64,000 bases of DNA from assembly GCF_900010725.2 (NCBI RefSeq), contig NZ_LR734878.1, positions 176,634 through 240,633 of the forward strand, in the 5' to 3' direction. The stretch is from Planktothrix serta PCC 8927. GTDB lineage: Bacteria; Cyanobacteriota; Cyanobacteriia; Cyanobacteriales; Microcoleaceae. The position numbers and the translations under genes were made by a program. Numbering within the stretch: position 1 is the first letter of the stretch; every line of letters starts with the position of its first letter. The notes under the pieces were generated by a model. It saw only the letters and a list, made by a program, of their open reading frames with translations, was not told the DNA's origin and ran no database searches. Of this stretch, positions 1 to 64,000 are shown piece after piece.

Positions 1-671
1 GAATTCGTGAAAAAAAATAGTGACAAGACTCAAAAACAAATGGCCCAATTATGGGGGTGTGAGGCGACGCAACAGAATATTAGTTATGCTTGTCGAAAAC
101 TGGGTATAAGTCGAAAAAAAAAACTTATGGGTATCGAGAAAGAGATGAAGAAAAAAGACGAGAATTTCTTCAAAAACTAGAGGGAATAGAAAGGAGCAGA
201 AAAGTTTATGTAGATGAAGCGGGATTTGATAATAGAGAGGATTACCCGTATGGCTACAGCCCGATAGGGGAAAGATGTTATGCACTCAAGTCCGGTAAAA
301 GAAGAGAAAGAGTCAGTTGGCTATCAGCATTGAAAGAAGGTAAATTATTGGCTCCTTTAACCTTTGAGGGGTCATGTAATAAAGATTTATTTGAAACCTG
401 GTTAAAGAATTGTTTGCTGCCAGTGCTAGAACCAGGAGACATTATTATTATTGATAATGCCAGCTTTCATCAAGGGGAATATATCAAAGAACTCGTCGAA
501 GAAGCCGGATGTAAAATTTGGTATTTGCCCCCATATTCTCCCGACTTGAACAAGATTGAAAACTGGTGGGCTGTTTTAAAGACATGGATGAAACAGAGAT
601 TAAACGAATTTCAAACCGTCAGAGAATGCGTGGATGCTGCATTTAGAAATTGTCCTAACGTATGCGCGTAG
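1..671 (+). CDS. IS630-family transposase, 5' end outside window, -1 frameshift at an A10 run
   Basis: DDE transposase of the IS630/Tc1-mariner group. The first part (1-123) reads in frame 1 and has the helix-turn-helix segment QKQMAQLWG...NISYACRKLGISRKKK. The rest (from about 114 to 671) reads in frame 3 and carries the catalytic parts: VDEAGF (first Asp), IIIDNASFH (second Asp) and PPYSPDLNKIEN (final Glu). The two frames meet at ten consecutive A residues (114-123), where a -1 slip gives SRKKKTYGYRERDEEK with no gap. Slippery A runs are known in this IS family as programmed frameshift or transcriptional slippage sites, so the gene may be functional rather than broken. The 3' end looks complete; the start lies before the window. 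Confidence 0.85.
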
Positions 672-782
672 CGCTATAACATGGGCATCACTCGCCCCCG
701 CCATCGCATAAACTTCCCCTTGAATATATTCATGCTTAATCAGACTGTTCTTTTCAGTTTCGAGATAATCTTCACGCGCCAT
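672..782 (-). pseudogene. Uma2-family (DUF820) endonuclease-fold gene fragment, cut by the IS630 element
   Basis: Reading on the minus strand from ATG 780-782, about 35 residues (MAREDYLETEKNSLIKHEYI then QGEVYAMAGASDAHV) match the N-terminus typical of cyanobacterial Uma2 proteins, including the KHEYIQGEVYAMAG segment. Similarity stops near 675-680, exactly where the IS630 transposase gene ends, and the frame then runs antisense through the transposase. The rest of the Uma2 fold, including the (D/E)xK-like residues, is absent. I infer that IS630 insertion destroyed the gene. An intact paralogue lies at 59819. Confidence 0.7.
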
Positions 783-805
783 ATCGGGTTGAGGACTAGC
801 AATCT

Positions 806-1345
806 TGACACTCCCTGTGCCTAAAGGCGTGGGGATTCTGGGTTCAACGAAACCACTTAATCAAAGTACCTTGCAGTGCTTCAACCAGAGGTGGGATTCT
901 CCCCAAGCGTAAATTCGGGTATGCCCTACCCTATTCGCACAAATGCGAGTTCTTTTTTATTCAAAACAAATTTGTTTCAAAAAAACTGGTTGTCTAGCTC
1001 CCACGAATCTTTTACCCACTGCTGGGGAAAACTAGAACTGTGCAGTAGAACCCTATAGATTCACTTGTCAAGGTAAGCGCGTTTTGCCGTTAGGCATACT
1101 AGGTTTTTATACAGGTTGCTTACCTTTTCCTGTTATGGGAAATAGTAGCACGATCAGATGTCAATAGACAACCCACCAATATAAAGCCTAAGTAGAACTT
1201 AGGGGTTTTAAACCCATTTTTCTGATAACAATTCTCCTAATTTCTGTAAAAAAGATTAAAACAATTCTATTTAGGAATCAGATATGATAATTATAAAACA
1301 AATTCCCATCCGTAAGTAGTAAGCCCTTCAGGGCTTCCATTTAAT
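806..1345 (-). mobile_element. IS200/IS605-type remnant (right end plus decayed tnpB tail)
   Basis: Read on the minus strand, the terminus at about 806-841 has the same layout as the right end of the TnpB element at 13690: AGAATCCCC, a short hairpin, then GGGAGTGTCAA. Just inside it, minus-strand frames give TnpB-tail-like pieces (VGHTRIYAWGES, EPRIP) broken by stops and frame changes. A small palindrome AAGCCCTTCAGGGCTT near 1322-1340 may be the left end. No intact gene is present. It may be a non-autonomous derivative mobilised in trans; the left boundary is a guess. Confidence 0.5.
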
Positions 1346-1374
1346 TTTAAATAAACTTTCTCATAAATTTTGCC

Positions 1375-2208
1375 ATGACAGAAGCCCAACTGATTGTTTC
1401 CCCAGACTGGTTAGCAAACCATCTCGAAGATCCTAATATTGTAATTGTAGATTGTCGGTTTTCCTTAGCCAACCCCCAACTCGGACAACAACAATATCAA
1501 GACGGTCATATTCCGGGTGCTTATTATTTAGATTTAGACCAAGATTTATCCAGTCCCATTCAAAAACACGGCGGACGTCACCCCCTACCCAACCCAGAAA
1601 AACTTGCTCAAAAATTATCAGAAATTGGGATAACATCTCAACAAACCTTAGTTGTAGCCTATGATGATTCTCGATTCGCTTTTGCTTCGCGGTTGTGGTG
1701 GTTATTACGCTATTATGGACATGAACAAGTTGTTTTATTAGATGGGGGGTTTAGTCAATGGAAAAATTCGGAATATCCGATTAATTCTAATATTCCTAAC
1801 GCAAAATTAGGACAATTTACCCCCCAAATTCGTCCTGAAATGTTGGTTAATATAGAAACCGTAAAAGCTCGAAAAGATTTACCCGGAGTCGTGGTTGTAG
1901 ACTCCCGTGAACCCGATCGCTATTTAGGAAAAACCGAACCCATTGATCCCATTGCAGGCTGTATTCCGGGGGCGGTTAATTATCCTTGGCAACAGGTGAC
2001 AGAACCGACAGGATTTGTTAAAATTAATCAACAATCCCAACGCTGGCAAGAGATAAAAGACTCCGAAGAAATTATCGTTTATTGTGGATCAGGAGTCACC
2101 GCCTGTGTGAATTTATTCTCCTTAGAATTAGCCGGAATTCATCAGGCTAAACTGTATGGAGGCAGTTGGAGTGATTGGTGTTCCTATTTAATAGAAGAAC
2201 AACAATAA
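1375..2208 (+). CDS. sseA: Thiosulfate/3-mercaptopyruvate sulfurtransferase (two-domain rhodanese)
   Basis: 277 aa, normal length for the two-domain family. Rhodanese domains occupy about residues 5-125 and 155-275. The N-terminal one is the inactive type; the C-terminal one has the persulfide-forming cysteine Cys237 in the loop CGSGVTA, which is closer to 3-mercaptopyruvate sulfurtransferases than to the CRKGVT loop of thiosulfate sulfurtransferases. Other family landmarks: DCRFSLANP, DGHIPGAYYLDLD, VVDSREPDRYLG and LYGGSWSDW. No signal peptide, so cytoplasmic. It stands 130 bp before thiG; sulfur transfer is common to both, but joint transcription is not shown. Confidence 0.9.
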   Translation: MTEAQLIVSPDWLANHLEDPNIVIVDCRFSLANPQLGQQQYQDGHIPGAYYLDLDQDLSSPIQKHGGRHPLPNPEKLAQKLSEIGITSQQTLVVAYDDSRFAFASRLWWLLRYYGHEQVVLLDGGFSQWKNSEYPINSNIPNAKLGQFTPQIRPEMLVNIETVKARKDLPGVVVVDSREPDRYLGKTEPIDPIAGCIPGAVNYPWQQVTEPTGFVKINQQSQRWQEIKDSEEIIVYCGSGVTACVNLFSLELAGIHQAKLYGGSWSDWCSYLIEEQQ

Positions 2209-2338
2209 TTTCTTCGGGGTTTTGAATTTAATCTCTAGTAACCTGAGATTAGTGATCATTTTTTACCCGATTCAATTATAATAAAATTGAGCGATAAAAT
2301 CAACCCATTTTAACAATTTCGATTCAGGATTAACTCTT

Positions 2339-3166
2339 ATGCAAACCCTAGAAAAACCAACCCCATCTCTTTTGGATACCCCCCTAACCATTGCGGGAAA
2401 AACCTTTAAGTCTCGGTTAATGACTGGGACGGGGAAATATCGCAACCTCCAAGAAATGCAGGATAGTATTGCAGCGAGTGGCTGTGAAATTGTCACCGTT
2501 GCGGTTAGACGAGTCCAAACCCAAGCGCCCGGACATGAAGGGTTAGCCGAAGCCATCGACTGGAGTAAAATCTGGATGCTACCCAATACCGCCGGATGTC
2601 AAACCGCCGAAGACGCTATTCGGGTAGCCAGACTTGGACGGGAAATGGCGAAATTGTTAGGACAGGAAGACAATAATTTTGTCAAATTAGAAGTGATTCC
2701 TGATAGCAAATATTTGCTTCCCGATCCTTTTGGAACCTTAGAAGCCGCCGAACAATTAGTTAAAGAAGGCTTTGCGGTTTTACCCTATATTAACGCCGAT
2801 CCTCTCTTAGCGAAACGTTTAGAAGAGGCTGGCTGTGCAACAGTAATGCCTTTAGGATCTCCCATCGGCTCAGGACAGGGGATTAGAAACGCAGCGAATA
2901 TTGCGATTATTATCGATAATGCCAAAATTCCCGTCGTTGTGGATGCGGGTATTGGAGCGCCCAGTGAAGCGGCGTTGGCGATGGAAATGGGAGCGGATGC
3001 GTTATTAATTAATTCGGCGATCGCTTTAGCCCAAAATTCAGTGGCCATGGCAAAAGCGATGGGCATGGCCACCGAAGCCGGACGTCTGGCTTATCTCGCC
3101 GGACGCATCCCTGTCAAGACCTACGCAGAAGCGTCTTCCCCCTTAACAGGTACAATTACTCGTTAA
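2339..3166 (+). CDS. thiG: Thiazole synthase ThiG
   Basis: ThiG makes the thiazole phosphate carboxylate of thiamine from 1-deoxy-D-xylulose 5-phosphate, ThiS thiocarboxylate and dehydroglycine. 275 aa with a (beta/alpha)8 barrel over the whole length. Lys116 in [10 protein letters not shown] is the expected Schiff-base lysine; [37 protein letters not shown] and LLINSAIA are further family signatures. About 15 N-terminal residues precede the core. thiS, thiO and thiE are not adjacent. I saw no TPP riboswitch in the 130 bp upstream, so regulation is unknown. Confidence 0.95.
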
Positions 3167-3231
3167 TGTTTCCCTTTTGTGTAAATTTTTGTTATGGTTG
3201 ATCCTAGATAGTAATCTATGGATTTTTACTC

Positions 3232-3402
3232 ATGCCTTATATAAAAGAAGAGGGTGGACGACTCAATAACTTCGCGGTCGAACCTAAAGTTTACACAGCC
3301 GAACCCCCCACGAGTTCACAAAAACGGAATTATCTGATTACTGGTCTTGCTGGGATGGCCTTAGTGGGGGGTTTAGTCTTCCTCGCCTTCACCATATCCT
3401 AA
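3232..3402 (+). CDS. psb34: Psb34-like photosystem II assembly factor (ssl1498 family), 56 aa
   Basis: Small ORF MPYIKEEGGRLNNFAVEPKV followed by YTAEPPTSSQKRNYLITGLA and one hydrophobic helix (about residues 35-55, GMALVGGLVFLAFTIS). This is the pattern of the cyanobacterial ssl1498 family, named Psb34, a HliP-like single-helix thylakoid protein that binds CP47-containing PSII assembly intermediates. The cytoplasmic N-terminal half with EP..Y.AEPP is characteristic. ATG 3232 is the only reasonable start; TAA ends at 3402. It lies 65 bp after thiG and is followed by a hairpin at 3466-3513. Confidence 0.85.
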   Translation: MPYIKEEGGRLNNFAVEPKVYTAEPPTSSQKRNYLITGLAGMALVGGLVFLAFTIS

Positions 3403-3465
3403 GATATCAACAATTGAGTTCGGGCGGATTTTAGGAATTTTTCTATCAATATCAAAGATTTAATT

Positions 3466-3513
3466 GAACCCGTCTCTACGAAAAATCGGGAATCAAATCG
3501 TAGGGACGGGTTC
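3466..3513. repeat. 15-bp inverted repeat, hairpin after psb34
   Basis: GAACCCGTCTCTACG (3466-3480) faces CGTAGGGACGGGTTC (3499-3513), with one mispair across an 18-bp loop. There is no T-run, so a dispersed palindromic element is more likely than an intrinsic terminator. The 'AACCCG...CGGGTT' ends resemble the hairpins in the 200-bp repeats at 23681-24490. Confidence 0.6.
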
Positions 3514-3544
3514 TGTTAGAAGTGAAGTTGAATTGGGGTTAAAC

Positions 3545-3611
3545 CACAAAGACACAAAGACACAAAGGGGATAAACTTTATTCCTGTCTGTTCCCTGTTC
3601 CCTGTTCCCTG
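3545..3611. repeat. Short tandem repeats: CACAAAGA x3 and TTCCCTG x3
   Basis: An octamer CACAAAGA repeats about three times from 3545, and the heptamer TTCCCTG repeats three times at 3591-3611. These belong to the short tandemly repeated repetitive (STRR) class common in filamentous cyanobacteria. The same heptamer recurs at 7473, 17180 (other strand) and 59748. Confidence 0.85.
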
Positions 3612-3664
3612 CTCGCTGCTATAGAAGAAGATAGTTATAAAGTCTAAGGGCTTAATGATTGACA

Positions 3665-5647
3665 ATGGCGACGAGTAACACTTCTTCAATTCTACTGTCG
3701 GAAACTCATCAGCAAACCTATGATCGTTTACAACAGGCGCTAGGTTTACAACTTCGCCGTCAAGTTTTTATTGCTGTTTGTGATAACTTAAATCTTCGCA
3801 ATCATCTGGCTTTAAAATTACAAACTGATTTATTATTGAAAAATCAGACGGCTTCAACTTTGCAACAAAGTTTAAATTCCCAGATCGCCTCGCCTTTCAT
3901 GAGTTTAAAACTCGATTTAAGCGATCCTAATCCCTTCAGCCAAATTGCTCAATGCTATGCTCAAAATCAATCTGATCTTGACAATAAACCCCTGATCGGA
4001 TTTCAAATTTTAGGGGTAGAACATCTTACCCGCCAACCTCCGGGGGTGCAATGGTCATTTTTACGGTATTTACGAACCTTAGAACATCATCTCGACCGCT
4101 TAGAATTTAGTCTAGTGCTGTGGATTTCTTCTCCTTGGTTATGTTGTATTCAACAATCTGCACCGGAGTTTTGGCGCTGGCGAACTGGGGTATTTCAATG
4201 GATCAGTGATCCAACGCCGAGTGATTTAGAATCAGGGACAATTATTTTAGATTCTACTTCTGTTTCTGAATTCAGCGAAAGCAATAAGACCGATGCTTTA
4301 AAACAACTTCTGGATCAGATTCAACAGCTTCAACAACAGTCTGACTTATCCCCACTGCGCCAAGCCTATCGTCAATTAGCCAATATTTACCGCGATCGCA
4401 TTCTAGCGGGGGAGAATGCAGAACTCAACTACACTCTGGCCATTCAAGCCGATAAAAAAGCCTTAGAAATCATTCCAGAAGCTGAGTTTCTTCTGTCCAA
4501 CTCCCAACAGAAACCCGGTTTCTCTTCCCGCGATAACGATGATTCTATTAATATTTTGAATGACTTAGGAACCTTGTATTGGATGCGATTTCGCCAACGA
4601 TTTCAAGGAAATCCCCCCTCAACTGATGTACTTTCCGATTTAGAACAAAGCATTATTTTCTATCAAAATGCTTTGATGAAAACCGATCCTGAAGCTCAAC
4701 CCCATCTGTATATCAAAATCCAAAAAAACTTAGGAACTGCTTACACCGATTTAGCTACTTTACAAGATCCGAGTCAAAACTTAGAACAAGGGATTATTGC
4801 TTATACAGAAGCCTTATATTACCTTAAGTTAAACCGGACTGAAATTGACCCGGCTCAGATCCAAGATTATGCCACAATTCAAAATAATCTGGGAACGACC
4901 TATTGGAAATTAGCTCAACAAACCCAACCTATTCCTCACCTGAAAGCGGCTATTGCTGCCTATACTCAGGCAATGGAATTTTACACCCCGCAACAGGATG
5001 CCCTGAATTATGCCTTACTACAAACCAACCTAGGAACAGCTTATTGGACACTCAGCCAATATCAGCCTTCAGCAAAATTACTACTCCAGGCTATTCATGC
5101 CTATCATCAAGCCTTAACCTATCGGACAATCGAATCAGCCCCGGTTGCCTGTGCTGCTACCTATAATAACTTGGGCATAGCCTATTGGCATTTGGCTAAC
5201 CACTATCAGAAGTCTGAAATTCGTGCTAAATTTTTGAAAAGGGCAATTGTCGCCTATCAAAAGGCCCTCTCAATTGTTCCCCATCTCAGTCCGACCCAAC
5301 TGACTTTCGACCCCCTAGCGACTCATAACAACCTAGGGCTTACCCACTACCAACTTGCCACAGACTCTAACTTACCGCTTGGCAAAGCCACTCGGATTTC
5401 TCTACTAGGAGCCGCATTAAAACACCATCTTCAAGCTGATATTAACGAGCCTACCCAGCTAGAAAAACAACAGCCTAGCGATGGTGAAATCCCCAACTCA
5501 AAGACCACTGAACATCATCAAACGACTTTGAGTTATTTGCTCAGAACTATTCGCGCCTTCTACAATGAGTCTGGATTACAGGGACAAAATCAGGCTTTAT
5601 CTCAGATTCCCGGTCATCTACTTCCTGAAATATTACGCGCTCTGTAA
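3665..5647 (+). CDS. Large tetratricopeptide-repeat protein of unknown role
   Basis: About 660 aa. I take ATG 3665 as start; an in-frame TTG lies 6 bp earlier. Residues 1-190 resemble a degenerate P-loop-like region (FIAVCDNLNLRNHLALKL, then FQILGVEHLTRQPPGVQWSF and LEFSLVLWISSPWL), but no intact Walker A is visible. From about residue 220 onward there are many TPR units with the recurring LGTAYW / NNLGTTYWKLA / NNLGIAYWHLA pattern and AI.AY..AL helices. This suits a protein-binding scaffold, probably cytoplasmic. It precedes two response regulators by about 100 bp, so a signalling link is possible but unproven. Confidence 0.75.
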   Translation: MATSNTSSILLSETHQQTYDRLQQALGLQLRRQVFIAVCDNLNLRNHLALKLQTDLLLKNQTASTLQQSLNSQIASPFMSLKLDLSDPNPFSQIAQCYAQNQSDLDNKPLIGFQILGVEHLTRQPPGVQWSFLRYLRTLEHHLDRLEFSLVLWISSPWLCCIQQSAPEFWRWRTGVFQWISDPTPSDLESGTIILDSTSVSEFSESNKTDALKQLLDQIQQLQQQSDLSPLRQAYRQLANIYRDRILAGENAELNYTLAIQADKKALEIIPEAEFLLSNSQQKPGFSSRDNDDSINILNDLGTLYWMRFRQRFQGNPPSTDVLSDLEQSIIFYQNALMKTDPEAQPHLYIKIQKNLGTAYTDLATLQDPSQNLEQGIIAYTEALYYLKLNRTEIDPAQIQDYATIQNNLGTTYWKLAQQTQPIPHLKAAIAAYTQAMEFYTPQQDALNYALLQTNLGTAYWTLSQYQPSAKLLLQAIHAYHQALTYRTIESAPVACAATYNNLGIAYWHLANHYQKSEIRAKFLKRAIVAYQKALSIVPHLSPTQLTFDPLATHNNLGLTHYQLATDSNLPLGKATRISLLGAALKHHLQADINEPTQLEKQQPSDGEIPNSKTTEHHQTTLSYLLRTIRAFYNESGLQGQNQALSQIPGHLLPEILRAL

Positions 5648-5756
5648 CGCAATACAACTAAATTGGCATTTCATTAGGTTTAGGTTCAACTTTTCCATTA
5701 ACATTGAGATGTCTATTTAATATTCTTGCTCAACCTTCTGCTCAATATGCGTGGTT

Positions 5757-6452
5757 ATGGCATCTGCAAAGATTCTCGTGGTTGATGATGATCCGGCAAT
5801 ACGGAACTTAATAAATCGCTATCTCAGCCAACAAGACTATGAAGTTGACACGGCTCATGATGGCCATTCGGCATTAGAAAAGTTTGAACAGTTCAAACCT
5901 GACTTAGTGGTATTGGATCTCAATTTACCCGATACAACAGGTTTAGCATTATGCCGAGAAATGCAAAGTCGAACCAGTGTATTTATTCTAATGCTAACCA
6001 GTGAAAAAGATCCCAAACTGGGGTTAAAGGAGGGAGCCGATGATTTTGTAACTAAACCCTTTGATTTAGAGGAGTTAAATCTTCGCATCAAAGCTATTTT
6101 GAAACGTCAACGAACTCTGGTAGATACACAACCCCAAAATTTAGTTTATGGGGATTTAACGATTGATCCCAATCGTCGTGAGATTTATCTTCGGGGTGAA
6201 TTAGTCGCGCTGAGTGCATTAGAATTTGATTTGCTCTATTGTTTAGCTCGAAAACCCGGACGAGCATGGCGACGGTCAGAATTATTGCAAGAAGTATGGG
6301 ATTATGAGTATGAAGGGGAACAGCGCGTCGTTGATGTTCATATTGGTCAGATTCGTAAAAAGATTGAGCCAGACGCAGATAAACCTTCTTTTATTAAAAC
6401 AATTCGGGGTGTGGGATATATGTTTGATCGACGCACTAATGAACGTCAATAA
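5757..6452 (+). CDS. OmpR/PhoB-family response regulator, copy 1
   Basis: 231 aa from ATG 5757 (an in-frame GTG sits at 5751). Receiver domain: KILVVDDDPAIRNL at the N-terminus supplies the acidic pocket, the phospho-acceptor is in VVLDLNLPDTTGL (about residue 53), the conserved Thr is in MLTSEKD and the Lys in VTKPFD. The C-terminal half is a winged-helix DNA-binding domain with RREIYLRGELVALSALEFDL and GVGYMFD. No histidine kinase is adjacent. It is a near-duplicate of the next gene, including the upstream DNA. Confidence 0.93.
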   Translation: MASAKILVVDDDPAIRNLINRYLSQQDYEVDTAHDGHSALEKFEQFKPDLVVLDLNLPDTTGLALCREMQSRTSVFILMLTSEKDPKLGLKEGADDFVTKPFDLEELNLRIKAILKRQRTLVDTQPQNLVYGDLTIDPNRREIYLRGELVALSALEFDLLYCLARKPGRAWRRSELLQEVWDYEYEGEQRVVDVHIGQIRKKIEPDADKPSFIKTIRGVGYMFDRRTNERQ

Positions 6453-6666
6453 TTAAGGATAACTCTCCTTAATTATTAACAATTCACGGTCGATCACAAT
6501 TGCCTAATTTAAGGGGTAGCTACTGATATTAATGTTGGGAAAGATTGTTTTTTGTGTAACACAATGTAACTAAACGTCGATTTTATGAGGGAAAGTATTA
6601 ACTTATCAGTAACATTAAGATATCTAGTTTATATATTTGCTCACCTTTTCGCTCAATTTTGTAGTC

Positions 6667-7347
6667 ATGGCATCGGCAAAAATTCTTGTAGTTGATGATG
6701 ATCCGGCAATACGGAATTTAGTCAGTCGCTATCTTAGCCAACAGGACTACCAACTGGAGGTTGCACAGGATGGCGACACAGCGTTGAAAGTTTTTGAACA
6801 GTTCAACCCCGATTTAGTTATATTAGATTTGAATTTGCCTGATACAACAGGTTTAGCATTATGCCGAGAAATGCAAAGTCGAACTAATGTTCTCGTTCTC
6901 ATGCTGACCAGTGAACAAAATCCCAAGCAAGGGTTTATAGAAGGTGCCGATGATTTTGTGACAAAACCCTTTGATTTAGAAGTATTAAGTCTGCGGATTA
7001 AAGCTATTTTGAAGCGTCAACGATCAAGGGGTAATTTAGAGCTTCAGAGTTTAATCTATGGGGATTTAGTCATTGATCCGAATCGACGAGAAGTTTATCT
7101 CAAAGGCGAATTAGTAATCTTAAGTGCATTGGAATTTAATCTGCTTTATTGTTTAGCCAGTAAACCCGGTCGAGCTTGGGAACGCAAAGAACTATTACAA
7201 AAAGTTTGGGGTTATCAAGACGAAAGTAGTGAAGGAGTAAGGGTGATTGATGTTCATATTGGTCAGATTCGTAAAAAAATTGAACCTGATCCGAAAAATC
7301 CTTCTTTTATTCAAACCGTCCGCAGTGTAGGTTATCGGTTCGATTGA
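6667..7347 (+). CDS. OmpR/PhoB-family response regulator, copy 2
   Basis: 226 aa from ATG 6667; the frame is open upstream but the start matches that of copy 1. It has the same receiver (LVVDDDPAIRNLVSRYL, VILDLNLPDTTGL, MLTSEQN, VTKPFD) and the same winged-helix domain (RREVYLKGELVILSALEFNL, SVGYRFD). The two proteins agree at most positions and differ chiefly in the DNA-recognition helix region (RRSELLQEVWDYEYEG versus ERKELLQKVWGYQDES). All phosphorylation residues are kept in both. Confidence 0.93.
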   Translation: MASAKILVVDDDPAIRNLVSRYLSQQDYQLEVAQDGDTALKVFEQFNPDLVILDLNLPDTTGLALCREMQSRTNVLVLMLTSEQNPKQGFIEGADDFVTKPFDLEVLSLRIKAILKRQRSRGNLELQSLIYGDLVIDPNRREVYLKGELVILSALEFNLLYCLASKPGRAWERKELLQKVWGYQDESSEGVRVIDVHIGQIRKKIEPDPKNPSFIQTVRSVGYRFD

Positions 7348-7472
7348 TCTCCAAGGAAAGGAAAACGCTTCGGGGCGATCGCATCTCTACATCAGGATTT
7401 TAGATTAAGTTTTATTTAAAAGCTTTTTAACAACTTTTTTAAGCTCCTCTATTCAAGTTTTATTTCTTACTG

Positions 7473-7500
7473 TTCCCTGTTCCCTGTTCCCTGTTCCCTG
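7473..7500. repeat. TTCCCTG heptamer x4
   Basis: Four perfect tandem heptamers in the spacer after the second response regulator. They are followed by TGCGCGTAGCGCTATA (7514-7529), which also occurs at 663-678, and by the palindrome TTCCCATATTATGGGAA near 7542-7558. No gene is seen between 7348 and 7587. Confidence 0.9.
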
Positions 7501-7587
7501 TTCCATCTTCCCTTGCGCGTAGCGCTATAGGGCTTTGACGATTCCCATATTATGGGAACCGCTAAAGCCATTTTTTGGTAAGGGGAG

Positions 7588-7815
7588 TTAAGAAATCTCC
7601 AATCCACACAGGGTTGCCAGATAAACACGAGCCGCTTGACGATAACTGCTCGATGCTTCTGGGGTGTTGCTATTTCCATTCTGCAACAAAAAGAGCGACA
7701 GGGCTGCGGAAAAAACCCGATCTTGATCCCAGTCTGGGTGGGTCTCCAGATAGCCCTGGAGGGACTCGTGCAGCGTTTCAGGAATTTCGGTCAAGATGCT
7801 TACACTTGTGTTCAT
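7588..7815 (-). CDS. DUF2811-family small cyanobacterial protein
   Basis: 75 aa from the ATG at 7813-7815; the open frame extends 11 residues further but the family begins at MNTSVSILTEIPE. The block EIPETLHESLQGYLETHPDW and DQDRVFSAALSLFLLQNG is the DUF2811 signature as I know it. Predicted soluble and mostly helical; no function is established. It is transcribed away from the DnaA-box cluster at 8134-8215. Confidence 0.75.
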   Translation of the reverse strand: MNTSVSILTEIPETLHESLQGYLETHPDWDQDRVFSAALSLFLLQNGNSNTPEASSSYRQAARVYLATLCGLEIS

Positions 7816-7849
7816 GAAACTGCTCTCATCGGTGTTGGTACAGGACAAC

Positions 7850-8640
7850 GCACAACTTCAAGGTTAGGGATGGACTGGGACTTGGGTTCTCCCCTTCCGC
7901 CTAAAATTTGAAATTGGGTCGTCGATTCATTTTGTGCGATCTAGGGGTAGAGTTGTCAATGTTGCAAACTGTTACAACCTGTCACGAAGTTTCTCTTGAG
8001 TCACGAAAGAATCGATATTCGAGCTTCAATTTCTGTTACAAAACTTCATAAATTGCCCTCTCTGGTCATCGTTTCTCCAGATCAGGAGAAAATCCCCAAT
8101 TCCACCAGAAGACCGCAACCTCACCCCTAAACCTGTGGAAAATCCCCCTAAACCTGTGGAAAACATTCTCCTCCCCTGTGGAAAACCTGGGGAATCTGTG
8201 GGGAAAATTTTCCCCAAAGATAAGAATTTTAAAGTTTGTTTGGGTATTTTTAGTATGAATCTATTTGAGATGTCAGATCACAGCTTTTGAGTGCAGCTTA
8301 TTCTCTCCACAATTGATCACCTAAAATCTAAATTTTCATACTCATAACAGTAATTTTGAATTACAATAAAAAAATTATTTATCGGTATAAATTATCAGGT
8401 TTTGATCCCATACTTAAAGGTTAATAAGATTTAAACGTCAGAAAAAGCAGGTTAAGATTAATTAAGGATAATTCCTCAACGCTAACCCTGATTAATCTGG
8501 AAGTTTTTGTCTTTTGGGGATTATGATCAAAAATTTCAGGGATCAACCGAGGATAGATAATCAACCCTCCATACTATATAATAATTGAGTTAGAATCCAA
8601 TAATTGGAAACTTTCATGTCCAGTTTTGTAGGTGAGTAAA
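7850..8640. other. Gene-free 790-bp region, AT-rich in its second half
   Basis: No ORF on either strand looks like a protein gene. The first part holds a run of direct DnaA-box-like elements (separate entry). From 8220 to 8640 the DNA is strongly AT-rich, with A/T runs such as AATAAAAAAATTATTT. The combination of boxes next to an easily melted tract is what an initiation region would look like, but no dnaA or dnaN is in the window. Confidence 0.6.
8134..8215 (-). promoter_or_regulatory. Cluster of DnaA boxes, phased about 21 bp apart
   Basis: The sequence TGTGGAAAA, the complement of the cyanobacterial DnaA box TTTTCCACA, occurs perfectly at 8134-8142, 8155-8163 and 8177-8185. A fourth imperfect copy (TGTGGGGAAAATTTTCCCC) begins at 8197. 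Spacings of 21, 22 and 20 bp put them on the same helix face, and all have the same orientation. This may be part of a chromosomal origin or a DnaA titration/regulatory site. Confidence 0.6.
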
Positions 8641-8882
8641 TAAGAGTCAGCACCCCGCTCTCTTTGTGACGGGGCTTCATGCCTCCAACTTTAGATAGCT
8701 CGTACCCGCCTCAGCCTAACGGCTACGTTTTCTGGATCATAATACCCACGAATGCGACGCTAGTTTGTGGCTCTATTGTTAACAATTAAACAGTTTTACG
8801 AGGGGTAAGACAGTGTTGTTAACGCCAAAAGTTCAGAAAACATTGGCGAAGCGAACATTACCCTAGAAATAGGAGTTATTTC
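8640..8882 (+). ncRNA. Candidate HEARO/omega RNA of the IscB element
   Basis: IscB proteins are encoded just downstream of a structured guide RNA (HEARO RNA in Rfam). The 240 bp before the iscB fragment contain no ORF but several pairable segments, for example CACCCCG...CGGGGCTTCATG near 8650-8682 and CCTCAGCCTAACGG near 8709, ending a few bases from the start codon. A guide segment, if present, would lie near 8620-8640. Boundaries and structure are inferred from position; covariance matching was not possible. Confidence 0.5.
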
Positions 8883-9362
8883 ATGTCTAATTACGTCTTT
8901 GTAATTGATCCGAATAAACAGCCTCAAAACCCAGTACATCCCGCCCAAGCTCGATTGTTATTGAATCAAGGTCAAGCTGCTGTTTATCGCCGTTATCCGT
9001 TTACTATTATCTTAAAGGAGTCAAAACCAGCACCAGAAATACAACAAATAACCCTCAAAATTGACCCCGGTTCAAAAACCAAATTTAACCGCACTCGATT
9101 AAACCTACCTAAAACCCATTGGTTAGATGCAGCTTGTGTTGGAAAACTTGAAACTTTAAAGGTGTTAACCAATAAACCTTTATTGATTCAGGCAACGGGA
9201 CGTGGTACTCGTCAAATGTGTGGTACAGACAAATACGGATTTCCAACCTTCCCATGTTTTTCTTGTGATTATGCTGAAAAACTCTATGCTGAGTCAGTTA
9301 GGATAGGGATCTGTTCTTCAGGTCTTATCGATTCAGATAGGTTAAAGTCAAAGAATCATTGA
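8883..9362 (+). pseudogene. iscB: iscB with internal deletion and lost C-terminus
   Basis: Residues 1-66 are a normal cyanobacterial IscB N-terminus (VFVIDPNKQPQNPVHPAQA and the RuvC-I segment LKIDPGSKT with Asp61). Residue 67 then jumps to KFNRTRLNLPKTHWLDAACVG, the RuvC-III segment that in full proteins of about 430 aa lies some 250 residues later. The arginine-rich bridge, RuvC-II and HNH domain are therefore missing in frame. After KYGFP (residue 121, base 9245) similarity also ends. The join falls at ACCAAA near 9076-9084, compatible with deletion between short repeats. It cannot cut DNA. A clear GGAG ribosome-binding site precedes ATG 8883. Confidence 0.8.
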
Positions 9363-9392
9363 TCTGTTGTCTCCTGTCTCCTATTCTCTACT

Positions 9393-11384
9393 ATGCCCAA
9401 GCTACGTCAATCTTCGTTTCGCCGGATTCTACTGTCGCAGATTTTACTGCTTAGTCTTCCTGTGCTGCTTGTGGGAGAGTATGTTACCTATAGAAAGGCT
9501 CGTTCTGGTTTATTGGAAACAGCCCGTTTCAATTTAACAGAAAGTGCAACTAAAAAATCGCAAACGATTGAGGAATGGATTAATTCTATCAAGTCCAGTT
9601 TGAGTATTGCCAGCGACAATAGTAGTTTACAGTCAGGAAAAACTCAACAGTATTCTGTCTTTCTCTCCCAACTCCAGGGGCAATTTTTTCCTCCGGTCAA
9701 TTGTCTACAATTGACCAATTTACAAACGGAACAAATAGTTGCTACAACCTGCGGAAAACAACCGATTTATTCTATTCCTAAAAACTTTTGGCCATCAAAA
9801 AGGCCTCAAAACCCTGGGATTTATATTAATTATTTAGTTCCTAAAGTTGTTCCACAAGCTTCAGAATGGCGAAACCAAGTTCAATTAGTATTTAGTGCTC
9901 CCATTTATACCAACCAAAATAATAAAAATATATTAAAATATGCGTTAAGTTTACAATCAACCTTATATTTAGAATCCAAAGATCGTCCTAAATCCTTAAC
10001 CGGATTTACCGTCATTATTGATCAAGGAGGAAGAATTATCAGTCATCCCAACTTGGATAAAGTAGGACGTAATATTCAAGAAGAAACCGATGCTATTCGA
10101 TTAAATAATTTATTATCTAGTGCTTTATCAGAAAACAAAAATTATTTCATTCACTTATTTTCTTTTGATCAAGCCCGAAAGGAACTTTTGGCGGGCTATG
10201 ATGCAATTCCTAGCCCGATCACCCAAGAAAAAAATAGTCAATGGGTGATTTTAGCTGTGGTTGATTTAGAGGATGCTTTATCAGGATTAAGAGATATTAA
10301 ATCTCTCTTAATTTCGTTAATTTTATCTTTGGTAATTGCCAGTATTATTGCTGCACTTTATGTTTCCAGAGATTTAGCACGTCCATTAGAAAAGTTGAGA
10401 GATTATGCCCTCAAAGCCAATAATTTAGAGACTCCTGGTAACGTTCCTGGAAATCTAAAAATTCGAGAATTTAATCAGTTAGCAGAAGCTCTCAATACTA
10501 TGGTTGGAAGTCTGAGAGCGAGAGCGCAAGCCTTAGAATATGCGTCAAAAGAAGCGCGAATTGCTAATCAATTGAAAAATGAATTTTTACGGGTAGTATC
10601 TCATGAATTAAGAACGCCTTTAAATGGAATTATTAACTCAATTAGCTTAATTGAAGAGGGGTTTTGTGATAGCAAAGAAGAAGAAGAAGAATATCTTCAA
10701 ATTGCTTACAGTTCTAGTGAACATTTGTTAAATTTAGTAGATGATATTTTAGATATTGCTTTAATTGAAGAAGGCAAGTTATCGGTCATGCTTGAACCGA
10801 CGGATTTAGTGCAAATCCTCAAAGATGCGGTGAATTTACAAATGTTAGATATTCAACAAAAAGACTTAACCATTGACCTACCCACCCTGAATAAACCGAT
10901 CATTGTTCAAGCTGATCCCGATAAGTTAAAACAAGTTTTTATTAATATTCTCAATAATTCGGTCAAGTTTACAAAAACAGGAGGAATTACCATTGCAACA
11001 CGCATCGAATTTGCCGAGAATTCAGAAGTAAATTCTTTTGAAGAAATACTGGATCATCCCCTCTCAAAATCTACCTCAGTTCGGTATCAAGCTGTTGTGA
11101 CCGTTAAGGATACCGGAATTGGAATTGCGCCGGAACAACAGCAAAAAATCTTTCAACCCTTTGCAATGGTCGATGGTTCAACCACAAGGGAATTTGGCGG
11201 AATTGGGTTAGGTTTAGCGATTTCCCGCAATTTCATGCAAATGATGGGGGGTTCTATTACCCTTGAGAGTGCTGGATTAAATCAAGGAACGACTGTGATG
11301 ATTGGAATTCCCTTATCCGATACTCATATCCAATCTCCTCAACATCAAGGTTCAATTTCTTCCCATCAAGTTAACTCTGTTTGA
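9393..11384 (+). CDS. Membrane sensor histidine kinase (extracytoplasmic sensor, HAMP, HisKA, HATPase)
   Basis: 663 aa. TM1 is at about residues 12-30, followed by an extracytoplasmic Cache-like sensor (about 31-300), TM2 at about 303-325 (LLISLILSLVIASIIAALYV), a HAMP linker starting RDLARPLEKL, HisKA with the phosphorylatable His404 in VVSHELRTPLN, and an ATPase domain with NNSVKFT, DTGIGIAPE and GIGLGLAIS boxes. It autophosphorylates on an unknown external cue. The nearest response regulators (5757, 6667) are separated by mobile DNA, so pairing is uncertain. Confidence 0.9.
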   Translation: MPKLRQSSFRRILLSQILLLSLPVLLVGEYVTYRKARSGLLETARFNLTESATKKSQTIEEWINSIKSSLSIASDNSSLQSGKTQQYSVFLSQLQGQFFPPVNCLQLTNLQTEQIVATTCGKQPIYSIPKNFWPSKRPQNPGIYINYLVPKVVPQASEWRNQVQLVFSAPIYTNQNNKNILKYALSLQSTLYLESKDRPKSLTGFTVIIDQGGRIISHPNLDKVGRNIQEETDAIRLNNLLSSALSENKNYFIHLFSFDQARKELLAGYDAIPSPITQEKNSQWVILAVVDLEDALSGLRDIKSLLISLILSLVIASIIAALYVSRDLARPLEKLRDYALKANNLETPGNVPGNLKIREFNQLAEALNTMVGSLRARAQALEYASKEARIANQLKNEFLRVVSHELRTPLNGIINSISLIEEGFCDSKEEEEEYLQIAYSSSEHLLNLVDDILDIALIEEGKLSVMLEPTDLVQILKDAVNLQMLDIQQKDLTIDLPTLNKPIIVQADPDKLKQVFINILNNSVKFTKTGGITIATRIEFAENSEVNSFEEILDHPLSKSTSVRYQAVVTVKDTGIGIAPEQQQKIFQPFAMVDGSTTREFGGIGLGLAISRNFMQMMGGSITLESAGLNQGTTVMIGIPLSDTHIQSPQHQGSISSHQVNSV

Positions 11385-11402
11385 ACTTAGAATGGGGAAA
11401 GA

Positions 11403-12419
11403 TTAGGTTAATATTATCGGTTGTCCACCTGCTTTTAAAGATTCACTTAATGCACAAAGAATTTTAACCAGTTCTGCACCGATCCAACCCGATGAAATCG
11501 GGGAAGGTTGATGATTTTGAATCGAATAGAGAAAGCGATCGCAAACTTGAGCTAAGGGTTCACGAGGTTCAACGGAGATGATTTCTCGATTTAATCCAGC
11601 GGCTTTCCAAGTATTATCAACGGGGTTCAAATAACCTTGTTGAACAATAAGAGGAGCTTCTGATTGCAGTTCATCAAAGATTAAGCTTCCCTGCGTTCCA
11701 ACAACTACTAAACGACGTTGTTTGTCAGGATTTAACCAACACAAATGTAGAAACGCTTCAAAGCCACTGGGATAGGTTAAATTTGCAGTTACTAAATCCG
11801 ATAATCCTGTTTGTGGCTGTAACCAAACCGTTCCAGTTGCTTTAACTTTGACGGGTGTTTCCCCTAACCAACTATTAAAAATTCCAATATCATGAATTGC
11901 TAAATCCCATAACGCATCAACATCTTGTCGCACAGGTTCTAAATGGGTTCTCGTGGCGTAACCATATCGTAATTCCCCTAATTTTCCCGCTTCAATAATA
12001 GTTTTACCCTGTTCTACCGCCGGATGAAATAAATAAGTATGATCCACAAAAAGTTGAAGCTGTTTTTGTTGCGCGAATTCACACAATTGCAATGATTCAG
12101 ACACACTCAGGGTTAAAGGTTTTTCGGTGAAAACATGACAACCCTGTTGTAGAGCATCTGAAATTAAAGCAAAATGTGTCACCGCAGGAGTTGCGATCGC
12201 CACCGCATCCAAATCGGGTAAATTCCAAACCCTTGACCTATCCGTTACTAACTTGATGTTTTCAGGGAGTTGAAATCGTTCTCTAACTGCTTGTAAACGT
12301 TCAGGATTAGAATCAACAATTGCCACAACTTGAGAATCAGGATGCTGACGGAAGTGACGAATTAAATGAACTCCCCAACGACCGGCGCCAAAGATAGCAA
12401 TATTAATCGGATCAGTCAT
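11403..12419 (-). CDS. Gfo/Idh/MocA-family NAD(P)-dependent oxidoreductase
   Basis: 338 aa. N-terminal Rossmann fold (IAIFGAGRWGVHLIRHF, then VAIVDSNPERL) and the family's EKP motif in HVFTEKPLTLS. The C-terminal half is the substrate-binding alpha/beta domain with HDIGIFNSWLG and DHTYLFHP. Members oxidise or reduce sugars and related polyols; the substrate cannot be read from sequence. It starts 2 bp after the rnc stop codon, so the two are probably cotranscribed. Confidence 0.88.
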   Translation of the reverse strand: MTDPINIAIFGAGRWGVHLIRHFRQHPDSQVVAIVDSNPERLQAVRERFQLPENIKLVTDRSRVWNLPDLDAVAIATPAVTHFALISDALQQGCHVFTEKPLTLSVSESLQLCEFAQQKQLQLFVDHTYLFHPAVEQGKTIIEAGKLGELRYGYATRTHLEPVRQDVDALWDLAIHDIGIFNSWLGETPVKVKATGTVWLQPQTGLSDLVTANLTYPSGFEAFLHLCWLNPDKQRRLVVVGTQGSLIFDELQSEAPLIVQQGYLNPVDNTWKAAGLNREIISVEPREPLAQVCDRFLYSIQNHQPSPISSGWIGAELVKILCALSESLKAGGQPIILT

Positions 12420-12421
12420 TA

Positions 12422-13147
12422 TTAAATTCTCACTGAAGTTTGATCATACAACGACAGAAACGCCACTTCAGCAGCCGCTTGTTCAGCCGCTTTAATCGAC
12501 CGTCCAGTTCCTTCACCCAGTTTCCGATTTTGTAACCAAACTGCTGCGGTAAAACGCTGTTCATCGTTATGAATTTGACGATTTTGTTGGACTTTATATT
12601 CAGGTAAAACTTTATAATGGCTTTGCGTCCATTCCTGTAAAGCCGCTTTATAATTATTACGAGCCGGGTCTTGAATAATTTCTGTAGCTCGTTGTCGAAA
12701 ATGGGTATCCAACCAAGAACGAATTAAACTTAAATCGTGGGTACTGAGATATAAACTGGCTAACACCGCTTCAAAACAGTCCGCCAGACGAGATTCTTCA
12801 CCCGCTTTATCCCGAATTGCGCTTCCGGCGGCGAGTAAAAATTGGGACATTCCATAACCATCAGCAATTTCTGCTAAGGTGCGATCGCTAACCAAAATCG
12901 AACGAATCGCCGCAAATTCCCCCACAGGACAATCAGGATAAACTTCATATAACAACTCAGACGCCGCCAACCGCACCACCGAATCCCCGACAAACTCTAA
13001 TTGTTCATAATTAGCTTCTGCGGACAATGTAGGGTGAGTTAAAGCCAAGTCTAACAATTCCCATCGAATGGGTACATTATCTGAGAGTCCCAAACGTTGT
13101 ATCAGCTTTTGCAACTGGCGTTTTCGATTTGGATAGCCAATAGTCAT
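12422..13147 (-). CDS. rnc: Ribonuclease III
   Basis: 241 aa. The catalytic domain has EQLEFVGDSVVRLAASELL (acidic signature, usually ERLEFLGD) and DCFEAVLASLYL with the second metal-binding Glu. A dsRNA-binding domain follows at about 160-235 (NYKAALQEWTQ ... GRSIKAAEQAAAEVAF). It processes rRNA and other double-stranded RNA. Cyanobacteria often have more than one copy. It sits about 40 bp downstream of rnpB on the same strand, so two RNA-processing nucleases are encoded side by side. Confidence 0.93.
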   Translation of the reverse strand: MTIGYPNRKRQLQKLIQRLGLSDNVPIRWELLDLALTHPTLSAEANYEQLEFVGDSVVRLAASELLYEVYPDCPVGEFAAIRSILVSDRTLAEIADGYGMSQFLLAAGSAIRDKAGEESRLADCFEAVLASLYLSTHDLSLIRSWLDTHFRQRATEIIQDPARNNYKAALQEWTQSHYKVLPEYKVQQNRQIHNDEQRFTAAVWLQNRKLGEGTGRSIKAAEQAAAEVAFLSLYDQTSVRI

Positions 13148-13187
13148 AGATTTCGGGTTTCGGGTTGCGATTCTCGGTTGAAGGGGG

Positions 13188-13645
13188 GAAAGAGTTAGAC
13201 ATAAGCCGGGTTCTGTTATCCTATTGCTGAAACCAGCGATAGGATGGCAATTATCTATCTGGGATGTCTGTTACCAGACACCTCTAGCGGTACCACTATT
13301 GAGCGGAACGGGAAAAAGACCAACCCTAGTTCCTCCGACCTTGCTCCCAACCGGGGTTTACCGAGCCAACGCCTCACGACGTTGCTGGTGCGCTCTTACC
13401 GCACCTTTGCACCCTTACCCTTTTCAGTTATCAGTTATCAGTTATCAGTTATCCAAAGATTCACTGTTTACTGTGTACAGACTGCAATGAAGCGTCTCTA
13501 CTGACTGTCAAAGGCGGTATTTTTCTGTGGCACTATCCTCACGATCGCTCGTACTGGGAGTTATCCAGCAAGTTTGGCCTTTCGGGAGCCCGGACTTTCC
13601 TCAGACTCTTATCGAGTCCGTAATCGCCTGCGCTCACTCTTTACC
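13188..13645 (-). ncRNA. rnpB: RNase P RNA (rnpB), cyanobacterial type A, with tandem repeats in P12
   Basis: On the minus strand the conserved blocks appear in order: GAGTCTGAGGAAAGTCCGGG near the 5' end, GAGGATAGTGCCACAGAAA, ACCGCC, GGTGCGGTAAGAGCGCACCA, CGGTAAACCCCGGTTGGGAG, and the 3' block ACAGAACCCGGCTTATGTCT. The P1 helix can form between AAAGAGT (13636-13642) and ACTCTTT (13189-13195), which sets the ends to about 458 nt. Between ACCGCC and the GGTGCGG hairpin, in P12, there are four CAGTTAT heptamers (13425-13452, plus-strand reading). It is the catalytic RNA for tRNA 5' maturation. Confidence 0.95.
13425..13452. repeat. CAGTTAT x4 heptamer array inside rnpB
   Basis: Four exact tandem copies in the P12 arm of RNase P RNA. 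STRR insertions at this place are known in rnpB of heterocyst-forming cyanobacteria. Here the surrounding gene content suggests a non-heterocystous host. Confidence 0.9.
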
Positions 13646-13689
13646 CACCCGTTTCTATACTACTGCAACTGTTATCCTGTTGTTGCTAG

Positions 13690-13860
13690 ATTTTGACACT
13701 CCCCGCTCTGAAGATGCGGGGATTCTTAAGAGATTCGCACTCTTAAAGGCTGAGTCAAACAGCCCCTACCCACTCCGGTAAAACCATTGTGGCTACTTTT
13801 CTTTCCAATATTGGCAGCACCATTACAATCAGCATTAATCAAATGTCCTTGTTGAGAACA
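13690..13860 (-). ncRNA. Candidate omega RNA at tnpB 3' end/right end
   Basis: In TnpB systems the guide RNA overlaps the 3' part of tnpB and runs through the right end, with the guide taken from flanking DNA. This stretch has the terminal hairpin with stem CCCCGC/GCGGGG. If that model holds, the guide would be the flanking sequence just beyond 13690, towards rnpB. Purely positional inference. Confidence 0.35.
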
Positions 13861-14970
13861 ATACAATCCCCGCTTAACCCGTTTTCCAGAAAATTGATAT
13901 TTCTGGGACGGGTCAGGATTGTAGGTGGGAATATCGTCACCATCCAAGAAACTTGCCTTACTGGTGTAAGATTCTTCCTGTTCCTGATATTTCAATCCAT
14001 ATCGTTCACACAAGTTTTTGAGTTTTTGCCTCAAACTCCAATGGGGAATTTGGACAAAATTCTGATTATTTTTCGCTCCGATATTGATCTCTTGTTTGAT
14101 ACCGGGATTAACGCCAACAACTACCGTTCCAATTTTATGTTTGATACACCAATTAATAATGTATCGAGCCGATTTATTCAGATAATCTCTGACAAAATTG
14201 TTGCGGTTAAGTGTCAATCTAGCCTGACGTTTTGTGGTTCCCTTGATTTTTTGCAGATCTTTAATACTCTGCAATCTGGCATTTTCCTTGTTAAACCATT
14301 GGTTAACTGCTTTAAGTGGTTTGCCATCCAAAAGAAAGGATGCCCCAACGGTACTGACACAAGTAGCAAGATTATCAAGTCCCAAGTCAATTGCAACAGC
14401 GTGGTCAGGGTTAACATCTTGAGGTTCGGGTTCTGCTTCCACAATGTATTCAATTTCAAAAAATCGAGCATTGTATTTGGGCAGAATTCGCACCTCTTTC
14501 AATGGCTTCCCGTTCAACCGCTCAGGAAAGGGAAGACGGATAGAACCGAATTCCTTTCTAAATGCGTTAGACATAGGGACTTCAAACCCTCCGTTTTTTA
14601 CCTTGATGCGTGGCATAATTAACGGAAAGTAACCTTCTTTTGGAAGGTATTTGGGCAAACAAATTTGCTCAAATCGATACAACCCTTGCTTTGCCGCCTT
14701 GATCAAGTTAAAGAAAGAACGGAACGACCGATCTACCACTTTCAGTGTTTGCTGTGCAATATCGGTATTGAGAAGTTTGTAATTCTCATTGTCCTTGCAT
14801 TGATGGTAGTTGGATTCGTATCTCAAGTATCTCTGCTCAGAAAAATAGAACTGTCTAACCGAGTAAAGCCCTACATTGTAAAGGTTTTTACTCAATCTAC
14901 ACAGTTCTCTCATGGCCAGGAACTCTTGCTTACTGAGGTCACGAATTTGACATTTTTGAGTCAGATACAT
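13726..14970 (-). CDS. tnpB: TnpB-like RNA-guided nuclease family protein lacking the zinc ribbon
   Basis: 414 aa. RuvC-like parts: AIDLGLDNLATCV (first Asp), a KQEINIGAKNNQNFVQIP block where the second acidic residue is expected, and INADCNGAANIGKK (last Asp). The usual CxxC...CxxC zinc ribbon between the last two motifs is replaced by SYTSKASFLDGDDIP and RVKRGLYCSQQGHL, which has only one Cys. This matches a known TnpB subfamily with ESYTSK and RGLY motifs. The N-terminal MYLTQKCQIRDLSK is the wedge-like region. Length is normal, so it may be active. Confidence 0.85.
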   Translation of the reverse strand: MYLTQKCQIRDLSKQEFLAMRELCRLSKNLYNVGLYSVRQFYFSEQRYLRYESNYHQCKDNENYKLLNTDIAQQTLKVVDRSFRSFFNLIKAAKQGLYRFEQICLPKYLPKEGYFPLIMPRIKVKNGGFEVPMSNAFRKEFGSIRLPFPERLNGKPLKEVRILPKYNARFFEIEYIVEAEPEPQDVNPDHAVAIDLGLDNLATCVSTVGASFLLDGKPLKAVNQWFNKENARLQSIKDLQKIKGTTKRQARLTLNRNNFVRDYLNKSARYIINWCIKHKIGTVVVGVNPGIKQEINIGAKNNQNFVQIPHWSLRQKLKNLCERYGLKYQEQEESYTSKASFLDGDDIPTYNPDPSQKYQFSGKRVKRGLYCSQQGHLINADCNGAANIGKKSSHNGFTGVGRGCLTQPLRVRIS

Positions 14971-15235
14971 CAGTCAGTCCTCTGCCTACAGCTATTATAT
15001 AGCGAAAGTAGAATTTGGTGTTGACCTAATAACTAGGCGGCTAAAGCCGCTACTCGGTTTTCCTGCTTGCTCTGAAGAGGCAAGGTTTCCAACCTCTAGC
15101 AGATCTTATGATCACAATCAAGGTAATGGGGTGTGAATATCATAAAATGGGCAATATTGAGCTTTCTTTCTGTGCCTTTACTACTATTTCTCTATCAATA
15201 ATTTTCTGTTATTCTAGTACGAATTAGGCTAATAA

Positions 15236-17224
15236 TTGAGAGCCACTGTGAGTATTCTAGGGATCAATAAATTTAAAAATAAGTGGCTTGATCTATCAGA
15301 GATCTCTGCTGTTGTCATAGCCACTATTCTAGTGTTGTCTTTACTCTTAGGAATTTATTATTTAGGTTGGTTACAACCGTTAGAATTAGCTGCCTATGAT
15401 CAAATGGTACGATTACGTCCGACTTTAACAGCCGATCCCCGATTAGTTGTTATTGGAATTACTGAAGAAGATATTCAAGTCTTTAACCGTTGGCCGCTTT
15501 CCGATGAAGTCATTGCCCGATTATTAGAAAAATTATCAAAATATCAACCAAAAGTCATTGGTTTAGATCTATATCGGGATATTCGATATGAACCCGGACA
15601 TGATCAACTCCGCCAACAATTTCAAACCTCTGATCATATTATTACGATTAATAGTTTAGGATATAGTGAAACCAAAGGAATTCCTGCACCCCCAAATATT
15701 CCTCCTGAACAAGTGGGTTTTAATGATTTATTGCTTGACCCCGATAATGTGATTCGTCGGAATTTAATGTTTGCTGATACCGCCGATACCACCTTTTATT
15801 CTTTTTCCTTAAGATTAGCACTGCACTATTTATTGGCTCAAGGGATGAACCCCGATAATAGTCCTGTCAACCCTAATATTATTCAATGGGGAAAAGCCGA
15901 ATTTATTCCCCTATCTCATGATTCTGGAGGATATCAAACCATTGATGATCAAGGATATCAAATTCTATTGAATTATCGCTCCCCCAATGATGGCGCGAGA
16001 ATGATCAGCTTAACAAAATTTTTATATGGAACTATTCCTCAAAGTTGGATTAAAGATAAAATTGTTTTAATTGGCACAGTAGCACCGAGTGCCAAAGATT
16101 TATTTTTTACGCCCTTTAGTCCGGCGGCGAAAAAAGCTCTAAAAATGCCCGGTGTTTTAGTCCATGCTCAAATGGTCAGCCAAATTTTAGATGCAGTTTT
16201 AGGGAAGCGGGCTTTATTTATTTTTTGGTCACAATGGGGAGAGTTTTTATGGATTTGTAGTTGGGGTTTAATAGGAGCAACCTTAGCTTGGTCAAGTCGA
16301 AATGCCTGGATTATTACCCTCGGAAATCCCTTTTTAATCAGTCTTTTATGCGGATTAAGTTTTTTTCTATTTCTACATCAGCGTTGGGTTCCAACCACAA
16401 CTCCGGGTTTAGCCTTTCTATTTACCAGTGGAACTGTAATTGGTTATCGTGCATTTCAAGCGCAACGTCAGCAACAAATTGTGATGCGATTATTAGGACA
16501 AAATACCTCACCCGAAATTGCTAATGCTCTGTGGAATAGTCGGGATCGTTTATTAGCCGATGGCAAGTTACCCGGTGAAAAATTAATTGCTACAATTCTA
16601 TTTAGTGATATTAAAAATTTTAGTACGGTTTCTGAACAAATGCCCCCAGAAACTTTAATGGAATGGTTAAATGAATATCTCTCAATTTTGACTCAATGTG
16701 TACAAACCCATCATGGGATTATTAATAAGTTTACCGGGGACGGAATTATGGCAGCCTTTGGGGTTCCTCTTCCTCGTAAAACCGAAGCAGCCATTGCTGA
16801 AGATGCTTATAATGCGGTAGCCTGTGCTTTAACCATTGAAGACCGTTTAAAACAGTTAAATCAACAGTGGAATCACCAAAATTTTCCCGAAATTTCCATG
16901 CGAGTTGGGATTTTTACTGGCCCCATTGTCGCCGGAAGTTTGGGAGGGAAAGAACGCTTAGAATATGGTTTATTAGGAGATAGTGTTAATATTGCGTCTC
17001 GTTTAGAAAGTTGTCAAAAAGACCGACAATCTGGGATTTGTCGAATTTTAATTGCTTACCAAACTTTACAATATATTGCGGAGAGTTTTGAAGTCGAATC
17101 TTGGGGGCCAATGCCACTAAAAGGAAGACAAGAAATGGTTGATATTTATCGGGTTATCGGCTGGAAAAAAACACCAAATCAGGGAACAGGGAACAGGGAA
17201 CAGGGAACAGGGAACAGGAAATAG
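15236..17224 (+). CDS. CHASE2-domain class III adenylate cyclase
   Basis: About 660 aa. The frame opens at TTG 15236; GTG 15248 is an alternative start. TM1 is at about residues 25-45, an extracytoplasmic CHASE2 sensor at about 48-330 (DQMVRLRPTLTADPRLVVIG ... GLDLYRDI), then three TM helices at about 335-410, and a class III cyclase domain at about 450-640. Metal-binding Asp residues lie in LFSDIKNFSTVSEQ and KFTGDGIMAAFG; the Lys in that second motif favours ATP. YGLLGDSVNIASRLES holds the transition-state Asn/Arg. The last residues are encoded by a heptamer repeat. Confidence 0.88.
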   Translation: MRATVSILGINKFKNKWLDLSEISAVVIATILVLSLLLGIYYLGWLQPLELAAYDQMVRLRPTLTADPRLVVIGITEEDIQVFNRWPLSDEVIARLLEKLSKYQPKVIGLDLYRDIRYEPGHDQLRQQFQTSDHIITINSLGYSETKGIPAPPNIPPEQVGFNDLLLDPDNVIRRNLMFADTADTTFYSFSLRLALHYLLAQGMNPDNSPVNPNIIQWGKAEFIPLSHDSGGYQTIDDQGYQILLNYRSPNDGARMISLTKFLYGTIPQSWIKDKIVLIGTVAPSAKDLFFTPFSPAAKKALKMPGVLVHAQMVSQILDAVLGKRALFIFWSQWGEFLWICSWGLIGATLAWSSRNAWIITLGNPFLISLLCGLSFFLFLHQRWVPTTTPGLAFLFTSGTVIGYRAFQAQRQQQIVMRLLGQNTSPEIANALWNSRDRLLADGKLPGEKLIATILFSDIKNFSTVSEQMPPETLMEWLNEYLSILTQCVQTHHGIINKFTGDGIMAAFGVPLPRKTEAAIAEDAYNAVACALTIEDRLKQLNQQWNHQNFPEISMRVGIFTGPIVAGSLGGKERLEYGLLGDSVNIASRLESCQKDRQSGICRILIAYQTLQYIAESFEVESWGPMPLKGRQEMVDIYRVIGWKKTPNQGTGNREQGTGNRK

Positions 17225-17248
17225 GAAATAGGAAATAGGGAACAGGGA
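17180..17248. repeat. CAGGGAA heptamer array, partly coding
   Basis: Five CAGGGAA copies (17180-17214) followed by variant CAGGAAA/TAGGAAA/TAGGGAA copies to about 17248. The cyclase frame reads through the first part, giving QGTGNREQGTGNRK before a TAG supplied by a variant unit. Confidence 0.9.
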
Positions 17249-17264
17249 TATCCCTAACGGAATA

Positions 17265-17738
17265 TCAACCCGCCGCAATCATTACACTACTGGATTTAAT
17301 CACCGCGAAGACTTCTTTGCCTTTTTTTAACCCCAGTTTGTCCGCCGATGTCCGAGTCACAATGGACACCAACTCTACCGACGGTGCGATCGCCAAGGTA
17401 ACTTCCACATTCACTGCTCCTTTAACAATTCGTTTCACTTTGGCTCTCAAAATATTGCGAGCACTGATTTGTACCGCCTGTAACCCGGCTGTATTGATTG
17501 ATTCGTTAGTGAAGTTCACCGAAGATATCGCTTCCTCCCCGTCCCCCTCCAAATCCTCGGAAAATTCTATCGAGTTGACATCAAGTTCGGCAGAGGAGGA
17601 CGATGGCCCCATCTGTCGAATCATTTCTCGCAAGATTTCGGTTTTAGTGCGCTGGGTCTGCTGACAAATCTGTTCCAGAATCCGCCTTTCCTCATCGGAG
17701 GATTGGAACGTAATCCAGCCTTGATCTTTTCTTGGCAT
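17265..17738 (-). CDS. Ribbon-helix-helix/Mop fusion, probable molybdate-responsive regulator
   Basis: 157 aa. Residues 1-45 (WITFQSSDEERRILEQICQQ then TQRTKTEILREMIRQM) look like a CopG/Arc-type ribbon-helix-helix DNA-binding unit. Residues 46-88 are an acidic linker. Residues 90-157 form one Mop (TOBE) domain: ISARNILRAKVKRIVKGAVN, TSADKLGLKKGKEVFAVIKSSSVMIA, a molybdate-binding fold. It is divergent from modA with 127 bp between, and a TTGGTAT repeat lies at its start. I infer a ModE-like sensor with a different DNA-binding head. Confidence 0.75.
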   Translation of the reverse strand: MPRKDQGWITFQSSDEERRILEQICQQTQRTKTEILREMIRQMGPSSSSAELDVNSIEFSEDLEGDGEEAISSVNFTNESINTAGLQAVQISARNILRAKVKRIVKGAVNVEVTLAIAPSVELVSIVTRTSADKLGLKKGKEVFAVIKSSSVMIAAG

Positions 17739-17744
17739 TTTACG

Positions 17745-17774
17745 ATACCAAATATGTTGGTATGAAGTTGGTAT
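17745..17774. promoter_or_regulatory. Candidate operator of the RHH-Mop regulator
   Basis: ATACCAA (17745-17751) and TTGGTAT (17757-17763) form a perfect 7-bp inverted repeat with a 5-bp centre. A second TTGGTAT follows at 17768-17774, exactly 11 bp (one helical turn) on. It begins 6 bp upstream of the regulator's start codon, in the divergent promoter region with modA. Short, helically phased half-sites fit ribbon-helix-helix dimers. Confidence 0.6.
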
Positions 17775-17865
17775 AATTACTGGTTGAATACTATTCTAGC
17801 GGTAAATCAATCATCTGCTTGCTAGAAGCTAACCCTACTAACCCGACTTTCTCAGAGCAAGTCTT

Positions 17866-18663
17866 ATGAAACGAAAACGCATTCTCGCCTTTCTAGCTGG
17901 ATTCTTAGCAACATTGCTACTGGCGATCAGCTTTAAAGCGGTCATACCTACCCCAGCCAATGCCCAATCTACCACCCTGCTAATTGGAGCCGCAGCCAGT
18001 TTGCAAGATGCCATCAAAGAAGTCGATCCCCTGTTTAAATCTGCCCATCCTGGGATTAAAGTTAACTACAACTTTGCAGCATCGGGGCCACTTCAACAAC
18101 AAATTGAGCAAGGCGCACCCATTGACCTATTTATTGCGGCTGCAACCAAACAAATGGATGCTTTACAGGCGAAAAATCTAATTCTGGCTGATACTCGCCG
18201 CAATATACTCACTAATAGCCTGGTTTTAGTAGTGCCGAGTAACTCCAGCCTGGGACTAACAAGCTTCAAGCAATTAACCAATTCCAACGTCAAAAAAATT
18301 TCAGTGGGAGAGCCGCGTAGCGTCCCGGCAGGACAATACGCTGAACAAGTGTTTAAGAATTTAGGCATTCTGGATCAACTCAAACCCAAATTTGTCTATG
18401 GAAACTCAGTTCGCAACGTTTTAGGAACTGTCGAGAGTGGTAACGCTGATGCTGGAGTTATCTATGCCACCGATGCCAAAGTTTCAAACAAAGTCAAACA
18501 AGTCGCAACGGCCCCCAATAATTTACACTCTCCAATTGTTTACCCCATAGCCGTGATTACAGCCAGTAAAAATCAGCCCTCTGCTCGTACCTACGCCCAA
18601 TTTCTCACGGGTCAGAAAGCGCAAGCTATCTTCAAAAAATACGGTTTTGGCATTGCTAAATAA
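17866..18663 (+). CDS. modA: Molybdate ABC transporter substrate-binding protein
   Basis: 265 aa. Signal peptide about residues 1-33 (basic MKRKR, hydrophobic core, cleavage after PANA). The mature part starts with TLLIGAAASLQDAIKEVDPL, the ModA oxyanion-site signature, followed by NYNFAASGPLQQQIEQGAPI and SVPAGQYAEQ. It binds molybdate (and likely tungstate) in the periplasm and delivers it to ModBC. modBC follows after 44 bp on the same strand. Confidence 0.93.
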   Translation: MKRKRILAFLAGFLATLLLAISFKAVIPTPANAQSTTLLIGAAASLQDAIKEVDPLFKSAHPGIKVNYNFAASGPLQQQIEQGAPIDLFIAAATKQMDALQAKNLILADTRRNILTNSLVLVVPSNSSLGLTSFKQLTNSNVKKISVGEPRSVPAGQYAEQVFKNLGILDQLKPKFVYGNSVRNVLGTVESGNADAGVIYATDAKVSNKVKQVATAPNNLHSPIVYPIAVITASKNQPSARTYAQFLTGQKAQAIFKKYGFGIAK

Positions 18664-18707
18664 CCATCAATCTGATTGTATTACCCTGCACTTCTAACTT
18701 GACTGCC

Positions 18708-20558
18708 ATGACTACCGATCTCTCCCCGTTATGGATTTCGCTGAAAACCGCAGGACTGGCAACCCTTTTCACATTCTTTACAGGAATTGCCGCCGCCCAC
18801 TGGATGTTGAATTATCGGGGACGATGGAAGTCCTTGATTGAGGGTATTTTTGTCTCACCGTTGATTCTGCCACCAACGGTTGTGGGCTTTTTGCTGCTGC
18901 TATTATTTGGCAAAAATGGCCCCTTGGGTCAATTAACGGCTTTATTTGATTTTACGGTGATTTTTACCTGGTATGCAGCCGTGATCGCGGCGACAGTCGT
19001 GGCTTTTCCCTTAATGTACAAAACTGCATTAGGAGCATTTGAGCAAGTCGATCGCAGTTTGTTACAAGTTGCTGAAACTCTGGGCGCATCGAAGGGGCGG
19101 ATTTTCTGGCAGGTATTGCTCCCCCTATCGGCCCCAGGGATTTTGGCCGGAACAATGTTGGCCTTTGCACGAGCTTTAGGCGAATTCGGTGCAACTCTAA
19201 TGTTAGCGGGGAATATTCCCGGTCGAACTCAAACGATCCCGATGGCAATTTACTTTGCAGTGGAAGCGGGAGCCATGAATGAGGCTTGGCTGTGGGTGAC
19301 TGTGATTATGACGATCTCATTATCGGGCATCATTGCGGTCAATCTTTGGCAGAAACAATATGAGCGCAAAATTCGAGGTAAGCAGTTTGGGGGGGTGGAA
19401 GCCAATGAACCTGTCCATGGCAGCGATAGAAATGACTATACCCAGATATTACCCCTCGCTAAACCTCACTTATCCCACCTTGGGCAAGGACTACTGGTTA
19501 ATATTGAAAAACAACTTGCCAACTTTACCCTGAGCACGGCTTTTACCTCTGAGCAAGAAACTTTAGGGATAATGGGCGGATCTGGGTCGGGCAAGAGTAT
19601 GACGCTGCGTTGTATTGCTGGAGTTGAAACGCCGACCCAAGGGCGAATTGTCCTGAATGGTCAAACTTTATTTGATTCCGAAAAGCAGATTAATATTCCC
19701 AGTCATCAGCGAAAAGTGAGTTTAGTGTTTCAAAACTATGCACTCTTTCCCCTGATGACTGTTTCCCAAAATATTGCCTTTGGCTTGCAGCATTTACCGA
19801 AGGAAACGCGATCGCAACGGGTAAAACAACAGTTGGGAAGGTTACAATTACAGGGATTGGGCGATCGCTATCCCCATCAACTTTCGGGCGGACAACAGCA
19901 GCGAGTTGCATTGGCAAGGGCCCTGGCAACGGAACCGGAAGTCCTATTATTAGATGAACCATTTTCGGCTCTGGATACCTATCTTCGCGCTCACGTCGAG
20001 TGTCAATTGATCGAAACCTTATCTACTTATTCGGGTGTCACCTTATTTGTCACCCACAACCTAGAGGAAGCTTATCGGGTATGTGAGAAATTAATGGTGA
20101 TGTCGGGGGGAAAAGCGATCGCCTTCGATTCTAAACATCGTATTTTTGAGCATCCGGGTACGATTCGTGTGGCTCAACTGACGGGCTGTAAAAACTTTTC
20201 TCGTGCTAGGGTGATCGGCGAGAATACCCTTGAAGCAAGGGATTGGGGCGTTACCTTGCAAGTCGTGGAAGCGATTCCCGATGACCTAGCAGATGTGGGA
20301 ATTCGTGCCCATCAAATCAGTATCATGCCTAATCCTAATCCTAGTCTAAATAATACGTTTCCCTGTTGGTTAGCTTCAACCAGTGAAACACCGCATCGGA
20401 TGACGGTTTTCCTCAAGTTGAATGCGGTATGTCAAAACTCACAGGATTATCATGTTCAGGCGGAAATTTTTAAAGAGAAATGGGAAGCCATCAAGAATCA
20501 TCCGTTTCCCTGGTATGTGCGGTTTGATCCCCTGCGTCTGATTTTAATGATTAACTAA
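18708..20558 (+). CDS. modBC: Fused molybdate permease-ATPase ModBC
   Basis: 616 aa from ATG 18708 (an in-frame TTG is at 18699). Residues 1-215 are ModB: about five TM helices with the EAA-loop region ETLGASKGRIFWQVLLPLSA and EFGATLMLAGNIPGRTQTIP. After a linker, residues 250-470 are the ATPase: Walker A GGSGSGKS, signature LSGGQQQR, Walker B VLLLDEP and switch His in FVTHN. The C-terminal 130 residues are a weak Mop/TOBE-like extension (CKNFSRARVIGENTLEARDW). ModBC fusion is known in filamentous cyanobacteria. It is convergent with mop. Confidence 0.93.
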   Translation: MTTDLSPLWISLKTAGLATLFTFFTGIAAAHWMLNYRGRWKSLIEGIFVSPLILPPTVVGFLLLLLFGKNGPLGQLTALFDFTVIFTWYAAVIAATVVAFPLMYKTALGAFEQVDRSLLQVAETLGASKGRIFWQVLLPLSAPGILAGTMLAFARALGEFGATLMLAGNIPGRTQTIPMAIYFAVEAGAMNEAWLWVTVIMTISLSGIIAVNLWQKQYERKIRGKQFGGVEANEPVHGSDRNDYTQILPLAKPHLSHLGQGLLVNIEKQLANFTLSTAFTSEQETLGIMGGSGSGKSMTLRCIAGVETPTQGRIVLNGQTLFDSEKQINIPSHQRKVSLVFQNYALFPLMTVSQNIAFGLQHLPKETRSQRVKQQLGRLQLQGLGDRYPHQLSGGQQQRVALARALATEPEVLLLDEPFSALDTYLRAHVECQLIETLSTYSGVTLFVTHNLEEAYRVCEKLMVMSGGKAIAFDSKHRIFEHPGTIRVAQLTGCKNFSRARVIGENTLEARDWGVTLQVVEAIPDDLADVGIRAHQISIMPNPNPSLNNTFPCWLASTSETPHRMTVFLKLNAVCQNSQDYHVQAEIFKEKWEAIKNHPFPWYVRFDPLRLILMIN

Positions 20559-20564
20559 ACCCAG

Positions 20565-20590
20565 GGTCAGGATGTACTCCTGACCGGGGG
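20565..20590. terminator. Hairpin between convergent modBC and mop
   Basis: GGTCAGGA (20565-20572) pairs perfectly with TCCTGACC (20578-20585) over a 5-nt loop. It is followed by GGGGGTTGTT rather than a clean T-run, so it may be a weak or bidirectional terminator. Confidence 0.5.
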
Positions 20591-20621
20591 TTGTTAAAAG
20601 CATTTATAGCGATCGGATTAT

Positions 20622-20831
20622 CTAATCGACGGCGATTATGACATCTGATGATTTAATTAATGCGTAAACTTCCTTACCTACTGCCAGTCCCAGGTTTTCA
20701 GCCGAGGTTTTGGTAATAACGGCTGTTATTACCAATTCAGGAGAAATTTCAACTGTAACTTCATCGTTGACAGCCCCTGTCACCACAGACTTAACGATTC
20801 CTTTTAAGGCATTGCGTGCACTAACTTTCAT
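20622..20831 (-). CDS. mop: Molbindin (single Mop domain protein)
   Basis: 69 aa, one Mop domain: MKVSARNALKGIVKSVVTGA and TKTSAENLGLAVGKEVYALI. Molbindins form hexamers that bind about eight molybdate ions and act as cytoplasmic Mo buffers. Its C-terminal sequence closely parallels the Mop part of the RHH fusion at 17265, so the two probably descend from one gene. It ends 63 bp from modBC, convergent. Confidence 0.9.
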   Translation of the reverse strand: MKVSARNALKGIVKSVVTGAVNDEVTVEISPELVITAVITKTSAENLGLAVGKEVYALIKSSDVIIAVD

Positions 20832-20896
20832 TCAAACCTCTTTGTAGTTTGTTAACTTCTATATTGTACTTGATAATGTTATTAAATTGCAAAAAA

Positions 20897-22147
20897 TTAT
20901 AAAATTAGTCCGGCAATACAAGCGGTCATAAAACAAGCAATAGAACCCGCTATCATGGCTCTAATTCCTAATCGCGCAACGTCCGGTTGTCGTTCAGGGG
21001 CCATTGCTGAAATTCCGCCAATTTGTATCGCTATAGAACCAATATTAGAAAACCCACATAAGGCATAGGTTGAGATAATAACGGCTCGTTCTGAAATCGT
21101 GGGGACGGTGTTATTAGCTATTTTACCCTGAGCAATATTTTGAGCATTTTCTACTAATATTTTTAAATCTAAATAGGCAATAAATTCATTTAAAATTGTT
21201 TTCTTACCTAATAATATTCCCACCTGTAAACAATCTGAAATCGGAACTCCCATTAACCACGCCACAGGAGCAAATAAATAAGCAAAGATTCCTTCTAAAG
21301 ATAAGGAAGGCAAACCCAAAAGACTGCCAAACCCTTGTAAAACTCCATTAATTAACGCTAATAATCCTAAAAAAGCAATTAACATCGCTGCCACATTTAA
21401 GGCTAATTTCATACCCTCACTGGCTCCCGTTGCTGCCGCATCAATTCCATTAGCAGAAGTGGGTTTTACCTCAATTTTGACTTTTCCTTGAGTTAAAGAT
21501 ATTTCGGTTTCAGGATAGAATATTTTAGAAATAGCTAAAGCAGCAGGAGCCGACATTACCGAAGCCGCTAAAATATGTTGGGCGGGAATTCCAAAGGAAA
21601 TATATGCCGCCATTACCCCTCCAGCAATCGTAGCAAATCCTCCGGTCATGACTGCATGAAGTTCTGAATTTGTTAAGGTCAAAATATAGGGTTTAATTAA
21701 TAACGGAGCCTCCGTTTGTCCGATAAAAATATTAGCCGAACAGGAGAGAGTTTCTGACCCCGATGTTTTCAAGGTTCGCATCATCACCCAAGCAACAGTT
21801 TCTACAACCTTTTGTAAAATTCCATAATGATAAAGAATTGAAATAAAAGAGGAGAAAAAGATAATTGTGGGCAGAACTTTGAAGGCGATAAAATGATCTT
21901 GAAAGTTTTCTCCAAAGACAAATTTAGCTCCTTGATCAGAAAAATTGAGAAACTGAGTTACACAATTACCTAGAAACTCAAATATCATAAAACCAGGGGT
22001 AGTTTTGAGGATGAGAACGGCAAAAATTAACTGTAAAGCAATTCCCCATAATACCGGACGCCAACGAATGGCTTTTCGATTCACTGAAAAGAGGTAGGAA
22101 ATTCCTACAAAAACAAATAATCCTAAAAGTGAAATCCCACGTTCCAT
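20897..22147 (-). CDS. nupC: Concentrative nucleoside transporter (CNT/NupC family)
   Basis: About 416 aa from the ATG at 22145-22147; a TTG nine codons earlier is the alternative. Around 8-10 TM helices. Family motifs: GQTEAPLLIKPYI (nucleoside site), MTGGFATIAGGVMAAYISFG, AISKIFYPETE, NVAAMLIAFLGLLALIN and ALCGFSNIGSIAIQIGG. It imports nucleosides with Na+ or H+. Together with guanine deaminase and urate genes later in the window this suggests purine scavenging, but they are 25 kb apart. Confidence 0.9.
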   Translation of the reverse strand: MERGISLLGLFVFVGISYLFSVNRKAIRWRPVLWGIALQLIFAVLILKTTPGFMIFEFLGNCVTQFLNFSDQGAKFVFGENFQDHFIAFKVLPTIIFFSSFISILYHYGILQKVVETVAWVMMRTLKTSGSETLSCSANIFIGQTEAPLLIKPYILTLTNSELHAVMTGGFATIAGGVMAAYISFGIPAQHILAASVMSAPAALAISKIFYPETEISLTQGKVKIEVKPTSANGIDAAATGASEGMKLALNVAAMLIAFLGLLALINGVLQGFGSLLGLPSLSLEGIFAYLFAPVAWLMGVPISDCLQVGILLGKKTILNEFIAYLDLKILVENAQNIAQGKIANNTVPTISERAVIISTYALCGFSNIGSIAIQIGGISAMAPERQPDVARLGIRAMIAGSIACFMTACIAGLIL

Positions 22148-22307
22148 AATTTGCTCAATCTTGTAGATTTTCAATGTACAATTAGAGTATTGTGCATTTT
22201 TCAGTCAGAATCCAAAATTAACCCTTGGCAAATTCCTGTTAACTGAAGCACCCGTAAGAGTTCAGTTGCTGTCCTCTTACCCCTAATTACGATTACTGTA
22301 ACTGTTT

Positions 22308-23672
22308 ATGTCTTTACCTATTGTTGCTATTATTGGTCGTCCTAATGTCGGGAAATCAACCCTGGTAAATCGTTTAGCGGGAAGTCCCGATGCGATTGTT
22401 CATGATCAACCCGGTATTACCCGCGATCGCACCTATCGACCTGCGTTTTGGCAAGATCGAGAATTTCAGGTGGTGGATACGGGGGGATTAGTGTTTGATG
22501 ATGATACGGAATTTTTGCCTATGATTCGAGAACAAGCGATGACGGCTTTAAACGAAGCCACCGCCGCGATTTTGGTGGTCGATGGTCAAATGGGGGTAAC
22601 GGGAGGGGATGAAGCGATCGCAACTTGGCTGCGCGCACAATCTGTACCCACTTTATTAGCCGTCAATAAATGCGAATCTCCGACAACGGGATTAATTCAA
22701 GCCGCACAATTTTGGGAACTGGGACTGGGAGAGCCCTATCCAATTTCTAGTATTCATGGATCAGGAACTGGGGAATTATTAGATGAGTTAATTCAATATT
22801 TACCCCCACTTGATCAAATTGAAGAACAAAAAGAAATCAAAGTAGCAATTATTGGTCGTCCTAATGTGGGGAAATCGAGTTTATTGAATGCGTTTTTAGG
22901 GGAAAATCGCGCTATTGTTAGTCCGATTTCCGGTACAACACGGGATGCGATTGATACCGTTATTGAACGCAATGATAAAACCTATCGGTTAATTGATACC
23001 GCCGGAATTCGACGCAAGAAAAATGTTGAATATGGGGCGGAATTTTTTGGAATTAATCGCGCCTTTAAAGCCATTAATCGCGCGGATGTGGTGTTATTAG
23101 TCATTGATGCCATTGATCAAGTTACGGATCAAGATCAAAAATTAGCTGATCGGATTATAGAAGAAGGTCGATCTTGTGTGATTGTTGTTAATAAATGGGA
23201 TGCGGTTGAGAAGGATACCTATACCATTTTAGACTATGAAAAAGAGGTTCGAGCCAAACTTTATTTTATGGATTGGGCGGAGTTGATTTTTATTAGCGCC
23301 AAAACAGGTCAACGGGTTGAAAAAATTCTCAATTTAGTCGATACGGCTGCTGAAGGTCACGAACGACGAGTGACAACGGCTGTTATTAATGAAGTGATTG
23401 AAGAAGCAATAAGTTGGCATTCTCCCCCTGTTACTCGTCAAGGAAAACAAGGGAAAATCTATTATGGAACCCAGGTTAGTAGCAAACCCCCAACTTTGGT
23501 TTTATTCGTTAATGATCCTAAACGATTTAATGATAATTACCGTCGTTATATTGATAGCCAATTCCGCAAACAATTAGGCTTTAAAGGGACACCAATTAAA
23601 TTAATTTGGCGTGGAAAATCTGCCAGAGAAGTTGAACGAAATCCCGCTAACCGAGCCACCCGCGTTAAATAA
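22308..23672 (+). CDS. der: GTPase Der (EngA), 50S ribosome assembly
   Basis: 454 aa, usual length. Two tandem GTPase domains, each with G1 ([12 protein letters not shown] and [12 protein letters not shown]), G3 (DTGGL and DTAGI) and G4 (NKCE and NKWD). The C-terminal KH-like domain has [14 protein letters not shown] and LIWRGKSAR. It is essential in most bacteria for 50S maturation. No partner gene is adjacent; the repeat array starts right after its stop. Confidence 0.97.
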
Positions 23673-23680
23673 TATAAAGC

Positions 23681-24490
23681 CTGAGAAGAAAGGGCGGGTT
23701 TAGGGAGATAATTACTGATCATTAAAGATTGTCTCGGAACCCGCCCATAAGGTTTAATTGTGGATTATTGCTCAAATGCGACCGCATTTTTTCCACAATA
23801 AAATGTAGGGGCGGGTTCTGTAATTATCTTCAATTCTAACCAATAATCTAACTAAACCCGCCCCTCTTAAATGCGATCGCCTGAGAATAGAGGGCGGGTT
23901 TAGGGAGATAATTACTGATCATTAAAGATTGTCTCGGAACCCGCCCCTACGGTTTAATTGTGGATTATTGCTCAAATGCGAGGGGATTTTTTCAACAACA
24001 AAATGTAGGGGCGGGTTCTGTAATTATCTTCAATTCTAGCCAATAATCTGACTAAACCCGTCCCTCTCTCAGATGATGCGATCGCCTAAGAATAGAGGGC
24101 GGGTTTAGGGAGATAATTACTGATCATTAAAGATTGTCTCGGAACCCGCCCCTACGGTTTAATTGTGGATTATTGCTCAAATGCGATCGCATTTTTTTAA
24201 CAACAAAATGTAGGGGCGGGTTCTGTAATTATCTTCAATTCTAGCCAATAATCTGACTAAACCCGCCCCTCTTAAATGCGATCGCCTGAGAAGAAAGGGC
24301 GGGTTTAGGGAGATAATTACTGATCATTAAAGATTGTCTCGGAACCCGCCCCTACGGTTTAATTGTTGATTATTGCTCAAATGCGAGGGGATTTTTTTCA
24401 ACAACAAAATGTAGGGGCGGGTTCTGTAATTATCTTCAATTCTAGCCAATAATCTGACTAAACCCGCCCCTCTCAGATGATGCGATCGCC
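23681..24490. repeat. Four tandem copies of a 200-205-bp palindrome-rich repeat
   Basis: Units start at GGGCGGGTTTAGGG (23692, 23892, 24097, 24297), so the period is 200, 205 and 200 bp. Each unit opens with GGGCGGGTTTAG and closes with CTAAACCCGCCC, and inside it GGAACCCGCCCCTACGG faces TGTAGGGGCGGGTTCTG, so two nested hairpins can form. Junctions contain HIP1 sites (GCGATCGC). Copies are nearly identical with small indels, showing recent amplification. No ORF is credible in it. Confidence 0.9.
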
Positions 24491-24642
24491 TTTTTACTAT
24501 GATGTTGATTCTGTTGTCGGGAGCCTCGCTATCCCTCTGGGTATGGATTCTAGGGTTATGAGGAAGGAGCAAAATGTTGTTTCAGCTAACGGTTTTTCTG
24601 AGGTCGCTTCTATTCTTAGAGGTGGAATTAATGGAAATAAAC

Positions 24643-24703
24643 TTGACATTTATATAAATATGTATTTATATAATTATATAACTACATATTTTAATCAAAG
24701 GAG
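24643..24703 (+). promoter_or_regulatory. glbN promoter and ribosome-binding site
   Basis: TTGACA at 24643-24648 and TTATAT at 24666-24671 are 17 bp apart inside a very AT-rich stretch; TATAAT at 24669-24674 is an alternative -10. A strong Shine-Dalgarno AAAGGAG (24697-24703) lies 9 bp before ATG 24713. Confidence 0.6.
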
Positions 24704-24712
24704 AATTAATCA

Positions 24713-25087
24713 ATGGCTACACTCTATGAAAAATTAGGTGGGAAAGAGGCTGTAGATATAGCGGTAGACAAATTTTATGATCGGGTGATCAATGATGAGC
24801 GAATCAAACATTTTTTCGCTAATACCGATATGAAAGCACAAAAACAACATCAAAAAGACTTTATGACTTATGCTTTTGGTGGGGTAGAGCGTTTTACAGG
24901 TCGTGATATGAGAGAATCTCATACAAAATTAGTCACAGAAATGGGTTTAACAGATATTCATTTTGATGCGATCGCCGAAAACTTAATTGAAACCTTAAAA
25001 GAGTTAGGTATAGCACAAAACTTAATTGATGAAGTAGCCTCTATTGTTGGCTCTGTAGCTCATCGTAATGACGTTTTGAACCGTTAA
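24713..25087 (+). CDS. glbN: Group I truncated hemoglobin (cyanoglobin)
   Basis: 124 aa, typical of TrHbN/GlbN. MATLYEKLGGKEAVDIAVDK and FYDRVINDERIKHFF form the A-C helices with the B10 Tyr. The distal helix E is QHQKDFMTYAFGG, and the proximal haem-ligating His is in MRESHTKLV. The C-terminal helices end VASIVGSVAHRNDVL. Cyanobacterial GlbN is linked to NO or reactive-nitrogen protection and to microaerobic nitrogen metabolism. It has its own strong promoter and a downstream hairpin terminator. Confidence 0.95.
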   Translation: MATLYEKLGGKEAVDIAVDKFYDRVINDERIKHFFANTDMKAQKQHQKDFMTYAFGGVERFTGRDMRESHTKLVTEMGLTDIHFDAIAENLIETLKELGIAQNLIDEVASIVGSVAHRNDVLNR

Positions 25088-25150
25088 AATTAAGTTAAAT
25101 CGAGATAAAAATGAGACTACTGATCTAAACAAGCTTCTGGACTTTTCACA

Positions 25151-25180
25151 AACCCGGTTTCTCAAAGAAGCCGGGTTTTT
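25151..25180 (+). terminator. Rho-independent terminator after glbN
   Basis: AACCCGG (25151-25157) pairs with CCGGGTT (25171-25177), followed by a run of T. It is 63 bp after the glbN stop. The same AACCCGG...CCGGGTT hairpin type is widespread in cyanobacterial genomes, so it may also be a dispersed repeat. Confidence 0.75.
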
Positions 25181-25181
25181 A

Positions 25182-25795
25182 GGTGGGTCTGAACACACCA
25201 AGCCATGATCAAAAACAGGATAGGAAAAATAATTCCATCCTGTTGAATCATTGATATAAAAATCAGTTAACTCGCTCAAAAATCCACATATTCCGACAAA
25301 ATGTTATCGTAAATTATTCGCCACAGCATCCAATTTTTTGATCAACTTTTCTCGTTAATAAGGCAAATTAAACAATTGAATTATAGTTGAATTGTTCTTG
25401 ATTGATTTTAGAAAATTTTCCATTTTTCTGTCCCCTAAATTTCTCAGTATTAGCCCCAAAATGACTATTAATAATACAAGAGCGATCGGATGCCTTATTT
25501 CCTGGGATTTCCGGTAATCCTTGACTTTTTGGAGTTTTAATATTAGAATTGTTAATATGAAATCTGTAAATGTTTTCTACATATTCCCCCTGTAGAGACG
25601 TTGCATGCAACGTCTCTACAGGGGGTTTAGGGAGAATCATCTGTAGCATTTATAATTAGATTTCATATAACATCTTTATTTTTGTAAAAAATTAGCGATC
25701 ACTCTTAATTTTATTAAGTTGCGATCGCCATGACTTTACTCTTTTTCACCGGACTTTGAAACAGCCCTACCCTGCTCTCTCTGCTTCTCTCTTCT
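25182..25795. other. Gene-free 610-bp spacer
   Basis: No ORF here resembles a protein gene. It contains the 40-bp palindrome at 25586, a HIP1 octamer near 25720 and T/C-rich DNA (CTCTCTCTGCTTCTCTCTTC) just before the next gene. Confidence 0.6.
25586..25625. repeat. 40-bp perfect palindrome
   Basis: CCCCCTGTAGAGACGTTGCA is followed directly by its reverse complement, with no loop bases. As RNA it would be an uninterrupted 20-bp hairpin. The core GTAGAGACGTTGCATGCAAC is a form seen in many cyanobacterial intergenic regions, so it is probably a mobile palindrome. Confidence 0.9.
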
Positions 25796-26737
25796 ATGGA
25801 CTTACTGCGATCGCTACCCATTGGACTATATTTAGAACAACCGATTACTTGGTTACATCGTTTAGATGCCAGAATTAAGTTAGTGTGGTTGATGAGCTTT
25901 TTAGTAGCTCCTCTGTTGGCGAACCCTGTATGGCGATTAGTATTAGTTGGATTGTTAATTTTAATTACCTTATTAGCTCGAATTCCTCTGCGAGTTTGGA
26001 AGCGACAAATGGGATGGTTACTAATGTTTTGTGGGTTATTATTTCTCGTGAGTTGTATTATGCCCGATGGTTTAGCCGTAGACCATCAACCGCGACTTCC
26101 TGAACATGAATTAAGCTTTGATTTATTCGCAAATCAACAAGAAAAACAAACGAATCAGCAATCTAACTCAGCAGCGAACTTCCCTCAACCCACATCCTAT
26201 CGCTATGTGTTGTTTTCCCTAGGGCCGTTAGAAATTACCCGCTATTCTGTAGACTTAGGAATTAGAACCAGTACCTTATTATTTACCTTAGTTTATAGTA
26301 CAAATTTGTATTTGCTGACCACCGCATCTGAAGAAATTGCGATGGCGTTAGAAAGCTTAATGGAACCGCTACGATGGTTAAAGTTACCTGTTACAGAAAT
26401 AGCCTTAACTCTTACCCTCTCATTACGATTTTTTCCCCTAGTTTTAGAGGAAATTCAAAATTTAATCCGTTCAGTGCGAACTCGTGCTATTAACTGGAAA
26501 AAACTAGGGCTAAAACGAACCATTCAGGTTTGGTTAACCATTGCAGAACGACTTCTACAAAACTTATTATTACGCGCCGAACAAATTTCCAGTGCCATGC
26601 AGGTGCGAGGGTTCACCAGTCCCAACGAGCATCGGGTGGAATGGCATCAACTCCGCTTTAAACGCTGGGATAGTATCGCCCTCATTGGTTTAACATTGTT
26701 CTGGGGTGTGCGTTTAATTTGGGGGGGAGAAGTTTGA
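25796..26737 (+). CDS. Energy-coupling-factor transporter transmembrane protein (EcfT/CbiQ family)
   Basis: 313 aa, about six TM helices. The hallmark cytoplasmic coupling motifs are SVRTRAINWKKLG and QISSAMQVRGF (Ala-Arg-Gly-like boxes that contact the ATPases). EcfT links a substrate-binding S component to the EcfA ATPases for vitamin or metal uptake. No S component is nearby, so the substrate is unknown; a candidate EcfA/CbiO ATPase is at 37459. A loop insertion at about residues 100-140 is rich in Gln and Asn. It precedes pipX by 128 bp. Confidence 0.85.
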   Translation: MDLLRSLPIGLYLEQPITWLHRLDARIKLVWLMSFLVAPLLANPVWRLVLVGLLILITLLARIPLRVWKRQMGWLLMFCGLLFLVSCIMPDGLAVDHQPRLPEHELSFDLFANQQEKQTNQQSNSAANFPQPTSYRYVLFSLGPLEITRYSVDLGIRTSTLLFTLVYSTNLYLLTTASEEIAMALESLMEPLRWLKLPVTEIALTLTLSLRFFPLVLEEIQNLIRSVRTRAINWKKLGLKRTIQVWLTIAERLLQNLLLRAEQISSAMQVRGFTSPNEHRVEWHQLRFKRWDSIALIGLTLFWGVRLIWGGEV

Positions 26738-26865
26738 AATTGTGAGTTCAACACTGTGATTAAATGTAAACGGACAAGCATCCAGGTTAAACCCGATCTT
26801 TTTTGAAGATCTGACTTTAACCTATCTCGTTAAATCAAGTCCTTATTTTTTACTTTTGCGACTTA

Positions 26866-27135
26866 ATGACCACAGAAACTTACATGAATCATCCCAACTT
26901 CGGGTTATTGTTCAAAATATGCCCCGTTGAGGATCATCAAGAATTGTTCACAACCCTTTACGCCCAGCGTCTATTTTTCTTAGTGACCCAGGGGCCAACG
27001 GGATTAAAATTTGAACCCATTAGTCGTTCTGATGCGAAACTTTTAGTTGAAATTCGCTTAAGAATGCTTCGCCGAACCGCACAAACGGAGGAATACAAAA
27101 AACTCCAAGTTGCCCATCAAAATACCTTTCAATAA
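26866..27135 (+). CDS. pipX: PII-interacting protein PipX
   Basis: 89 aa, full length. NHPNFGLLFKICPVEDHQEL then FTTLYAQRLFFLV is the tudor-like domain that binds either PII or NtcA; GLKFEPISRSDAKLLVEIRL and RMLRRTAQTEEYKKL are the C-terminal helices. PipX coactivates NtcA under nitrogen shortage and is captured by PII when nitrogen is plentiful. It is followed 78 bp later by pipY, the usual cyanobacterial order. Confidence 0.95.
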   Translation: MTTETYMNHPNFGLLFKICPVEDHQELFTTLYAQRLFFLVTQGPTGLKFEPISRSDAKLLVEIRLRMLRRTAQTEEYKKLQVAHQNTFQ

Positions 27136-27200
27136 TTATATCGTTGTCGGTTGACCGTTGACCGTTAACCGTTAGCAGTCAACAGACAACCCACAATAGA
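27136..27200. repeat. Degenerate TTGACCG heptamers
   Basis: Imperfect tandem copies (GGTTGACCGTTGACCGTTAACC) fill the pipX-pipY gap. They resemble the arrays at 29528 and 43451. Confidence 0.6.
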
Positions 27201-27213
27201 CAACAAAATTAAT

Positions 27214-27885
27214 ATGACTGATTTGATTACAGAACAGATTGCTAAAATTCGAGACTCTATTCCTGAGTCAGTGCGATTAATTGCGGTCACAAAAACGGTT
27301 TCCGTGGAAGCAATTCGGATCGCCTATCACGCCGGAATTCGTGATTTTGCTGAAAATCGAGTCCAAGAAGCTGCTGAAAAACATCCTCAATTACAAGATC
27401 TTCAGGATATTACTTGGCATTTAATTGGTCATTTACAATCTAATAAAGCAGCAAAAGCATTACAACTGTTTCAATGGATTCAATCTATAGATAGTTTGAA
27501 TTTAGCCTTACGTTTAGATCGCCTCGCCGGGGAGTTGGGGTATCAGCCTCAAGTTTGCCTTCAAGTTAAAATTTTGCCCGATCCGAATAAGTTTGGCTGG
27601 ACTATCCCCGAACTTTTGGCAGACTTACCCCAATTAAACCAATGTCAGTATCTTAAAATTAAAGGTTTAATGACGATTCCTCCTTTAGGCTTAAGTGAGT
27701 CAGAAACCCTTGATGTATTTGAACGCACCCGTGAGTTAGCGCAAACAATTCAACAGCAGAATTGGACTAATATTGAGATGCAACAATTATCAATGGGAAT
27801 GTCAGAAGATTATTCTCTGGCTATTCAAAAAGGTGCTACCATGATCCGATTAGGGCGGATAATTTTTGGGCAGAGGAGGAATTAA
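27214..27885 (+). CDS. pipY: PLP-binding homeostasis protein PipY (YggS/PLPBP family)
   Basis: 223 aa. Single-domain alanine-racemase-like TIM barrel; the PLP lysine is in RLIAVTKTVSVEAI, with FAENRVQEA, WHLIGHLQSNK, KGLMTIPPLG and LSMGMSEDYSLAIQKGATMI as family blocks. It has no known enzymatic activity and is involved in PLP and amino/keto acid homeostasis. Forms a conserved cluster with pipX, sepF and proC. Confidence 0.95.
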   Translation: MTDLITEQIAKIRDSIPESVRLIAVTKTVSVEAIRIAYHAGIRDFAENRVQEAAEKHPQLQDLQDITWHLIGHLQSNKAAKALQLFQWIQSIDSLNLALRLDRLAGELGYQPQVCLQVKILPDPNKFGWTIPELLADLPQLNQCQYLKIKGLMTIPPLGLSESETLDVFERTRELAQTIQQQNWTNIEMQQLSMGMSEDYSLAIQKGATMIRLGRIIFGQRRN

Positions 27886-28002
27886 ACCAAAAACTTACTG
27901 TAAAATAGGCGAGTCTTACAAAAATTCAATATATCTCACACTCTCAACCCATCTCAAGTGGCTGTTGAGTTAAAATTCTAAATTCGTGATGGAGACTAGA
28001 CT

Positions 28003-28611
28003 GTGAACAGACTTTTTACTAGACTAAAAGATTTTGTAGGGTTCAATGACTCTGTAGAATACGATTACGAATACGATGAAATGGAGGGGGAGCGCTACCC
28101 CGGTAATTATCCCCCCCCACAGGAACAACCTGTCCCTCAACCGATGGTGGCAGAGGAACCTCGTGCATCTCGTCGTTCACAACGATCTGTTGGCTCTATG
28201 GGTAGTGGTGTAATGTCTGAAGTTGGAATGGGATCAACCATGAATAATGTTATTGGAATGCCTGGCGCTCTGAATGGAATTTCTGAAGTGGTGGTGATGG
28301 AACCCCGCACCTTTGAAGAAATGCCGACTGCTATTCGGGCTCTCAAAGAACGCAAATCTGTAGTTTTAAATTTAACCTTAATGGACCCAGATCAAGCCCA
28401 AAGAGCCGTTGACTTTGTGGCGGGTGGAACCTTTGCTCTCGATGGTCATCAAGAACGTATTGGCGAAAGCATTTTCCTGTTTACCCCCAGTTGCGTTCAA
28501 GTCAGAACTCAAGGCGGTAATGTTGTCCACGAAGGTATTCCTCAAGCGCGTAACCCCCGCATGAGTACCCCAACAGCCCCCGTTTGGCAACCAGCCCAAG
28601 CCATTCAATAA
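28003..28611 (+). CDS. sepF: Cell division protein SepF (Cdv2)
   Basis: 202 aa. The N-terminal helix [14 protein letters not shown] is an amphipathic membrane anchor. An acidic, Pro/Gln- and Ser/Gly-rich linker (about 18-92) follows, then the SepF domain (about 93-185): [57 protein letters not shown]. It binds FtsZ and supports septum formation. The start is GTG 28003 or the run before it; GTG AAC AGA fits the family start. Confidence 0.95.
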
Positions 28612-28640
28612 ATTAGCTGTTGACAGTTGACAGTTGACAA

Positions 28641-28701
28641 CCTGTAGGGGTTGGGTCTCCCAACCCTTTTAGCACCTGGGTTGGGAGACCCAACCCCTAC
28701 C
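28641..28701. repeat. Long inverted repeat between sepF and proC
   Basis: GTAGGGGTTGGGTCTCCCAA (from about 28644) faces its reverse complement TTGGGAGACCCAACCCCTAC ending near 28700. It is the same palindrome family as the core of the MITE at 38944, here without that element's TATAGCAATCC ends. Confidence 0.85.
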
Positions 28702-28720
28702 TTAAAATATTACTTATTCT

Positions 28721-29527
28721 ATGTTTAAATTAGGTGTAATTGGTGGCGGGGTGATGGGAGAAGCTCTCATCACCCGCTTAATTTCTGCTCAGATTTATCA
28801 AGCTTCTGAAATTATGATTAGTGACCCCCAAGAACAGCGTCGCAATAGTTTGACGCAACAGTATGGGGTTGTTGTAACAGCCAATAATCAGGAAACAACT
28901 CAAGCAACAGAAGCTCTTTTATTAGCAATTAAACCTCAAATTTTTGAAGCGATCGCCACGGAATTAGCTGGGGGTGTGACATTAGGAATAGATACCGTTG
29001 TTTTGTCGATTTTAGCGGGAGTTCCCCTGAATAAATTAGAAACGGCTTTTCCCAAACATCCGGTCATTAGAATTATGCCCAATACTCCCGCTACGGTGGG
29101 GGCCGGAGTCAGTGCGATCGCTTCTGGAAAATTGGTGCTATCTCCCCATTTAGACCTCACCAGACGCATTTTTCAGGCTGTTGGAGACGTGGTAGACGTG
29201 CCGGAGGCTTTAATGGATGCCGTCACCGGATTATCGGGTTCTGGCCCCGCTTATGTGGCGATTTTAATTGAAGCTTTGGCCGATGGAGGGGTCGCGGCGG
29301 GACTTCCTCGACCCATTGCCTCTAAATTAGCATTATCAACGGTATTAGGAACGGCCCAACTGTTATCAGAATCTAACTTACATCCGGCCGAACTCAAAGA
29401 CCGTGTTACCAGTCCAGGGGGAACTACTATTGCTGGGGTTTCCCAACTGGAAAAAGCGGGATTTCGTTCGGCTTTAATAGAAGCAGTAAAAGCTGCAACT
29501 CAACGGTCAAAGGAGTTGGGAAGTTAG
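28721..29527 (+). CDS. proC: Pyrroline-5-carboxylate reductase
   Basis: 268 aa. N-terminal Rossmann motif GVIGGGVMGEALITRL; IMPNTPATVGAGVSAI; dimer helices GLSGSGPAYVAILIEALADG; and the P5CR signature RVTSPGGTTIAGVSQLEKAG. Last step of proline synthesis, NAD(P)H-dependent, cytoplasmic. PipY-family and proC genes are neighbours in many bacteria. Confidence 0.96.
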   Translation: MFKLGVIGGGVMGEALITRLISAQIYQASEIMISDPQEQRRNSLTQQYGVVVTANNQETTQATEALLLAIKPQIFEAIATELAGGVTLGIDTVVLSILAGVPLNKLETAFPKHPVIRIMPNTPATVGAGVSAIASGKLVLSPHLDLTRRIFQAVGDVVDVPEALMDAVTGLSGSGPAYVAILIEALADGGVAAGLPRPIASKLALSTVLGTAQLLSESNLHPAELKDRVTSPGGTTIAGVSQLEKAGFRSALIEAVKAATQRSKELGS

Positions 29528-29569
29528 TTGATGGTTGATGGTTGACGGTTGACGGTTGACGGTTGACTG
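29528..29569. repeat. TTGACGG-type heptamer x6
   Basis: TTGATGG x2, TTGACGG x3 and TTGACTG in tandem, starting inside the last bases after the proC stop. A pyrimidine-rich tract (CTCCTCTCCTCCTCTCC) follows. Confidence 0.9.
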
Positions 29570-29738
29570 TTGGCTGCTCCTCTCCTCCTCTCCCCCTGCT
29601 CCTCTTCTTCGGTAGGGAAGTACGACATGAGAGTACGGTTTTTTCCATTTTGGATTCTGAAGAAATAACCCATGATTAGAGATGTCAAGCCAAGCAATTT
29701 CTAAACAAAAACCTTAAGACTCCTAAAGGAGAAAACTA

Positions 29739-30182
29739 ATGATGCTGTTAACTCGCTATTCTTTCCCCACCTTTGAAGAAATTCAACGTCAATTTGATCA
29801 AGCGTTTGATGAAATTACCCAGACTAAAACTGTTACAGACTGGACTCCGGCGGTTCAATTGGAAGAAACTCCAGAACAGTATATTGTCCGGGCTGTTATT
29901 CCTAATTTAGATAAAAATGAATTAGATATTGAAGTGGCAAAAAATGGGATTGCTATTTCCGGTAAAACCCTTGAAACTGAACTTCCCGAAGGTCACAAAA
30001 TCACCTATTCTGAGTTTCCAGTCGGTCAGTTTCGTCGCGTTGTTTCCCTTCCTGAAGCGATTGTGCAAACAGAAGTTAAAGCCGAATACACTGATGGAAT
30101 TTTAACCGTTACTTTACCGAAAGCACCCGAAGTGATTCATCGCGTTGTTAAAGTGAATTTAAACTCTGAATCTCAATCTTAA
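29739..30182 (+). CDS. hspA: Small heat-shock protein (Hsp20 family)
   Basis: 147 aa. A short N-terminal arm (FPTFEEIQRQFDQAFDE), then an alpha-crystallin domain at about 35-130: WTPAVQLEETPEQYIVRAVI, LDIEVAKNGIAISGKT, FRRVVSLPEAIVQTEVKAEY and DGILTVTLPKA. It holds unfolding proteins under stress. A good AAAGGAG ribosome-binding site lies about 8 bp upstream. I see no CIRCE element in the leader, so heat control by another route is likely. Confidence 0.95.
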   Translation: MMLLTRYSFPTFEEIQRQFDQAFDEITQTKTVTDWTPAVQLEETPEQYIVRAVIPNLDKNELDIEVAKNGIAISGKTLETELPEGHKITYSEFPVGQFRRVVSLPEAIVQTEVKAEYTDGILTVTLPKAPEVIHRVVKVNLNSESQS

Positions 30183-30189
30183 TCCGAAG

Positions 30190-30212
30190 GGTGGGCATTG
30201 CCCACCTTTTTT
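30190..30212 (+). terminator. Rho-independent terminator after hspA
   Basis: GGTGGGCA (30190-30197) pairs with TGCCCACC (30199-30206), followed by TTTTTT (30207-30212). It lies 8 bp after the hspA stop and 26 bp from the 3' end of the convergent cas3. Confidence 0.9.
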
Positions 30213-30237
30213 GATATCATATTAAATTGGATAAACT

Positions 30238-32220
30238 TTAATAAAAAACGCCAAAATAATCAGAATATTTGCCATCCCAAACCGATAAACCATTGGGAAA
30301 TACTTTGATTAACTCTTTCCCTTTCTGGGGAATAGTTGCGGTGTATTGCTGCAATTTTTTCCAATCAGACAAAGATAGTTTTTCTTTGGTTTTTAAATGA
30401 TCAATTAGATCGGCTCCATCTTTCCATCTACAGACGGCTGAAAGTTGCTTTTTGTTAATAAAATTAAACTTTTCTGCTACGGATTCAAACTGTAAATCTC
30501 GCCTTAATCCTTGAATCTCGTCTTGACCTGTTTGCTTATTCTTGTGGGCAAAATAATCCTTCAGGAGACTCAGATAATTTTCAGAGTTTAATCCATATTT
30601 TTTAATCAATTCAGAGGAATATTTAGCAAGAGATTGATAAATTTGATCAGGGAAATGATCACAACTCAAGATCAACACTTCTCCGGTTTCTAATAACCCT
30701 TCTCGATTGCATCTTCCTCCTCTCTGAATCAGGGAATCAAGAGGGCATTCTTCAGTTAATACGATTGGGTAATCAATATCAATTCCTGCCTCTACAATCT
30801 GTGTAGAAACACAATTAATATCAGAAGACTTGATCCTATTAATAACCTGTTTGCGGTGCGCTACACACATCCGAGAGGACAAATGAACCCATTGATCCGG
30901 TTGTTCTTGATTGAATATTTCAAAGGCTTCCTGAGCAGTTTTTGTAATATTAACGATAACTAATTTTTTCTGAGGAATGGCACTAATTTCTTCCCAAGAT
31001 AGATTTTTACTCATAAATTTATAGCTACAACGGGACAGCGTTTTAAACTGATTAACTAATTCTTCCTGGGGAATCATGTCGATATGGGGGAGTTGAAACC
31101 CTTTTAGATTAGGTGCTGTAGCAGACATTAATACAACTGAACAGCCATAATTTATAACTAATTCATTTAAGACATTAGCAATAGCTGGTAAGAATTCAGG
31201 GGGTATTGTTTGATATTCATCAATCAGGATGACCCGGTTCATGATTCCGGCTAATTTTCTGCATCTGGAAGCATGATTAGAAAATAGGGATTCAAAGAAT
31301 TGAATCGCAGTAGTGACTATAACCAAGCTATCCCAACGTTGAGAAGATAAACGATAGGCTATTTCTTCTCCGTGTTTAGGGATAAAGTCGGAATGATGCT
31401 CTAATACGGCTTCATCTCCCAAGACATCCCGATAAACTTTGGCTGATTGGTCAAGGATAGATTTGAACGGTGCAACGTACAGAATTCCATCCATATTGTG
31501 ATGGTTACAATGCTCAACTGCAAACTGTAAAGAAGTTAGAGTTTTCCCAATTCCCGTAACACCAATTAACCGATAAATATTTTTACTAGATGTTGTATAC
31601 TGAATCACCAGAGAGCGAAAATTTTCTCTCTCCTTAACAATTTTTGACGGGTTTTGAGAAGGAGGAAAAATTGCGAATTGCAACAAACTAGATTTTGCTT
31701 GAACTCGCTCTTTTTGGGAGTTGTGGGATTTTAGCTCAAATTCCATCGCATCTAATCTGTCACTATCTACTAAAACAGAAAAAAGTATTCTGATTGCTAA
31801 CTCTTTTTGATAAGGATTAAGAGTTATATTAGGTAGATTAGTTAGCTCAGGAAATAACCGCTTTAAGCATTTCTTCCAGTGTTTTTCTGAATGTTCAAAA
31901 AACTCTCTATCGACAGCACTATTTTTTAGCTGGCCATGATGTGACCGAATGATGTAGACCAAGGGGTGGGTATCATCTTCTCCTGTGAGTTCATATACTG
32001 TTCTTGCTCCTTCAGAGGAATGAAAAACTGTACTTCCTCCCTCTAATAAGTATTTTTGCCACGATTTCTTGGCTTTACCTAAATCATGGAGCAGTCCCCC
32101 ATAGTATCCAAGTTCCTTGAGAAATTCTGGGAGACGTTCTCGTGACTTGGCTGCAACTCCCTCTAGGTGTTCAATTAAAAGTTGTTTGATTTCTGTCCCT
32201 TCTATCTTCCTTGCAAACAT
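30238..32220 (-). CDS. cas3: CRISPR-associated helicase/nuclease Cas3 (type I-C)
   Basis: 660 aa, rather short for Cas3. HD nuclease, about residues 1-180: His18 in IEHLEGVAAKS, His45-Asp46 in LLHDLGKAKKSW, His67 in FHSSEGA and the His94-His95 pair in IRSHHGQL. SF2 helicase: Walker A GVTGIGKTLTS, motif II ILIDEYQTIP (Tyr in place of the usual Ile or Val), motif III MSATAP and motif VI QRGGRCNREG. All catalytic parts are visible, so it should be able to unwind and degrade DNA recruited by Cascade. It is divergent from cas5 with only 45 bp between. Confidence 0.93.
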   Translation of the reverse strand: MFARKIEGTEIKQLLIEHLEGVAAKSRERLPEFLKELGYYGGLLHDLGKAKKSWQKYLLEGGSTVFHSSEGARTVYELTGEDDTHPLVYIIRSHHGQLKNSAVDREFFEHSEKHWKKCLKRLFPELTNLPNITLNPYQKELAIRILFSVLVDSDRLDAMEFELKSHNSQKERVQAKSSLLQFAIFPPSQNPSKIVKERENFRSLVIQYTTSSKNIYRLIGVTGIGKTLTSLQFAVEHCNHHNMDGILYVAPFKSILDQSAKVYRDVLGDEAVLEHHSDFIPKHGEEIAYRLSSQRWDSLVIVTTAIQFFESLFSNHASRCRKLAGIMNRVILIDEYQTIPPEFLPAIANVLNELVINYGCSVVLMSATAPNLKGFQLPHIDMIPQEELVNQFKTLSRCSYKFMSKNLSWEEISAIPQKKLVIVNITKTAQEAFEIFNQEQPDQWVHLSSRMCVAHRKQVINRIKSSDINCVSTQIVEAGIDIDYPIVLTEECPLDSLIQRGGRCNREGLLETGEVLILSCDHFPDQIYQSLAKYSSELIKKYGLNSENYLSLLKDYFAHKNKQTGQDEIQGLRRDLQFESVAEKFNFINKKQLSAVCRWKDGADLIDHLKTKEKLSLSDWKKLQQYTATIPQKGKELIKVFPNGLSVWDGKYSDYFGVFY

Positions 32221-32265
32221 TTTTATCCTGTGATAATTTATACTTATTCTATGACAGTATAGAAC
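32221..32265. promoter_or_regulatory. 45-bp divergent promoter region between cas3 and cas5
   Basis: The whole gap is AT-rich and must hold start signals for both directions, or overlap the coding ends. AATTTATACTTATTCTATG and AGTATAGAACATG give possible -10-like boxes on the plus strand. No binding site can be assigned. Confidence 0.4.
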
Positions 32266-32934
32266 ATGAGATTAAAGGTATGGGGTGATTTGGCATTGTT
32301 TACTCGCCCCGAAACGAAAGCAGACCCGTACTCCTATCCAATTATAACGCCCTCGGCAGCAGAGGGAATCCTGAAGGCGATTTTCTGGAAACCGGAAATA
32401 ACCTACAGTATCGAAACGATCACGGTATTGAATCCGATTCGGTATCAGTCCCTATTCCGTAATATGGGACAAAGCAAAATAGCTGTTTCCACTGTCAAAA
32501 CCTGGGCAACCCAAAACCCCTCTGGACGGTATTTGATCAATGAAGATAGATCCCAGCGAAACCATGTTGTTCTAAAAAATGTCGCTTATATCATAGATTT
32601 TAGTTTACACCTAACAACAAAAGCGACAGATCCCATAGATAAATATCATGCTATCTGTGCTAAAAGAATTGAACGAGGGCAATGCTTTAAACAACCTTGT
32701 TTGGGTGTGCGGGAATTCACCGCTAATTTCAGTTTTCCTGATGGGAATGAGCAAATTCATCCTGAACTCTTGGGGACGTTTAACTTCGGACAAATCCTGA
32801 AGAAAATGCACTTTGTTCAAGATTCAAAAGGGAATGTGGAATGGAAAGATAACGAATCTCAGAAGATTGTTAAAGGTCGTGTCTTACCTGAATTCTTTGA
32901 AGCAATTATGCGTGATGGGGTGGTAAGATGTTAG
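32266..32934 (+). CDS. cas5c: Cas5c (Cas5d), crRNA-processing endoribonuclease of type I-C Cascade
   Basis: 222 aa. MRLKVWGDLALFTRPETKAD and SYPIITPSAAEGILKAIFWK are the Cas5 RAMP N-terminus; GVREFTANF is the conserved central strand. In type I-C, which lacks Cas6, this subunit cuts repeat RNA and keeps the 5' handle of the crRNA. The stop overlaps the cas8c start by 7 bp. Confidence 0.93.
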   Translation: MRLKVWGDLALFTRPETKADPYSYPIITPSAAEGILKAIFWKPEITYSIETITVLNPIRYQSLFRNMGQSKIAVSTVKTWATQNPSGRYLINEDRSQRNHVVLKNVAYIIDFSLHLTTKATDPIDKYHAICAKRIERGQCFKQPCLGVREFTANFSFPDGNEQIHPELLGTFNFGQILKKMHFVQDSKGNVEWKDNESQKIVKGRVLPEFFEAIMRDGVVRC

Positions 32935-34622
32935 CCGAACTTTATCAGTTTTCAAAACAGTTTCAACTTCCTCCCGTGGGTTATTCAACGAATACTGCTG
33001 TTTATCGTATTGACTTGGAAACAAGCTTAATTTCCCTCCTGCAAACAAAAACAATTAAAACCGTGAAAAAAGAAGATCGGGTTTTCTTTAAACCGGGTCA
33101 AAAATTGATTCTTCCTAATCTCAATCGTAATAGTGTAGCTCCTCTATTAATTGCTGATACGGGAGAATATTTGTTTGGCATTGGGTCAAGTAAAGATACT
33201 AATAAAAAAGTATCCCGCTATTTAGAATTACTGCAAGAATGCTGGCAAATGACATCAGATCCGGTTCTGGAAAAGGTTCTAAAATTCATTCGGGAATCTA
33301 GCCAAAAATCTATTATTTCTCAGCTTGAAACCCTGGGAAATAAGCCCCAAGCAGGCAAGAAATATGGGGAGTCGGAACGGTTTGTTTTCTATTATCAAAA
33401 CCCGGAAACAGAACAAGCTGAACTTGTAACCAATCGTCCTTTAATTCAAAAGTTTTGGGGTAAATATTTTCTATCCAAACAAACGATAAAAGCGGGTAAG
33501 TGCATTATTACAGGTGAAGAAACGCAAGTTTTAACCCATATCCTACCCGGCAAACTTAAAGGCATTCCAGGGGGTCAATCAACGGGTTGTGCTATTTCCA
33601 GTTTTGATAAGTCAGCTTATCAAAGTTGGGGATGGGATAACTGTCAGAATGCACCCATTGGGATTAATACCGCATTAGGGTTTTTAGGTGGTGTGGAGAT
33701 GCTGCAAAGTAATCCCAGACATTACCATAAGTTAGGGAATCAGATGTTTGTTTTTTGGGGAGATCAGAACCAAGAAGGCATCAATCCTGAGTTTTGGCAA
33801 GATGTTACAGCCTGCCGTTTAAAGGGGTTAATTCAAGGCATCAACACGGGAAAAAGTTTAGATACCCGCCATTATTCCAAAAAGTTCTATCTGGGTATTC
33901 TCAAAGGAAATAAGGGGCGGGTTGCTATCAATAGAATTGACTCGATTTCTTCTGATGCAATTGCCGATAATGTCGAACATTTTTGTCAACTCCAACAGTG
34001 GTTTGATAACTGGACAAAACCAATCTGGGTTTTCCGTAAGGCTGCATTTTTTGATATCAATAAAGAACATACGGAAGTTATTGACACCGCCCTGATTCAA
34101 TTTGCATTATTAGGGAAAGAACTCCCTCAAATTTATGCAAAGAAAATGATTGATAGAATCTATGCGGAACAGGATACTTTTGAATCTTTTGACCGGGCAA
34201 AAGCTTTATTTTTCTATACCCAACATCCCAATATGAACGACCCCAATGATCTAATTGCTTATCAGTTAGGACGGATAACTTTCCTAATGCACATAGCACA
34301 AATGAAAGCCCGAAAACAGACCAAGGAAGACACTAATGTTACCCGTTCTTTGAAAACACTTTCTACAACTCCTTCTCAAGTTTTCGGACGACTTTATCAA
34401 GGGTGTTATGCTCATCACCTTTTGGAAGAAGAAACTAAGTACATTAAACTTCTATTAGATGAGGAGTTCCGAACTATTTCTCCTGAAGACTTACCCGACA
34501 ATTTTACCCTCCGTCAGCAATCTTTATTTTTTGTGGGATTTGCTAAAAAACGGGCTGAATATTTCCTACCAAAATCCGGCAAAAACAAAGATCAAGATTT
34601 TAACAATAACGAGGAAGAATAG
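32928..34622 (+). CDS. cas8c: Cas8c (Csd1), large subunit of type I-C Cascade
   Basis: 564 aa. MLAELYQFSKQFQLPPVGYS is the standard Csd1 start; KSTGCAISSFDKSAYQSWGW-like block (here QSTGCAISSFDKSAYQSWGW), NTALGFLGGVEML and TTPSQVFGRLYQGCYAHHL are family landmarks. It recognises the PAM and recruits Cas3. Normal length. cas7c starts 3 bp after its stop. Confidence 0.92.
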   Translation: MLAELYQFSKQFQLPPVGYSTNTAVYRIDLETSLISLLQTKTIKTVKKEDRVFFKPGQKLILPNLNRNSVAPLLIADTGEYLFGIGSSKDTNKKVSRYLELLQECWQMTSDPVLEKVLKFIRESSQKSIISQLETLGNKPQAGKKYGESERFVFYYQNPETEQAELVTNRPLIQKFWGKYFLSKQTIKAGKCIITGEETQVLTHILPGKLKGIPGGQSTGCAISSFDKSAYQSWGWDNCQNAPIGINTALGFLGGVEMLQSNPRHYHKLGNQMFVFWGDQNQEGINPEFWQDVTACRLKGLIQGINTGKSLDTRHYSKKFYLGILKGNKGRVAINRIDSISSDAIADNVEHFCQLQQWFDNWTKPIWVFRKAAFFDINKEHTEVIDTALIQFALLGKELPQIYAKKMIDRIYAEQDTFESFDRAKALFFYTQHPNMNDPNDLIAYQLGRITFLMHIAQMKARKQTKEDTNVTRSLKTLSTTPSQVFGRLYQGCYAHHLLEEETKYIKLLLDEEFRTISPEDLPDNFTLRQQSLFFVGFAKKRAEYFLPKSGKNKDQDFNNNEEE

Positions 34623-34625
34623 ATT

Positions 34626-35468
34626 ATGTTACACTTTGATCCTTCTAAAAAACACGATGCGATTCTGTTAGTTGATTGTCTGGACGGTAATCCTAACGGC
34701 GACCCAGATGCCGGAAATCAACCCCGAATTGACCCAGAAACCCGACATGGTTTAATTAGTGATGCTTGTATGAAACGTAAGGTTCGCAACTATGTTGTAT
34801 TCACGAAAAAGGGAGAGGTAAATTATAAAATTTTTGTCGAAGAAGGTAGCGTCTTGAATGATAAGATTGAGAAAGCTTATTCAGAGTTGAAAATTGATGT
34901 TAAGAAAAAATCAACGCCTGAAAAACAGAAAAAAGCTCGAAACTGGATGATTGAAAACTTTTATGATATTCGGATGTTTGGGGCGGTGCTTAATACAGGT
35001 TTAAATGCGGGTCAAGTTTGGGGGCCATTACAAATTTCTTGGGGGCGCTCTTATGATCCAGTTTTGCCTATTTCTGCTACTATTACCCGGTGTGCGGCGA
35101 CGGAAGCTAAGGAAGGAAAGGATAACAAAACTATGGGACGGAAAGAGTTAATTCCCTATGGATTGTTTAAGATTGAAATTCATTATAACCCTGGTTTGGG
35201 TGATAAGGTTTCCAGTGATGATCTCAAATTGTTCTGGGAATCATTATTAAATTGTTGGGAATTTGATCGCAGTTCCTCCCGTTCTTCAATGAATTGTCGT
35301 GGCTTGTTTATATTCACCCACGATAGCAAATGGGGAAATGTTGCTTCTCATAAGTTGTTTGATTTGCTGTCGGTTAAATCCATTGCTCCCACACCTCGAA
35401 GTATTAATGATTACGAGATTAATATTGATGGGGATGTGCCGGACGGTGTAACTTTGTGGAATAATTAG
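34626..35468 (+). CDS. cas7c: Cas7c (Csd2), backbone subunit of type I-C Cascade
   Basis: 280 aa. ILLVDCLDGNPNGDPDAGNQ and PRIDPETRHGLISDACMKRK form the Cas7/DevR-like N-terminus; DIRMFGAVLNTGLNAGQVWG is the thumb region; RSSSRSSMNCRGLFIFTHDS is typical of Csd2. It coats the spacer part of crRNA. It is the last cas gene here: cas4, cas1 and cas2, which normally follow, are absent. A CRISPR repeat begins 2 bp after its stop. The segment 35388-35420 (residues 255-265) resembles the first CRISPR spacer. Confidence 0.93.
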   Translation: MLHFDPSKKHDAILLVDCLDGNPNGDPDAGNQPRIDPETRHGLISDACMKRKVRNYVVFTKKGEVNYKIFVEEGSVLNDKIEKAYSELKIDVKKKSTPEKQKKARNWMIENFYDIRMFGAVLNTGLNAGQVWGPLQISWGRSYDPVLPISATITRCAATEAKEGKDNKTMGRKELIPYGLFKIEIHYNPGLGDKVSSDDLKLFWESLLNCWEFDRSSSRSSMNCRGLFIFTHDSKWGNVASHKLFDLLSVKSIAPTPRSINDYEINIDGDVPDGVTLWNN

Positions 35469-35574
35469 CTAACAATCCTCAGCAATGGGGATTGCGAATT
35501 GAAACCCACACTGCGAAGCATTAACAATTACGAGATTCTAACAATCTTCAGCAATGGGGATTGAAAATTGAAAC
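35469..35574 (+). CRISPR. Two-repeat mini-array in the 3' UTR of the cas operon
   Basis: Repeat A (35469-35505) carries GCG instead of GAG in its 3' half; repeat B (35538-35574) has two substitutions (CTTCAG, GAAAATTG). The 32-nt spacer between them (35506-35537) aligns end to end with cas7c 35389-35420 (27 of 32 identical). The mini-array lies between cas7c and the terminator at 35603, so it should be on the cas5-cas8-cas7 transcript. Confidence 0.85.
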
Positions 35575-35602
35575 AACCCTTAGCTGTTTTTGGGTGTTTA
35601 TG

Positions 35603-35641
35603 CCAGAACCCTTATTCTGTAGGAGTTCTGGTATTTTTTTA
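35603..35641 (+). terminator. Terminator closing the cas operon and mini-array
   Basis: CCAGAAC (35603-35609) pairs with GTTCTGG (35625-35631); a run of seven T (35634-35640) follows after TA. It lies ahead of the promoter of the main array, so the two units look transcriptionally separate. Confidence 0.7.
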
Positions 35642-35805
35642 AAAAATAGGTTGGCGCAATTTGTGTAAGGCTTAATCTGAAAGGGATTCAAGGATTTTTT
35701 TTGAATACAAACTTGACAAATAATGGGGAGATTTGCTATTATTAACTTAGGTTGGCGGAATTGCACCTTGAAAATTAAATATCACAGGGGTTCCAGCAGC
35801 CTGCT
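35642..35805 (+). promoter_or_regulatory. CRISPR leader with promoter
   Basis: AT-rich leader before the main array. TTGACA (35713-35718) and TATTAT (35737-35742), 18 bp apart, predict transcription towards the repeats starting about 35750. A motif TAGGTTGGCG occurs twice (about 35647 and 35749, 102 bp apart) and may be an integration-anchoring or regulatory element. Confidence 0.65.
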
Positions 35806-37095
35806 CTAACAATCCTCAGCAATGGGGATTGAGAATTGAAACTTGATCTCTCTGTACCCGTTATCTTCAGCTATAAGCTAACAATCCTCAGCAATGGGGA
35901 TTGAGAATTGAAACAGGATATTATGATGCTTTAGAGGCTCTACTGGAAGCTAACAATCCTCAGCAATGGGGATTGAGAATTGAAACTGCCTTTAGCCAAT
36001 GACCGCTTTACTGGGAAAAGCTAACAATCCTCAGCAATGGGGATTGAGAATTGAAACTCATATTGCCTCACGCCCGTAACTAGCGGCGACCCCTAACAAT
36101 CCTCAGCAATGGGGATTGAGAATTGAAACTTTACCGAGCCCGACGTAAAGGGTATTAGGGGGTGTGTTGACTAACAATCCTCAGCAATGGGGATTGAGAA
36201 TTGAAACAACATAGTTAGAAACTCCCTCTACAACTTGTTTACTAACAATCCTCAGCAATGGGGATTGAGAATTGAAACAAGTTCGACTCTATTGAACAGA
36301 AATATCAGTGGCACTAACAATCCTCAGCAATGGGGATTGAGAATTGAAACAACTTAGGATTCAATCTAGCCTGAGTTGCCAGATTAGAACTAACAATCCT
36401 CAGCAATGGGGATTGAGAATTGAAACGAATTTTATCTCAAAGATAGATGTGATCAAAAGATACTAACAATCCTCAGCAATGGGGATTGAGAATTGAAACC
36501 AATATCAACAGGAAGAACGTCAACAGAAACAGACTAACAATCCTCAGCAATGGGGATTGAGAATTGAAACCCTCTAAACGCCCTAACCCAACAACTCCCA
36601 TGATCTAACAATCCTCAGCAATGGGGATTGAGAATTGAAACACCAAGTACAATTGATTAGCTTACGGGAGGCTTTAAACTAACAATCCTCAGCAATGGGG
36701 ATTGAGAATTGAAACCAGGTGCTTTGATGTCCTTTCGTGGAGGGTGTCAGCTAACAATCCTCAGCAATGGGGATTGAGAATTGAAACAAGTTTTTAACAG
36801 GAAGATCTAACTCCTTAATCCGCTAACAATCCTCAGCAATGGGGATTGAGAATTGAAACGATTGAGAATTAAAATAATTCGGTTGACCCCATCATCCTCT
36901 AAAATAGTAGGGGTATAACAATCCTCAGCAATGGGGATTGCGAATTGAAACCAGTTTACGTCAACAACCCCGTCAACTTCTACAACCTAACAATCCTCAG
37001 TAATGGGGATTGCGAATTGAAACCAGTTTACGTCAACAACCCCGTCAACTTCTACAACCTAACAATCCTCAGTAATGGGGATTGCGAATTGAAAT
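35806..37095 (+). CRISPR. Main type I-C CRISPR array: 18 repeats, 17 spacers
   Basis: Repeats are 37 nt, from CTAACAATCCTCAGCAATGG to GATTGAGAATTGAAAC, with an internal stem CAATCC/GGATTG. Starts: 35806, 35878, 35950, 36021, 36093, 36171, 36242, 36314, 36390, 36463, 36534, 36605, 36679, 36751, 36823, 36915, 36987, 37059. Spacers are 34-41 nt except the fifteenth (about 55 nt), which begins with a damaged half-repeat. The last two spacers (36952-36986, 37024-37058) are identical. The last three repeats carry GCG for GAG, and the final one ends GAAAT, which marks the leader-distal end. Confidence 0.97.
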
Positions 37096-37121
37096 AAACA
37101 AATAAACAAACAAACAAACAC
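37092..37121. repeat. AAAC tetranucleotide run after the array
   Basis: AATAAACAAATAAACAAACA and further CAAA units continue directly from the degenerate last repeat. This is a microsatellite with no evident function. Confidence 0.7.
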
Positions 37122-37171
37122 TGAAAACGATATAGTAAGAGATTGAAATTCTTAACGGTTTTTGAGATCCT

Positions 37172-37441
37172 ATGTTCACCGTAGACATTATTGTTAAATC
37201 CGTTGCCGTCCCGTTGTCCATTCAAAAAAAATCTGCCGAGGATGCAGAAGCGGTTTACAATCACATTTTAGAAGTGCTGCGGGGAGGAACAGCGCAGATC
37301 TTAGAATTTAGTTGCGATAAAATGACCGAGAAAAAACTGGCAATTCTCAGCAGTGAAATTTCTGCGGTACAAATTTCTGACAAAATGGGGGGAAATGCGG
37401 CCGGAAGAGCCCCTGGTTTTGTCGGTGTAAAGGCAGAATAG
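37172..37441 (+). CDS. UPF0367-family conserved cyanobacterial protein
   Basis: 89 aa. FTVDIIVKSVAVPLSIQKKS, AEDAEAVYNHILEVLRGG and LSSEISAVQISDK match the conserved cyanobacterial UPF0367 group as I recall it. Soluble, alpha/beta, no known function. The C-terminal GGNAAGRAPGFVG is Gly-rich. It is 17 bp before the ATPase gene and likely cotranscribed with it. Confidence 0.8.
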   Translation: MFTVDIIVKSVAVPLSIQKKSAEDAEAVYNHILEVLRGGTAQILEFSCDKMTEKKLAILSSEISAVQISDKMGGNAAGRAPGFVGVKAE

Positions 37442-37458
37442 AGGAAACTACAAGGAGC

Positions 37459-38139
37459 ATGGAATCTTCCAGTCCAGCGATACGGGTACAAGAACTATGC
37501 TTTAGTTGGCCAAGCGGGGCACAGGTGTTAAAATCCTGTTCCCTGGATGTTCCTAAAGGAGAGTTTTGGATGCTTTTGGGAACTAATGGCAGTGGAAAGT
37601 CAACTTTATTGCGCTTATTAGCAGGTTTATTAAAGTCTCAGTCGGGAGAAATACAAACCCAAGGACGGGTCGGGTTTGTATTTCAAAATCCTGATCATCA
37701 GTTAGTGATGCCAACGGTAGGCGCTGATGTTGCGTTTGGGTTAGTTGAGGATAAGTTACCCTGGATAGAAGTTAAACAACGGGTGGAAGATGCCTTGGCT
37801 GCGGTGAAATTATTGGAGTTACAACGCCGTCCGATTTATGCGTTAAGTGGAGGTCAAAAACAAAGAATTGCGATCGCGGGAGCTTTAGCTAGACATTGTG
37901 AAGTATTATTATTAGATGAGCCTACCGCGTTATTAGATCCTGATAGTCAAAATGATTTAGTGATTGAAGTCCAACGGTTAGTGAAAACGCGAGGAATAAC
38001 TGCGTTATGGGTGACACACCGTTTAGAGGAATTAAATTATAGTGATGGCGCGTTTTTATTAGAAAATGGTCAAGTTGTGGGTGAAGGTGATCCTGAACCG
38101 TTGAAAAAACGATTAATGCAAAAGGAATTAAGGATTTAA
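37459..38139 (+). CDS. ECF/CbiO-type ABC transporter ATP-binding protein
   Basis: 226 aa, one ABC domain. Walker A GTNGSGKSTLL; Q-loop FQNPDHQLVMPTVGADVAFG, which is the ECF-type QNPD.Q motif; signature ALSGGQKQRIAIAGALA; Walker B VLLLDEPTALLD; switch His in WVTHRLEEL. The likely partner is the EcfT-like membrane protein at 25796, 11 kb away; the substrate is unknown. Confidence 0.88.
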   Translation: MESSSPAIRVQELCFSWPSGAQVLKSCSLDVPKGEFWMLLGTNGSGKSTLLRLLAGLLKSQSGEIQTQGRVGFVFQNPDHQLVMPTVGADVAFGLVEDKLPWIEVKQRVEDALAAVKLLELQRRPIYALSGGQKQRIAIAGALARHCEVLLLDEPTALLDPDSQNDLVIEVQRLVKTRGITALWVTHRLEELNYSDGAFLLENGQVVGEGDPEPLKKRLMQKELRI

Positions 38140-38198
38140 ACACAAAGACAGGAAGACACAAAGAAGATCAAGATTAAGGTTGACATCCTTCGATAAAG

Positions 38199-38903
38199 TC
38201 AATCATTTTTTTTGAGTCCTTGTTGCGCTTCAACTCTAAACTCAATCTTAAATTCTAAGAGTGTTTCTGAAGAACATAAGAATCCGGTGATTTCTTCCTC
38301 TAACAAATAAAACCGAAAACAGATAGGAACAGATAACGTATTTTGAAACCGCAGATCTTTATATCCATAAACAACCGTTGCGTCTGAACCTAAAGGAGCA
38401 AAACGGGTTTCTTCTGTATAAATATCTTGAGAATGGGGATGTCTTTCTAAGGGGATCAGACCCGCTTTTAAGATTAAATAGTAAATCAGTCCAGAGAGTT
38501 GACACAAACCTCCACCGATATCTGATTTTAGTTGATTATTAACAATCGCTCGTCCTTCTCGATAACCATTTTTAATATTAGGTTCTCCGACTAAATACCA
38601 AAAGGAAAAAATTTCGCCCGGTTGAATTAAAATATTTTCAATTTGAGCGATCGCTGTGGCTAAATTATGTTTTTTATTTTCAAAATAGTTTGTTTTCTTA
38701 ACGGCTTGAACGATTTTAATTTGTTCTCTAAAATCTTGTTGTTTTTCAAGAGTCATAATTTGTCGTTTAACAAACTTGCTCTTTTGTCCTGATAACTGAT
38801 CTAATATTTCTCTTTTTGTTACTTGTAAATATCGTCTAAAATCAGCAGAAAATAATGTTTTCAAATTAGAATTTGATAAAACTAATTTCCAGTTTTTTTT
38901 CAT
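38199..38903 (-). CDS. VanW-family protein
   Basis: 234 aa from the ATG at 38901-38903; a TTG four codons earlier is less likely. The VanW core is at about 85-200: LATAIAQIENILIQPGEIFS, REGRAIVNNQLKSDIGGGLC and QLSGLIYYLILKAGL. VanW proteins accompany some vancomycin-resistance clusters but the function is unknown; no other resistance gene is nearby. No signal peptide is seen. Confidence 0.8.
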   Translation of the reverse strand: MKKNWKLVLSNSNLKTLFSADFRRYLQVTKREILDQLSGQKSKFVKRQIMTLEKQQDFREQIKIVQAVKKTNYFENKKHNLATAIAQIENILIQPGEIFSFWYLVGEPNIKNGYREGRAIVNNQLKSDIGGGLCQLSGLIYYLILKAGLIPLERHPHSQDIYTEETRFAPLGSDATVVYGYKDLRFQNTLSVPICFRFYLLEEEITGFLCSSETLLEFKIEFRVEAQQGLKKND

Positions 38904-38943
38904 ATCTTTTGGCAATTTAGGAATTCAATAGATACAAAGGGTA

Positions 38944-39050
38944 TATAGCAATCCGTGTAGGGGTTGGGTCTCCCAACCCTCTTGACGCCTGGTTTCGGAG
39001 GGACGCAACCCCTACAGGTTTTAATCACAAATCCTACACGGATTGCTATA
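38944..39050. mobile_element. MITE-like element, 107 bp, 18-bp terminal inverted repeats
   Basis: TATAGCAATCCGTGTAGG at 38944-38961 is the exact reverse complement of 39033-39050. Inside is an imperfect palindrome of GGGTTGGGTCTCCCAACCC type related to 28641. There is no coding capacity. Confidence 0.85.
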
Positions 39051-39175
39051 AATATTATTAAAGGGCTTTTTTTATGATGATTTTATAGGGGAGTAGGGGG
39101 TGATGATGGGCGAAGCCCATCCTACTTTGAGCCGGGTATAATTAATTTTTGGGGGACGACTGATAGCAGTATAAA

Positions 39176-40300
39176 CTAATATAGCTCATACTTTAATAAC
39201 GTACAAGGTAAAGAACCATTATAAACGGCAATTCTCCGAGAAGTTCTTAAACCGACTTGTTTTCCTAATGTTTTATTTCCCGTGAGAATATACGCTGTCC
39301 AGCCTTTAAACCGTTGTTTAAACGTATCTCCTAATTGTTTATATAAAGGAGCCAATTCTTCAATATTTCCCAGGCGTTCGCCATAGGGAGGATTACAAAT
39401 AATGACGCCATGATCCGCCGGAGGTTCTATCTGAGATAATTCGATTTGTTGTAACTGAATTTGTTTAGCGACACCACAACGTTGAGCATTTGCAGAGGCT
39501 TGATGTAGAATATCCTCATCTTGATCAGAACCTACAATGGGGGCGGTTAAGGTGGTTAATTGTGCGTCTAATGCGTCTTGTTTTAGACTTTCCCATAATT
39601 TAGCATCAAAGTCTTTCCACTTCATAAACCCAAAGGTTTCTCGAAATAACCCAGGGGCAATATTTAAGGCTTTTAAACTGGCTTCTATGGGTAAAGTTCC
39701 TGACCCACATAAAGGGTCTAAAAACGGTAAATCAGGATGCCATTCTGCCATATCTAATAAGGCAGAGGCTAAACTTTCTTTTAAGGGAGCAATTCCAACG
39801 GCCGGACGATAGCCCCGGCGATGTAAACTGGTTCCAGAACTATCTAAACTTAAAATTCCGTGATTTTCATGGAGATGAAGATTAATCCATAAATCCGGGT
39901 TATTAATATCAATATCTGAGCGATCGCCAAATTCTAAACGCTGTTGATCAATAATAGCATTTTTAACTTGGAGGGCGGTAAAATGGGTATGGTTTAAGGC
40001 TTGATTCTTTCCTGTACAATTAACCGCAAAAGTATTCAGGGGCGATAAATACTCCGACCAATTAATATTTTGGACTTCCTGATACAATTCTTGAGCATTG
40101 GCACAGGAAAATTCAGCAATGGGAACTAAAACCCGAAATAGGGTTCTTCCCCAAAGATTGACTCGATAAAGCAGCTTGCGAGAACCGGTGAAATGAACTC
40201 CGGTAAATTCAGGACGAACATTTTCAGCGCCTAAACGTTCTAACTCTTGAGCAGCAATAACTTCTAAACCCTTAGCAACTGTGGCAAAATACTGGGTCAT
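39176..40300 (-). CDS. rlmL: THUMP-domain RNA guanine-N2 methyltransferase (RlmL-like)
   Basis: 374 aa from the ATG at 40298-40300, matching the family start MTQYFATVAKGLEVIAAQEL; the open frame extends 13 codons more. THUMP domain about 45-155, then the SAM-binding domain: PFLDPLCGSGTLPIEA, IVGSDQDEDIL and the catalytic motif IICNPPYGER. It corresponds to the N-terminal half of E. coli RlmKL, which modifies G2445 of 23S rRNA; RlmK is not fused here. Confidence 0.88.
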   Translation of the reverse strand: MTQYFATVAKGLEVIAAQELERLGAENVRPEFTGVHFTGSRKLLYRVNLWGRTLFRVLVPIAEFSCANAQELYQEVQNINWSEYLSPLNTFAVNCTGKNQALNHTHFTALQVKNAIIDQQRLEFGDRSDIDINNPDLWINLHLHENHGILSLDSSGTSLHRRGYRPAVGIAPLKESLASALLDMAEWHPDLPFLDPLCGSGTLPIEASLKALNIAPGLFRETFGFMKWKDFDAKLWESLKQDALDAQLTTLTAPIVGSDQDEDILHQASANAQRCGVAKQIQLQQIELSQIEPPADHGVIICNPPYGERLGNIEELAPLYKQLGDTFKQRFKGWTAYILTGNKTLGKQVGLRTSRRIAVYNGSLPCTLLKYELY

Positions 40301-40785
40301 TGAGGATAAAATTCTGGCTTGTACCGTTCCACAAACCAAAGCTCAAGTCAAACTTGAGCCGGGATGCTTCCTGTTGAGTATTATTTTCACTCAGGAACAA
40401 AGTCCGAGGAAATTTTACCTTACAGGCAGATACGGTAGAACTTACCGCCTTTAACGATTTAAAACTAACCCGAATACATTCTCCAAAATTGGAGTTTTCC
40501 GAAGAACGTATGTTTCCTTTTGATCAGAAAGGACACCGGCGACTGGCCGTGTTTCGTCTCGGTGTCCTTAGCTGGTTCGCTCCTCACACGCTTGTTACTC
40601 TACCCAACCGACCTTCCATTTGTCAACACTTCAAAGATTGTAATTTCTTATTGAATCTTCCAGCCTGGAAATGCTGACCCCAAACATCACCGCCGAAAGG
40701 ATTTCATAGCAAATGTATAAAAATCCACAAAAACCCCTAGGATAAATTGAGATAATGTTGAGTTGAGTGAGTAATCGATAATTCA
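40301..40785. other. Unassigned 485-bp region with strong hairpins
   Basis: No convincing ORF. On the plus strand GGACACCG (about 40529-40536) pairs with CGGTGTCC (about 40558-40566), followed by TTAGCTGGTTCG and then CTCCTCACAC (about 40580-40590), which is the core of the ACUCCUCACAC motif of the cyanobacterial sRNA Yfr1. Other hairpins are TGAGTATTATTTTCACTCA near 40375 and CGGTAGAACTTACCG near 40432. On the minus strand TTGACA near 40620 and TAGAGT near 40598 could be a promoter. An RNA gene is possible, but its strand and ends are unresolved. Confidence 0.35.
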
Positions 40786-43470
40786 GTGATTGATATTCTC
40801 TGGCTGCTGGTCTGTTCGGGCTTAGTCTTTTTGATGCAGCCCGGATTTATGTGTTTAGAGTCGGGTTTAACCCGTTCCAAGAATAGTATTAATGTTGCAG
40901 TCAAAAATTTTGCTGACTTTGGCATTTCCGTGACCCTGTTTTGGGCCTTCGGCTACGCCCTAATGTTTAGCAAGACACCAACGGGAGGGATTGACCTACA
41001 AGCTTTCTTTTTTGATACCACATCTTCCCCAGGGGAAGCGGCATTTTTTCTGTTTCAAACCATGTTTTGTAGTACCGCCACAACAATCGTTTCAGGGGCA
41101 TCGGCGGAACGGATGAAATTTGGGTCTTATTTATTAGTTGCCGCCTTAACCTCTGGACTGATTTATCCCATTTTTGGCCATTGGGCGTGGAATGGGATTG
41201 AAACCAATCACTTAACGGGGTGGCTGGGACAACTTGGGTTTGTGGATGCGGCCGGGTCTACGGTCGTTCATAGTATTGGAGGATGGGTTTCCCTGGCGGT
41301 GCTGTTGGTTATTGGGCCACGGCTGGGACGCTTTTCGACGGATAAACCGTCTCAACAAATGCGGGGGTCAAACCTTCAGTTATCCGTATTGGGAGCGATG
41401 TTGCTGTGGTTAGGGTGGTTAGGATTTAACGGGGGCAGTTACTTACATTTAGATATTCAAGTCACCACAATTATTGTTAATACGATTTTGGCAGGGACGT
41501 CGGGAATGTTAATCGGAGTTGTCTTGGGTTGGCTACTCCATCGCCGACCGGAAGTCGAACTGATTATTAATGGTTCCTTGGCGGGGTTAGTCGCTATTAC
41601 GGCGTCCTCCCATGCTGTCTCGACTCCGATGGCTTCTATTATTGGAGGAATTGGGGCGATATTCATGGTGTTGGTGTCTGTTACTCTGCAACGATGGCAG
41701 ATTGATGATGCCGTTGATGCCGTTGCGGTTCATGTCGGGGGAGGAGTTTGGGGAACCTTAGCCGTTGCTATTTTTGGCCAACCCGATTTACTGAATACGG
41801 GGTTATCCCGCAGTGAACAACTGCTGGTTCAATTATTAGGTATTGGGGTATCTTTTCTCTGGGGATTTGGTTTAACCTGGCTGATTTTATACACTATTAA
41901 TCATTATTTTCCCTTGCGAGTTTCTGTAGAGGCAGAAACAACAGGGTTAAATATTTCTGAACATGGAGCCAAAACCGAAATTTATGATTTGTTTGAAGTC
42001 ATGGAATATCAAGCTCGTACCCAAGACTTTAGGCGACGGGTTCCTGAAAATCAGTTTACGGAAGTGGGTCAAATTGGCTTTCGCTATAACCAAGTCATGC
42101 AAGCCCTGGAAGATTCGTTAACCCAAACCCAAGCGATTATTGAAAACGCCACGGATGCCCTGATTACCTTTGCCAACCCAACGGGGGAAATTTTAAGGAT
42201 TAATCCCAGTGCCGAAACAATATTTGGCTATCCGGCTACGGAATTAATTGGAATGTCAATTCTCCATCTTTTTGATTGGCCTACATCCCAAATTCAGGAA
42301 CAAAAAACCTTGTTGGAAAAATGTTTATTGCAAGGTCGTCAAGCCGTTGTCGGTCGTCGGGCGAATGGGTCTTGTTTTCCCTTAGAAGCGACAATTAACG
42401 AGGCAAAATTCGGCTATCAATCCTTTTTTATGGGAACCTTTCGGGATTTATCCCCCCATAAACGGGCTGAGGAAGCCTTACAACAAGCCGAAGAACGATT
42501 GAAAACCTCTCTGGAATTAAAACGGAAAAATGATCAACTTAAACATACCCTTAAAGAACTTAAAAAAACTCAAATTCAACTGATTCAAAGTGAAAAAATG
42601 TCAAGTTTAGGTCAACTGGTAGCAGGCATTGCCCATGAGATTAATAATCCGGTTAATTTTGTTTATGGCAATTTAATTCATGCAACTAATTATACCCGTG
42701 ATGTGTTAAACTTATTGGATCTTTATCAGCAAGAATCTGTTAACCCCAGTGAAATAATTCAGCAAGAAATAGAATCGATTGATTTAGAGTTTCTCAAGGA
42801 TGATTTTCCCAAAATTGTTGAATCAATGCAGGTTGGAGCCGATAGAATTCGGGATATTGTGCGCTCGTTAAGAACTTTTTCCCGTCATGATGAAGCGGAA
42901 TTAAAACAGGTAAATCTTCATGAAGGTGTAGAAAGTACCTTGATGATTTTGAAAAGTAAACTTAAACCTCAAGGGAAATTAACCGGAATTGAAGTGATTA
43001 AGGACTATGGCAATATTCCCTTAGTTGAATGCTATCCGGGGCTATTGAATCAGGTATTTATGAATCTGATTAATAATGCCATTGATGCTCTCCATGATTC
43101 AATGATGCAGGATAAATTTTCTCTGATATCCTGTGATAAATCCCAGATTCAGCCTCAAATTGTGATTCGTACCCTATCGGTGAATCATCAACGAATTTTG
43201 ATTGAAATAGCAGATAATGGTTTGGGAATTCCTAAAGAGATTCGTTCTAAGCTGTTTGACCCCTTTTTTACAACAAAACCCGTCGGGAAGGGAACAGGTT
43301 TAGGGTTGTCCATTAGCTATCAAATTATTGTAGAACACCATAAAGGCCGAATTTGGTGCGAGTCGGAACTGGGAGAATACACTAAATTTTTGATAGAAAT
43401 TCCGGTCAAACAAATCCTAGAATCTAAGACTTACAAAGACAGTGAACAGTTATTGACGGTTGACAGTTGA
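40786..43470 (+). CDS. Ammonium transporter fused to PAS-histidine kinase (Amt sensor kinase)
   Basis: 894 aa from GTG 40786. Residues 1-390 are an Amt/MEP domain of about 11 TM helices with PGFMCLESGLTRSKN, TIVSGASAERMKF and both pore histidines (STVVHSIGGW and VAVHVGGGVWG). Residues about 445-560 form a PAS domain (IIENATDALITFANPTGEIL), then a coiled coil and a HisKA domain with His617 in GIAHEINNPVNF, and an ATPase domain with DNGLGIP and GKGTGLGLS. I infer that ammonium binding or passage controls kinase activity. No response regulator is adjacent; a plain amt gene follows. Confidence 0.93.
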   Translation: MIDILWLLVCSGLVFLMQPGFMCLESGLTRSKNSINVAVKNFADFGISVTLFWAFGYALMFSKTPTGGIDLQAFFFDTTSSPGEAAFFLFQTMFCSTATTIVSGASAERMKFGSYLLVAALTSGLIYPIFGHWAWNGIETNHLTGWLGQLGFVDAAGSTVVHSIGGWVSLAVLLVIGPRLGRFSTDKPSQQMRGSNLQLSVLGAMLLWLGWLGFNGGSYLHLDIQVTTIIVNTILAGTSGMLIGVVLGWLLHRRPEVELIINGSLAGLVAITASSHAVSTPMASIIGGIGAIFMVLVSVTLQRWQIDDAVDAVAVHVGGGVWGTLAVAIFGQPDLLNTGLSRSEQLLVQLLGIGVSFLWGFGLTWLILYTINHYFPLRVSVEAETTGLNISEHGAKTEIYDLFEVMEYQARTQDFRRRVPENQFTEVGQIGFRYNQVMQALEDSLTQTQAIIENATDALITFANPTGEILRINPSAETIFGYPATELIGMSILHLFDWPTSQIQEQKTLLEKCLLQGRQAVVGRRANGSCFPLEATINEAKFGYQSFFMGTFRDLSPHKRAEEALQQAEERLKTSLELKRKNDQLKHTLKELKKTQIQLIQSEKMSSLGQLVAGIAHEINNPVNFVYGNLIHATNYTRDVLNLLDLYQQESVNPSEIIQQEIESIDLEFLKDDFPKIVESMQVGADRIRDIVRSLRTFSRHDEAELKQVNLHEGVESTLMILKSKLKPQGKLTGIEVIKDYGNIPLVECYPGLLNQVFMNLINNAIDALHDSMMQDKFSLISCDKSQIQPQIVIRTLSVNHQRILIEIADNGLGIPKEIRSKLFDPFFTTKPVGKGTGLGLSISYQIIVEHHKGRIWCESELGEYTKFLIEIPVKQILESKTYKDSEQLLTVDS

Positions 43471-43488
43471 CCGTTAACTATTAACGGC
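43451..43488. repeat. Degenerate TTGACGG/TTGACAG heptamers
   Basis: TTGACGGTTGACAGTTGACC and variants overlap the last codons of the Amt-kinase gene (encoding LLTVDS) and run into the spacer. Confidence 0.7.
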
Positions 43489-43516
43489 TTCATAGCCGAG
43501 AACGGTTCAAAAAACT

Positions 43517-43530
43517 GTATTGCTCAATAC
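43517..43530 (+). promoter_or_regulatory. NtcA-type box upstream of amt
   Basis: GTA (43517-43519), eight bases, TAC (43528-43530): an exact GTAN8TAC match within the longer palindrome CTGTATTGCTCAATACAG. It is 113 bp before the amt start. A -10 at the usual distance of about 22 bp is not clear; TAATCT at 43545 is near. Confidence 0.65.
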
Positions 43531-43642
43531 AGAAACTCTGTTAATAATCTATCAAAAATTGTTAATACTTTAGTTAACAATCAACCACTCACTAGCAGTT
43601 CTCTGAATTCCTCTACTGACATCAATTCATAAATCCAACACG

Positions 43643-45133
43643 ATGTTTATCCTCAAAAAAGCCCACTATTCAGGAAAGCGACGACACAAAAATGCGAGTC
43701 GTTTCACGGCCAAACTCAATACTGCGATTCTGAAATTACAGCATTCTCGATGGCTGTCTCCGACTTGGTTAGCCTGTATCCCGTTAACTGCGATTATCGT
43801 TGGAGCCTGGGGTTTAGCCGCCGTTGCTCAAGAAGACGCTCCTCCTCTGACCCCAGATATGGTTCAGGGTTATTTAAACACGGCCTGGGTTTTAGTGGCT
43901 TCGATTCTGGTGATTTTTATGAACGCTGGTTTCTGTATGTTAGAAACGGGCTTCTGTCGCCAGAAAAATGCCGTTAACGTTTTAGCAAAAAACTTAATTG
44001 TATTCGCCTTAGCAACCCTAATTTTTTGGGCGTTTGGATTTTCCTTTATGTTGGGCGGGGAAAACCCCTTCATTGGCGGTGGCGGTTATTTCCTCACCGG
44101 ACAGCCAGAAACCTACGGTTTAAGCCCCTTTCCCGCCGGATTACCCGTTCCTTTATTGTTCCTGTTTCAAGTCGCTTTCGCGGGAACGGCCGCCACGATT
44201 GTATCAGGAGCCGTAGCTGAACGCATTGAATTTATTGCCTTTATACTCTTTAGTGTCCTTTTGGTGGGTATTGCCTACCCGATTACAGGTCATTGGGTTT
44301 GGGATAGTGCAGGTTGGTTAGCCCAAGCTGGATTTAAAGATTTTGCAGGTTCCACCGTTGTTCACTCCGTTGGCGGATGGGCGGCATTAATGGGGGCTGC
44401 ATTCCTTCGCCCTCGTTTAGGGAAATATGGCCCCGATGGACAACCTCGTGCCATTCCCGGTCATAACATGAGTATCGCCACATTAGGCTGTTTAATTCTG
44501 TGGATAGGCTGGTTTGGGTTTAATCCCGGTTCCACCTTAGCCGCCAATGAACAAATTGCCTACATTGCCGTTACCACCAACTTAGCCGCCGCTGCTGGAG
44601 GGGTTGCTGCAACCGCTACATCCTGGTTTAAGGATGGTAAACCCGATTTATCCATGATTATTAACGGGGTTTTAGCGGGTTTAGTCGCCATTACCGCCAG
44701 TTGTGATTCCGTTAGCTATCTGAGTGCTGTGATTATTGGGGCAATTGCTGGGGTGATTGTTGTCTATTCCGTTGGTTTCTTTGACAGCATCAAAATTGAT
44801 GACCCCGTTGGTGCAACCTCTGTTCACTTAGTTTGTGGAGTCTTTGGAACTTTAGCCGCTGGAATTTTTGGCGGTGCTAATTTTGGCATCCAACTCTTAG
44901 GTATTCTCTCTATCGGCGGATTTACCGTTGTTCTCAGTACGATTTTCTGGTTAGCCCTCAAAGCCACTGTTGGCTTACGAGTTCATGCTGAACAAGAATT
45001 TGAAGGCTTGGACATCGCCGAACACGGCATGGAAGCCTATGCTGGCTTTCTTAAAGATGAAGTTGGCCCCGGCTTAGGCAGTTCTGGGTCTAGTTTTTCC
45101 GCCGGAAGCAGTAGTGTTAGCAGTCGTTACTAA
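43643..45133 (+). CDS. amt: Ammonium transporter Amt
   Basis: 496 aa. The N-terminal 65 residues contain one hydrophobic segment ([20 protein letters not shown]) ending AVAQEDA, a probable signal peptide. The Amt fold of about 11 TM helices follows: [32 protein letters not shown], pore His in [10 protein letters not shown] and [11 protein letters not shown], and [20 protein letters not shown] in the cytoplasmic tail that PII/GlnK-type proteins contact. It imports ammonium; NtcA control is plausible from the box upstream. Confidence 0.95.
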
Positions 45134-45214
45134 CGAATGAGTTTCGGGTGTCGGGTGTCGGGTCTGTTGTCTGCTGAGGCGTTAACAGTCAACCCTCAAA
45201 AGTCAACAGACAAC

Positions 45215-45238
45215 ATACCCCAAACAGGGGTATTTTTT
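45215..45238 (+). terminator. Rho-independent terminator after amt
   Basis: ATACCCC (45215-45221), loop AAACA, GGGGTAT, then seven T. It is 82 bp after the amt stop. Confidence 0.9.
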
Positions 45239-45324
45239 TGTTAATTTGAGAGAAACCGATGTTATCTCCCTATTCCCTGTTCCCTATTCGCTGCTATAAA
45301 TATTAAATGGACAGGTTAGGTTGA

Positions 45325-45450
45325 GTCAGTCTTGTGTGAACTACCCACACTTACTCGTAGAGAAGTGTGGGCTTCCAACTTCGACGGGGATAGCATCTGA
45401 TAGAACAGAAGTTTGATCAGACGACTTACATCCCCTCAGATTGGCAGTGT
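45325..45450 (-). ncRNA. Candidate omega RNA of the second TnpB element
   Basis: The 3' end of tnpB together with the right-end hairpin (stem CCCACACTT/AAGTGTGGG) is where TnpB guide RNAs are made. Guide would be the flank below about 45330. Positional inference only. Confidence 0.35.
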
Positions 45451-46561
45451 CGCTAGTTCCTAACGACAAAATCCGCAAGGCTTCATTTTTGATATTGATG
45501 GAAGCATTTATATCTCTATCATGGGTGGTTTGACAATGTTCACAAGTCCAACTTCTAACATCAAGCGGTAGACTACCCACTTGATTTAGGCAGACATTAC
45601 AAGTTTTAGAAGAAGGGAAAAATCGATCAACTTCGATATAGGTTTTCCCTTCTTTTTCAGCTTTATATTTCAACATTGTGCAGAACATTCCCCAGCCACA
45701 ATCGCTAATCGCCTTGGCTAATTTATGGTTTTTAACCAGATTCTTAACCCCTAGATTTTCTACAGCAATAATTTGGTTTTCATTAACTATCTTGCGGGAT
45801 AGCTTGTGTAGAAAATCTTCCCGGCAACGAGAGATTTTAGCGTGGACTTTGGCAACTTTTAATCTAGCCTTTTGTCTGTTATTACTTCCTTTCTGCTTCC
45901 GAGAAAGTTTTTGTTGTTTCCGTTTTAAATTATGTTGCTGTTGAGCAATCTGCTTAGGATTACTGTATTTTGAACCCTCGCTAGTAATCGCCAAATGAGT
46001 TAACCCTAAATCAATCCCAATTGCTTTTCCATTCGTTGATGGGTTAGGCGTTTCCTTACCGTCATCAACTAAGACAGAAGCATAGTATTTTCCATCAGGG
46101 TTCTTTGAAATAGTAACAGTTTTGATTGTCCCTTCAAAATCTCGGTGACGACGACAATAAACTAACCCAATTTTACCGGGTAGCTTTAGATAATCCCCTT
46201 CAAATTTAACGTTTTGGGGATAACTAATTGATTGTCTGCCGTGTTTGGATTTTAATCGAGGTAATCTCGCCCGTTTGTCAAAGAAGTTTTTGTAAGCTGT
46301 GGATAAATTGAGAGCGACGACTTGCAAACATTGGGAATAGGCATCTGTTAACCAAGAATATTCCTTTTTCAATTGAGGTAATAATCCTTGAATGGCTGCT
46401 CTTGATAACCCTTTCCCTGTTATTTTATAGGTTTCTTGGCACAAGTTTAAGGCATAATTCCAATACCATCGGCAACAGCCAAAGCTCTTAGCTAAGGATA
46501 TCTGTTGCTCTGGGGTTGGATATATACGGTATTTGTATGCCTGAAACATTATCGGTTTCAA
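45341..46561 (-). CDS. tnpB: TnpB RNA-guided endonuclease, canonical
   Basis: 406 aa. MFQAYKYRIYPTPEQQISLA is the usual N-terminus; FFDKRARLPRLKSKHGRQS follows. RuvC residues: GIDLGLTHLAI (Asp), AVENLGVKNLVKN (Glu), THDRDINASINI (Asp). The zinc ribbon is intact: CNVC and CEHC, 18 residues apart. The C-terminal tail GVKS-like region (SSDQTSVLSDAIPVEVGSPH) overlaps the right end, as usual. Start MKPIMFQ; the ATG four codons on (MFQAYKYR) is equally likely. Confidence 0.93.
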   Translation of the reverse strand: MKPIMFQAYKYRIYPTPEQQISLAKSFGCCRWYWNYALNLCQETYKITGKGLSRAAIQGLLPQLKKEYSWLTDAYSQCLQVVALNLSTAYKNFFDKRARLPRLKSKHGRQSISYPQNVKFEGDYLKLPGKIGLVYCRRHRDFEGTIKTVTISKNPDGKYYASVLVDDGKETPNPSTNGKAIGIDLGLTHLAITSEGSKYSNPKQIAQQQHNLKRKQQKLSRKQKGSNNRQKARLKVAKVHAKISRCREDFLHKLSRKIVNENQIIAVENLGVKNLVKNHKLAKAISDCGWGMFCTMLKYKAEKEGKTYIEVDRFFPSSKTCNVCLNQVGSLPLDVRSWTCEHCQTTHDRDINASINIKNEALRILSLGTSDTANLRGCKSSDQTSVLSDAIPVEVGSPHFSTSKCG

Positions 46562-46816
46562 ACTCTTTGATATAATCTAACATATTGTTGTTAATCTTGT
46601 CGGGATTGGGACATACAAAATCAACTTGGGGGAGTCCGTGTTGTTACTGAGCGTTCGACTGAGCTCACGCCGAAGTCTCACGCCGAAGTCTCACGCCGAA
46701 GTTTTGTCGAAGTATCCCACGCTGATTTCTAGTTATTTTTTGGCGGGCAGTTAAATTCAGCGTGGGACTTACCGCTCCTCCAAACCCCCTCTTTAGTTAA
46801 ACAGCATTGGAATCCA
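46562..46816. repeat. Spacer with 13-bp triple repeat and long inverted repeat
   Basis: CTCACGCCGAAGT occurs three times in tandem at 46664-46676, 46677-46689 and 46690-46702. After it, TCCCACGCTGA (near 46717) faces TCAGCGTGGGA (near 46758), an 11-bp inverted repeat with a 30-bp loop. No gene is seen. Confidence 0.8.
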
Positions 46817-47671
46817 GTGTTTATTCGCTCGAAAACCATTCCTCATTGGGCTTGGATATCCTTAATTAGCAATGGATTACTTCTGTTCATCGTCATTGGA
46901 TTGATGATACAGAGGCAATCTATTTCTAGTACAACCTCTGTATCCCCGTTAACAGATGTTGTTCAAGCAACTCAGTTACAATCAATGCCAGAATCAACTT
47001 TGATGAATTCGCCAGTTACACCCCGTCATCGTTGGACGTATGAACAATGGGTTGAACAATTGAAGCGGGAAGCTGATGCCGTTGCGACAAAAGCACCAGA
47101 ACACTTAAATATTTTGGTAGGAGATTCCTTAAGTTTGTGGTTTCCTGCTGAACTTTTACCCGCAGAACAAACCTGGTTAAATCAAGGGATTTCTGGAGAA
47201 ATCTCCGCAGGATTATTAAAGCGAGTCAAGTTATTTGATATTACTCAACCCGATAGAATTTTTGTCATGATTGGCATTAATGATTTAATTCGGGGGGTAG
47301 ATGACACCATACTATTAAATAATTATCGAGAAATTATTCGAGATTTACGTTGGGTGCATCCCGATACTCAAATCGTTGTGCAATCTATTCTGCCTCACAG
47401 TGGCAAACAGTCTAATTGGGAAGGACGCGACCGTTTATTAAAAATTTCCAATCAACGCATTCGCCACTTAAATCAAGTCTTAAAATTAATCGCTGAGGAA
47501 GAAGGCGCTTATTATTTTAATTTACATCCTTTATTTACGGATGCAGACGGCAATTTACGACCGGAGTTAAGCACAGATGGTTTACATTTAAGTCAACAAG
47601 GTTATTTAGTTTGGAGTTCTGCCTTAAAATTGTATACCCAAATTGCCTTAGAGGAATCTTCTAACCCTTAA
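46817..47671 (+). CDS. Membrane-anchored SGNH/GDSL-type hydrolase
   Basis: 284 aa from GTG 46817. TM or signal anchor at about residues 11-32 (WAWISLISNGLLLFIVIGLM), a linker, then an SGNH domain: block I ILVGDSLSLW (catalytic Ser), block III IGINDLIRG (Gly/Asn oxyanion) and block V DGLHLSQQGY (Asp and His). A cell-surface esterase or lipase-like enzyme is expected; substrate unknown. It is 4 bp before the urate hydroxylase gene, although a role in purine breakdown is not obvious. Confidence 0.85.
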   Translation: MFIRSKTIPHWAWISLISNGLLLFIVIGLMIQRQSISSTTSVSPLTDVVQATQLQSMPESTLMNSPVTPRHRWTYEQWVEQLKREADAVATKAPEHLNILVGDSLSLWFPAELLPAEQTWLNQGISGEISAGLLKRVKLFDITQPDRIFVMIGINDLIRGVDDTILLNNYREIIRDLRWVHPDTQIVVQSILPHSGKQSNWEGRDRLLKISNQRIRHLNQVLKLIAEEEGAYYFNLHPLFTDADGNLRPELSTDGLHLSQQGYLVWSSALKLYTQIALEESSNP

Positions 47672-47675
47672 AATT

Positions 47676-48845
47676 ATGAATCATCTAAAAGTTATTATTA
47701 TCGGCGCAGGTATTGGCGGCTTAACCGCAGGTTTAACCCTACGACGAGCCGGATATACTATTGAAATTTACGAAAAAACCAGCGAAATTCGTCCCGCAGG
47801 TGCAGGAATTTCGATTTGGTCAAATGGGGTTAAAGTTCTCAATAGTTTAGGGTTGGGGGATGAAATTGCCAAAATTGGCGGACAGATGGATATCATGGAA
47901 TATCGCAGTCACACCGATGAATTATTGAATCAAATTCATCTAAATTCCCTAGTACAAACCGTAGGACAACGACCCTATCCCGTGTCTCGAACAGAATTAC
48001 AATCCTTACTTTTAAACGCCTTTAATACCGATATTGAAACCGTTAAACTCAATGCTCAATGTATTAGAATTGAACAGGATGAACATCGAGTCACCGCCTA
48101 TTTTGCCGATGGTTATCAAACCAGTGGAGATGTATTAATTGCAGCCGATGGAGCCCATTCTCAATTGCGCGATTATGTAGTCGGTCATCCGGTAAAATTA
48201 CGTTATGCTGATTATGTTAATTGGAATGGTTTAGTTGAAATTAATGGAGATTTAGGCGATAAAAATACTTGGGTGATTTATGTCGGAGAAGGCAAACGCG
48301 CCTCCATGATGCCCATCGGAAATCATCAGTTTTATTACTTCTTTGGTTGTCCAATGGTAAAAGGAACTATTGTTGAACCCGAATCTCGTCAACAGGAATT
48401 AAAACAGATTTTTGCCGGATGGCCGTTTCCTGTTCAAAGTTTAATTGAACATCTCAACCCTTATGAGTCAAACCGTTTAGAAATTCATGATTTAGACCCC
48501 TTAAAAACTTTAGTTCGAGGTCGAGTAGCCTTATTAGGAGATGCGGCCCATGCCACAACCCCAACATTAGGACAGGGAGGCTGTCAAGCGATGGAAGATG
48601 CCGAAATATTATCTCGATTTTTATTAACCACAAATATAGGAGTAGAATATGCCTTAAAACGATATGAAACCGCACGCAAAGAACGCACTTCAACCCTAGT
48701 TCTCAAAGCTCGAAAACGCGCCGATATGATTTACGGAAAACACCCAGATTTAACTCAAAAATGGTATGAACAACTCAAACAAGAAACGGAAACAGATGTT
48801 ATTAATGCTTTATCCCAAACCATTCTAGGAGGGCCGTTTCATTAA
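47676..48845 (+). CDS. hpxO: FAD-dependent urate hydroxylase (HpxO-like)
   Basis: 389 aa flavin monooxygenase: GxGxxG in IIIGAGIGGLTAGLTLRRAG, second FAD motif RVALLGDAAHATTPTLGQGG, and DG motif IAADGAHSQLRD. Within the aromatic-hydroxylase superfamily it could have many substrates, but the next genes encode the following two urate-degradation steps. That supports urate to 5-hydroxyisourate as the reaction, using NAD(P)H and O2. Cytoplasmic. Confidence 0.88.
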   Translation: MNHLKVIIIGAGIGGLTAGLTLRRAGYTIEIYEKTSEIRPAGAGISIWSNGVKVLNSLGLGDEIAKIGGQMDIMEYRSHTDELLNQIHLNSLVQTVGQRPYPVSRTELQSLLLNAFNTDIETVKLNAQCIRIEQDEHRVTAYFADGYQTSGDVLIAADGAHSQLRDYVVGHPVKLRYADYVNWNGLVEINGDLGDKNTWVIYVGEGKRASMMPIGNHQFYYFFGCPMVKGTIVEPESRQQELKQIFAGWPFPVQSLIEHLNPYESNRLEIHDLDPLKTLVRGRVALLGDAAHATTPTLGQGGCQAMEDAEILSRFLLTTNIGVEYALKRYETARKERTSTLVLKARKRADMIYGKHPDLTQKWYEQLKQETETDVINALSQTILGGPFH

Positions 48846-48901
48846 AAAACTAAAAAACCTGGCTTCTGAAAAAGTCTGTTTTAACCCTTTAATTTTATCC
48901 T

Positions 48902-49264
48902 ATGGTTGCTAAACTCACAACTCATGTATTAGATACGGCGCAAGGTCGTCCTGCGGTTAACTTACGAATTGAATTATGGCAGATTAATAGAGAAACAGGA
49001 GAACGAATTCAATTAAAAACAGTAGTCACAAATACCGATGGCAGAACCGATAATCCCCTATTAACAGAAACAGAATTAAAGCCGGGAACTTATGAATTAA
49101 TATTTGCAGTAGGAGACTATTTTAAAACTGAATATAAATCTCTCCCACAACCCTTATTTTTAGATCAAATTCCAATTCGATTTGGCATTGCTGACCCCAC
49201 AGTTGCCTATCATGTTCCGTTATTAGTTTCTCCCTGGTCTTATAGTACCTATCGAGGCAGTTAA
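48902..49264 (+). CDS. uraH: 5-Hydroxyisourate hydrolase (transthyretin-like)
   Basis: 120 aa. [20 protein letters not shown] holds the first catalytic His, [17 protein letters not shown] the Arg, and the C-terminal [11 protein letters not shown] is the diagnostic Tyr-Arg-Gly-Ser tail. It opens 5-hydroxyisourate to OHCU. It ends 5 bp before uraD. Confidence 0.96.
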
Positions 49265-49269
49265 ACCCC

Positions 49270-49785
49270 ATGCAAACCTATTCCTTATCCGCCTTAAATC
49301 AAATGACTCAAGAAGAATTTATCACCACATTAGGAACTATTTTTGAAGATTCCCCTTGGGTAGCAAAACAAGCCTGGTTAAAACGACCCTTTCAGGATAT
49401 TCAATCATTATATCAAACAATGGTTGCTGAAGTTAAAAATAGTAATTCACAACAACAATTAGCCTTAATTTGTGCCCATCCCGACTTAGGAAGTCAAGCA
49501 AAAATGGCAGAAGCATCCGTTAAAGAACAAGCCGGAGTTGGGTTAGACCGTCTAACATCTGCTGAATATCAACACTTTCATCAACTCAACCAAACCTATA
49601 AAAATAAATTCGGGTTTCCCTTTATTATTGCCGTTAAAAACCATACAAAAACCAGTATTTTAGCTGCGTTTGAACAACGGTTAAATCATTCTATAGAAAC
49701 CGAAAAAATAACCGCCCTAGAAGAAATTTATAAAATCGCCCAATTTCGCCTCCATGAAAAATTTGCTCAAACTTCATCCCCGTAG
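49270..49785 (+). CDS. uraD: OHCU decarboxylase
   Basis: 171 aa. ICAHPDLGSQAKMAEASVKE contains the catalytic His; GLDRLTSAEYQHFHQLNQTY and NKFGFPFIIAVKNHTKTSIL are family blocks. It yields S-allantoin. Together with hpxO and uraH this gives a complete urate-to-allantoin route; no allantoinase is encoded in the window. Confidence 0.95.
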   Translation: MQTYSLSALNQMTQEEFITTLGTIFEDSPWVAKQAWLKRPFQDIQSLYQTMVAEVKNSNSQQQLALICAHPDLGSQAKMAEASVKEQAGVGLDRLTSAEYQHFHQLNQTYKNKFGFPFIIAVKNHTKTSILAAFEQRLNHSIETEKITALEEIYKIAQFRLHEKFAQTSSP

Positions 49786-49896
49786 GGTGCGTAAGCAAAG
49801 CGCACGCACCATCTATAACAATAAGCAGGAAAACATCTTTGTGTCTTTGTGTCTTTGTGGTTAAATAAATCTTAACCCCCAAACCAACCCTCAACC

Positions 49897-51222
49897 ATGA
49901 CCCACTTAAAACTATTTCGCTCCTCATTTTTAGACTTTATTAATGATCCCTTTTACGAATCAGAACAGAATAGTGTTCGTTATATTCCCGATGGATTATT
50001 AGTCGTAGAATCAGGAATTATTAAAGACTTCGATCATTATAACAATTTAAAAGAAAAATATCAAGGGTTTACAATTACCCATTATCCTAATTTATTAATC
50101 ATGCCAGGATTTATTGATACCCATATTCATTTCCCCCAAACCGAAATGATAGCCTCCTATGGCGAACAACTCTTAGAATGGTTAAATCAATATACATTCC
50201 CCACAGAACGTAAATTTAGCAGTAAAGAATATGCTCAAAAAATAGCCTCTTTTTTCTTAGATGAACTTTTGAAAAATGGAACCACAACCGCCTTAGTTTT
50301 TGCAACAGTTTTCCCCCAGTCCGTTGATGCTTTTTTTGAAGAAGCCGAGCGCCGAAATTTACGGATGATTTCGGGAAAAGTGATGATGGATTCTCATGCA
50401 CCCGATTATTTAAAAGATACCCCAGAAACCTCTTATCAAGAGACTAAAAGATTAATCCAAACTTGGCATAAAAAAGGACGTTTACTCTATGCAATTACCC
50501 CTAGATTTGCCATAACTTCCAGTCCTGAACAATTAAAAATAGCGGGAAAATTATTAACAGAATTTCCTGATGTTTATTTACAAACCCATCTTTCAGAAAA
50601 CATTAAAGAAGTGGAATTTGTCGCCGAACTTTTCCCCAAAGCTCAACACTATTTAGGGGTTTATGATCAAGCGGGTTTAGTTGGAGAACGTTCAATTTTT
50701 GCCCATAGTATTCATTTAACCGATGATGAATTTAAACGCTTATCAGAGGCTAAATCGGCGATCGCATTTTGTCCAACTTCTAATTTATTCCTAGGAAGTG
50801 GACTGTTTAAACTCCATCAAGCCAAATCTAAAACCCATCCCATTCAGGTTGGTTTAGGAAGCGATATTGGAGCCGGAACCAGTTTTTCCCTGCTCCAAAC
50901 TGCTAATGAAGCTTACAAAGTCGCTCAATTACAAAGTCAAACATTATCACCCTTTCAAGCTTTATTTTTAGCCACATTAGGAGGAGCAAAAGCATTAAAA
51001 TTAGAGGATAAAATCGGGAGTTTTGACATTGGCAAAGAAGCGGATTTTATTGTATTAGATTATAATGCTACACCCTTAATGACTTTCAGAAATCAAAACA
51101 TTCCCTCGACTCAAACCCGATCAGAAATTGCCGAAAAAGTATTTACACTGATAATTTTAGGAGATGATCGAGCGATTCAAGCAACTTATATTATGGGAGA
51201 GAGGACATATTCAAAAGAATAG
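49897..51222 (+). CDS. guaD: Guanine deaminase
   Basis: 441 aa amidohydrolase. Metal ligands: FIDTHIHFPQ (HxH), QTHLSEN, FAHSIHL and GLGSDIGAGTSFS (Asp). PTERKF and the SDIGAG motif are typical of guanine deaminases. It makes xanthine from guanine, feeding purine breakdown to urate through xanthine dehydrogenase (not in window). It lies 112 bp after uraD, with cacaaag-type tandem repeats (other strand) in the gap. Confidence 0.93.
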   Translation: MTHLKLFRSSFLDFINDPFYESEQNSVRYIPDGLLVVESGIIKDFDHYNNLKEKYQGFTITHYPNLLIMPGFIDTHIHFPQTEMIASYGEQLLEWLNQYTFPTERKFSSKEYAQKIASFFLDELLKNGTTTALVFATVFPQSVDAFFEEAERRNLRMISGKVMMDSHAPDYLKDTPETSYQETKRLIQTWHKKGRLLYAITPRFAITSSPEQLKIAGKLLTEFPDVYLQTHLSENIKEVEFVAELFPKAQHYLGVYDQAGLVGERSIFAHSIHLTDDEFKRLSEAKSAIAFCPTSNLFLGSGLFKLHQAKSKTHPIQVGLGSDIGAGTSFSLLQTANEAYKVAQLQSQTLSPFQALFLATLGGAKALKLEDKIGSFDIGKEADFIVLDYNATPLMTFRNQNIPSTQTRSEIAEKVFTLIILGDDRAIQATYIMGERTYSKE

Positions 51223-51257
51223 GATAGAATGAACTTAATTAACTTTTAAATAATGAT

Positions 51258-51914
51258 ATGAGTCTTACGGCTATTGTTACCACTCCCGGCGATACCCTGA
51301 ATGTTCGTTCTATTCCTAACGGTGAAATAGTTGATGTTTTAGAAAATGAAACTCAGGTTATCATTAGTGGAGATTCCATCAATGTTGAGGGTGAAATTTG
51401 GGTTTCTATTGGGACAAATCGTTGGGTGGCTGCGAACTTTTTAAAGATTATTGATCCTGCTATTCTAAACATTCCAGGCGCTAAAATTGTTTCCACACAA
51501 ACCCAGGAACAAATCGGAGGAGGTTTACAGGTTTACCAAACTCAATTAATCGATAATACAGGTAAAATTATTGATCAAGTGCGTTGTGTTTCCGGTCGTA
51601 TTGGTCAACAAATTCCCTCTGATGAACCGGGTTCTCAAACCCCTTTACCCTTCGGGATTTATACCTTTGATGCTCCGGGTATCGTTGAAGATGCACCCGG
51701 AGAATTTGGGGGAGTTTGGTCAGGAATTACACCCACTTTTCCAACTGAAAGAGCCGGGTTAGGATTGCATTATGATCCCTCGGCTTTGTTGTATGTTTCG
51801 CAAACGGGAACATCAGGATGTTTAGCAACACCAACGATAGAAGAACGAGAGATTATGACTCAATTTATTCTTGAATATCAACCCACCCATTTAATTGTTC
51901 AAACAGCAGATTAA
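51258..51914 (+). CDS. SH3-domain protein with L,D-transpeptidase-like C-terminus
   Basis: 218 aa. Residues 1-70 are a bacterial SH3 domain (DTLNVRSIPNGEIVDVLENE ... WVAANFLKI). Residues 75-215 look like a YkuD-type fold: LPFGIYTFDA, GLGLHYDPSALLYVSQTGTS then GCLAT, where Ser-Gly-Cys would be the active-site Cys and the His of GLHYDPS its partner. There is no signal peptide, which is unusual for a peptidoglycan enzyme. Function in the wall is an inference. Confidence 0.6.
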   Translation: MSLTAIVTTPGDTLNVRSIPNGEIVDVLENETQVIISGDSINVEGEIWVSIGTNRWVAANFLKIIDPAILNIPGAKIVSTQTQEQIGGGLQVYQTQLIDNTGKIIDQVRCVSGRIGQQIPSDEPGSQTPLPFGIYTFDAPGIVEDAPGEFGGVWSGITPTFPTERAGLGLHYDPSALLYVSQTGTSGCLATPTIEEREIMTQFILEYQPTHLIVQTAD

Positions 51915-51927
51915 ACCCGAATAAAAT

Positions 51928-52455
51928 TCAAGAGTTAAACTGTTTTAAACGGGCAAAATTTTGCTTGAAAATCTGAATTTCTAAATTTTTATCTTCTTGT
52001 TCCATAACCGAACGTTTCACTTGACCTAAATAGAGGGGTTGAGACACTTCTGCATCAGGATGAACAAGAGTTCGAGCGCGAATTAATAGCGCTTCTTGGT
52101 ATTGTCCTCCTCGTCCAGGAGAATATAAATCCGCCGCCGCTTGACGTAATGTGGCATCTAATTGAGTTTCTGTAATATTAGGTGCAACCGCAATTACAAT
52201 TTGTCTACCCCCATCATCAAATACACGAGCAAAACGAACTGCACCTGGAATTTGGACATGGTTTAGTAAACCTAAACTTAAGCCCAAAACCCCGGCGGTT
52301 AAAACTCCTGTAAAGCCAGTAATTCCCACTAATCTAAACCGAATTGCCCATTTAAAAATAAAGGCTAAAACGGTAATTCCGCCAAAGACTAAAGTAGCAA
52401 TTCCTATCCATTTAGAAATCTCTAACAATTCTGCTGTTGATAATGAGAAGTTCAT
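51928..52455 (-). CDS. Ycf51-like membrane protein (DUF2518)
   Basis: 175 aa from the ATG at 52453-52455. Two TM helices (about 13-33, IGIATLVFGGITVLAFIF, and 40-62) are followed by a soluble domain with GRQIVIAVAPNITETQLDAT and PGRGGQYQEALLIRARTLVH. The arrangement and the RFRLVGITGFTGVLTAG segment match the Ycf51 family of cyanobacteria and plastids. No function is known. Confidence 0.75.
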   Translation of the reverse strand: MNFSLSTAELLEISKWIGIATLVFGGITVLAFIFKWAIRFRLVGITGFTGVLTAGVLGLSLGLLNHVQIPGAVRFARVFDDGGRQIVIAVAPNITETQLDATLRQAAADLYSPGRGGQYQEALLIRARTLVHPDAEVSQPLYLGQVKRSVMEQEDKNLEIQIFKQNFARLKQFNS

Positions 52456-52616
52456 GACGGTGCTCAAACAAAAAACATCTAAACTTCTATCTTAATATTA
52501 AAAGGGTTACTTTGCATATTAATATTGTTTATATTAACCCTAAAATCACAGTAGGGGTGATGTCCCTTTAAACCCTCTTAAGGGTTGAAGTTGAAGACTA
52601 GACCCCATACTGGGGA

Positions 52617-53399
52617 TTATACTTTCGGGGGTAGAGGAGGTTTTTGTTGGGGTGGAACACTCAAATTTTGAACAAATGGTAGTAAATCAGAGGGAAGCAC
52701 AACAATAGTTGTCGTATTATTTTCAGTCCCAATTTCCGATAACATTTGCAACCGTCTTAACTCCAATGCTGCGGGATTTGCCATAATTACTTTAGAAGCT
52801 TCTGCTAATTTAATCGAGGCTTCTTGTTCGGCTTCAGCCTTAATTAAACGCGAACGTTTTTCTCGAAGTGCTTCTGCTACTTTTGCCATTGCTCGTTGCA
52901 TGGAAGTCGGAATTTCAACATCTTTCATTTCCACTCTTTCAATCACAACTCCCCAAGATTCTGTCATTTCATCAACAACGTCTTGAATTTTATGATTAAT
53001 TTTATCTCGATTTTGTAAAACATCATCAAGACTACTTTGACCAATCACATTTCGCAAAGTTGTTAACGCCGCTTGATAAACGGCTTTTTCATAACTTTCA
53101 ACCTTAACAATTGCCTTAGACGGGTCAAGTAAACGATAATATAAAACAGCATTTACACGAATAGTAACACTATCGGACGTAATCGTTTCTTGCGGTTCAA
53201 TATCAACGGTTTTTGTTCTAATATCCACTTGAACTTTTTGATCAATTACTGGAATGATCCAATATAATCCCGGCCCTTTTACATTTTGGACTCGTCCTAA
53301 TCTGAAAATAACTCCCCGTTGATATTCTCGATCTAATTTAAACCCAGCAATGGTTAAATAAGCCAGAAAAATGAAAAAAGATCCAAAAATATAATTCAT
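52617..53399 (-). CDS. Slipin/stomatin-family SPFH-domain protein
   Basis: 260 aa. One N-terminal TM (about 3-20), then the SPFH/band-7 domain: REYQRGVIFRLGRVQNVKGP, VDIRTKTVDIEPQETITSDS and GVVIERVEMKDVEIP, and a C-terminal helix rich in Glu/Ala (KAEAEQEASIKLAEAS). Members scaffold membrane microdomains. A partner NfeD gene is not adjacent. The Pro-rich end (PPQQKPPLPPKV) is short. Confidence 0.9.
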   Translation of the reverse strand: MNYIFGSFFIFLAYLTIAGFKLDREYQRGVIFRLGRVQNVKGPGLYWIIPVIDQKVQVDIRTKTVDIEPQETITSDSVTIRVNAVLYYRLLDPSKAIVKVESYEKAVYQAALTTLRNVIGQSSLDDVLQNRDKINHKIQDVVDEMTESWGVVIERVEMKDVEIPTSMQRAMAKVAEALREKRSRLIKAEAEQEASIKLAEASKVIMANPAALELRRLQMLSEIGTENNTTTIVVLPSDLLPFVQNLSVPPQQKPPLPPKV

Positions 53400-53570
53400 A
53401 ATTTTTTATCTCAAATCCTGATTCTAGTATAAATAACAACAGGGATTAAGTTTGATTTCTTAATATTTTTTTAGGATTGAAGCTTTGAATTTTCTATGAT
53501 CTAATATTATAAAACTTCCCTGTGCAAAAGTCAAAAACTATCAATCATAAATTAAAGAAATCCCAGAAAC

Positions 53571-54875
53571 TTAAGGCAAACTATACCAACTTTGTAATGC
53601 TAATCGATGCACTTCTAACCAGCTAATTTTATGCTGTTTAGCAAGTTTTGCACAATCCTCATATTCCGGTTGAACATTCGTAATCTTTTTTCCCGAAAAA
53701 GCTACTTTAACTCGAACTAAACCATATTGAGTTTCAACCGTTTGAATATCCCGTTTCAGAATACTGCGATTTTGCAGCGTATGACGAATCCCTAATGTTG
53801 TCGTTTCTCGAAATAATATTGCTTCACAAACTTGACGGTGTTCAGGATAACAAATTACCGTTAATAATACCCCTAAACGAGATTTTTTCATCGTAATCGG
53901 TTGACTAAAAACATCAATTGCTCCCGCTTGAAATAACATTTCAAAGGTATAAGCAATCACTTGAGGACTTAAATCATCAATTTGGGTTTCTAATACAGAA
54001 ATTGTCTCAGAAATCGTTTGAATTTCCGCATTAACCGTTGATAAAATATCTGAATCTAGGGATTGATGCTGTTCTCCAACCCACAGCCGTAAAATATTAG
54101 GAATAGGTAAATCATGGGAACCTGCTCCTAACCCAATAGTTTGAATCGATAAAGCCGGAGGTTCTCCAAACTGTTGAGCTAAAGTCACCGCAATAGCAGC
54201 CCCCGTTGGCGTGACTAATTCCCGTTCAATGCTATTACTATAAACCGGAACTTTCCCCATCTCAAATAATCTTAAAACCGCCGGAACGGGAACAGGTAAC
54301 TGACCGTGTGCCGCCCAAACAGTTCCTCCGCCAGTGGGTAATGTTGAACAGTAAAATTGATCAATATTCAACCAATCTAAACCCAAACAAGTTCCCACAA
54401 TATCGACAATAGCATCCGTCGCCCCTACTTCATGAAAATGCACCTCTTCTATGGAAATATCATGAACCGTTGCTTCCGCTTCCCCTAACTTCCGAAAAAT
54501 AGCCAGACTCCAAACTTCTACCTGTTTCGGTAACTTGGCTTTGAGAATCATTGTCTCAATTTCTGACAAATGACGGGTGGTCGTTATATCATGGGTAGGA
54601 TGATTTTCATGATCATGATGGTGATGATCATAATCATTAGGAGAATCCGTTGTTTTTGGGTGGAGTTGCTGTTGAGTTAAGTTCACCGAAACTTTCGTTG
54701 CTAACTGTCCTTGACGACGAACAGTTTCTACTTTGAACTGATATTCTGCCCCAATTCCCAGTAAGTCTAACTTTTCTTTTAAATAATCAATTGGAACCCC
54801 AGCATGGACTAACGCACCCAAGCACATATCGCCGGAAATTCCTGTAGGACATTGAAAATAAGCAATTTTAGTCAT
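53571..54875 (-). CDS. larC: LarC-type nickel insertion protein (full length)
   Basis: 434 aa. KIAYFQCPTGISGDMCLGAL is the LarC N-terminus; a His-rich loop DYDHHHHDHENHPTHD at about 82-97 probably binds metal; VHFHEVGATDAIVDIVG and LPTGGGTVWAAHGQLPVPVP are core blocks; the C-terminal half has VLETQIDDLSPQVIAYTFEM. LarC loads Ni into the pincer cofactor of lactate racemase-type enzymes. No larA, larB or larE is adjacent. The gene is in one frame, unlike the split forms. Confidence 0.93.
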   Translation of the reverse strand: MTKIAYFQCPTGISGDMCLGALVHAGVPIDYLKEKLDLLGIGAEYQFKVETVRRQGQLATKVSVNLTQQQLHPKTTDSPNDYDHHHHDHENHPTHDITTTRHLSEIETMILKAKLPKQVEVWSLAIFRKLGEAEATVHDISIEEVHFHEVGATDAIVDIVGTCLGLDWLNIDQFYCSTLPTGGGTVWAAHGQLPVPVPAVLRLFEMGKVPVYSNSIERELVTPTGAAIAVTLAQQFGEPPALSIQTIGLGAGSHDLPIPNILRLWVGEQHQSLDSDILSTVNAEIQTISETISVLETQIDDLSPQVIAYTFEMLFQAGAIDVFSQPITMKKSRLGVLLTVICYPEHRQVCEAILFRETTTLGIRHTLQNRSILKRDIQTVETQYGLVRVKVAFSGKKITNVQPEYEDCAKLAKQHKISWLEVHRLALQSWYSLP

Positions 54876-54943
54876 AATTTGTCATTAGTCTGTTAGTCTT
54901 AAAAGCAATATAAAATTTACTCTCTAAAATACAACATTTTGTT

Positions 54944-55609
54944 ATGGCAATTCTGTACGACATTCATCCCCAAAACCCCCAAGAACGTACCCTAGAGAAG
55001 ATTAAAGACGCCCTCAAGGATGGGGCGGTGATGCTGTACCCGACGGATACCGTTTATGCCATTGGCTGTGATTTGACCGTGAAGTCAGCCATTGAACGAG
55101 TCCGACGCATCAAACAACTCTCCAATGATAAACCCTTAACGTTTCTTTGTTCCTCATTATCAAATATTACCAATTATGCCATCGTTAGTGACTCTGCTTA
55201 TCGTTTAATTAAGCACTTAATTCCAGGAACATATACCTTTGTATTACCTGCAACTAAATTAGTTCCTAAATTAGTCCTGGCTCCCAAACGCAAAACCACT
55301 GGAATTCGGGTTCCGAACCATCGACCTAGTTTATCAATTATTGAAACATTAGGCAATCCAATTATTTCAACTTCTGCCCATATTACCACAGAAGAAGACG
55401 GTCAAGCTCCGATTGCGTTACCCATAGAAGGTCATATTGATAAAGCCAAATTGTTCGATGGTTTAGACAAGTTAGTCGATATTATTGTTGATGATACCTC
55501 AGATCCAGGTTATCAAGTTTCAACGATTATTGATTTAACTAATGATCAGCCTATAATTGTTAGAAAAGGTCAAGGATGGGAACAAGCGCAAGAATGGTTT
55601 GAAGGATAA
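54944..55609 (+). CDS. tsaC: Threonylcarbamoyl-AMP synthase (TsaC/Sua5/YrdC family)
   Basis: 221 aa. YrdC fold: DGAVMLYPTDTVYAIGCDLT, RIKQLSNDKPLTFLC, PGTYTFVLPAT, TTGIRVPNHRPSLSIIETLG and PIISTSAH. It makes threonylcarbamoyl-AMP for t6A37 in tRNAs. It lacks the extra Sua5 domain. Confidence 0.92.
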   Translation: MAILYDIHPQNPQERTLEKIKDALKDGAVMLYPTDTVYAIGCDLTVKSAIERVRRIKQLSNDKPLTFLCSSLSNITNYAIVSDSAYRLIKHLIPGTYTFVLPATKLVPKLVLAPKRKTTGIRVPNHRPSLSIIETLGNPIISTSAHITTEEDGQAPIALPIEGHIDKAKLFDGLDKLVDIIVDDTSDPGYQVSTIIDLTNDQPIIVRKGQGWEQAQEWFEG

Positions 55610-55693
55610 GCTGTTAAACATTAATAATTAACAGGAAGTTTCTATGAAACAGTTGACAAAAATAACGAATACTGCTATATCGGAGGTAATATT

Positions 55694-58600
55694 GTGACTG
55701 AGGGACAAAAAACTAATAAACCCCTATTTTCTCAGCATTATTTAGAGCATCGCCTTCAGGACTGTCCAGAATGGCAAATTGACGTGACTGAGGGGTTTAA
55801 GCAGTTAAAAAATCTCTATCAGTCCAAACAAGATTTATTACCGACGTTGAGTGAAGCGCAAACGGAGGATTTATTAATTCAACCGATATTAGAAATTTTA
55901 GGATGGAGTTATATTCCTCAAGTCACAATTCGGGCAAAAGGTCGCGCCGAACGTCCTGATTATGCTTTATTTAACAATCAAATAGAACGGGATCAAGCCT
56001 ATCGTTTACAAACTGATGAAACCGCGTTTTATTCTAGGGTAATTGCGATCGCAGAAGCTAAATATTGGCAACGTCCTTTAAGTAAAGTTTCGGCTAACGA
56101 TCAACGGGATATTTATAAAAATACTAACCCATCCTTTCAGATTGCTAACTATTTAATGGGGACGGGAGTAGATTGGGGAATTTTAACCAATGGTCGAGAA
56201 TGGCGACTCTATTATCGTCAAGCTTCTTCCAAAGCAACGGAATTTTATCAAGTCGATTTACTAGAGCTTTTATCAGCAGAAAATTTAGATCAATTGAAAT
56301 ATTTTTGGTTATTTTTTCGTCAGGAAGCCTTTGTTAAAGACTCCCAAGGACGTAATTTTTTAGAACGGGTACGCGAAGGAAGTACCACATACTCAACGCG
56401 AGTGGGGAATGAGTTAAAAGCCTTAGTATTTGAGCGGATATTTCCTAATTTAGCCGGAGGTTTTGTTGCAGATGCAACTCGACGGGGACAACCTGTAACA
56501 TCAGAACAGGTTTATGAAGCGACTCTATCCTTTCTTTATAAGTTGTTATTTTTGCTTTATGCTGAAGCCAGAAATCTGCTCCCAATTCAGGGCGATTATC
56601 GAGATTATAGCTTGATTCAATTAACAAAAGAAGTCGCTGAAGGTCTTGATCGTCAGAAGAAGTTAAGCCAAACTTCAACGGGAATGTATGATAAATTATT
56701 AAATTTATTTCAAATTGTTGATCGAGGCGATCGCGGCTTAGAAGTTCCTCGATATAATGGAGGTTTATTTCATTTTAATTTTAGTCAAACTGAAGATCAA
56801 TTAGACTATCCTGCTAATAATTTTTTATCTCAATTTAAACTATCTGATGCAGTATTAGCCCCTATTTTAGACTTATTAGCGCGATTTGAAGGACAACCGA
56901 TTGATTATAGTTTTTTAGGCGTGCGACAGTTGGGGTCAATTTATGAAGGGTTATTAGAATATCGAGTAATTATTGAAGACGCGCTGACGGGAAATGTTTA
57001 TTTAGAAAATGATAAAGGCGATCGCAAAGCAACGGGCTCTTATTACACCCCTGATTATATCGTTAAATACATTGTTAGTCATACTTTAAAACCCATTTTA
57101 GAACAGCGATCGCAACGATTTTCTGAACTGATGGCGCAAATTGAGCAACTGCAAAATCAATTGCAAGATCAACGCTTAGGACAACAAAGTTTAAACGGAT
57201 TAAACAAGGATTTAAAACGCTTACAGCGAGACGCACAAACCACTTTACTCGATATAAAAATTTGTGACCCAGCAATGGGAAGCGGTCACTTTTTAGTTGA
57301 AGCAGTGGATTATTTAACCGATGAACTTATTCGTATTTTATCCCAATATCCCGAACAAAATCCAGTTTTAGAAATGCTCGATCAAACCCGTCAAAGCATT
57401 TTAGACAATTTAGAACAACAGGGAATTACCATTAATCCCGATAGACTAGAGCCCACTCAATTATTACAACGGGTGGTGATGAAACGTTGTATTTATGGGG
57501 TGGATTTAAACTCGATGGCGGTAGAATTAGCCAAGGTTAGTTTATGGCTACATTCCTTTACAATAGGTGCGCCTCTAAGTTTTTTAGACCATCATTTACG
57601 CTGTGGAAATTCATTAATTGGGATAACTGCGAGGGAAGCAGAAGTAAAAATGGCAGCCGATGAAATCGGACAGTTAAATTTACTAACGGGGCCATTTGTG
57701 GGGTTATTAAAAGCGGCTGAAATTATGCGAGGGGTGAGTGTTTTGAGTGATGCTACTTTTGCTGAAGTTGAACAAAGTGAAAAATTATTTCGGTCTTTTG
57801 ATCAAGCTGCAAAACCTTATAAACGGTTATTAGATATTTATGTTTCTCAGTTTTTTGGAATTAAACAAGCTAAGAATTTTTTAGAGAGATTTGGTACTAT
57901 AGCAATTACGGCTAATCCCAATCAGATGAACAAAGCAGATGCAGCCATTTATGAGGAGGCGCAAAAACTCAGTTCTGAAAAACGGTTTTTCCATTGGGAT
58001 TTGGAATTTCCAGAAGTATTTATTGATTTAGAAAATGCCAGTTGGAAAGAAAAGGCAGGGTTTGATGTAGTAGTTGGAAATCCACCTTATGATGAATTAT
58101 CTGAAGTAGCTCTTGGTAGAGTCATTGATGAGAAATCTTTTATCGATCACACAGACCTATATCGGGAAGCAAGAGCTTTTAGAGTGAATTTATACCGACT
58201 TTTTATAGCTTGTGCGATAGATAAAACCAAAGCAAATGGTTATCAAGGTTTTATTGTGCCAATGTCACTTCTTGGGGATCACTTTACCTCCGATCTAAGG
58301 CGTAAAATTTTAACAACAACAAATCTTATCAGTATTGAAGCTTTTCCTCAGAAAGACGATCCTCGAAATCGTGTTTTTTATGAAGCAAAACTCTCAACTT
58401 GCGTATATGTTTTATCCAAGCAAAAACTTAGTAATAAGTTTAAAATCAGAACCCATTTGGGTAAAGAGATAATCGACAGTTCTCCGTCATACTACGCCAA
58501 ACCCGAAGAAATAGCAGAGTTTGATCCATACAACCTTTCTATACCAACAGTCAATGAAAGATCTTGGAAGCTGGCTATACAACTTCGTGAAAATAAAAAA

Positions 58601-59635
58601 TTATGTCTGTTTAAAAAGATTGGTTCACCCTGTCCAGGTGAAATTATGTTTAATAAACAATTTAGAACTTTTCTATCTGATCATCCGCCTGGAGACTTAG
58701 TGCTTCGGGGTGCACACATAGGTCGATATGAATTCTATGACCTACCCAAGCAGGGGGAACCAGTTTATCTTGATAAACAATGCTTTCTTGCTGAACGCGG
58801 AAAGAATCAAGATGCAAAAGCCTATGATCATTTGAAAAGAAGGATAGGATATCAACGAGGTTCGGCAATTGACAACTATCGAAGAATCATTGCAACGATA
58901 ATAGAACCGGGATTTTTTTTCTCTGATACTATTGCCTATTTCGTAGATATAAAGTACAATATTTATACAGTGCTTGGCTTATTAAACTCTAAATTAGCAG
59001 AATGGAGATTTAATTTGACAAGTACCACAAATCATGTCAATACTTATGAGATAGATGTGATTCCTATCCCTGAAATTCTATTCACAACTCCAACAGATCG
59101 CCGCCAAAAATCCCTAGAAAATGCGATCGCACTTTATAACCAATATCAAACCAATGGCAACCCCGAACCCATTTTATCCCAAATTGATAATCACCTTAAT
59201 CAAAAACCCGAAGAAGCCGATATAATTCACGATTTGTTAGCCTATTTAGCCGAACAAATGATCGAACTCAACAAACAAAAGCAAGCAGAAATCAAAAGCT
59301 TTTTGCAATGGTTAGAACGCTTCATTGGTTGCCCAATTGACAGTTTAACCAATAAATCTAAAATTCAGAATTATTTAGGAGACTATTACAAAAACGAACC
59401 CCATATCAGCTTTGATGAATTAATTTCTGTGTTAAATAAAAACAAAAAGAAAATCAAAATTGATCCGGTTGCCCGAAAACAACAACAAACTTTAGAACAG
59501 GAATATCAAGACAGTTTAAACACCCTATTCCCCCTCAAAACCCAGTTAATCAGATGTGATCAACTCATAGATGCGATCGTTTATAAACTCTATGGATTAA
59601 CAGAAGAAGAAATTGCTATTGTAGAAGGAAGATGA
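55694..59635 (+). CDS. Type IIG-like restriction-modification enzyme (nuclease + N6-adenine methyltransferase)
   Basis: 1313 aa from GTG 55694. The N-terminal nuclease-like domain has RPDYALFNN and VIAIAEAKYWQRP, a PD-(D/E)xK pattern. A long helical region follows, then the methyltransferase: motif I DPAMGSGHFLVEAVDYL at about residue 525 and motif IV VVGNPPYDELSE at about residue 798. The C-terminal 400 residues look like a target-recognition domain (Eco57I/BREX-type layout). One polypeptide would both cut and methylate. No separate R, M or S gene is adjacent. HIP1 sites occur inside the gene. Confidence 0.88.
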   Translation: MTEGQKTNKPLFSQHYLEHRLQDCPEWQIDVTEGFKQLKNLYQSKQDLLPTLSEAQTEDLLIQPILEILGWSYIPQVTIRAKGRAERPDYALFNNQIERDQAYRLQTDETAFYSRVIAIAEAKYWQRPLSKVSANDQRDIYKNTNPSFQIANYLMGTGVDWGILTNGREWRLYYRQASSKATEFYQVDLLELLSAENLDQLKYFWLFFRQEAFVKDSQGRNFLERVREGSTTYSTRVGNELKALVFERIFPNLAGGFVADATRRGQPVTSEQVYEATLSFLYKLLFLLYAEARNLLPIQGDYRDYSLIQLTKEVAEGLDRQKKLSQTSTGMYDKLLNLFQIVDRGDRGLEVPRYNGGLFHFNFSQTEDQLDYPANNFLSQFKLSDAVLAPILDLLARFEGQPIDYSFLGVRQLGSIYEGLLEYRVIIEDALTGNVYLENDKGDRKATGSYYTPDYIVKYIVSHTLKPILEQRSQRFSELMAQIEQLQNQLQDQRLGQQSLNGLNKDLKRLQRDAQTTLLDIKICDPAMGSGHFLVEAVDYLTDELIRILSQYPEQNPVLEMLDQTRQSILDNLEQQGITINPDRLEPTQLLQRVVMKRCIYGVDLNSMAVELAKVSLWLHSFTIGAPLSFLDHHLRCGNSLIGITAREAEVKMAADEIGQLNLLTGPFVGLLKAAEIMRGVSVLSDATFAEVEQSEKLFRSFDQAAKPYKRLLDIYVSQFFGIKQAKNFLERFGTIAITANPNQMNKADAAIYEEAQKLSSEKRFFHWDLEFPEVFIDLENASWKEKAGFDVVVGNPPYDELSEVALGRVIDEKSFIDHTDLYREARAFRVNLYRLFIACAIDKTKANGYQGFIVPMSLLGDHFTSDLRRKILTTTNLISIEAFPQKDDPRNRVFYEAKLSTCVYVLSKQKLSNKFKIRTHLGKEIIDSSPSYYAKPEEIAEFDPYNLSIPTVNERSWKLAIQLRENKKLCLFKKIGSPCPGEIMFNKQFRTFLSDHPPGDLVLRGAHIGRYEFYDLPKQGEPVYLDKQCFLAERGKNQDAKAYDHLKRRIGYQRGSAIDNYRRIIATIIEPGFFFSDTIAYFVDIKYNIYTVLGLLNSKLAEWRFNLTSTTNHVNTYEIDVIPIPEILFTTPTDRRQKSLENAIALYNQYQTNGNPEPILSQIDNHLNQKPEEADIIHDLLAYLAEQMIELNKQKQAEIKSFLQWLERFIGCPIDSLTNKSKIQNYLGDYYKNEPHISFDELISVLNKNKKKIKIDPVARKQQQTLEQEYQDSLNTLFPLKTQLIRCDQLIDAIVYKLYGLTEEEIAIVEGR

Positions 59636-59747
59636 GCTAAATCAATACTTGAATCTCGTCCCTAGACAGGAGCCTCGGAATGCCAAGAAAAGGCTCTGTA
59701 TTCTATTAATATAAGGACGGTCGGCACAGCCTCTAAAATAGCACTTT

Positions 59748-59796
59748 TTCCCTGTTCCCTGTTCCCTGTTCCCTGTTCCCTGTTCCCTGTTCCCTG
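59748..59796. repeat. TTCCCTG heptamer x7
   Basis: Seven perfect tandem heptamers, 23 bp before the Uma2 gene. This is the longest array of this unit in the window. Confidence 0.95.
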
Positions 59797-59818
59797 TTTA
59801 CTAATGAGGTAAAACTTT

Positions 59819-60412
59819 ATGATCGCTCAAATTGAAAAACAAGACCATAAAACCATTGAACAATACCTAGAATTAGAACTCAATTCTCAAGAACGCCATG
59901 AATATATAGATGGAAAAATTGTTAGTATGACAGGGGGAACCCCCAATCATAACAAAATTGCAGGTAATTTTTATGCAGCTTTAAATTTTGCCCTTAAACG
60001 TCAACCTTATCAGGTATTTTTTACCGACCAACGCCTCTGGATTCCTCAAAAACAAATTTATACTTATCCAGATGTTATGATCATTCCAGGAGAATTACAA
60101 TTTCAAGAAGGCAGAAAAGACACTTTAACGAATCCAACATTAATCGCTGAAGTCCTCTCTAAATCTACAGAAGGATATGATCGAGGAGACAAATTTCATG
60201 CTTATCGAACTCTCTCCACCTTCCAAGAATATCTTTTAATTGATCAATATCATCACCACGTTGAACAATTCACGAAAACCGATAACGGCAAATGGTTACT
60301 CTCCGAATATGAAGGCGAAACGGCCACCTTATCCCTCGCCTCAGTTGGCTTTGAAATTTCCCTAGCGGATATTTACGATAAAGTCGATTTTACCTTGATA
60401 GATCAACAGTAG
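59819..60412 (+). CDS. Uma2-family (DUF820) endonuclease-fold protein
   Basis: 197 aa. ERHEYIDGKIVSMTGGTPNH starts the family core; YTYPDVMIIPGELQFQEGRK supplies the Asp, LIAEVLSKSTEGYDRGDKF the (D/E)xK-like pair, and FQEYLLIDQYHHHVEQFTK the last strand. Many paralogues occur in cyanobacteria and their function is not known. The broken copy at 672 belongs to the same family. Confidence 0.9.
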   Translation: MIAQIEKQDHKTIEQYLELELNSQERHEYIDGKIVSMTGGTPNHNKIAGNFYAALNFALKRQPYQVFFTDQRLWIPQKQIYTYPDVMIIPGELQFQEGRKDTLTNPTLIAEVLSKSTEGYDRGDKFHAYRTLSTFQEYLLIDQYHHHVEQFTKTDNGKWLLSEYEGETATLSLASVGFEISLADIYDKVDFTLIDQQ

Positions 60413-60837
60413 GTAGATTTGCCGAATCAGAATAAACACCAAGACACAGAGACACCAAGAATACTTTGTGTCTTCGGGGTTTTAGAGAACCCCAGGAACT
60501 CCCTATTACAGTGTCTCTTCTTTAGATTCAGGTAGCCAGTTGTCAAACTGGTCTATTGATATTATCGACAACCCCAGCAAAATTAGGTGTGATCAAGAGA
60601 AATAAAACAGGGTTGTAATACCGATTAAATAAAGCTTTCAGGGTGATGCACAATGGCTTGACGTAGAGGAATGAACAAAGGCATCTACACAGTTACCTCA
60701 GAGAGTGGAACATTATTGTCACTACTTCAAAAAGGCTGCTTCTACTATTCAAAGTGTAGAGAGTTGAATCAGGAAACACCAAACCGCCTTTGGCTCTCCG
60801 CCTTCTGTACACCGTGCTTTACCCCAGGACATCCATC
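60413..60837. other. 425-bp leader region before the HetZ-family gene
   Basis: No convincing gene; two short plus-strand frames overlap the following start but look like chance. It includes degenerate CACCAAGACACAGAGACACC repeats near 60435. A long leader fits a regulated developmental gene, but no binding site is recognisable. Confidence 0.5.
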
Positions 60838-62019
60838 ATGTTTGCACAAGATATTTCTATTCAAGATTCTCAAGTTAGCCTCAATTCTATTAATCCTCAA
60901 GCTTTAGCTCAATTGTTATTACAAGAATTGCAAACAACCGTCAAAACCCTTCCGGCTAGTGGTCGGACGGTGACACTGCGGATAGCGTTAGAAGTCGAAC
61001 GTATTTGTGAAAAAAGCAACCGCATTCAAAATTCTGGCGAAGTGCAAACTTGGCAGTTAAGTTTAGCTCGTCATCGCTTGCAAAAATGCTTAGAATATTA
61101 CAAACTCGGTTCTCGCCAAGGCCGTGTGGAACTGCATTCTAACTTAGCCGCAATGGTGTACCGTCACGTTGCTTCCTTTGAGTCTCAATTAAGCTTCCAA
61201 GCTCGTTACAATTTAATTGAAGATTTTCTGCAAGGGTTTTATGTCGAGTGTTTACGGGCTTTTCGTCGGGAACATCAAATGGAAGCCGACTACACCCCCC
61301 GCACCCGTTTAGAATTAGCGGAATACATGGCTTTTACCGAACAGTATGCTAAACGTCAAATTGGTTTACCCGGTCGCAACCGTCAACGGTTAATTGTATT
61401 ACGCGCCCAAAGTTTTGCCAAAGGTCAACCTCCCGAAACTTCTATGGATATTGAGTTAGCCGTTGAAGGAGGTAAAACCGAAGAAGCAGAAGCTCAAAGT
61501 CGGACATCGGCGATGCAGCAAATTCGGGAAAAAATGGTATCTGAAACCCCCGACCCCGCAGAAAGTGTTTTACGCGATCGCGTCATTGCTGAACTGGTTC
61601 AATATTTAGAATCTCAAGGACAGACTGATTGTGTCAAATACTTAACCTTGAAAATGCAAGATCTGCAAGCTTGTGATATTGATAAAGCCATGGGGTTAAC
61701 CGCCCGTCAACGGGACTATCTGCAACAACGGTTTAAATACCATGTTGAAAAATTCGCCCGCTCTACCAACTGGAAACTCGTCCATGAATGGTTAGGGGCT
61801 GATATTAACCAAAAATTGGGGATGAATAGTCAACAATGGGAAACCTTCCAAGCTCAATTATCCGCCGAGCAACAAACGTTACTGCAACTCAAAGCAACTC
61901 AAGAAAGTGATAAAGCGATCGCTTCTACCCTCAAATGTACCCCCAAACAAGTGCAAAAACGTTGGGCTAAACTCCTCGACATGGCTTTTAACTTCCGCAA
62001 CACCGAGGCGTTAGCATAA
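60838..62019 (+). CDS. HetZ-family protein
   Basis: 393 aa from ATG 60838; the frame is open for 16 codons upstream. Conserved stretches shared with HetZ: NRIQNSGEVQTWQLSLARHR, LQKCLEYYKLGSRQGRVELH, NLIEDFLQGFYVECLRAFRR, TPRTRLELAEYMAFTEQYAK, LTARQRDYLQQRFKYHVEKF. HetZ is a HetR-regulated factor in early heterocyst differentiation of Anabaena; homologues occur in filamentous species without heterocysts, where their role is unclear. The C-terminal helices resemble sigma-70 region-4-like HTH. Confidence 0.85.
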   Translation: MFAQDISIQDSQVSLNSINPQALAQLLLQELQTTVKTLPASGRTVTLRIALEVERICEKSNRIQNSGEVQTWQLSLARHRLQKCLEYYKLGSRQGRVELHSNLAAMVYRHVASFESQLSFQARYNLIEDFLQGFYVECLRAFRREHQMEADYTPRTRLELAEYMAFTEQYAKRQIGLPGRNRQRLIVLRAQSFAKGQPPETSMDIELAVEGGKTEEAEAQSRTSAMQQIREKMVSETPDPAESVLRDRVIAELVQYLESQGQTDCVKYLTLKMQDLQACDIDKAMGLTARQRDYLQQRFKYHVEKFARSTNWKLVHEWLGADINQKLGMNSQQWETFQAQLSAEQQTLLQLKATQESDKAIASTLKCTPKQVQKRWAKLLDMAFNFRNTEALA

Positions 62020-62225
62020 TGGGGTCTCAAATATTAGGAGCAGGTGAGGTAGGGGCTTGTGTCCCTTCTCGCCCTCAACCTTCAATATCATTAACACCCT
62101 GTTCCCTATTTCCTTATATAAGAATTTTAAATCAAAAATCAGTCAATCTTAATGCTGTCTTGTCGCAACTTCCGAGTAAATTCGATACAGTAGATTATAG
62201 TAACAGTTTATTAAGATTAAGACGT

Positions 62226-62993
62226 ATGAGTGTTAATCTAACTTCAGCTTCTGAACTTTTGTCGAGGTGGTTTCACATCCAGACCGGATATGTGAAATCA
62301 TCACTATTGATACCCCCTGCCCAAGATAGGTTAGCACTGCAACAGGTCTTTCAAACCTTGAATGCCAGAAGTTGCCCTCAGTCCTATAACTTTCACCTGC
62401 ATACCCGACGTTCAGATGGTCAACTGGAACCGGATGAAGTCATGCAACAGGTGATGGAAATTGGATTAAAAGGACTCGCTATTACCGATCACCATACAAC
62501 TCAAGGGTACAAAGAAGCCCAACATTGGTTAGACCAGTGGAAACAAAACCATCCCGAACTTGCTAATACAGCACCTCAGTTATGGACAGGGGCGGAAATT
62601 AATGCTCAGTTATTGGGTGTCGATGTCCATATTCTCGGTTATGCTTTTGATCCTGATGCAGCTTGTCTACAACCCTATCTGCAAGGTGACACGACTTTTT
62701 TGAGAACAGAGGCCTATTATGCTGAAAACGTGATAGCTGCTATCCAAGAAGCAGGAGGGTTAGCCGTTTTAGCCCATCCAGCCCGGTATCGTCGTCCTGT
62801 CAATGAAGTTATTACAGAAGCGGCTCGGTTAGGAATGGATGGCATTGAAGTATATTATGCCTATCGCCATACGATCCCTTGGTTACCTACCGCAGAAATC
62901 GTCAACCCAGTTAAACAGTTAACCGATAGCTATGGTTTACTAAATACCTGTGGTACAGACACTCATGGTCGTGATGTATTACTTCGGACTTAA
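62226..62993 (+). CDS. PHP-domain phosphoesterase-like protein
   Basis: 255 aa from ATG 62226 (MSVNLTSASELLSRWFHIQT). An upstream open frame overlaps the HetZ gene stop (TAATG), but its first 69 residues look non-coding and contain repeat-derived sequence. PHP motifs: FHLHTRRSDGQ (HxH), AITDHHTTQGY, TGAEINAQLLGVDVHILGY, LAHPARYR and GTDTHG. A trinuclear metal phosphatase or nuclease activity is expected. Confidence 0.88.
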   Translation: MSVNLTSASELLSRWFHIQTGYVKSSLLIPPAQDRLALQQVFQTLNARSCPQSYNFHLHTRRSDGQLEPDEVMQQVMEIGLKGLAITDHHTTQGYKEAQHWLDQWKQNHPELANTAPQLWTGAEINAQLLGVDVHILGYAFDPDAACLQPYLQGDTTFLRTEAYYAENVIAAIQEAGGLAVLAHPARYRRPVNEVITEAARLGMDGIEVYYAYRHTIPWLPTAEIVNPVKQLTDSYGLLNTCGTDTHGRDVLLRT

Positions 62994-63072
62994 GTGATGA
63001 TGGCAGTTCCACAATGAATAACTCAGTCTTTCTATTCATCATGCTTAAATTTATCCTTCCTCGTAGTGAAAG

Positions 63073-63192
63073 TTAAACTCCACCTTTGAGGATCATCATT
63101 GCTAAAATTCCGATCATAAAAAGAAAAAACAGAACAGTCATCCCGATAGATTTTTGTTCCGGTTCAGTTGAGGGCTTAGAAACTTTGATCAT
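63073..63192 (-). CDS. Small single-helix membrane protein, 39 aa
   Basis: MIKVSKPSTEPEQKSIGMTV then LFFLFMIGILAMMILKGGV, then TAA. One TM helix near the C-terminus with a short polar N-terminus. The layout resembles small photosynthetic or NDH subunits of cyanobacteria, but I do not recognise the family. It is the only coding-looking frame between 62994 and 63297. Confidence 0.55.
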   Translation of the reverse strand: MIKVSKPSTEPEQKSIGMTVLFFLFMIGILAMMILKGGV

Positions 63193-63297
63193 AAGTAAGA
63201 ATGATAAGCTCTACTCTATTAAAGTAACAGATCCCTATAACTCTTGAGGCTAAATCCTTATAAATTGTAAGTTTATGTAACCTTTCTTCAATATTCC

Positions 63298-64000
63298 CTA
63301 TTCAGTTAAACCGTGTTCAAGAGCATAACGCACTAATTCTGTTCGACTATTCGTTCCCGTTTTGGTAAATAAGCGACTGACATATTTCTCCACGTTACGA
63401 ACGCTGGTTTCTAAATTACGGGCTATTTCTTTATTCATTAATCCTTTAGCAACTAAATCTAAAACACTTTGCTCACGCGGCGTTAAATCAATTTTAATTG
63501 GGGGTGGTGTTTGATGAATTCCACTTTTCCCTTTTAACATATTTTCAATTCGCGCAATTTGACCTGCTAAGGTGGCAATATCTGGGCTTCCATCCCCTGT
63601 ACTACTGCGAAGGGCGGCTTGTCTTGCTAATAAATTTTTGACAATTACCACTAATTCTTCTGGGTCAAAGGGTTTTGATAAATAGGCATCACATCCAGCT
63701 TGATACCCTTGAATGCGATCGCTTTTCATGCCTTTAGCCGTTAGAAAAACAACGGGTAAGGCTTTGAAACGAGGATCTTCCCGCATTTGTTGTAAAAATT
63801 GATAACCATCAACTCCCGGCATCATAATATCACTAATCACTAAATCCGGGAGATTTTGTTGTAACAGTTCCCACCCTTGTTTGGCATTACTGGCCACATC
63901 AACGGTGAAGTTACTATCTTCTAAATAAGCTTGTACCGCTTCTCGCAGTCCAGGTTCATCGTCCACTAATAACAATCTAGCGGGAACTGGGGAGAATTCA
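63298..64000 (-). CDS. NarL/LuxR-type response regulator (Ycf29-like), start outside window
   Basis: Partial: the frame stays open to the window end (EFSPVPARLLLVDDEPGLRE). Receiver: LLLVDDEPGLREAVQAYLED, LVISDIMMPGVDGYQFL (phospho-Asp), VVFLTAKGMKSDRIQGYQAG and LSKPFDPEEL. The C-terminal LuxR HTH is at about 165-222: LTPREQSVLDLVAKGLMNKE, IARNLETSVRNVEKYVSRLF. The receiver sequence is close to the Ycf29/TctD-like regulators of cyanobacteria and plastids. No kinase is adjacent. Confidence 0.88.
   Translation of the reverse strand, partial: EFSPVPARLLLVDDEPGLREAVQAYLEDSNFTVDVASNAKQGWELLQQNLPDLVISDIMMPGVDGYQFLQQMREDPRFKALPVVFLTAKGMKSDRIQGYQAGCDAYLSKPFDPEELVVIVKNLLARQAALRSSTGDGSPDIATLAGQIARIENMLKGKSGIHQTPPPIKIDLTPREQSVLDLVAKGLMNKEIARNLETSVRNVEKYVSRLFTKTGTNSRTELVRYALEHGLTE

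Follow-up and report, generated by a model that had tools for sequence, protein, structure and literature searches.

Cas-regulating RNAs (CreR) have been reported in type I-B, I-E and V-A systems (PMC13131331, PMC12737573). They are outlined there as crRNA-like mini-CRISPRs with partial complementarity to their own cas locus that exert feedback on Cas expression (PMC13131331, PMC12948488, PMC12737573), and their reported pairing partner is the cas promoter (PMC13131331, PMC12737573). The antitoxin guide of CreTA, CreA, is described as acting through a seed of 11 bp, and in Haloarcula repression without interference is described for spacers no longer than 24 bp (PMC10989794); in CreTA, psiR1 is given as more diverged than psiR2 (PMC9458426). 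Viruses also carry mini-arrays, which are linked to inter-virus conflict, with spacers that mostly target related viruses and repeats identical to those of the host (PMC11656645, PMC6858448). Among the titles and abstract openings listed in searches of the open-licence literature, there was no report of cas7-derived mini-array spacers following a type I-C cas7.

Here we analysed a 64,000-nucleotide stretch of the Planktothrix serta PCC 8927 genome (the window), which contains a CRISPR unit of two repeats and one spacer (35469-35574) directly after the stop codon of cas7c. Like CreR, this is a mini-CRISPR unit partially complementary to its own cas locus (27/32 to cas7), with CRISPR-like repeats that lie outside the array and next to cas genes in the window, in a sister species (G009) and in a phage. 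Unlike CreR, the unit sits at the 3' end of the operon without an evident promoter of its own, the system is type I-C, any regulation is putative, and the match falls in the coding sequence of cas7. Across 30238-35468, including the cas3-cas5c intergenic stretch, the best match of the window spacer was in the coding end of cas7 rather than in a putative cas promoter. The ectopic repeats, the short seed match and Cascade as the putative repressor recall the CreTA antitoxin guides, as does the more degenerate first repeat of G009 (11 versus 4 differences from the array repeat), whereas in the window the first and second repeats have 1 and 2 differences, and the target is cas7. The phage unit is comparable to viral mini-arrays, which are one- or two-spacer arrays carried by viruses, but the spacers here are cas7-derived, host genomes carry the unit too and the window spacer has no viral match. 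The window spacer also matches its own genome, as do self-targeting spacers of ordinary arrays, although the unit stands outside the array, in the cas7 3' UTR, and recurs in two species and a phage.

Profile searches identified a type I-C effector in the window, with cas3 on the minus strand and cas5c, cas8c and cas7c (Table 1); Cas5c is the expected crRNA-processing nuclease of type I-C. No cas1, cas2 or cas4 was seen by eye, without a family search, among nearby open reading frames of at least 90 amino acids, and Cas1 matches were found on three other contigs. The cas7 stop codon is followed by repeat R1, the 32-nt spacer, repeat R2, a terminator-like hairpin, a leader and the 18-repeat array, all on a 372-kb contig of a bacterial genome; the unit beside cas7 is thus not virus-borne. 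The final two spacers of the main array (36860-37058) are identical copies, and the 55-nt spacer that precedes this pair starts with a degenerate repeat piece.

Table 1. Features of the type I-C locus in the window, with coordinates counted from its first base.
Feature	Position	Strand	Details
cas3 (I-C)	30238..32220	-	divergent to cas5c; TIGR01587 and TIGR01596 over cut-off
cas5c	32266..32934	+	TIGR01876 over cut-off
cas8c	32928..34622	+	TIGR01863 E 4e-48, under its curated cut-off
cas7c, last gene of the effector operon	34626..35468	+	TIGR02589 over cut-off
Target of the G009 mini-array spacer, cas7 codons 250-260	35373..35405	-	27/33, spacer bases 1-20 exact
Target of the window mini-array spacer, cas7 codons 255-265	35389..35420	+	27/32, flank CTC
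Mini-array repeat R1	35469..35505	+	1 difference/37 from main-array repeat; alone folds to array-type hairpin, -12.2 kcal/mol
Mini-array spacer, 32 nt, cas7-derived	35506..35537	+	sequence match to cas7
Mini-array repeat R2	35538..35574	+	2 differences/37 from main-array repeat; alone folds to array-type hairpin, -9.4 kcal/mol
Terminator-like hairpin and T-run after the mini-array	35600..35640	+	predicted by folding
Promoter-like site in the main-array leader	35713..35742	+	TTGACA-18-TATTAT, 11/12 matches
Main CRISPR array	35806..37095	+	18 repeats, 17 spacers

The first-pass annotation had placed a mini-CRISPR in the cas7 3' flank, with a 32-nt spacer at 35506-35537 between two repeats, and these coordinates were confirmed. 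It had described the repeats as degenerate; both are present on the flanks of the spacer, but they are only lightly so. In the best predicted fold of the whole 180-nt stretch, R1 pairs with R2. The terminator that the annotation had put at 35603 corresponds to a predicted hairpin (35600-35634) of 13 pairs, with one bulge and a loop of 8, followed by seven T; its arms are kept in four Planktothrix, but a strict terminator scan called nothing after the mini-array. The promoter proposed for the main array at 35713 was recovered as a promoter-like site, which in a consensus scan was the only strong one in 35300-35850 and lies downstream of the mini-array. A 9/12 site at 35499, inside the unit, was rejected as a promoter for the mini-array, as 2.0 such sites are expected from shuffles. 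Judged by the same kind of scan, the mini-array does not have the leader and promoter directly upstream that mark a canonical array.

The window spacer aligns in the sense orientation and over its full length with cas7c, with 27 of 32 bases identical. The next best site in 30238-35468 reached 19/32, and a score of 27 was not attained by any of 60 shuffles over this span or by any of 300 shuffled spacers over five cas operons; a blastn search of the 330-nt flank against the operon gave an E value of 3.4e-5. Translated in the cas7 frame, the spacer reads PTLRSINNYEI, compared with PTPRSINDYEI in cas7. The alignment, the four differing codons (two of them synonymous), the match of the last R1 base to cas7 and the end of similarity at both repeats had all been pointed out in the first-pass annotation and were borne out. 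Two of its mismatches to its own cas7, those at positions 7 and 8, are in the seed. The flanking PAMs are CTC for the window, ATT for G009, ACT for the first phage spacer (phage S1) and AAA for the second Snowella spacer (Snowella S2); the type I-C PAM is TTC-like, and only the CTC of the window resembles it.

With one genome per species, 4 of 10 genus genomes, including the window genome, carry this cas7. G009 has a mini-array at the same position with a different spacer, the reverse complement of which matches window cas7 (27/33, with the first 20 spacer bases exact; 0/300 shuffles) and reads VQAVSPTPRSI in the cas7 frame, leaving the conserved P257 and R258 without change. Against the cas7 of G009 itself, this spacer scores 19/33, with its first 12 bases exact (1/60 shuffles over the operon, 0/500 over cas7). 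The 20-mer common to the G009 spacer and window cas7 was found in 2 of 61 family genomes, in only these two places, with up to one mismatch allowed. As the G009 spacer covers 35373-35405 on the minus strand and the window spacer 35389-35420 on the plus strand, the two guides overlap on cas7 from opposite strands. A single repeat follows cas7 in a third species (G003) and none in a fourth (G001); the unit is therefore reduced or absent in two of the four Planktothrix, and so dispensable. Repeat-like blast matches in G003 and G001 lay inside cas3 and were taken as chance. The cas5c of G009 is split near codon 25 (locus L085, about 6538-8963, minus strand) by an insert encoding a group II intron reverse transcriptase/maturase (TIGR04416 over cut-off).

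A Cas7 with 68-69% identity to window Cas7 is encoded on two viral contigs. One of them, a phage contig of 59 kb, has portal, scaffold and major head genes next to cas3, cas5c, cas8c and cas7c, with cas8c under its profile cut-off, as in the window. A leader and an array with six spacers between its seven repeats are present downstream of cas3; this count leaves out a degenerate eighth repeat beyond a short gap. Directly after the phage cas7, we saw by eye three degenerate repeats and two short spacers. S1 (25 nt) matches the cas7 of the phage itself at 21/25 (0/300 shuffles), compared with 16-17 for host cas7 genes; its target is mid-gene, about 530 nt away, the amino acids RQRYFDI are kept with three synonymous base changes, and the mismatches at 2, 4 and 8 are all in the seed. 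Among five cas7 genes, the window spacer and phage S1 each match their own best. S2, taken as a 20-mer, matches the 3' stretch of G003 cas7 at 17/20 (1/300 shuffles over five operons, 0/300 over five cas7 genes), and at 16, 18 and 23 nt its score was reached by 20, 5 and 12 of 300 shuffles. Against the phage's own cas7 it scores 14/20 (77/500 shuffles) and, as a 23-mer against the phage's own operon, it is at chance level (36/60). The right border of S2 is uncertain and its support depends on that border, so we did not count it as cas7-derived. A type I-C effector beside head genes was observed on phage contigs L084/L107 (IMGVR_UViG_3300034094_000170) and L083, with all four cas genes on L084; IMGVR_UViG_3300034094_000170 also has its own leader and a seven-repeat array, and by eye this leader resembles that of Planktothrix. 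At a distance from the cas genes, phage contig L145 (about 56.8 kb) carries repeat-like hairpins, two or three in tandem, that end in GAGAATTGAAAT or GAGAATTGAAAC.

In Snowella, a more distant cyanobacterium, cas7 is followed by a tract of degenerate repeats with five spacers. S2 of this tract is antisense to the 3' end of its own cas7 (23/36; 4/60 shuffles over the operon, 4/500 over cas7 and 0/500 over the last 150 nt of cas7), in an upstream part that adjoins the G009 and window targets. The other four spacers did not resemble Snowella cas7, and S1 and S2 searched against the Planktothrix and phage operons only were at chance level. The tract itself (locus L095, about 3448-3870) has about six degenerate repeats with differing stems, mostly self-complementary by eye, and a constant end of GAGGATTGAAAC or GAGGGTTGAAAC. 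We surveyed 20 loci from the order, of which three are Planktothrix, together with a few named records and six loci from a class search. None of the 24 type I-C loci outside Planktothrix, Snowella and the phage had a two-repeat unit apart from the array in the few hundred bases after cas7, as judged by eye. In L096 and L099, two further cyanobacterial loci, cas7 is directly followed, again by eye, by a single repeat, and the sequence downstream of it has no above-chance match to cas7. In G009, G003, G189, G183 and the phage, the sequence beyond the final or sole repeat had total identity at chance. At locus L098 (G281), a solitary repeat-like end lies on the cas3 strand just upstream of the cas3 start, at about 2724 in the reverse-complement reading.

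We then compared the units with ordinary arrays. Three of four mini-unit spacers (window, G009 and phage S1) match a cas7 at 82-84% identity (0/300 shuffles each), compared with none of 47 array spacers (17 from the window, 16 from G009, 7 from G001, 1 from G003 and 6 from the phage) that match cas genes at 80% or more, an identity line set after the data were seen. The first 41 of these include 40 distinct spacers, as two of the 17 from the window are identical. The best array-spacer match to cas genes was that of window spacer 2 (24/35, 1/300 shuffles), and the first spacer of the phage array reached 23/35 (5/300 shuffles), both below 70% identity. When the 41 array spacers were searched against the loci collected, 11 self matches at 80% or more were found and nothing else, and the window array spacers had no protospacer in the phage collection. 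The unit spacers are 32 (window), 33 (G009) and 25 (phage S1) nt long, compared with 34-55 nt for the 47 array spacers.

The targeted end of cas7 is variable. Compared with three relatives, window cas7 diverges most at codons 250-256 (79% of residues, against a mean of 10%); these codons fall wholly inside the G009 target and overlap the window target by two codons. This stretch varies across the family too, so it may coevolve with the guides. Two residues encoded by the window spacer, L257 and N262, occur in none of 62 distinct Cas7c proteins, in which residue 257 is P in 47, A in 12, S in 2 and T in 1, and residue 262 is D in 60 and E in 2. Likewise, phage S1 encodes W where 62/62 Cas7 have R. 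A fresh copy of a working foreign cas7 should encode residues that Cas7 tolerates. Both spacers depart from this pattern and have thus either drifted without coding constraint or changed since their capture.

Searches for a donor returned little. At up to three mismatches, 388 order genomes, an even sample of a larger group, contained the window spacer only in the unit itself, and the 10 genus genomes contained the G009 spacer only in its own unit. Viral contigs contained neither the 24-nt 3' core of the window spacer, with variable positions left free, nor the 20-mer common to window cas7 and the G009 spacer. Neither the phage nor the plasmid collection gave a match to the window spacer at E values up to 10; an equally good match to an unrelated phage gene, which the first-pass annotation had named as grounds for abandoning its reading, was thus not found in these collections, and cas7 was the only match. 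All Cas7 relatives in these collections (81/81 plasmid and 4/4 phage records) had less than 60% identity.

These observations lead us to a tentative reading, to which we assign a probability of roughly 0.38: by analogy with CreR, the unit may be a cas-regulating mini-CRISPR in the cas7 3' UTR, aimed at the cas7 coding sequence. The mini-array would be transcribed together with the cas mRNA, and Cas5c would excise the guide from it. Cascade loaded with this guide would bind cas7 DNA by partial pairing, without cleavage by Cas3, and slow cas7 transcription; Cas7 is the Cascade subunit needed in most copies. Guide supply would track cas expression, closing a negative feedback loop that would ease when immune crRNAs compete for Cascade, and the spacer mismatches would be a compromise that avoids self-cleavage. 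A wider and slightly more doubtful proposal is that host and phage type I-C systems both keep a self-guide copied from cas7 in the cas7 3' UTR, such that each round of cas transcription would make Cascade subunits along with the guide that throttles cas7, with cas7 and guide coevolving at a fast-changing stretch. To our knowledge, the balance of type I-C expression has been little studied, and this locus offers a compact test case. If the reading is right, it would represent a second design of CRISPR autoregulation, in which the coding sequence is targeted from the operon's own mRNA and a guide cut from the effector mRNA, without a separate promoter, acts on the gene of the most-used subunit.

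The regulatory reading, also put forward in the first-pass annotation, gains from the recurrence of cas7-derived units in another Planktothrix and in the phage and from the absence of cas matches at 80% or more among the 47 array spacers, so that cas7-derived spacers are confined to the place after cas7; Snowella S2 lends weaker support. By analogy, the 12 exact bases between the G009 spacer and its own cas7 are comparable to the CreA seed, and the shortness of the unit spacers relative to every array spacer may parallel the Haloarcula precedent. The position of the most diverged cas7 stretch, within the G009 target and touching that of the window, would also fit. The same reading has to contend with the seed mismatches of the window spacer and phage S1, with mostly non-canonical PAMs and with the loss or collapse of the unit in two of four Planktothrix and the absence, by eye, of a two-repeat unit apart from the array in 24 other type I-C loci. 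The G009 spacer fits window cas7 (27/33) better than its own (19/33). At 32 and 33 nt, the window and G009 spacers are only slightly short, and longer than the repress-only lengths of Haloarcula, and R1 is predicted to pair with R2 in the best fold of the whole unit.

Much of this pattern could also arise if the units were non-functional copies of the cas7 3' end, made locally by off-leader integration or template switching and drifting without function. Local copying would account for the short distance, within about 50-130 nt upstream of the repeats, at which the sources of the window, G009 and Snowella S2 spacers lie, and for the presence of both orientations; L257, N262 and the W of phage S1 are as expected of non-coding drift, and the losses in Planktothrix fit as well. 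We rate this origin as somewhat less likely than regulation. Against it, stems and handles are intact in the window repeats, which differ less from the array repeat (1 and 2 of 37) than the spacer does from cas7 (5/32); hosts and phage have the unit in the same position although its spacers change; phage S1 comes from mid-gene; and the matches of the window and G009 spacers extend over the whole interval between the repeats. It is less probable by far that only the repeats matter, either because cutting by Cas5c trims or destabilizes the cas mRNA or because the repeats sequester Cas5c. The repeats do abut the cas7 stop codon ahead of a conserved terminator-like hairpin, and G003, L096 and L099 keep single repeats after cas7, but this leaves unexplained the clear cas7 origin of three of the four spacers.

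Alternatively, the spacers may be guides against cas7 of rival type I-C loci in relatives or phages, with the self mismatches preventing autoimmunity, which we consider improbable. The existence of a phage contig that pairs head genes with a type I-C effector and array fits such a rival. The G009 spacer has 20 exact bases to window cas7 compared with 12 to its own, and this 20-mer, at up to one mismatch, is confined to 2 of 61 family genomes; its target includes the part of window cas7 that has diverged most, which would separate self from rival. Immune spacers should, however, be acquired into the main array at its leader end, and 0/47 array spacers match cas genes at 80% or more, and the window spacer and phage S1 fit their own cas7 best. 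Moreover, the window spacer breaks residues conserved in functional Cas7, and no donor was found in the order genomes, phage and plasmid collections or viral contigs searched. The origin from a diverged, foreign cas7, one of two readings offered in the first-pass annotation, is weakened for the window spacer, because L257 and N262 occur in 0/62 Cas7c and no nearer donor was found, even as the better fit of G009 to a foreign cas7 and the type I-C phage speak for it. With cas7-derived guides in bacteria and in a phage that has the same system type, it can be asked directly whether such guides act in control, in conflict between rival systems or not at all.

Solitary type I-C-like repeats were also observed elsewhere in the genus, on smaller contigs of G002 (contigs 3, 2 and 4; L013, L018 and L022) and of G001 (contigs 4 and 2). 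Those of L013 and L018 are followed, by eye, by terminator-like hairpins. The solitary repeats of both genomes resemble those described, in outline, as RNA anti-CRISPRs (PMC10651486).
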